Virus record (IMG/VR): IMGVR_UViG_3300044911_000505
Span: 1 to 24,073 of that record
From: a virus
Length of the DNA: 24,073 bases
Direction: 5' to 3' (one strand)
Part shown: one piece after another, positions 1-24,073 of the stretch
Layout of the letters: every line of letters begins with the position of its first letter
Position numbering within the stretch: position 1 is the first letter of the stretch
The notes under the pieces: model-generated
The model's database searches: none
Told to the model about the DNA's origin: nothing
Seen by the model: the letters and a program-made list of their open reading frames with translations, nothing else
Translations under genes and position numbers: made by a program

Positions 1-66
1 AAAAAGACTGGCCCTGCCAGACAGTCTTGGCCGGTTACCCCCTCTGGCAAGCGAAGGAGCAAGTGA
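1..66 (+). CDS. 3' end of an upstream gene, partial
   Basis: Frame 1 is open from the window edge to a TGA at 64-66 and encodes 21 residues rich in basic and small amino acids. The stop shares its last A with the ATG of the next gene (TGATG), the same junction seen repeatedly downstream, which suggests a real gene end rather than chance. Nothing in the short tail identifies the product. It could be the end of a virion gene lying upstream. Confidence 0.4.
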   Translation, partial: KKTGPARQSWPVTPSGKRRSK

Positions 67-242
67 TGGCCGAGAAATGGATCAAAGGCGCGATCAAGAA
101 GCCCGGTGCGCTTCGGGCCGCAATGGGCGTCAAGAAGGGTGAAACGATCCCAGCAGGGCGTCTGGCTGCGGCAGCAAAGAAGCCGGGTAAGATGGGGCAA
201 CGTGCGCGACTGGCACAGACTTTACGGAAGCTCGGCAAATGA
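66..242 (+). CDS. Small basic phage protein, 58 aa, unknown function
   Basis: I chose the ATG at 66 because AAGGAG at 54-59 sits 6 bases before it. A TTG at 27 in the same frame has no SD. The product is very basic and built of Lys/Arg/Ala/Gly stretches (MAEKWIKGAIKKPGALR at the start, RARLAQTLRKLGK at the end) with no membrane segment. I recognise this as a small protein type often seen in phage genomes near structural genes, without a known function. Nucleic-acid binding or virion packing would fit the charge but is inference. Its TGA overlaps the next ATG by four bases (ATGA). Confidence 0.8.
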   Translation: MAEKWIKGAIKKPGALRAAMGVKKGETIPAGRLAAAAKKPGKMGQRARLAQTLRKLGK

Positions 243-487
243 GCAAGATGTACATCCGCGTTAAGAAAGACGGGTTCATCTACGACTACAACGAGATTCT
301 GGCGCAGAACCCAGAGTGTGAGGTTGTACCCGAGGAGATCGCCTATCCTGAACGGTTTATGCCCCCAGAGCCTCCCAAGCGGAAGAAGCGCGGCGCGGCA
401 CTAGACCTCTCGACTGCTGACATTCCTGAGCCGCCACCGTATACTCCTCCTGAGTTGGCTGCGGAAGCCTCCAGAGGATTGCCCTGA
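239..487 (+). CDS. Hypothetical small phage protein, 82 aa
   Basis: The gene starts at an ATG overlapping the previous stop and ends in a TGA whose last base begins the next ATG at 487. The first 35 residues contain alternating aromatic and charged residues (MYIRVKKDGFIYDYNEIL), suggesting a small beta-rich fold. The remainder is Pro/Glu/Lys-rich (PPEPPKRKKRG, PEPPPYTPPELA) and probably disordered. I do not recognise a function. Its place between a small basic protein and the adaptor paralogues, with coupling on both sides, says only that it belongs to the morphogenesis operon. Confidence 0.75.
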   Translation: MSKMYIRVKKDGFIYDYNEILAQNPECEVVPEEIAYPERFMPPEPPKRKKRGAALDLSTADIPEPPPYTPPELAAEASRGLP

Positions 488-1137
488 TGACGCCCAACGA
501 CATCATCACAGACGTTCGCCTTCTGATTCAAGATACGAAGGTCACGTATCGCTATAGCGATGCGACGTTGCTGCGGTTCGTGAACCAGACGATCCGCAGG
601 ATGGTGATGTTGCGGCCTGATCTGTTTACGACGGTCACGACGATCTCGACGACACAGAACGTAAGCGAGCAGAGTCTACCGTCTACAGCGGTGCGGCTTG
701 TTGAGATTTTCCGTGTGCAAAGCGGTACGTCAATCGAAGAAGTGAGTCGTGACTACTTTGACCGGTTGTACCCTGCGTGGACGACTGACGCAGCCGGTAC
801 TCCAACGAAGTACATGCGGCATCCACGCAACCCTCGCGCCTACTTCCTTTACCCACGTCCGACGAACGGCATTGTGTTGATCGGAGAATATGTTGTCACG
901 CCCCCGACCTACATTCTGACGGACCCCATCGCGGTGTTGCCGGATGCGTACTTCTCCGCGCTTGTCGATGGTACGGTCTTCTTGGCCGAGTCTGTGGATA
1001 ACGAGCATGTGAGTACAGGACGTGCCAAGTTGTTCTTGGAGTCGTTTGTGCAGTCGCTGGGTGTGGACCTCCAGTCTCGGGTTGTGACCGATACTGAGAG
1101 CGGCGCTGTTGGCGCAACGGAGAGGAGTCCTGCATGA
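487..1137 (+). CDS. Head-tail adaptor-like protein, paralogue A (216 aa)
   Basis: First of three consecutive homologous genes. Blocks shared by all three are MTP at the N-terminus followed by dVR.i.QD, LRPDLFT, ISTT...Q..P...RLV.IF.V, YMRH.RNP..YFLYP.PT, EY...PTY.L, LPD and a C-terminal LGV.LQ.R..TD. The length (about 215 residues), helix-rich ends and position before tail genes resemble phage adaptor or tail-tubular-A-like proteins. I recall similar phage sequences grouped as DUF6682, which I cannot verify. An adaptor would join the portal to the tail nozzle. The start is a TGATG junction and the stop overlaps the next gene as ATGA. The adaptor role is inference from size, context and resemblance. 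Confidence 0.8.
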   Translation: MTPNDIITDVRLLIQDTKVTYRYSDATLLRFVNQTIRRMVMLRPDLFTTVTTISTTQNVSEQSLPSTAVRLVEIFRVQSGTSIEEVSRDYFDRLYPAWTTDAAGTPTKYMRHPRNPRAYFLYPRPTNGIVLIGEYVVTPPTYILTDPIAVLPDAYFSALVDGTVFLAESVDNEHVSTGRAKLFLESFVQSLGVDLQSRVVTDTESGAVGATERSPA

Positions 1138-1817
1138 CCCCCGCAAACGTACTTGATAGTGTGCGGCGCATCATTCAGGATGGACAATTCCTTCGTGCTC
1201 CTGAGACGTACACAGCGGCAACTCTACTTGTCTTCGTCAACAATACGATCAAGCGCATGGTTATGCTGCGCCCTGACCTGTTCACGACGGTTGCGACGAT
1301 CAGCACAACCCCCAGTGTGGCGCTTCAGACGATGCCGACGGACTCGTTCCGGCTTGTGGACATCTTTCAGGTCACGAACGCAAACACACTGGAAGAAGTT
1401 GACCGGCTGCAACTCAATCGCACGGACATCAACTGGGCTTCGGAGACTGCGGGTACGCCTGTGAAGTTCATGCGTCATGCGCGAAACCCCAACAAATACT
1501 TCCTCTACCCGCGCCCGACTGCTGGTATTACGTTGCAGGCTGAGTACGTCAAGATTCAGCCGACCTACAACCTGAACGACACGATCACGGGCCTGCCGGA
1601 TGACTACCTTCCTGCTGTTGCCGACGGTACGGTGTACGCGCTCCTGACAATGGAGAGCGAAGTCAACAAGACGCAGGGCACGATCCTGCTTGCCAAGGCT
1701 TTCGGGGAGTCTTTCGTACAGGCGTTGGGTGTGTCGCTTCAGATGCGGGCGCTGACGGATAATGACATGACGCCCAATCTCCAGCAGGCAGGGCGCAACC
1801 TTGCGACGGGAAGCTAG
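1134..1817 (+). CDS. Head-tail adaptor-like protein, paralogue B (227 aa)
   Basis: Second of three tandem paralogues. It carries the shared blocks (MRHARNPNKYFLYPRPTAG, LRPDLFTTVATISTTPSV, SFVQALGVSLQMR). It differs from A and C by a few extra residues before the C-terminal helix (around EVNKTQGTILLAKAFGES) and a longer tail ending NLATGS. The ATG at 1134 follows AGGAG (1123-1127) by 6 bases and overlaps the stop of A, implying coupled translation. A TAG at 1815-1817 directly abuts the next ATG. The role is presumed to be in the connector or adaptor ring, as for paralogue A. No catalytic motif is visible. Confidence 0.8.
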   Translation: MTPANVLDSVRRIIQDGQFLRAPETYTAATLLVFVNNTIKRMVMLRPDLFTTVATISTTPSVALQTMPTDSFRLVDIFQVTNANTLEEVDRLQLNRTDINWASETAGTPVKFMRHARNPNKYFLYPRPTAGITLQAEYVKIQPTYNLNDTITGLPDDYLPAVADGTVYALLTMESEVNKTQGTILLAKAFGESFVQALGVSLQMRALTDNDMTPNLQQAGRNLATGS

Positions 1818-2471
1818 ATGACACCGAATGACATCATCGTCGATGTTCGTCGTATCGCGCAGGACAACGGGCTGCTGCGCACGTCTGACACGTACAGTGC
1901 GGCGGCGTTGCTTGCGTTCACCAACCAGATTCTGCGGCAGACAGCGATACTGCGGCCGGACCTATTCACGTTGATGACGGACATCTCGACGACGCCCAAT
2001 GTAGTTGAGCAGTCGATGCCATCGGACTCAATCAGACTCGTGAACATCTTTGCCGTTAAGAACGGCAACGCGGTGCTTGAGGTGTCCCGCGAGGCGATGG
2101 ATCAGTCTACCCCCTCGTGGCGTACCGAGGCGGCAGGGTCGCCTGTGAACTATATGCGCCATGTCCGTAACCCCAACCGCTACTTCCTGTATCCCAAGCC
2201 GACCTCGGGTGTTGTGTTGACGGGCGAGTACGCGCAGTCGCCCCCTACGTATACGCTGTCACAGACGATTGCGCTGCTGCCCGATGCGTTTCAGCCTGCG
2301 ATGGTTGCGGGCGTCTTGATGCTGGTGTCGGGGATCGAGAACCCAACGACTGATTCTGCTCGCTTCAAGCAGTTCCAAGAGGTCTACTCGCAGACGCTTG
2401 GGGTCAACCTCCAGTCGCGCACGGTAACGGATACCAAGGCATCCGGGCTTGATCCTAAACAGGTGATCTGA
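1818..2471 (+). CDS. Head-tail adaptor-like protein, paralogue C (217 aa)
   Basis: Third tandem paralogue. It begins MTPNDIIVDVRRIAQD, nearly the same as the start of copy A, and keeps ISTTPNV, SMPSDSIRLVNIF, MRHVRNPNRYFLYPKPTSG, SPPTYTL and TLGVNLQSRTVTDT. Between the blocks it has diverged: RMVMLRPDLF of A and B is QTAILRPDLF here, and the central segment is different. The start immediately follows the stop of B with only a weak GGGAAG upstream, so it probably depends on translational coupling. It ends TGATG into the next gene. Whether the three copies act in one ring or in different steps cannot be told from sequence. Confidence 0.8.
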   Translation: MTPNDIIVDVRRIAQDNGLLRTSDTYSAAALLAFTNQILRQTAILRPDLFTLMTDISTTPNVVEQSMPSDSIRLVNIFAVKNGNAVLEVSREAMDQSTPSWRTEAAGSPVNYMRHVRNPNRYFLYPKPTSGVVLTGEYAQSPPTYTLSQTIALLPDAFQPAMVAGVLMLVSGIENPTTDSARFKQFQEVYSQTLGVNLQSRTVTDTKASGLDPKQVI

Positions 2472-3247
2472 TGGCCGACCGTACTTTCGCCAGCCTTGTT
2501 CCGCGTCTCAACACCAGTGTGCCGGGATGCCCCTATCCGCTGATCATCGACAACATCCGCAATGCGGCGATCCGGGCCTGCGAGCGTACCCTGTTCTGGC
2601 GTTATCAGGTGCCGCTGTTCAACCTGCAACCCGGCGTCAGTGAGTACGTCTACAACAAGCCGACGAACACCGATGTGCATGTGATGTTCGAGGCGGTCGT
2701 CAATCAGCGTCCGTTGGAACGGTTGACGATGGAAAAGGCCATCGAGTTGTATCCGCAGTGGGCCGACCTCTATAGTGGGCAAGACCCGGCTGTTGCATGG
2801 AGTTTGACGCCACCCACCAGCACGTTCAACGCGCCAGAGTTCGACGAGGTTGAGTTCAACGACCAGCCGACCTTCGTTGTGCCGGATTCGATTGTGGCTG
2901 ACGCCAGCACCCCGCAGTCAATCACGCAAGTCACCCCCGACAAGTACATCATCCTGCCGTTGCCCGATGCGATGGCGGTCTACCGTTGCCGTATGTTCTT
3001 GGCGCTCAAGCCGAAGAAGTCTGCGACCGGGATGGATGAGTTGATCTTTGACGAGTTGGAAGAAGTCATCATGCACGGCGCGTTACAACATCTTCTGGTG
3101 TTGCCCAATGCCGCATGGACGGATCGTGAGTTGGCCGCGTATCATGCCAAGCAGTTCGTCTACCAGTGCAGCGAGCGTCGTGCTCGTGCCAATCTTGGCA
3201 ATATGCGCGGTATGATGCGGGCGCGTATGCAGCCGTTTGGAGCCTGA
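2471..3247 (+). CDS. Adaptor/connector-like virion protein, 258 aa
   Basis: This protein is distinct from the three preceding paralogues but has the same layout. There is an N-terminal helical region (VPRLNTSVPGCPYPLIIDNI), a middle beta-rich part, then KYIILPLPDAMAVYRCRMF and a helix (DELIFDELEEVIMHGALQ). The order 'Y-x-L-P-x-P ... small strand ... acidic helix' matches the YFLYP.PT ... LPD blocks of the trio, suggesting a divergent relative. The C-terminus is Arg/Met-rich (RRARANLGNMRGMMRARMQ), as often seen in DNA-proximal virion parts. ATG 2471 overlaps the previous TGA. The assignment to the phage connector/adaptor group is by resemblance and position. The exact role is unknown. Confidence 0.7.
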   Translation: MADRTFASLVPRLNTSVPGCPYPLIIDNIRNAAIRACERTLFWRYQVPLFNLQPGVSEYVYNKPTNTDVHVMFEAVVNQRPLERLTMEKAIELYPQWADLYSGQDPAVAWSLTPPTSTFNAPEFDEVEFNDQPTFVVPDSIVADASTPQSITQVTPDKYIILPLPDAMAVYRCRMFLALKPKKSATGMDELIFDELEEVIMHGALQHLLVLPNAAWTDRELAAYHAKQFVYQCSERRARANLGNMRGMMRARMQPFGA

Positions 3248-3248
3248 G

Positions 3249-3728
3249 ATGCCGATCAAGTTTGCCAACAATGCTGCGGCTGTCGTCCCAAGTGCGGTGT
3301 CGAGCACGCAGTTGACCGTGACTGTCGCATCGGGCAAAGGCTCGTTGTTTCCCATTTTGGGAACGGGCGACTATTTCTACGCGACGCTGACGGATACCAG
3401 CAGCAACTACGAGATCGTCAAAGTCACGGCGCGTACCGATGACACAATGACAATCGTGCGGGCGCAGGAAGGTACGCTGGCGATCCCATTCGCCGCCAAC
3501 AGCCGGTTCGAGTTGCGGATCACGGCAGCAAGTGTGCGCGAGGTGGGCAACACGGCGTCCAACGCAACGGGCAACGGCTCAACGCTCTTTTTTGCCCTGG
3601 CGGTTGCACCGTCGGCGGTCTACATCAATGGTGTCTATCAAAACAGGAACACCTATAGTTTTGGGGCCGGTGGTGTTACATTCACCCAAGCACCGCCCGT
3701 GAACTCGGTGATCGAATTTCTGGTGTAA
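3249..3728 (+). CDS. Short tail-fibre-type protein with shared beta domain, 159 aa
   Basis: The start is ATG 3249, with GGAG at 3239-3242 six bases upstream. A TTG at 3237 in the same frame lies inside the preceding gene and has no SD at proper distance. Residues 1-100 form a beta-rich domain containing GTGDYFYATLTD, EIVKVTARTDDTMTIVRAQE and SRFELRITA. This domain reappears at the start of the 438-residue protein at 4249. The last 50 residues (GNGSTLFFALAV, VYINGVYQNRNTYSF, VTFTQAPPVNSVIEFLV) match a small beta-sandwich common at the ends of phage tail and fibre proteins. It may be a fibre base, collar or chaperone-like partner of the longer fibre. The fibre family assignment is fairly secure; the exact role is not. 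Confidence 0.75.
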   Translation: MPIKFANNAAAVVPSAVSSTQLTVTVASGKGSLFPILGTGDYFYATLTDTSSNYEIVKVTARTDDTMTIVRAQEGTLAIPFAANSRFELRITAASVREVGNTASNATGNGSTLFFALAVAPSAVYINGVYQNRNTYSFGAGGVTFTQAPPVNSVIEFLV

Positions 3729-3740
3729 GGAGTCCAGTCT

Positions 3741-4094
3741 ATGGCTACCGTCAGTCCCACCTTCTCGATTGTGCAGGCGCAGGCGCAGAGCATCCCCGTC
3801 ATCTCGTGGGCTGATCTGGCAACTGGCGACACGATCAACCGTATCGGTGTACCCGGTGCCGACGGCGTTGCCGGTGCTGTGCAGTTCGGCGGTACCTTCG
3901 GCGGCGCAACCGTGAAGCTGCAAGCCTCGAACGACGGCACGACGTTCTTCGATATGAAGGAGTTGGGCGGTGCTGCAATTTCGGCAACTGCTGCCGCTTT
4001 GTTCGAGTTCACGACGGCGGCGGTGTACCTGCGGCCTGCGATCTCAGGCGGCACTGGCGATGCGGTCGATGTGACCGTCGTCTTGCGAGGCTAA
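3741..4094 (+). CDS. Hypothetical phage structural protein, 117 aa
   Basis: AAGGAG at 3727-3732 precedes the ATG by 8 bases. The protein is small, Ala/Gly/Thr-rich and apparently all-beta (VKLQASNDGTTFFDMKEL, VYLRPAISGGTGDAVDVTV). The phrase 'LQASNDGTTFFDM' is of the kind found in small beta-sandwich phage proteins in which residuals or offsets of a strand repeat around a 'SNDG' turn. I do not recognise a named family. The position among fibre genes suggests a decoration or tail accessory role, which is inference. Confidence 0.7.
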   Translation: MATVSPTFSIVQAQAQSIPVISWADLATGDTINRIGVPGADGVAGAVQFGGTFGGATVKLQASNDGTTFFDMKELGGAAISATAAALFEFTTAAVYLRPAISGGTGDAVDVTVVLRG

Positions 4095-4095
4095 G

Positions 4096-4245
4096 ATGGG
4101 CTGGGCTTCTCGCCGTTCGCCGCTGTCGATTGCGATGATCATGCGGCGTGTTCGTCAGCAGACTTCCAACTGGCTGAACAATCTGGTACAAGAAGACGGC
4201 GACGACCTGTTGCAAGAAGACGGCTCGTACATCCTTCTGGAGTAA
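4096..4245 (+). CDS. 49-aa microprotein with QEDG repeat
   Basis: An ATG at 4096, five bases after GAGG (4087-4090), opens a 49-residue frame ending TAA at 4243-4245, just before the SD and ATG of the next gene. The N-terminal half is basic (SRRSPL, RRVRQQTSNW). The C-terminal half is a duplicated acidic motif, L-V-Q-E-D-G followed by L-L-Q-E-D-G-S and IL-L-E. The same doubled motif occurs near residue 741 of the 909-residue nozzle-like protein. The gap-free fit between neighbours and the SD support a real gene. The function is unknown, but the motif sharing points to a virion protein. Confidence 0.7.
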   Translation: MGWASRRSPLSIAMIMRRVRQQTSNWLNNLVQEDGDDLLQEDGSYILLE

Positions 4246-4248
4246 CGC

Positions 4249-5565
4249 ATGGGGATTCAACTCAAGAACAACGCCGTCGGGTACCTCGCTACTGCTATCA
4301 GCGCGTCGGATGTCGGCCTCGTCCTCCAGTCTGGCAACGGCGCAAACTTTCCCTCACTCGGTGCGTCCGACTATTTCTACGCTACGCTGGAGAGCAGCGG
4401 CGGCACCTCTGAGATCGTCAGAGTTACCGCACGGTCGGGTGACTCGCTGACCGTCGTTCGTGCCCAAGAAAGTACGACTGCTAACTCGTTTGCTGCTGGA
4501 TCGCGGTTTGAGTTGCGGGTAACAGCACAGTCTGTATTCGATGCCGCGACCTACGCTGTTTCTCTTACAAATCATCGGGGGCGTCCAAGTTACTACACTA
4601 ATTCCAGTGTTTCTATTATCGCTGCGCAACATATTTTAATGGGTGGGTTTCGCTTTTTTGGAAGCTACACTAAGAGTCGTGCGCCGGTATTTTCGCGGGC
4701 GGCTTCAGGTCAGTTTATTGTAAGTCTTGTTTCCAATCTTGGTGCCGAATCGACAGCACATCAGAATGGTTGGTATGCTGTATTTGCTTGCGCCAATGAC
4801 GGCGATGCCGCCCCGACGTTCAAGGTTATGCCGTTCTTGCGAGCCGGGAGTGTAAGCGGTTCGCAGATTACTCTTGGAAGCGCAGCAGAAGGTGTACATT
4901 CCAATATTGCTACGACGTATAGCTGGTCTACAAGCAATAATTTAGCGGGGACTGACTGCCTCGTCATTAACGAAACAGTGGGTGGGCGCCCTAATGCGTT
5001 CTCGGGGCGTGTTACAACCGCTGCTGGTAATACTTCAACGACGCTTACTCTTACCGATATTGGCACCGTTAATACCCTTGATTGGGTTTTAGTGGCTCCA
5101 CCGGGGTTTGCCCATTACTGTTATCTATGTGCCTTTTACTACGAATCACCGGGGGATGTTCGCAATATTAGTGATAGCGGGCAGTTGGTCAAAGCAAAGA
5201 TGATCAACTCTGCCGATCCCAACTTTGTAGCGACTGGGCAGGTTGGAACTGTTTCCGCGCCAGTTGCTATTCGTTTTGGTGGTTATATTAGCCCGCTTGC
5301 TACAGCCGTTGTTGTAAAAGAAACAAGCAGCTTTAGCACAGCATCGCTGGGTTCGTATGTGGCTTATTTTGACATTGATGGATCGCAGCATATTGTGCAA
5401 ACTGTCTACGGACAGAAAGAGGGCGCTCAAACTGAAACTATGATATGGGATGGAATCACTATTCCGTTCTGTTTTGAACAAGAGTTTTACTACAGTAATG
5501 CGGGGTCGTTAGTGGCGTCGCGTTCTGGCGGTACACTTGAAATTACCGGCTGGATTGAACCGTAA
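4249..5565 (+). CDS. Tail fibre / receptor-binding candidate, 438 aa
   Basis: GGAG at 4239-4242 lies 6 bases before ATG 4249. Residues 1-100 are homologous to the protein at 3249 (SDYFYATLESS, EIVRVTARSGDSLTVVRAQE, SRFELRVTAQSV) and probably anchor the protein to the tail. From about residue 105 the sequence changes to Ser/Asn/Thr/Gly-rich, beta-rich material with no motif I recognise. Base composition changes at the same point (around 4560) from GC-rich to AT-rich, as expected if the receptor-binding part was exchanged with another phage. Host receptor recognition is inferred from this layout and from the fibre neighbours. Confidence 0.75.
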   Translation: MGIQLKNNAVGYLATAISASDVGLVLQSGNGANFPSLGASDYFYATLESSGGTSEIVRVTARSGDSLTVVRAQESTTANSFAAGSRFELRVTAQSVFDAATYAVSLTNHRGRPSYYTNSSVSIIAAQHILMGGFRFFGSYTKSRAPVFSRAASGQFIVSLVSNLGAESTAHQNGWYAVFACANDGDAAPTFKVMPFLRAGSVSGSQITLGSAAEGVHSNIATTYSWSTSNNLAGTDCLVINETVGGRPNAFSGRVTTAAGNTSTTLTLTDIGTVNTLDWVLVAPPGFAHYCYLCAFYYESPGDVRNISDSGQLVKAKMINSADPNFVATGQVGTVSAPVAIRFGGYISPLATAVVVKETSSFSTASLGSYVAYFDIDGSQHIVQTVYGQKEGAQTETMIWDGITIPFCFEQEFYYSNAGSLVASRSGGTLEITGWIEP

Positions 5566-5574
5566 GGAATTATC

Positions 5575-6612
5575 ATGGCTGACAAAAAGATTTCTCAACT
5601 TACTGCGGCTTCTACGCCGCTGGCTGGGTCTGAAGAACTACCCATCGTGCAGAGTGGCGAGACGCGCCGGGTAACCAGCGATAACCTCACGGTGAAGAAT
5701 GTACGGTCAAATGCGACGACGGGCATTTTGCAGGTCGCTGGACCGACGACGGGTACCACTCGCACGATGACTGTACCGGACGCCAATTTCACCGCAGCCC
5801 GCACAGACAGTGCGCAGACATTTAGCGGTTTGCAGACGTTTGGCGGTGGCGTATCTGTCACGAGCGGCAAACTGACCGCCGTTTATGGTGCCGGGGGTGA
5901 TTTTATTGCAGTGTTTCAGAACACCACATCTGCGACGCCATACAACGTATGGGTGAAAGACGCGGCCACCCCAACAGCAGGTTATCCACTACTTCAGGTT
6001 ACCAATAGTGCGGGTTCCGGTGCGTATTTTCGCGTGGATAGTAGCACTGGTAATACTGGAATTGGTGATGCGCCGTCTAGTTCAGCAAGCATTCGGTTAA
6101 AGGTAACGGGTGACGCCGAAATTAGCAGTGGTAACCTCATCATCGGCACTTCTGGCAAAGGTATCGACTTCTCCGCGACTGCCAGCGGTTCCGGTACGAT
6201 GACCAGCGAGTTGCTGGCCGATTATGAGGAAGGAACATTTAGCCCAACTATTGTAAGTGGAATCACAGGAATAACTTATTCATCGCAAAATGGTTCATAC
6301 ACTAAAGTTGGTCGATTAGTAACTTTTTCTTTGCGTTTGGAATTAAGCGCAGGGACTGCTGCTGCTGCAATTTTAAGAATTGGTGGATTTCCATTTACAT
6401 CAGATGGTGCGTTCAGAGGATACGCTGGTGCGTATAACTATGCGGCTAGTTCAATCATAAATTCAACGTCAACGAATCTGCCCACGTTAAGCGTAGATGC
6501 TGGTGCAGCAACTATGGCGTTTTACAACACGGCTGGTGGAGCATTTAACGGCACAGATTTAAATTCAGCGTCTAGTTTTAGCGTTGATTTGTCCGGAATG
6601 TATTACGCTTAA
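5575..6612 (+). CDS. Tail fibre protein with exchangeable C-terminal domain, 345 aa
   Basis: AAGGA just before the start and an ATG ten bases after the preceding stop define the gene. The N-terminus (MADKKISQLTAAS, LPIVQSGETRRVTSDNL) is the typical opening of phage fibres of the 'KISQLTAA' kind. The middle part is repeat-like and includes a GNTGIGDAPS motif found in fibre shafts. From residue 216 (DYEEGTFSPTI, YTKVGRLVTFSLRLEL, LRIGGFPF) it carries a well-known phage fibre tip domain. The DNA becomes AT-rich from about 6230, exactly at that domain. I infer a trimeric fibre whose tip was replaced by recombination. Confidence 0.85.
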   Translation: MADKKISQLTAASTPLAGSEELPIVQSGETRRVTSDNLTVKNVRSNATTGILQVAGPTTGTTRTMTVPDANFTAARTDSAQTFSGLQTFGGGVSVTSGKLTAVYGAGGDFIAVFQNTTSATPYNVWVKDAATPTAGYPLLQVTNSAGSGAYFRVDSSTGNTGIGDAPSSSASIRLKVTGDAEISSGNLIIGTSGKGIDFSATASGSGTMTSELLADYEEGTFSPTIVSGITGITYSSQNGSYTKVGRLVTFSLRLELSAGTAAAAILRIGGFPFTSDGAFRGYAGAYNYAASSIINSTSTNLPTLSVDAGAATMAFYNTAGGAFNGTDLNSASSFSVDLSGMYYA

Positions 6613-6621
6613 GGATAGAAC

Positions 6622-8340
6622 ATGTCGCTGACTAAAACCACCTATAGCATGATTGCTAGTGCGCCCATAAATGTCAGGGACAAGGGTGCTGTTGGCGATG
6701 GTAAAACTGATGATTCACCTGCGTTTCAGGCGGCTGTTAACGAGGCAATTGCGACCACGGGCGAGGTTTTTGTTCCGGCTGGCGAATACGTTTTAAACTC
6801 CACTGTGACAATTCCGTATGTCGGCGGCGTTAAAATTTTAGGGGCTTCACCTAACTCGATTGGTACAAAATCACGTATTTTTCAGAAAAGTGTTGAAATT
6901 CCAGCATTTACAGTAAATGCCATCAATGTGACGATGGTTGGTCTTACGTTTACGGTATGGGCTGGAAATACCACGGACGCAAACAACAGCCCAATTACTT
7001 GCGTGGCTGTAACGTCAAATTCCATGACGTTGAGTGCAGACCCTTGGCCTAATCAGTCGGCTGTAATTTGGAGCGTAACCACACCTCTAATTTCCACAGA
7101 TAGCACGCCATACTCCACTGTGCTCCAGATAGCTATACAAGGCGCATTTTATGCGTCTAGCGTAACAAAAAATGGCAACGGGACAGTAACTTTAAATGGC
7201 GTTAAAGGCGCTAATGGCACGCTAAACGCACAGCTTGCGGCAATTGTAGGGGCAAGTGTCGAGCGTTTTACATCGTTGGCTCATGCTTCTGCTGCGCCTA
7301 CAAACCCAAATGCGGCGTCAATCTATCTTGCGGTCAAAGAAAATCATTTTTACGATCAATTGTGGTTTAACCAAGTAGCAAATGCGTTTACTCTGTCTGC
7401 ACTTGGAAGCGGGTCTGGCCCCGGAGTTGGCGTTGGTAATGTTGGTTTTATGTCAAACATTTGTTGCGACCAAGCGCAATATTTTGTGAAAGGGCTTGGA
7501 GATATTAACAATGTTCAAATTGTTAATTCTCTGTTTAGTGGCGTAGTCAATACGTTCTATGCACCTAGCGGCAACATAACATCAAGCACATTTTCCAACA
7601 ACAAAGTCGAAATTGGAAAATTTATAGAGGCAAATGGCGACATCTATGGTTGCACAATTGTTGGAAACAATTTTAACGCAATTGATGGGTATGGATACTC
7701 AGACTATCTAATTAACAACGGTGGCACTATAGAAGCCACTACGATTGTTGGTAACAACTTTGGTCGATCAACGAACACTTGCATAAATACAAGTGGGTTT
7801 TTGGCTTCTAATTTTAGTGGTAATAACATCACTTCTAATTCTGAGGGTGGAAGCCAGCCGTGGTTGTATGTCTCCAACGACATTTTAAATTCAACCCTTG
7901 CAGACAACAATTTTGCGGGATTGTTTGCGTCAATTACAAACCGTCTTGGCTTTGTAAGTGCAACTCCGAGTGTCAGCGGTTCGACATTTGGTGGAGAGTG
8001 GATTGGCTATCAAACTGGCACTAAGGTCATTGGATGGCTTGCACCGACTTTCCAGAATAGTTGGGTCAACGTAGGTGGTGGAACTGAACCTGTCCAGTAT
8101 TTCAAAGATCAAAACGGAGTTGTCTACATAAAAGGTCAAACTGTTGGTGGATCATCTGGAACCGTTGTTTTTACGCTTCCTGTTGGATACAGGCCCCAAG
8201 GACTTGTTCGAGCGATAGGCGTAACCTCAAGCGGCCCTGCCATCATGCCAGTTGAAGTTGCAACAAATGGCGAAGTATCAATTCTGACATCAGTTGCTTC
8301 TTGGGGTTCTTTTAACACCATCTCATTCCCAACCCGTTAA
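6622..8340 (+). CDS. Tailspike-like protein, pectate-lyase-type beta-helix, 572 aa
   Basis: Residues 15-80 contain INVRDKGAVGDGKTDDSPAF, then VFVPAGEYVLNSTVTI, the signature of the pectate lyase superfamily right-handed beta-helix (Pfam Pectate_lyase_3) that opens many phage tailspikes. Short Asn/Gly-rich rungs (VGNNF, SGNNI, ADNNF) run to about residue 460. Residues 474-572 (APTFQNSWVNVGG, KDQNGVVYIKGQTVGG, FTLPVGYRPQG) form a beta domain widely shared at the C-termini of phage fibres. Tailspikes usually bind and often cleave surface polysaccharide. Whether this one is catalytic cannot be told here. The whole gene is AT-rich compared with the morphogenesis genes around it. Confidence 0.85.
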   Translation: MSLTKTTYSMIASAPINVRDKGAVGDGKTDDSPAFQAAVNEAIATTGEVFVPAGEYVLNSTVTIPYVGGVKILGASPNSIGTKSRIFQKSVEIPAFTVNAINVTMVGLTFTVWAGNTTDANNSPITCVAVTSNSMTLSADPWPNQSAVIWSVTTPLISTDSTPYSTVLQIAIQGAFYASSVTKNGNGTVTLNGVKGANGTLNAQLAAIVGASVERFTSLAHASAAPTNPNAASIYLAVKENHFYDQLWFNQVANAFTLSALGSGSGPGVGVGNVGFMSNICCDQAQYFVKGLGDINNVQIVNSLFSGVVNTFYAPSGNITSSTFSNNKVEIGKFIEANGDIYGCTIVGNNFNAIDGYGYSDYLINNGGTIEATTIVGNNFGRSTNTCINTSGFLASNFSGNNITSNSEGGSQPWLYVSNDILNSTLADNNFAGLFASITNRLGFVSATPSVSGSTFGGEWIGYQTGTKVIGWLAPTFQNSWVNVGGGTEPVQYFKDQNGVVYIKGQTVGGSSGTVVFTLPVGYRPQGLVRAIGVTSSGPAIMPVEVATNGEVSILTSVASWGSFNTISFPTR

Positions 8341-8353
8341 AAAGGAGTCAATC

Positions 8354-8617
8354 ATGGCACTTAAAAAACAAACATCTCTTGTTGATAATTTTGATATTCT
8401 TGTAGACATTGGTGTTTCTTACATCCGTGTTGAAAAAGTAGATGCAAGCAAAACAAAAGCCGTAGCTGCGGTTTCTTTCAACAATGAAAATGCAGACAAA
8501 AACTTCATTACAAAGTTTTATGAATTTGCTCCAAACATTAACGGAAAAAACTTCATCGCACAGGCTTATGACCATTTGAAAACTTTGCCAGAATTCGCTG
8601 ACGCAACCGATTGTTAA
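8354..8617 (+). CDS. Hypothetical Lys/Asn-rich protein, 87 aa
   Basis: AAAGGAG at 8341-8347 is six bases before the ATG at 8354, so I prefer this start to an upstream TTG in frame that lies inside the tailspike gene. The product is polar (SFNNENADKNFITKFYEF, INGKNFIAQAYDHLKTLP) with no signal peptide or membrane span, and I do not recognise it. Its AT-rich codons match the preceding tailspike rather than the following genes, so it probably arrived with the fibre module. A fibre-assembly chaperone would be a natural guess for a small gene directly after a tailspike, but no motif supports this. Confidence 0.75.
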   Translation: MALKKQTSLVDNFDILVDIGVSYIRVEKVDASKTKAVAAVSFNNENADKNFITKFYEFAPNINGKNFIAQAYDHLKTLPEFADATDC

Positions 8618-8623
8618 ACCAAA

Positions 8624-8643
8624 ACCCAAGTGGATTCTTGGGT
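8624..8643 (+). terminator. Intergenic hairpin, weak terminator candidate
   Basis: ACCCAAG (8624-8630) and CTTGGGT (8637-8643) form a perfect 7-bp stem with a 6-base loop in one of the few real gaps between genes (8618-8660). On the + strand no T-run follows, so it is not a classic rho-independent terminator in the direction of the genes. On the opposite strand the stem is followed by TTTGG and TTT. It may be an RNA processing or stability element at the border between the AT-rich fibre block and the lysis block. Confidence 0.35.
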
Positions 8644-8660
8644 CAGACTAGGAGAGCATG

Positions 8661-8927
8661 ATGCTTGAAAAAATCGAAGTAGTTGACAAAATCGAAGTCC
8701 TCGAAAATGGTAGTGTGCAGGTTCGCACACGCACGTCCATCATGGAAGACGGCAAGATGATCAGCGGTACGTTCCACCGCCACGTTGTCGCCCCCGGCGA
8801 CGACTATAGTGGGGAAGATGCGCGGGTACAAGCCATCTGCGCGGCGACCCACACGTCTGAAGTTATTGCGGCGTATCAGGCTGCGCTTGAAGCGGCACGT
8901 CCTCCTCAACTCCCCGTGGAAGGCTGA
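8661..8927 (+). CDS. Hypothetical phage protein, 88 aa
   Basis: Two ATG codons stand in tandem at 8658 and 8661. AGGAG (8650-8654) is 3 bases from the first but 6 from the second, the spacing used by most genes here, so I take 8661. The sequence has a strand-rich N-terminus (KIEVLENGSVQVRTRT), then a helical C-terminus (TSEVIAAYQAALEAARP). The segment TFHRHVVAPGDDYSGED is conserved-looking, and I have seen this type as a small phage protein beside tail and lysis genes, without known function. The GC content returns to the level of the morphogenesis genes. Confidence 0.75.
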   Translation: MLEKIEVVDKIEVLENGSVQVRTRTSIMEDGKMISGTFHRHVVAPGDDYSGEDARVQAICAATHTSEVIAAYQAALEAARPPQLPVEG

Positions 8928-8933
8928 TGATCT

Positions 8934-9221
8934 ATGGATCAGGTGGTCGTTAACTGGCTGTTCGTCGGCTTTGGCGCCGCCCTTGGGTGGTTCGTCAAGG
9001 TCGTGTGGGACGCCATTAAGGAGTTGAAAGCCGACATGAAGCAGATCGAACGCGACCTCCCCGATGTCTATGTCCGCAAGGATGACTTCCGGGGGGCCAT
9101 GTCTGACATCAAGGACGACATGCGGGAGTTGCGGCAGGACATGAAGGATGGTTTCAACAAGATCGATAGCACCCTTGGTTTGTTGTTCAAGAAACTTGAG
9201 TCCAAAGAGGACAAGGAGTAG
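8934..9221 (+). CDS. Membrane-anchored coiled-coil protein, 95 aa
   Basis: Residues 5-25 (VNWLFVGFGAALGWFVKVVW) form one membrane span. The rest is a charged, heptad-rich helix (KELKADMKQIERDL, DMRELRQDMKDGFNKID) ending in a Lys/Glu tail. GGAAGG at 8918-8923 is about 10 bases before the ATG. One N-terminal span plus a coiled coil is the topology of an inner-membrane spanin subunit and also of XhlA-like lysis proteins. Closeness to holin and endolysin genes fits a lysis role. No lipoprotein partner is visible, so I do not call it a spanin. Confidence 0.75.
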   Translation: MDQVVVNWLFVGFGAALGWFVKVVWDAIKELKADMKQIERDLPDVYVRKDDFRGAMSDIKDDMRELRQDMKDGFNKIDSTLGLLFKKLESKEDKE

Positions 9222-9224
9222 ATC

Positions 9225-9371
9225 ATGCCCGGAATGATGATGAAAGCCAAAAAACCCATGAAGCCGATGTCGTACCAGAAAGGTGGCGCGGTGTTCAAAC
9301 CCTGTGCGGCGTGCCCGAACCCAACCAAGTGCAAGGCAATGGGCAAGTGCATGCTGAAAGCGAAGAAGTGA
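9225..9371 (+). CDS. Cys/Lys/Met-rich microprotein, 48 aa
   Basis: AAGGAG at 9213-9218 is exactly 6 bases before the ATG at 9225, and the frame ends in TGA at 9369-9371. The 48 residues include 12 Lys, 8 Met and 4 Cys. The cysteines at 27, 30, 36 and 42 are spaced C-x2-C-x5-C-x5-C (CAAC, then PNPTKC and KAMGKC), suggesting metal binding or disulphides. An SYQKGGAV segment precedes them, and similar SYQ.GG and KGGAV segments occur in the protein at 13949. The SD, the tight fit between neighbours and the Cys pattern make it a credible gene. The function is unknown. Confidence 0.75.
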   Translation: MPGMMMKAKKPMKPMSYQKGGAVFKPCAACPNPTKCKAMGKCMLKAKK

Positions 9372-9377
9372 TCCACT

Positions 9378-9887
9378 GTGCTCGACCCCGTTTCCCTGTT
9401 GGCAACGGCCACAGCGGTATTCAATGGCCTGAAGAAAGCGGTCGAACTCGGTCGTGAGGCTGAGGATGTCTTCGGTCAGCTAGGGAAATGGGCGTCAGCC
9501 GTCGCGGATTTGCAGGAGTGGATGTCTACTGAGGCAGATCGTAAGCCGCCGTTGTTCAAGAAGTTGGTCTTCAAGGAGTCGGCTACCGTCGAAGCATTCA
9601 ATGCGTATGCAGCACAGGTGAAGATCAGGCAGATGGAAGCGGAGTTGTACAACTGGTTTCACTACGGGGCATTGCAACATCTTGGGCGTGAGGGTTACCT
9701 TGAGTTTGTCCAGATGCGGCGCAGTATCCGTGAACGGCGCGAGAAGATGGTCTATGAGCAGATGCGGCGGCGCAAGAAGTTCCTCAAGACTTTGCAGGAT
9801 AGTGCGTTTCTTCTGACGGTGGTGGGGCTGGGTGCGATCATCCTGACACACATCGTCATCTTTATTGTGGAGCGTTGGCCGGAATGA
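9378..9887 (+). CDS. Tail-anchored membrane protein, 169 aa, lysis region
   Basis: The start is a GTG at 9378; the first in-frame ATG would remove 48 residues. A weak GAAGAAG lies about 9 bases upstream. The N-terminal part is helical and soluble (VFNGLKKAVELGREAEDVFG). Residues 110-138 are strongly basic (RRSIRERREKM, RRRKKFLKT). Residues 142-164 (FLLTVVGLGAIILTHIVIFI) are a single C-terminal membrane span. The TGA overlaps the next ATG as ATGA. This layout, coupled to the holin-like gene, suggests a membrane-associated lysis or virion protein. I do not recognise a family. Confidence 0.75.
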   Translation: MLDPVSLLATATAVFNGLKKAVELGREAEDVFGQLGKWASAVADLQEWMSTEADRKPPLFKKLVFKESATVEAFNAYAAQVKIRQMEAELYNWFHYGALQHLGREGYLEFVQMRRSIRERREKMVYEQMRRRKKFLKTLQDSAFLLTVVGLGAIILTHIVIFIVERWPE

Positions 9888-10390
9888 TTACACTACTCAC
9901 GACCCTTCTATCGTTCTTGGCGGGCGGTTTGCCCAAGCTCCTCGACTTCTTCCAAGACCGGTCGGACAAAGCCCACGAACTCAAGCTCGCCCAGATGCAG
10001 ATTGAGCGGGAACTTGAGTTGCGCAAAGCCGGGTTCGAAGCTCAGGCCCGAGTCGAAGAAATCAGGACGGATCAGCTTCAGGTACAAGCCGAGGTGACCA
10101 CGGCGCAGGTGGCGTTGCAGGAGAAGCAAGCCCTCTACGCGCACGACATTGCCATCGGTGAGGGTGCCAGCCGCTGGGTTATCAACGCCCGTGCCTTGGT
10201 GCGGCCTGTCATTACCTATGGCATGTTCGGCTTGCTGTGCTTCATCAACATGTTTGGTGCAGCTTACGCATGGAAAATCGGTACGCCGTTTGAGACGGTG
10301 CTTGCCAATCTGTGGGACGCTGACACTCAGATCATCTGGGCGTCGATCATCAGTTTCTGGTTTGGTTCTCAAGCCTTCAGCAAAAAGTGA
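9884..10390 (+). CDS. Holin-like protein (3-TM type), 168 aa
   Basis: I chose ATG 9884, which overlaps the preceding TGA, over a TTG at 9875 only 2 bases from GGAG. The sequence has an N-terminal hydrophobic segment (ITLLTTLLSFLAGGLPKLL), a charged coiled coil (DKAHELKLAQMQIERELELR), then two further spans after RALVRPVITYGMFG (LLCFINMFGAAYAW, IIWASIISFWFG). This matches the arrangement of 3-TM holins of the gene-transfer-agent type (Pfam GTA_holin_3TM), including the R-P-V/L-I before the second span. Its position directly upstream of, and overlapping, the lysozyme gene supports the assignment. A holin would open the inner membrane to release the lysozyme. Confidence 0.75.
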   Translation: MITLLTTLLSFLAGGLPKLLDFFQDRSDKAHELKLAQMQIERELELRKAGFEAQARVEEIRTDQLQVQAEVTTAQVALQEKQALYAHDIAIGEGASRWVINARALVRPVITYGMFGLLCFINMFGAAYAWKIGTPFETVLANLWDADTQIIWASIISFWFGSQAFSKK

Positions 10391-10860
10391 AGAACCTGAT
10401 CGCCATGCTCAAACATCACGAGGGAGTACGCTATGTTCCCTATCGTTGTCCTGCTCGTCTGTGGACTGTCGGTGTGGGTCACGTCATCGATCCTGCTCAC
10501 CTTAGCGTTCCGTTTGACCGACGACTTGAGTTACCTATACCGGCAGGTTGGGATCGACGACTGACCGAGGAGGAAGTCGATGCGCTTCTTCAGGAAGACC
10601 TTGCGCGGTTTCTTTCAGGGGTACGCAGACTATGTACTGTGGAGCCTGCTAGCCCTCGCCATCTGGCGCTCACTTCATTCGCTTTCAATGTTGGACTAGG
10701 CAACCTACAAGCCAGTACACTACGGCAGAAGCACAACCGGGGGGACTATGCAGGCGCGGCTGATGAGTTCAAGAAGTGGAACTTGTCCGCTGGTAAAGTG
10801 CTGCCCGGACTGGTTGTGCGTCGCCACGATGAGCGGGCGATGTATCTGGAGATGGCCTAG
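10387..10860 (+). CDS. Endolysin, GH24 (T4-type) lysozyme, 157 aa
   Basis: The enzyme cleaves the MurNAc-GlcNAc bond of peptidoglycan at lysis. The GTG at 10387 overlaps the holin-like stop (GTGA); an ATG at 10405 would remove six residues. The catalytic region is MLKHHEGVRYVPYRCP followed by LWTVGVGHV. The acid is E12, and the positions matching T4 lysozyme D20 and T26 are C21 and T27, giving an E-C-T arrangement. ALTSFAFNVGLGNLQAST and LPGLVVRRHDERAMYL are the usual GH24 helices. There is no signal peptide, so export should need the holin. Two small ORFs in another frame lie inside the gene. Confidence 0.93.
   Translation: MKNLIAMLKHHEGVRYVPYRCPARLWTVGVGHVIDPAHLSVPFDRRLELPIPAGWDRRLTEEEVDALLQEDLARFLSGVRRLCTVEPASPRHLALTSFAFNVGLGNLQASTLRQKHNRGDYAGAADEFKKWNLSAGKVLPGLVVRRHDERAMYLEMA
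10433..10564 (+). CDS. Candidate nested ORF in lysozyme gene: 43-aa membrane peptide
   Basis: Within the lysozyme gene and shifted one base from its frame, GAGGGAG (10420-10426) stands 6 bases before an ATG at 10433. The ORF ends TGA at 10562-10564. Residues 2-27 are hydrophobic (FPIVVLLVCGLSVWV, then SSILLTLAF), followed by a short polar tail ending VGIDD. It would be a single-span membrane peptide. There is a Cys at residue 10 but no proper lipobox. It could be a holin/antiholin-type regulator. Chance is possible, because the SD coincides with the conserved HEGVRY codons of the lysozyme. Confidence 0.35.
   Translation: MFPIVVLLVCGLSVWVTSSILLTLAFRLTDDLSYLYRQVGIDD
10580..10699 (+). CDS. Candidate nested ORF in lysozyme gene: 39-aa basic membrane peptide
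   Basis: This ORF is in the same alternative frame as the 43-residue ORF just upstream. GAGGAGG (10567-10573) is 6 bases before an ATG at 10580, and the frame ends TAG at 10697-10699. The N-terminus is basic (MRFFRKTLRGFF), followed by a hydrophobic stretch (YVLWSLLALAIW) and a short tail, which fits a small inner-membrane protein with N-in topology. The SD arises from lysozyme codons for E-E-E-V, a common sequence in GH24 enzymes, so coincidence is a serious alternative. I list it because it pairs with the upstream ORF. Confidence 0.3.
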   Translation: MRFFRKTLRGFFQGYADYVLWSLLALAIWRSLHSLSMLD

Positions 10861-13590
10861 ATGCCAGCAGTAAAGCTCACTACGTTTCTTGGCACGGCTC
10901 CCAAAATATCGCCGGAGTTGCTGCCGAACACGGCTGCGCAGATCGCAAACAACTGCAAGCTGTACTCGGGTGATCTGATTCCTTACCCGCAGCCTGTCAT
11001 CGTCGGCAACACCGGGCGCTCGGGCGCGATCAAGACTCTCTTTGCACTGCGTGACCCGGACACTGACGAGAAGAAATGGCTGTCGTGGTTGACGGATGTG
11101 GACATTGCCGTAGCGTCCAAGACAAACCGCGACGAGCAGCGGTTCTATTACTCCGGCGACGGCAAGCCCAAGGTCAGCAATTACGAACTCGCCACGACCG
11201 GTGCGCCGCCATTTCCGGTGTCGTCTTACGATCTTGGGCTACCCATCCCACCGGACAGTGCCAAACTGACGACGACCGCCGCGACGTTCACGCAACAGAC
11301 AACAAGTTCCTATGCGCGGGACAACGCCAATATCGTGACCATCGTCACGTCGGCTGCGCATAACTTGCGCACTGGAAACTTCGTATCGGTATCGGGCTTT
11401 ACCTATGTCAGTGGCACCTACTCGCAGCCAGCCACGACGCGCACCGGTACCTACAGCGAGGCGGCTACCACGCTCTCGATCATGGTCACGGTCACCGATC
11501 ATGGGTTGCAGCCGGGTGCGGTAGCCAATCTTCAGTTCTCCGCAGACCCCGGTTTGGACGGCGCGTATACCGTTGCCGTGGTCAGCAAGGATATTTTTGC
11601 AGTGACGGCACCGACGGCTGCGGCCCGGTCGGGCAACATCACGTGGACAAACGCGGGTACGACGACCATTCAGGTCACCATCAACAACCACGGCTTGTCA
11701 AATGGCGCACAGGTGACGCTGGACTTCACCTCTGGTACCGCTCCAGATGGCACCTACACGGTGACCAACGCAACGACCAACACGTTTGACATCATCACCG
11801 CAGCTTTCCAAACTACAAGCGGCAATGTGCGGTGGGACATCCGCAACCTGAACGCGGTGAACGTCGAGTGTACGGTCATCAACAGCACGACATTCACGTA
11901 CTTTAGCCCCGGACCTGCGATCACGACCACGACCAGTTCTTCCGGCAAGGTCGATCTCGGTGGGCTGACTCAGGCTCGCTCCTATGTCTTCACGTGGTTC
12001 ACCCCGTGGGAGGAGGAGTCCATCGCGTCGGTCCCATCGGACAACTTGTACATCAAGGAAGGTATCACCGTCACCGTATCGAATCTGCCGACGGTCAAAC
12101 CTACCGGCAGCAACTTCGTGCGTGGCGTGCGGCTCTACCGCACGCTTGCCTCGTCCTCCGGCACCGAGTACTTCCTTCTCAATACACTGTGGTTTCCGAC
12201 CGGGTTGTCGAAGGTCGAGCGCACATCCAATGTGTCGCGGGTAACGCTCCTCTATCCACACAATCTCGGTATCGATGACCGCTTCAAGATCAGCGGTTGT
12301 ACGGACGCTTCGTTCAATATCACGGGTGGCATCGTCACGGATTCGGTAGACGAGTACACCTTCGAGTATGCGCAGGTTGCGGCTGATGTGCCCAGCACGA
12401 CCGTCGGTGCAGGTACGCTCTATCATGATGTTTCTGAGAATCCGCCCACGACTACGGCGCGATACTGGGGTGATGGCACCTACAACTTCACGGATGACTT
12501 CGACTCGCGTGACCTATTCGACATCCTGATCACCGACGACTACGATGCGCCGCCCGAAGACCTGCAAGGGCTGACCGCGATCCAGAACAACATCCTGTGC
12601 GGCTTTGTGGGCAACACGCTGTACTTCTCTGTGCCGGGTACTCCGCATGCGTGGCCTGCCAAGTACGCCGTATCGCTTGATTACAACGTCGTTGGTATCG
12701 TCGCTCTGAGCGGCTCGGCGTTTGTGGCAACTGATGGGTACCCGTATATCGTCTCGGGTTCTGATCCAGCCAATGGTATGTCCACCGCTAGGATCGATGC
12801 CAAGTTCCCGTGTCTGAACAAGAACAGTCTCGTGGCAATGGGGTACGGTATCGTCTACTCCACCCATGATGGGCTGGCTGTTTACTCGCCCAACGCGGGA
12901 TCAGCCATCATCACCAAGCTGCTCTACAACAATGACACGTGGACGACGGCGCTTGACCCAACGACCGTGATTGCCGAGTACTACGGTGAGAACTACTTTG
13001 CCTCACACGCAGACGGCGCGTTTGTCTTCGAGCAGGACACCAAGGTTGGCGGGTACTTTGTAGACATTGCGAACCTCGACAACCTTCTGCAAGAAGACGG
13101 CAGTCAACTCCTTCAGGAAGACGAGTCGTCCATCATCCTTAACTCCTTCTCGTTCACGGCTTCGTACTACGACAACACGGACGGATCGGTGTACTTTGTA
13201 CGTACAGAGAACGGCGACGTGGAGCAGTGGGACAATCTTACGCAACCTTCTGTGTTCATGGAGTGGAAGTCCAAGGTGTTTGTCACCAAGGACATGATCA
13301 ATCTGGGCGCAGCCCGTGTCATCGCGGACTACGGCGCACTTACTTCTACGTGGGACAGCGAAGCCACTGCATGGAACTTGGTGACTGCGACGTGGAGCCA
13401 AGACGAAACACTGACGTTCCGGTTGTGGGTAGATAAACAGTTGCTGTTCACGACGCCCGTGGCAGATGTCAACGCATTCCGGCTCCCAACTGGCTACCGT
13501 ACTGACACGTTCGAGGTGGGTGTGGAAGGCAACATTCGAGTGCGAGCGATTCACCTTGCCGAGACGCCTCTCGGTCTGCGGGAGGCATGA
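10861..13590 (+). CDS. Tail nozzle / tubular-B-like protein, 909 aa
   Basis: The ATG abuts the lysozyme TAG, with GGAG eight bases upstream. The N-terminus (KLTTFLGTAPKISPELLPN, AAQIANNCKLYSGDLIPYP) resembles podovirus nozzle or tail-tubular-B and stabilisation proteins, and the length fits (usually 700-950). After residue 560 there are propeller-like segments (LQGLTAIQNNILCGFVGN, LVAMGYGIVYSTHDGLAVYS). Residues 160-500 hold inserted beta repeats with an H-G/N-L motif at His 167, 214, 277 and 467. A doubled LLQED motif lies at 742-755. The protein would form the channel end below the adaptor ring and help retain DNA. The assignment is by resemblance and context. Confidence 0.8.
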   Translation: MPAVKLTTFLGTAPKISPELLPNTAAQIANNCKLYSGDLIPYPQPVIVGNTGRSGAIKTLFALRDPDTDEKKWLSWLTDVDIAVASKTNRDEQRFYYSGDGKPKVSNYELATTGAPPFPVSSYDLGLPIPPDSAKLTTTAATFTQQTTSSYARDNANIVTIVTSAAHNLRTGNFVSVSGFTYVSGTYSQPATTRTGTYSEAATTLSIMVTVTDHGLQPGAVANLQFSADPGLDGAYTVAVVSKDIFAVTAPTAAARSGNITWTNAGTTTIQVTINNHGLSNGAQVTLDFTSGTAPDGTYTVTNATTNTFDIITAAFQTTSGNVRWDIRNLNAVNVECTVINSTTFTYFSPGPAITTTTSSSGKVDLGGLTQARSYVFTWFTPWEEESIASVPSDNLYIKEGITVTVSNLPTVKPTGSNFVRGVRLYRTLASSSGTEYFLLNTLWFPTGLSKVERTSNVSRVTLLYPHNLGIDDRFKISGCTDASFNITGGIVTDSVDEYTFEYAQVAADVPSTTVGAGTLYHDVSENPPTTTARYWGDGTYNFTDDFDSRDLFDILITDDYDAPPEDLQGLTAIQNNILCGFVGNTLYFSVPGTPHAWPAKYAVSLDYNVVGIVALSGSAFVATDGYPYIVSGSDPANGMSTARIDAKFPCLNKNSLVAMGYGIVYSTHDGLAVYSPNAGSAIITKLLYNNDTWTTALDPTTVIAEYYGENYFASHADGAFVFEQDTKVGGYFVDIANLDNLLQEDGSQLLQEDESSIILNSFSFTASYYDNTDGSVYFVRTENGDVEQWDNLTQPSVFMEWKSKVFVTKDMINLGAARVIADYGALTSTWDSEATAWNLVTATWSQDETLTFRLWVDKQLLFTTPVADVNAFRLPTGYRTDTFEVGVEGNIRVRAIHLAETPLGLREA

Positions 13591-13946
13591 TGGCTACACG
13601 CGGTCCTCGGTTCTCAGCGATTCCCGGCATCCCGCAGAGCGGGCTTACCGACTGGCAGTTTGGCACGCTGAACGCCATGAAGGAAAACCTCGAACTCCTG
13701 ATGGGTGCGCGTGGGTCCGACTCAACCGTGCAAGCTGTGCTGCGTGGACAGGTGACTGTAGAGAACCCGGCAAACCCGACTATGGTGCGCGTCAGCGCAT
13801 CCGGTACGGGCTACACGATTGGCAACGTCACGGTGCCCAGTCTTGACGATTACAGCCGATTGGTGTCCGATGTGCAACAACTTGCCAATGACGTAGCGGC
13901 GCTTCGTGCGACGGTGAACACGCTGATAAACCAATTGAAAGGATGA
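13590..13946 (+). CDS. Small tail-associated protein, 118 aa
   Basis: ATGs stand at 13587 and 13590. GGGAGG (13580-13585) is too close to the first, so I use the second, which forms a TGATG junction with the nozzle-like gene. The N-terminus is Gly/Pro-rich (PRFSAIPGIPQSGL). The middle is beta-rich (GQVTVENPANPTMVRVSAS, YTIGNVTVP). The C-terminus is a heptad-type helix (YSRLVSDVQQLANDVAALR) likely to trimerise. I know no named family. The coupling to the nozzle-like gene suggests a partner in the tail tip. No catalytic residues are apparent. Confidence 0.75.
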   Translation: MATRGPRFSAIPGIPQSGLTDWQFGTLNAMKENLELLMGARGSDSTVQAVLRGQVTVENPANPTMVRVSASGTGYTIGNVTVPSLDDYSRLVSDVQQLANDVAALRATVNTLINQLKG

Positions 13947-13948
13947 CC

Positions 13949-14719
13949 ATGAACCCTATCATGTCGATGACGGATATGCCGTCTACTACGTCGCTTGATC
14001 TGCCGCCTGCGCTTGCCAGCATTCTGTCTCTCGGCAATACGCCAACGATGCCGCAGTCCGGTATGGTGACCGACGGGGGTATCTCCTCGGGTATGGCTGC
14101 GCCTGCCGCGTTTTCTTACCAGCAAGGTGGTATGGTTGGCCCCGGTGGTATGCCAGACATGGCTGGGATGGGGGGTGTTGGTGTCAGTCCCACGGCGGGG
14201 CAAGGCCCGGTGTCGCCGCAGATGCTGGAGATGCAGATCAACCAGTTCGCCTCGCAGCGTCCGCAGGAGATGGCTCAGATTCGACAGGTCATCATGCAGG
14301 CGGTGCAGAGTGGTGAGTTGACTCAGCAAGAACTTAACATGATCGTCCAGTTGGCGACAGTCGCAGCCCAGAACCCGGAGATGTATCCGTATGTTCGGCA
14401 GTTCGCCATCCAGCAGGGCATCGCCACGGAGCAAGACCTTCCCCAGCAGTACGACCAAGGTTTGATCTTTGTTCTGTTGCTGGCGGCTCGTGCCGTGCAA
14501 GCCGATATGGGTGGGCAGAATATGATGCAGGGTGGTATCCCCGCGATGGCGGGTGCTCCCAGTATGGCGAAAGGTGGGGCTGTACCTCCGTCAAAGAAAA
14601 ATGACGGCTCTGTACTAATCAACGCCCATGAGGGAGAATACGTTATCCCTGCCAACGTCGTGAAGATGAAAGGCAAAGAGTTCTTCGACAGCCTCGTTGA
14701 GAAGTACAAGGAGTCCTGA
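13949..14719 (+). CDS. Met/Gln-rich virion-type protein, 256 aa
   Basis: AAAGG (13938-13942) touches the ATG at 13943 but is 6 bases from the ATG at 13949, so I use 13949. The first 90 residues are low-complexity Met/Gly/Pro (GGMVGPGGMPDMAGMGG). Residues 90-190 are helical and Gln-rich (QMLEMQINQFASQRPQEM). The C-terminus (AKGGAVPPSKKNDGSVLINA then HEGEYVIPANVVKMKG and FFDSLVEKY) is a phage-typical 'GEYVIPA.VV' ending found in many small virion-region proteins of unknown function. The position between nozzle-like and ejection proteins fits a virion or ejection role. It couples to the next gene through TGATG. Confidence 0.75.
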   Translation: MNPIMSMTDMPSTTSLDLPPALASILSLGNTPTMPQSGMVTDGGISSGMAAPAAFSYQQGGMVGPGGMPDMAGMGGVGVSPTAGQGPVSPQMLEMQINQFASQRPQEMAQIRQVIMQAVQSGELTQQELNMIVQLATVAAQNPEMYPYVRQFAIQQGIATEQDLPQQYDQGLIFVLLLAARAVQADMGGQNMMQGGIPAMAGAPSMAKGGAVPPSKKNDGSVLINAHEGEYVIPANVVKMKGKEFFDSLVEKYKES

Positions 14720-15150
14720 TGTCTACGCTGTCCATCGAGATGCTGACCCCGGAGCGTGTCACGGAGATGTGGCCTGTTCTGGAGCCGTATTTTGATGCAG
14801 CCTGCAACGGCAACGAGATTGCCAAGGATGAACTTACTGCCAAAGATATTCATGTACTGGCAGCGGCTGGTGTGGTTGCCGTCTTTGTGTGCTTCGAGGA
14901 CGATGATCCGGCCTGCGTCTTTGGCGTTCAGTTCAATACGACAAACGGACACAAGTGCGCTGACATCATGGCGCTTGCGGGTCGGAATTTGATGCGGTTC
15001 AAGAAAGCCTACTGGAACGTCATTCTGGAGTGGCTTCGTGCCAACGGTGTGAAGTTCCTCGATGCGTATGCTCCTGAGCGGCTCGCCAAAATCTACTTGA
15101 ACCGCTTCGGTTTTAACAAGTCCTGTATGTACGTCCGCATGGCGTTATAG
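14719..15150 (+). CDS. GNAT-fold-like protein, T7 gp13-like position, 143 aa
   Basis: The protein has the order of an acyltransferase (GNAT) fold: an N-terminal helix (ERVTEMWPVLEPYFDAA), strands (GVVAVFVCFEDDDPACVFGV), a helix after an aromatic/basic turn (RFKKAYWNVILEWLRANG), then FLDAYAPERLAKIYLNRFGF, which matches the 'h....a..~f~~~~GF' end of the fold. The usual acetyl-CoA P-loop (Q/R-x-x-G-x-G/A) is not obvious, so catalysis is doubtful. T7 internal protein gp13 is also GNAT-like and lies between the tail and ejection genes, as here. I therefore favour a morphogenesis role, by inference. Confidence 0.65.
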   Translation: MSTLSIEMLTPERVTEMWPVLEPYFDAACNGNEIAKDELTAKDIHVLAAAGVVAVFVCFEDDDPACVFGVQFNTTNGHKCADIMALAGRNLMRFKKAYWNVILEWLRANGVKFLDAYAPERLAKIYLNRFGFNKSCMYVRMAL

Positions 15151-15160
15151 GAGATTCAAT

Positions 15161-16411
15161 ATGAGCAAAGCTGTAAAGACCATCGTATCCATCGCCGCTG
15201 CGGTTGCTATCCCCTTTGTAGCTCCAGCGATTGCGTCTTCCATCGGACTGTCTGCCGCCATTGGCGCGACTGCGGGGTCGGCTCTTGTCGGCGCTGGACT
15301 GGGTGCTGCCTCAGCCGCGATCACGGATCAGAATGTGGGGCGAGGTGCGCTACTTGGTGGTATAGGAGGCGGTATCGGTGGATATATGCAAGCGCCCGGT
15401 GTGCCGTTAGCTGAACCTGCCGCAGCTACTACAGTGATGGACCCGTTTTCGATTGAGCCGGGATATGCGGCTGCTGTATCACCGTCAACCGTCGCGCCCG
15501 CCGCGACGGCGTATCCCGTCTCAACACCCTATGGGGCTGCGACAGCATCCCCGGCTGGGCTACAACCGCCAACGTATGACTACGATGCCATTGCTCGGGC
15601 TTCCTTGGGTAGCGATATATCCGGCGCAGCACCTACTGCCCAAGGATTTACCGCACCGTCTACACAAGGATTCACAACACCGCAAGCCGGGTTACAACCA
15701 CCGGCGTATGACTACGATGCTATGGCCCGCGCTTCTTTGGGTAGCGATATATCCGGCGTATCTTCGGTTGCGGGTGCCGCCCCGTCTGGTCTTACATATA
15801 GTGAGGCGCTTAAACAGCGTCTGACCAGCCCCGAAGGGCTGGCCGATATGACGCTTCGTGCGGCAGGTTTGCTGGCCGGTTCCGCTATTGCAGGTGATGG
15901 TTTGTCTAGTGAAGAACGAGCACTACTCACAGAACAAGTTAACGAGTTGCGGCAGCTTCAGCAGACCAACCGGGCATTGTTCGACCAGCGGCTAGAGCAA
16001 GCCCAGAACTTGATCGGTGAGTCCAAGTATTTCGACCCCGAGTATTTCGGTCTACAGCGTGCTCGGCGTGCTCAGGTCACGGCTGCGAGGATGAAGCGTG
16101 GCGGTCTGCGTGGGCTTGAAGGGCCAGCGCGTGAGACTGAGGGTCGGCGTTTTGACCTCGCTGCGGGTCGTGAGGTTGGCACCGCGTTTGATCAGGGTTA
16201 CCTCACGGGGTTGCAGGGTCGCATCCAGACGCAACAGGCCGGTCTACAGGCAATGCCGACGGGATTCCCGTCGAGTGCGGCGGCGTACTCCAATCTGCGT
16301 AGTGCATATTCTGGTGCTGCCGAACGCACGCGGCAGGCTCAAGCGGATGTTGGCGAGTTGTTTGGTACGCTGACAGGTAGCTACCGTGCGCAGCAACGTG
16401 GTCGCCTATAA
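15161..16411 (+). CDS. Ejection / internal virion protein, gp14-like, 416 aa
   Basis: An SD (AGGAGA) lies just before ATG 15161. The first 75 residues are Ala/Gly-rich and hydrophobic (SIAAAVAIPFVAPAIASSIG, GALLGGIGGGIGGYMQA), like the N-termini of podovirus ejection proteins that enter membranes. The middle 90-200 is Pro/Ala-rich with a duplicated 24-residue unit. From 235 on it is helical and charged (EERALLTEQVNELRQLQQT, FGLQRARRAQVTAARMKRGG, then LRSAYSGAAERTRQAQ). The order in the operon (gp13-like, this, SLT protein, giant protein) parallels T7 13-14-15-16. A role in building the DNA-ejection channel is inferred. Confidence 0.75.
   Translation: MSKAVKTIVSIAAAVAIPFVAPAIASSIGLSAAIGATAGSALVGAGLGAASAAITDQNVGRGALLGGIGGGIGGYMQAPGVPLAEPAAATTVMDPFSIEPGYAAAVSPSTVAPAATAYPVSTPYGAATASPAGLQPPTYDYDAIARASLGSDISGAAPTAQGFTAPSTQGFTTPQAGLQPPAYDYDAMARASLGSDISGVSSVAGAAPSGLTYSEALKQRLTSPEGLADMTLRAAGLLAGSAIAGDGLSSEERALLTEQVNELRQLQQTNRALFDQRLEQAQNLIGESKYFDPEYFGLQRARRAQVTAARMKRGGLRGLEGPARETEGRRFDLAAGREVGTAFDQGYLTGLQGRIQTQQAGLQAMPTGFPSSAAAYSNLRSAYSGAAERTRQAQADVGELFGTLTGSYRAQQRGRL
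15554..15757 (+). repeat. Duplicated 24-codon unit in the gp14-like gene
   Basis: The unit occurs at 15554-15625 and 15686-15757, separated by 60 bases that hold a smaller QGFTAPSTQGFTTP repeat. The peptides begin AGLQPP and continue YDYDA..ARASLGSDISG. They differ only at two positions (T/A and I/M). The DNA copies differ at eight synonymous and two replacement codons. Confidence 0.9.
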
Positions 16412-16420
16412 GGAGGCGGT

Positions 16421-18451
16421 ATGAACTTTGGGCAACTTCTTGGCGGCGCGGGTGTCGTTGCGCGAGGATTTCGTTCTGCTGAACAAGCGGAACTCGATGC
16501 GCGGCAGAACCAACTGTATATTGAGGAACAAAACCGTTTAGCCGATCTTCGCGCTCAGATGGCGCGGATGGAATTGCCGTCGTTTCAGCCAGCGGGTGCG
16601 CCCGACCTGACGCGCCCCATCGCGCAACTGCAAATCCCTGAAGCACTGCCGCGTTTCGAGGTACCGGCTGCTGCTCCTGAGCCTACGGCACCTACTACCG
16701 ACTGGACGGTCATAAGGGACCCGTTTTCGACTGAGCCGGGGTATGCACCCGCGCGTCCAGCGGCGCCATTCGGGCAGGAGATACCTAATCCGCAAACTAA
16801 TCCGCGCAGGTTTCAGAACCAGCAAGAGGCGATCCGTCTTGCGGAACTGCGTGTTCAGAATCTTGAGACTGGACTACAGCGCCTGACCGAAGGCGGCGCG
16901 TCTCCTTCGCTGATCGATACACAGCGTCGGCGTATTGCCGATGAGCGTCAGCGTGTGGAGAGTCTTCGTTATGGTTTGCAGCGCGTTGCGCCGACCCTGC
17001 GTGTACCGGCTGAAACCGATGCGATGGCGTTGTTCACGCAGCTTGAAGGGCAGTACAACTTGCCCTCGGGTGTGCTCAACGCCGTGATGCTGGCTGAGTC
17101 CGGTGGTCGTCCCGGTCAGACTTCACGTGCCGGAGCGCAGGGCTATTTTCAGTTCATGCCCGCCACCGCACGGCAGTATGGTGTGACGGTCAACGACTTC
17201 GAGTCGGAAGCCAAAGGCGCGGCGCGTTTTCTGGGTGACATGCTCAAGGCTACGAACGGTGATCTGCGCCAAGCCTTGGCAGCGTACAACTGGGGTATCG
17301 GCAACGTCCAGAAGAAGGGCATGGACAAGTTGCCCAAAGAGACGCAGGACTACATCCCGCGTGTGTTGTCGTTCTTGACCCAAGCGCAGGGTGCGGCTTC
17401 GTCTGAGGCGGCAGGACCGCCCGCACCTGCTGCACCTGCTGCACCTGCTGCACCTGCTGCACCTGCTGCACCTGCTGCACGCACCGAACGCGGTGTCGAT
17501 ATGTTTGGGCAACCGACCGAGGTTCAGGTCGGCGTTGTGCCTCCCCGTGGCGTTTCTGCACCTGCACCTGCTGCACCTGCTGCACCTGCTGCGCGTGTCC
17601 CGACGGCTGTCGCTGCTCCCGTACAAGTCAATCCGGCTGCGATCAATCTCGCCAATCCTGAATCGATTCCGTTTGAGCAGCAGCGTCTCAACCAAGTCGC
17701 GCAGCAGCAGATGACGCTTCTTACACGACAGCGGAATGAAGCTGCCCAGCTTGCACAAATCTACCTTCGCAGTGGCACGACGCAAGGGATCGATGCTGCA
17801 ATGCGTCTACGCGGTACGATTGACCAACTCGATGCTGGCATGCTCCAGTTGCAGCAACAAACTCAGCAAGGTCAGACGTATCTGCAAGGGATGCAGGGGC
17901 TGCAAGAGTTCTCACTTGCCAACGATCCGCGCCGGTTGTCGGCAGTGTGGTCGCAGTACGCTGGCGTGCCGGTTGGTATTCAGCCGCGTTCCGATGGCAA
18001 GTTCAACATTATCGTCAACGGGCAGCGCACGAAAGAAGGTGTCGATGCGAGTGACATCGCCAACAGCGCACGTCTTGCCTTCGACCAGACCTACCGCCAA
18101 CAGCAGGCAACAACCGGTGCCACGATGAGCATGAAGCGGTTTGAGTCCCTGCTCAAGCGCGAGGAGACTTACGCCGACAACCAAGCGAAGATGCTCAAAG
18201 ACCTGTTCGTGGAGCAACTCAAAGGCAACATCCAACAGGGTGTCGAGCGCCTGAAACAAATGCGCTACGATGTGAAGCCAAGTGGGGCGGGTGATGGCAC
18301 AATCATCATTACGCCACCCGGTGGCGAGCCGCCGTATGTCTTCAATCCCACGGGGCGCACTATCGAGATCGATGGTGTGAAGATTCAGTCGAACGCTGCG
18401 TATCCGATTTCGGGACTACCGACTTACGGTGGCACTAAGCCCGCGAGGTAA
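16421..18451 (+). CDS. Ejection protein with SLT lytic transglycosylase domain, 676 aa
   Basis: AAGGAGG (16410-16416) precedes ATG 16421. Residues 204-311 are a GH23 soluble-lytic-transglycosylase domain with the catalytic Glu at 226 (NAVMLAESGG), then GAQGYFQFMPATARQYG, AAYNWGIGNVQK (288-299) and a final QDYIPRV. It would cut glycan strands locally so the ejection channel can cross the cell wall, as T7 gp16 and similar proteins do. An N-terminal helical region and a DPFSTEPGYA motif shared with the preceding protein come first. Ala-Pro repeat linkers (residues 335-390) separate the enzyme from a helical C-terminal half (MLQLQQQTQQGQTYLQ; KRFESLLKREETY). Confidence 0.9.
   Translation: MNFGQLLGGAGVVARGFRSAEQAELDARQNQLYIEEQNRLADLRAQMARMELPSFQPAGAPDLTRPIAQLQIPEALPRFEVPAAAPEPTAPTTDWTVIRDPFSTEPGYAPARPAAPFGQEIPNPQTNPRRFQNQQEAIRLAELRVQNLETGLQRLTEGGASPSLIDTQRRRIADERQRVESLRYGLQRVAPTLRVPAETDAMALFTQLEGQYNLPSGVLNAVMLAESGGRPGQTSRAGAQGYFQFMPATARQYGVTVNDFESEAKGAARFLGDMLKATNGDLRQALAAYNWGIGNVQKKGMDKLPKETQDYIPRVLSFLTQAQGAASSEAAGPPAPAAPAAPAAPAAPAAPAARTERGVDMFGQPTEVQVGVVPPRGVSAPAPAAPAAPAARVPTAVAAPVQVNPAAINLANPESIPFEQQRLNQVAQQQMTLLTRQRNEAAQLAQIYLRSGTTQGIDAAMRLRGTIDQLDAGMLQLQQQTQQGQTYLQGMQGLQEFSLANDPRRLSAVWSQYAGVPVGIQPRSDGKFNIIVNGQRTKEGVDASDIANSARLAFDQTYRQQQATTGATMSMKRFESLLKREETYADNQAKMLKDLFVEQLKGNIQQGVERLKQMRYDVKPSGAGDGTIIITPPGGEPPYVFNPTGRTIEIDGVKIQSNAAYPISGLPTYGGTKPAR
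17423..17476 (+). repeat. Six perfect GCACCTGCT repeats (Ala-Pro-Ala linker)
   Basis: Six consecutive copies of the 9-base unit GCACCTGCT encode an Ala-Pro-Ala linker directly after the transglycosylase domain. Perfect identity of the copies suggests recent slippage expansion and predicts length variation between related phages. The same unit recurs downstream at 17558-17590. Confidence 0.95.
17558..17590 (+). repeat. Second GCACCTGCT array
   Basis: A partial unit (GCACCT at 17558-17563) is followed by three perfect GCACCTGCT units (17564-17590), in the same reading frame as the first array. It makes a second Ala-Pro hinge. The 81 bases between the arrays encode a short folded-looking strand segment (GVDMFGQPTEVQVGVVP). 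Confidence 0.92.
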
Positions 18452-18454
18452 TTC

Positions 18455-21400
18455 ATGGCAACAGCAGGACTCTCCTTCGCAAACCCCTTCATGGAAAAGA
18501 TCGGGGTGGGTGAGGAGCCGAACCCGTATGTGCCGTACAGCCCCACGTCAAACATCGGTTTAGGCGGGCTTGCTCCCTCTGCCGCTGACATGGCTGTCAT
18601 GGGGGAAGCTCTGGTCAAACAAAGCCAGTTCACCATGCCGGAGATGCGGCGTCCTCCGGCGATTGCCTTCAGCCCATCCAAGCAGGAGTTGTTCGTCAAC
18701 GGCATCACGTTTGCTGCGGACGATGCTGCTACCGCGCTTCAGTCTGAGTCCTACCTGCGTGGCCCCGGTACGCAACTCCCCTCGGGTGGTGACTGGGTGC
18801 CGCTCGATGAGCAAGCCTATAGCCAGTACCTCCAGTCGATCCGGCAACCTAGCCTCGGGCGTTTGGCGGCTAAATCCTTCGGACGCGGTGTCGATGTCAT
18901 GCAGGCACTGGCTGGGCGTGGCCTTCAGCTTGCCGGTGCCGAGGAGTTGGGCGGTCGCATCGTTGCGGCGCAGGAAGAAGAACTCCGCAAGACCAGTCCC
19001 TACGAACGCATGTTCACCGACATCGAGTCGGGGCGGGGTGCCGTCGAGTGGTTTGTTGCCAACTTCGCGCAGCAAGGCCCGAACCTGATCGAGTCGGTGT
19101 TGACGGCTGGCCTTGGCTATCTGGGAGGAACCGTTACCGGTGGTCCATTGACGGGTGTCGGTGCTGCGCTGGCTGGGCTGATGGGTAAAGCTGCCTTCAA
19201 GGAAGCGGTCATTGCTGCGGCCAAGAAGAAGGCTGCGGGCGAAGTCCTGAACACGGCTGAGAACAAGTTGCTGCGTGAGGCTGCGGGTATTGCCGGGGCC
19301 GTCACGGCGTCGTATGCGCAGAATCTTGCCACTGGTGCGGCTGACATCTATGGTGAAAAGCGTGAGCAGGGTGCGGACGCTGCTGACACTGACGCACGTT
19401 TGGCTGCGTTGGCCGGGTCGATCCCCTACGCATTGATGGAGACGCTACCTGAATATCTTCTGGCGAAAGGTATTTTTGGTGGGGGCACTCGTACTGCCCT
19501 GCCTGCGGGTGCTACTCGTGCTCAACGTGGCGCTGAGTTACTACGGCGTGGCGCAGTGGGTGGTGCAATTGGTGGTCTGGCCGAAGGTATAACGGAACTT
19601 GGGCAAGAAGCGCAGTTACTGTACCAAACCGATCAAGACCTGACTTCGCCCGAGGGCGTCAACCGGCTGATCAATTCGTTCGCGGCAGGCTTTGGCGTGG
19701 GTGGCCCCATTGGAGCGGTTGCCAATCTGCGTAGTCGACAACCTGCAAACCTGCTCGACCCAGCAGGTACAACTGGTCCGACGCCGGGGCGCGAACTTGT
19801 CCCAGTTTCGGGTACCGAGTTCACGGGGTTCCCTCGCGGCGGGTATACACCTGCACCTCCCGGCACGGCAGTGGCTCCGTACTACACGCCGGTCACGCCG
19901 ATGGGGGCAATGCCTACCCCTCCAGAACAACTCGCTGGCGCACCAACTGTACCGCAACTTCCCGGTCCTGTGCAGCCAGTTGTGCCGATGGGTGAACCAG
20001 TGATGATGGTCACGCCGGGTGGTGTGGCTTATCCAGAGCAGATGCTGCGCCAACAGGGCAACGTCCCTCCCGGTGCTCCCGGTACACAGGGTGTGCTCGA
20101 CATCTTTGGTGGTCAGATTCCAGCGCAAGAACTTGCTGCGCGTATGCAGCCTGCCGTCACACCTGCTGCGCCAGCGGCACTGCCCGCGCCCGCCGTTATG
20201 GAAACCCGGCAGGGTGTGCTTCAGTTTGCACCGGCTGCTCCTGCCGCACCGGCACCTACCGCTTTGGGTAACGCGCTACAACAAGTCCTACAACGCCAGC
20301 GCGTGGCCCAACTTCAGCAGCAGCGTGAAGCACAACTTGCCGCGCAGCGTGAGGCCGACCTAGCACGTCTTGCCACTGCTGCCGCTGCACAACGCCAGCT
20401 TGATCTTGCAGCACCGCCGCCCGCCGCACCGATGCCGATGCGACAAGTAGGTCCGACGCAACCCCAGCAGTTGGAGTTGTTCACCCGTCGTCAGGCTCCG
20501 CGCCCCAGTCGTGCCGAGGCTCTGCGTCGTGGTGCGCCCGGTGCCCAGCCGGTGACTGCCCCGGTGGAAGTTCCGCAGACCGCCGCACAACGTCGTGCTC
20601 AGTTGCCGCTGTTCACGCAGGAAGGTCAGCCTTCGGTCGCAGCACTTCGCGCTGCCGGTGTGCGCGGCAAACTGCCGACGCCTACGCTCGAAGCTGGTGC
20701 CGTGCAGGCACCGCCCACGGGCGCACCGGTTACTGCTGTGACTGCTGCTCAGGCTCGGGTTACTGCTGCCGCTAAGGCGGCTCCTACTCGTGGTCTGAAG
20801 AAACAGGCCGGTGTTGCCAAACCCAAGGAGGAAGAACGTGCCGCTAAAGAAGGGAAGCTCAAACAAGGTCGTGTCGCAAAACGTGCGGAAGATAATGCGG
20901 GAGTACGAGCAGGGCGGCAAGCTGGGAAGCAGCCCAAGGCCCAAGTCCCGCCAAGCGGCGCGCCAGCAGGCGGTGGCGGCGTCGCTCTCAAGCGCGGGGC
21001 GCAGCCGAAAGGGCGCGTAATTGATATGACTCAGCGCCGCAAGGCGCAGATTGAGGAAGCCCAAGAGGCAGCAGAAGATATTGCGGATGAGCAGGAGCGG
21101 TTGAATTCGGTCGAGCGCCGTCGCGCTAAGATCAAGGAGAAGTACGGAGCGCGTTTGCAGGCGCTGTGGTCCAAGATACAGACAGTGCCCAAGCTGATGC
21201 GTGAGACTCGGTATCCGAACAGCTTAGAAGCTAGCGAAGTGCGTCGGTTGGCGCAGGAGTTCCAAGGCTACATTGACCGGTACAACAACATCCAGACCGA
21301 GGAGGAGAATTTTAATGTCTTTGAATTCTTCGAGCGGGCAATGGATGAATTCCTACCTGCCGACCTAGCGTCGTTCGACAGACTGTCCGCAGAACTTGCA

Positions 21401-24073
21401 GCACCTAAGAAGGCTAAGGCTCCGGGTAAAGCTGCGCTACTGAAGAAAGCTGAGACTACTCAGGCAGGACGCCAGTGGGCGCAGTACGCAGACCCCGACA
21501 CCCAACCCAAGTGGTCGGAACTCTCCGATGCCCAGAAAGAGCAGTGGCGCAAGGCGGTCATCGACGACCGCAAGCCCAGCATCGCTGCTGCCGAGGAGAT
21601 CGCTCCACCAAAAAAAGCCGAGGCGGCACCAGCCGCCGTCCCCGCCGCCCTTCCTGAGACAGACGCCGAGTTGTTGGCCGATGCCATCCGCAACGCGGAA
21701 GGGGCCACGGATACGCGCAGCTTCAAGGCGGCTATCGCCACGGTGGTCGAGTACGCCTTCTTCGACACCGATCCCAACAACCGCGCACTGGGCGAACAGG
21801 CACGTGCCTTCCTTGCGAACACGCAGTTCAAAGACGGGCAGCAGTCGAGCATCGACGAAGTGTTCTTGGATCAAGCCAACACGAACCTGCAACTTACTGC
21901 CGTTGTCAAAGACAAAGAGCGCCCGTGGTTCACCTACGCGGTGAGCCGTAACCTTGTCCCGAGTCTCACGGCCAAGATCATCAACATGCCTGCGGTCTAC
22001 AAATCGCGGCAGTCGCCTGTCAGTGGTGTGATCGCCACGACCAAGCCGGTGGAGACTACTGCCCAGCAGATGACTGAGACGCCACAGGCCAAGCTGGGTG
22101 AGTTGATCAGCGACTTGATCTCGCAAATCCGCACTGTGTCGGCGCTCAATCAGGAAGTGAAGTTCCGTGGTACGACGTATCCCAACATCGTGGAACTTGC
22201 CAAGGAACTCTATGCCAAGACCGATGCGGCTGGTCGCAAGTACATCGTTCGTGGCTACCCGCTGAGTGAGTACTTCACCGCCAAGGGCGAGCCGAAGATG
22301 CTCAAGTCGGGTGGTCGATTCCTCATCTCTACCAAGGTGCTGTCCACTGCCGAGCAACGCAAACTTGAGCAGGAGCAGAAGGAAGCTGCGAAGGCGCTCG
22401 CTGAGGCCGAAGCTGAGGCCCGTGCTGCCGAGGCTGAACGTGCGCGTCTGGAGAAGGAGGGGTTCCGTGAGGAAGATTCTTGGGATAATGACGACGGTAT
22501 GTTCTATCGTGATGACGGAGCCGAGATTCCGTCCACGGTGCCTATCGGTCGCATCCGGTTACTGGTCCAGAGTTTCCTGAACAAGCTCCGCGCCAAACCC
22601 ACAGTTCACATATACGCCAACGTCGCAGACCTCAAACAACGCAACCCGGAACTCTACGCACGGGCTGCTGCCGCGCGGCAGCAAGGTGATTTTGATACGA
22701 CTAAGGCGGCTGGCTACTCGTTTGGGCAACCCGAAGCCGAAGGCACCTTGCTTACTCGTCGCCAGTTTTTGCGCGGTGTGGGTGCTGCCCTTGGTTCATT
22801 GAATCTACCCAAGCCATCCAAGGAGATGGAACTCAGTCTGCTGACTGATGCGTGGAATGCGTCCATTGAGGTCTACAACGCTTGGTTTAGAACAGCGGCA
22901 AAGTTTGCTCGTACTGAATCCTTGCGCGATTTTGCGCTAGCGCAAGCTGGCACAAACGGTGAAAGCCTGATGGATGTTGCACGAACCAAGAGGTTGCGCG
23001 ACTTCCTCTATAACGTCGAATACAACGAAGCCTATCAAGGTGATGGGTACGACTACGCACTTAGTGAACTGTTAGCAAAAGATGGTGTGTCCGCACTAGC
23101 CGATTTGCATCAGGCTATGCAGCAGATGCGGCAGCAGTTTGTAGATCAGGCGGGACAGACTAAAGACAAGTTCCCCGGTGCGCACGTCATCATCTTCTCC
23201 GACTTCATCCGCACTGAGCAGCAACTGAAGTTTGTCCTTGCGCACGAGACGCTGGGTCACTTTGGTTTCCGGGGTGTTGTCCCCAAGGCCAAGCTCAACG
23301 AGACGCTCAACCGCATCTACGACATCGACCCCACGGTCCAAGCTGGTGTGGATGCCATGCTCGCAGCCAACGAGGGGATGTCCAAGACAGAAGCCATTGA
23401 AGAATTTCTTGCCGATAACGCAGCCGACCTCGACACGTCCATCATCGCTCGCATCTGGAACGTACTGAAGAACTTCCTCAACAAGTTGGGATTCCAGTTC
23501 CAAGACGATGAAGCTCGCTACTTCGTGAACCAAGCGCGGAAGTACGTGCGCCGTGGTGGTACCGGGCAGTTTGTCAGTGCTCGTGCTGTCGTGGGTGACA
23601 TGGAGCAGATGGATCAGGACCGCGACGACGGGCGCTATGCTCGCTATGCCGCTGGTGATCTGGCTTCCAAAGCGTTTGGACTGAGCGGACTGAGCAGACC
23701 CTACAGCGCCACGGGTGGACTGATGGGTGCAGCGCAAGCCTTTACCGACCGCATGTTCGGTGCGCGACGCGATGTGCCGGGGTTGGTGGCGAACCTGCTG
23801 GAGCAACTGCAAACGCTGGACAACAAGGCGCGACGCAGCGACGGACTGAGCCAGATTTACCGTATCTTCGAGAAGCAGCAGCAACTGGCCCGCTCGCTGT
23901 TGTCCAAGTACCAGCGGATGACATCGTTCTCGCATTCGCCGGATGTGGGTTTCTTCGGTGCGGGTGTGTCCGAGCAGGACAAGGAGAAGGCTGGCGAGTT
24001 GTTGGCGCATGCCGCCCTCCTGCGCTCGCAGCAAGTGACCGATGAACTTCTGAAGAAGTACCCTGACCTCGTG
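18455..24073 (+). CDS. Giant polyvalent-type ejection protein, 3' partial (1873+ aa)
   Basis: GAGG (18445-18448) is 6 bases before ATG 18455, and the frame stays open to the window edge. Glycine-rich hydrophobic helices (about 211-250, 375-425) suggest membrane contact. Residues 440-790 are Pro/Ala/Gln-rich with a coiled coil (AQLQQQREAQLAAQREADL) and two L-x-LFT motifs. A charged helical region follows. From about 1385 (KPTVHIYANVADLKQRNPEL) to 1700 lies a peptidase-like region with FVLAHETLGHFGFRG (His 1597, Glu 1598, His 1602) and a downstream AIEEFLAD (Glu 1649/1650). This resembles zincins of polyvalent phage proteins. Residues 1434-1441 are twin-arginine-like. Likely packaged and ejected; substrate unknown. 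Confidence 0.85.
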   Translation, partial: MATAGLSFANPFMEKIGVGEEPNPYVPYSPTSNIGLGGLAPSAADMAVMGEALVKQSQFTMPEMRRPPAIAFSPSKQELFVNGITFAADDAATALQSESYLRGPGTQLPSGGDWVPLDEQAYSQYLQSIRQPSLGRLAAKSFGRGVDVMQALAGRGLQLAGAEELGGRIVAAQEEELRKTSPYERMFTDIESGRGAVEWFVANFAQQGPNLIESVLTAGLGYLGGTVTGGPLTGVGAALAGLMGKAAFKEAVIAAAKKKAAGEVLNTAENKLLREAAGIAGAVTASYAQNLATGAADIYGEKREQGADAADTDARLAALAGSIPYALMETLPEYLLAKGIFGGGTRTALPAGATRAQRGAELLRRGAVGGAIGGLAEGITELGQEAQLLYQTDQDLTSPEGVNRLINSFAAGFGVGGPIGAVANLRSRQPANLLDPAGTTGPTPGRELVPVSGTEFTGFPRGGYTPAPPGTAVAPYYTPVTPMGAMPTPPEQLAGAPTVPQLPGPVQPVVPMGEPVMMVTPGGVAYPEQMLRQQGNVPPGAPGTQGVLDIFGGQIPAQELAARMQPAVTPAAPAALPAPAVMETRQGVLQFAPAAPAAPAPTALGNALQQVLQRQRVAQLQQQREAQLAAQREADLARLATAAAAQRQLDLAAPPPAAPMPMRQVGPTQPQQLELFTRRQAPRPSRAEALRRGAPGAQPVTAPVEVPQTAAQRRAQLPLFTQEGQPSVAALRAAGVRGKLPTPTLEAGAVQAPPTGAPVTAVTAAQARVTAAAKAAPTRGLKKQAGVAKPKEEERAAKEGKLKQGRVAKRAEDNAGVRAGRQAGKQPKAQVPPSGAPAGGGGVALKRGAQPKGRVIDMTQRRKAQIEEAQEAAEDIADEQERLNSVERRRAKIKEKYGARLQALWSKIQTVPKLMRETRYPNSLEASEVRRLAQEFQGYIDRYNNIQTEEENFNVFEFFERAMDEFLPADLASFDRLSAELAAPKKAKAPGKAALLKKAETTQAGRQWAQYADPDTQPKWSELSDAQKEQWRKAVIDDRKPSIAAAEEIAPPKKAEAAPAAVPAALPETDAELLADAIRNAEGATDTRSFKAAIATVVEYAFFDTDPNNRALGEQARAFLANTQFKDGQQSSIDEVFLDQANTNLQLTAVVKDKERPWFTYAVSRNLVPSLTAKIINMPAVYKSRQSPVSGVIATTKPVETTAQQMTETPQAKLGELISDLISQIRTVSALNQEVKFRGTTYPNIVELAKELYAKTDAAGRKYIVRGYPLSEYFTAKGEPKMLKSGGRFLISTKVLSTAEQRKLEQEQKEAAKALAEAEAEARAAEAERARLEKEGFREEDSWDNDDGMFYRDDGAEIPSTVPIGRIRLLVQSFLNKLRAKPTVHIYANVADLKQRNPELYARAAAARQQGDFDTTKAAGYSFGQPEAEGTLLTRRQFLRGVGAALGSLNLPKPSKEMELSLLTDAWNASIEVYNAWFRTAAKFARTESLRDFALAQAGTNGESLMDVARTKRLRDFLYNVEYNEAYQGDGYDYALSELLAKDGVSALADLHQAMQQMRQQFVDQAGQTKDKFPGAHVIIFSDFIRTEQQLKFVLAHETLGHFGFRGVVPKAKLNETLNRIYDIDPTVQAGVDAMLAANEGMSKTEAIEEFLADNAADLDTSIIARIWNVLKNFLNKLGFQFQDDEARYFVNQARKYVRRGGTGQFVSARAVVGDMEQMDQDRDDGRYARYAAGDLASKAFGLSGLSRPYSATGGLMGAAQAFTDRMFGARRDVPGLVANLLEQLQTLDNKARRSDGLSQIYRIFEKQQQLARSLLSKYQRMTSFSHSPDVGFFGAGVSEQDKEKAGELLAHAALLRSQQVTDELLKKYPDLV
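20838..21020 (+). CDS. Nested small basic phage protein inside the giant gene, 60 aa
   Basis: In a different frame from the giant gene, AAGGAGG (20825-20831) lies 6 bases before a GTG at 20838, and the frame ends TAA at 21018-21020. The product starts (M)PLKKGSSNKVVSQNVRKIM and ends QQAVAASLSSAGRSRKGA. I recognise this pattern, 'MPLKKG.S.KV.S.NV' with a final 'QAVA.aLS.AG.SRK', from free-standing small phage proteins. Some may fall under DUF6496, from memory and not verified. The giant frame here codes low-complexity linker, residues 795-856, which could tolerate overprinting. The function of the family is unknown. Confidence 0.75.
   Translation: MPLKKGSSNKVVSQNVRKIMREYEQGGKLGSSPRPKSRQAARQQAVAASLSSAGRSRKGA

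Follow-up and report, generated by a model that had tools for sequence, protein, structure and literature searches.

A putative exchangeable slot for overprinted small genes in the gene of a large polyvalent-like phage protein

Within the window, by which the whole analysed stretch of 24,073 nt is meant (IMG/VR virus record IMGVR_UViG_3300044911_000505), positions 20838-21020 are, as judged from sequence comparison, a genuine overprinted gene, with both its own frame and that of the surrounding giant gene under selection. The linker-coding part of the giant gene is, on comparable grounds, a slot with at least two alternative occupants, the different small basic genes type A (as in the window) and type B, always in the +1 frame; relatives have evidently exchanged the occupant, the giant frame staying open through the slot. 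A probability of about 90% is given to this reading of an overprinted small gene and an exchangeable slot in a large polyvalent protein gene. The function of the small proteins is excluded from this figure, and there are no expression, proteomic or genetic data.

The following features of the window are involved:

16421-18451, + strand: gene directly 5' of the giant ORF, with a transglycosylase SLT domain (PF01464, E=6.5e-16); a virion/ejection context
18455-24073, + strand: giant ORF that hosts the nested gene, coding for a large polyvalent-like protein and continuing past the window end
20792-20818, + strand: giant-frame motif GLKKQAGVA, just 5' of the slot
20825-20831, + strand: AAGGAGG, the Shine-Dalgarno (SD) sequence of the nested gene, 6 nt upstream of its GTG
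20838-21020, + strand: nested type-A gene (phrog_2423-like), GTG start, TAA stop, 60 aa, in the giant's +1 frame
23243-23260, + strand: giant-frame HETLGH motif, resembling by eye that of a metallopeptidase, within the conserved region by which giants were gathered for the unbiased census

The nested gene and its giant host

From its start at 18455, the giant ORF runs without a stop for 1873 codons, as far as the window end; a Pfam search with its product, incomplete at the window end, gave no match. The spacing of the HETLGH motif is HExxxH, unlike the classical HExxH, and no Pfam match was obtained for it. Relatives of the giant have large-polyvalent-type domains, LPD38 in L018 and PLxRFG in L007, which are marks of large polyvalent proteins (Iyer et al. 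2017, PMC5512222); the window's host resembles this class in being a giant gene whose relatives have one or the other domain. The C-terminal part of one giant is related, via L018, to giant proteins of Vibrio, Burkholderia and Stx phages. It is plausible that the giant protein is packaged in the virion and ejected, an inference from gene position and family only, without virion data.

Some further observations concern the window and its giants. An extra segment of ~150 aa including RRQFLRGVGAALGSL (window 22727-23183, giant residues ~1425-1577) is missing from the aligned giants of L002 and L003. At 487-1137, 1134-1817 and 1818-2471, three consecutive genes of 216, 227 and 217 aa look by eye like tandem paralogues, their products starting with MTPNDIITDVR..., MTPANVLDSVR... 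and MTPNDIIVDVR..., respectively. In L270 (2669-14044; the same contig as L093), the giant is split into an 863-codon N-part, other ORFs and then, 3 kb on, a 1897-codon ORF with HETLGH; neither type A nor type B was found in this record.

The coordinates, frame, start and length given for the nested gene in the original prediction are correct: it begins 2383 nt (3x794+1) after the giant ATG at 18455, which places it in the +1 frame, and it is enclosed as a whole by the giant ORF (18455 to 24073). The strong SD claimed for it, AAGGAGG at 6-base spacing, is indeed present at 20825-20831, with a predicted anti-SD pairing of -11.4 kcal/mol that is equalled by 0.1% of the giants' out-of-frame ATG/GTG codons. 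The product has a net charge of +12 (mean of type A, +12.9; of type B, +11.3). It had also been said to match a small basic phage protein at both ends, and this was borne out by a profile match to phrog_2423 over residues 1-21 (E=3.7e-7) and by the alignment of its C-terminal QAVAASLSSAGRS block to QAVAIALSKAGKS in stand-alone members; another type-A member, from L117, matches phrog_2423 over its full length (E=1.9e-9). The low complexity of the giant product where the nested gene overlaps, part of the same prediction, is evident in the giant translation. A Pfam search with the window's nested product gave no match, and Pfam and NCBIfam searches with the nested proteins gave none above cut-off; weak matches to Med26/TFIIS, Ntox50 and similar entries were rejected as chance. 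The predicted structure of type A consists of two helices (mean pLDDT 81), for which Foldseek found nothing with E<0.03 in the PDB and BFVD.

Homologues, the search for which had been proposed as a check, were found both nested and as stand-alone genes. Type A lies inside a giant ORF in 42 IMG/VR records, the window among them, which represent 33 distinct sequences; it is in the +1 frame in all cases, has an ATG or GTG start and, where the 5' end of the giant is present, is found at giant codon ~740-925. The first relative found, L002, encodes a nested protein 80% identical to that of the window. Later searches gave 39 distinct type-A cassettes in ORFs of >=800 codons, all +1 and with 0 giant-frame stops. 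The nested cases all come from metagenome assemblies; the annotated phage collection yielded none, and the type-A relative in Phage DSL-LC04 and the type-B relatives examined there lie outside giant genes. From a scan of a genome collection, two candidates were discarded, since the type-A-like ORF of L169 is stop-broken and not nested and that of L170 is stand-alone.

Stand-alone type A mostly starts at the stop of a ~790-aa gene, either overlapping it or no more than a few bases away. Six of the seven genes tested from this class match the portal family phrog_1216, and one further gene 5' of a stand-alone copy matches portal phrog_156. In Phage DSL-LC04, the type-A relative overlaps the end of the portal gene and precedes the GroES and capsid genes. 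In contrast to the stand-alone members of phrog_2423, the window copy lies inside a giant gene and not behind a portal gene. Stand-alone and nested homologues share the start MPLK. No second type-A copy was found in the records with a nested gene. Because type A is a separate gene elsewhere and the nested genomes have no second copy, the inner gene is the older, widespread one and the giant linker the newer reading. In L105 (2162-2389) and L106 (8136-8489, - strand), stand-alone DUF6496 proteins are encoded ~16 kb 5' of type-B giants; the type-A profile finds these as well, which suggests that type A may belong to a wider superfamily.

Selection on both reading frames

In the overlap, the third codon position of the nested frame is the first of the giant frame, and the giant third position is the nested second. 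Differences between relatives are concentrated at nested third positions, giant third positions being spared. The rate of synonymous differences in the giant frame is 0.075 within the overlap and 0.64-0.66 in the rest of the gene, the strong reduction for which the original prediction had proposed a test. Since the first codon-rate test used pairs picked by similarity in the overlap itself, it was redone with pairs binned by giant N-terminal identity. At 50-70% identity of this N-core, giant third positions differ by 0.62 in the core and 0.13 in the overlap; in the same bin, the nested protein is 0.87 identical and the giant-frame reading of that DNA 0.61. In sliding windows, the deepest or near-deepest synonymous trough lies over the nested gene in most pairs, the exception being one very close pair with little change anywhere.

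The frame equivalent to that of the giant is open in 33/33 nested type-A sequences versus 0/63 stand-alone ones (mean of 4.3 stops), and when the nested protein is recoded with each genome's own codons, it stays open in only ~1%. These counts come from related sequences and are not independent trials; the contrast is complete. The mean SD strength for type A is -7.3 kcal/mol, as compared to -1.9 at other out-of-frame starts; in a second comparison, it is -7.2 for type A and -6.5 for type B against a background of about -2. The inference that both frames are selected rests on the complete open-frame contrast together with the collapse of the giant synonymous rate in the overlap. The sequences show three marks of an overprinted (embedded) gene: two frames that are open more often than chance allows, purifying selection acting on the inner one and start signals of its own. 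A nested frame broken in a slot where the giant frame is kept would have refuted the original prediction; no such case was seen among the type-A slots.

Separately, comparison of L117 and L118 (slot 10001-10177) revealed a nested gene and 120 following codons that are nearly identical, with saturated differences upstream, a pattern that suggests a possible recombination breakpoint at the slot.

A second occupant and its exchange at the slot

Several seemingly empty giants have a synonymous trough at the same place, caused by type B. This is a different small basic gene (MPFKSKAQRR...) with its own SD, in the +1 frame of the same linker, and its product follows the pattern MPFKSKAQRRYLHA..PKLA.EWE.KYP...LPE.VKPSKPK. 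Type-B cassettes were found in ORFs of >=800 codons in 49 distinct versions, all +1 and without a giant-frame stop. Type B is also nested in other giants of up to 3807 codons. Their codon-position pattern and open-frame test agree with those of type A; in stand-alone type B the giant-equivalent frame is open in 12/44, some of whose hosts are perhaps truncated, and some type-B slots have only a weak SD. As a separate gene, type B is found e.g. in phage 023Pt_psg01 between portal-type and GroES genes. The two types are both small, highly basic, start with MP[LF]K and belong to head-module genes elsewhere. Type B matches phrog_1375 weakly (E=0.006), its predicted model is poorer (pTM 0.40), and an hhalign comparison of type A with type B (7-8%) did not establish homology. 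The stand-alone members of phrog_2423, phrog_1375 and DUF6496 that were examined are ordinary separate genes, unlike the nested copies. To our knowledge, no function is known for any of these three families.

Type B was also seen in +1 near the 5' end of a terminase ORF (L189 3222-5324, L191 4578-6680) and of unidentified ~400-codon ORFs (L199, L206, L208, L213, L216, L225, L241, L244, L246, L247, L248 and L251). These were left out of the counts because the true host start may lie downstream of type B.

For a census independent of the small genes, giants were gathered by their conserved C-terminal region, which contains HETLGH. Among 80 loci, 24 hold type A, 31 type B and 16 neither, and nine are truncated before the slot; all A and B copies are in +1. 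Hence 55/71 giants that cover the slot have A or B, and one of the 'neither' loci, L277, proved to have B on inspection, leaving 15/71. Some loci are near-identical, and the numbers are to that extent not independent. Among the 'neither' giants, a third type of cassette was not recognised. Type B was not found in the 33 type-A records (window included), except for two marginal 12-residue matches, nor type A in the type-B records, where only two stand-alone DUF6496-like matches appeared. A tree of giant N-termini, read as several gains and losses of the nested gene, was dropped, since some of its 'none' rows are truncated contigs and most others have type B.

An exchange of A for B distinguishes the members of three independent pairs of relatives. 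In the first, L134 (A) and L090 (B), upstream identity is 90.6% and ends 12 nt into the small gene; it resumes at the last base of the stop codon and is 93.9% over the 9.9 kb that follow. Between these breakpoints lie 180 nt of A versus 171 nt of B. L113 and L090 are near-identical as well, and here too the inner gene is replaced and the giant frame stays open across the slot. The second pair, L160 (A) and L277 (B), is 88-97% identical over ~18 kb, and identity returns ~16 nt short of the end of the stop codon; a frameshift interrupts the L277 giant at a point further 3' of the slot. In the third pair, L006 (with L140 and L008; A) and L262 (B) are 82-85% identical upstream to nt 12 and 87-91% downstream. 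As this downstream identity starts 41-98 nt past the stop, the right breakpoint lies beyond the gene. In L102/L085 the exchanged piece exceeds the small gene as well. Since A and B open with similar bases (about RTGCCNYTCAAAA), a short stretch common to both may contain the left breakpoint.

The linker is variable in general. The giant-frame motif GLKKxAxVA precedes type A (window, L113, L134), type B (L003, L085, L090, L095) and an empty site (L088). The L088 giant, 63% identical in its best segment, has only the flanks and no nested gene, and in comparison with it the nested gene and further linker are an insertion in the window, a point on which the original prediction had called for an alignment of giant homologues. 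Its proposed history, a small gene inserted into the linker with both frames remaining open, therefore stands as regards insertion and open frames; it does not stand as a single insertion, given that type B has replaced type A.

The giants of L018 and L159 have no BLAST similarity to the other giants, yet type A occupies a comparable position in them, with the same frame. This points either to linkers having passed from one giant to another or to divergence that is very deep, and because of it, common descent of all slots is not proven.

Alternative readings, mechanism and significance

That the nested ORF is untranslated, its conservation reflecting selection on the giant linker or on an RNA or DNA element there, seems to us very unlikely. 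Direct proof of translation is lacking and the giant frame is itself under selection to stay open; however, changes at giant first positions that spare giant third positions are the reverse of selection on the giant protein, the same protein with the same start is a separate gene elsewhere, and an unrelated type B replaces type A at the same site, which argues against a conserved element. We give scarcely any credence to the giant being made as two proteins that flank the small gene, the open frame through it being incidental. The low-complexity linker and the few interrupted giants (L270/L093, L277) would fit such an arrangement, but the giant-equivalent frame, closed in every stand-alone type A, is open in all nested A and B, survives recoding in only ~1-2% and remains open despite swaps. 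A negligible chance is likewise left to programmed frameshifting out of the giant frame, whose product would be a truncated giant ending in a basic tail, in place of a separate small protein. Frameshift products are common in phages and the sequence does not exclude one; against it stand the strong SD and ATG/GTG at the nested start, the stand-alone homologues beginning at the same MPLK and the loss of identity between swapped cassettes 12 nt past that start.

A different kind of alternative accepts the small genes and holds that A and B have unrelated jobs in a permissive linker, the swap being neutral recombination in variable DNA. It remains possible, if doubtful: the linker varies anyway, the exchanged piece is larger than the gene in L006/L262 (downstream) and L102/L085, and hhalign does not relate A to B. 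Yet the breakpoints of L134/L090 and L160/L277 lie beside the start and at or within 16 nt of the stop, A and B never occurred together in the records tested, and they resemble each other in size, charge, first residues and head-module location. We consider it fairly probable that the slot is a cassette site at which complete, unrelated small genes are swapped in the same alternate frame, drawn from a dual-frame pool of cassettes selected to be stop-free and sharing an interchangeable job. With such a cassette pool, the host frame would survive because circulating cassettes are selected stop-free in the second frame.

As to mechanism, ribosomes would most likely start at the internal SD on the late mRNA of the giant gene to make the small protein, while others would read through the slot in the giant frame; both products would then be translated late from one mRNA, an inference made without expression data. 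Only tentatively, A and B may be two variants that perform one and the same late role in assembly at the portal vertex, such as nucleic-acid binding or the loading of portal or ejection proteins. This idea comes from gene position and charge only; a shared portal-vertex function would explain why the small gene is found behind a portal gene or inside a probable ejection-protein gene.

Gene E within gene D of phiX174 is an overprinted gene of a small virus, and in most overlaps the inner frame is the newcomer. Type A has in common with this kind of overprinting two functional frames on the same strand; it differs in that the inner protein is old and widespread and the outer linker is the novel frame. 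In small viruses, the de novo protein is usually without remote homologues (PMC8227390). The spanins Rz/Rz1 of lambda are a parallel in form, since one complete small gene lies within a larger phage gene, in its +1 frame; spanin systems also occur as overlapped or separated genes, and no spanin family has both embedded and overlapped or separated members (PMC6139136). Type A shares the embedded +1 arrangement, whereas its proteins and module are others, one family is both embedded and separate, and the embedded gene is exchangeable. Nested genes are not described in the part of the large-polyvalent-protein survey consulted (PMC5512222), and the literature searched (open-licence papers only) held no report of a small gene nested in polyvalent-protein genes or of embedded-gene replacement.

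Embedded genes as such are already known; the new element is the exchangeable slot. It is commonly assumed that an overlap ties two genes to each other, with neither sequence free to change. Here, phages evidently replace one whole partner of the overlap while the other stays readable, and the older gene is the inner one. A family that is both separate and embedded, together with near-identical genomes that have different occupants, makes the question of how genes become embedded directly testable. The small proteins also represent a class of conserved proteins that may be overlooked in annotation, being encoded within giant genes, and two widespread small proteins of unknown function are tied to the portal and (probable) ejection modules.
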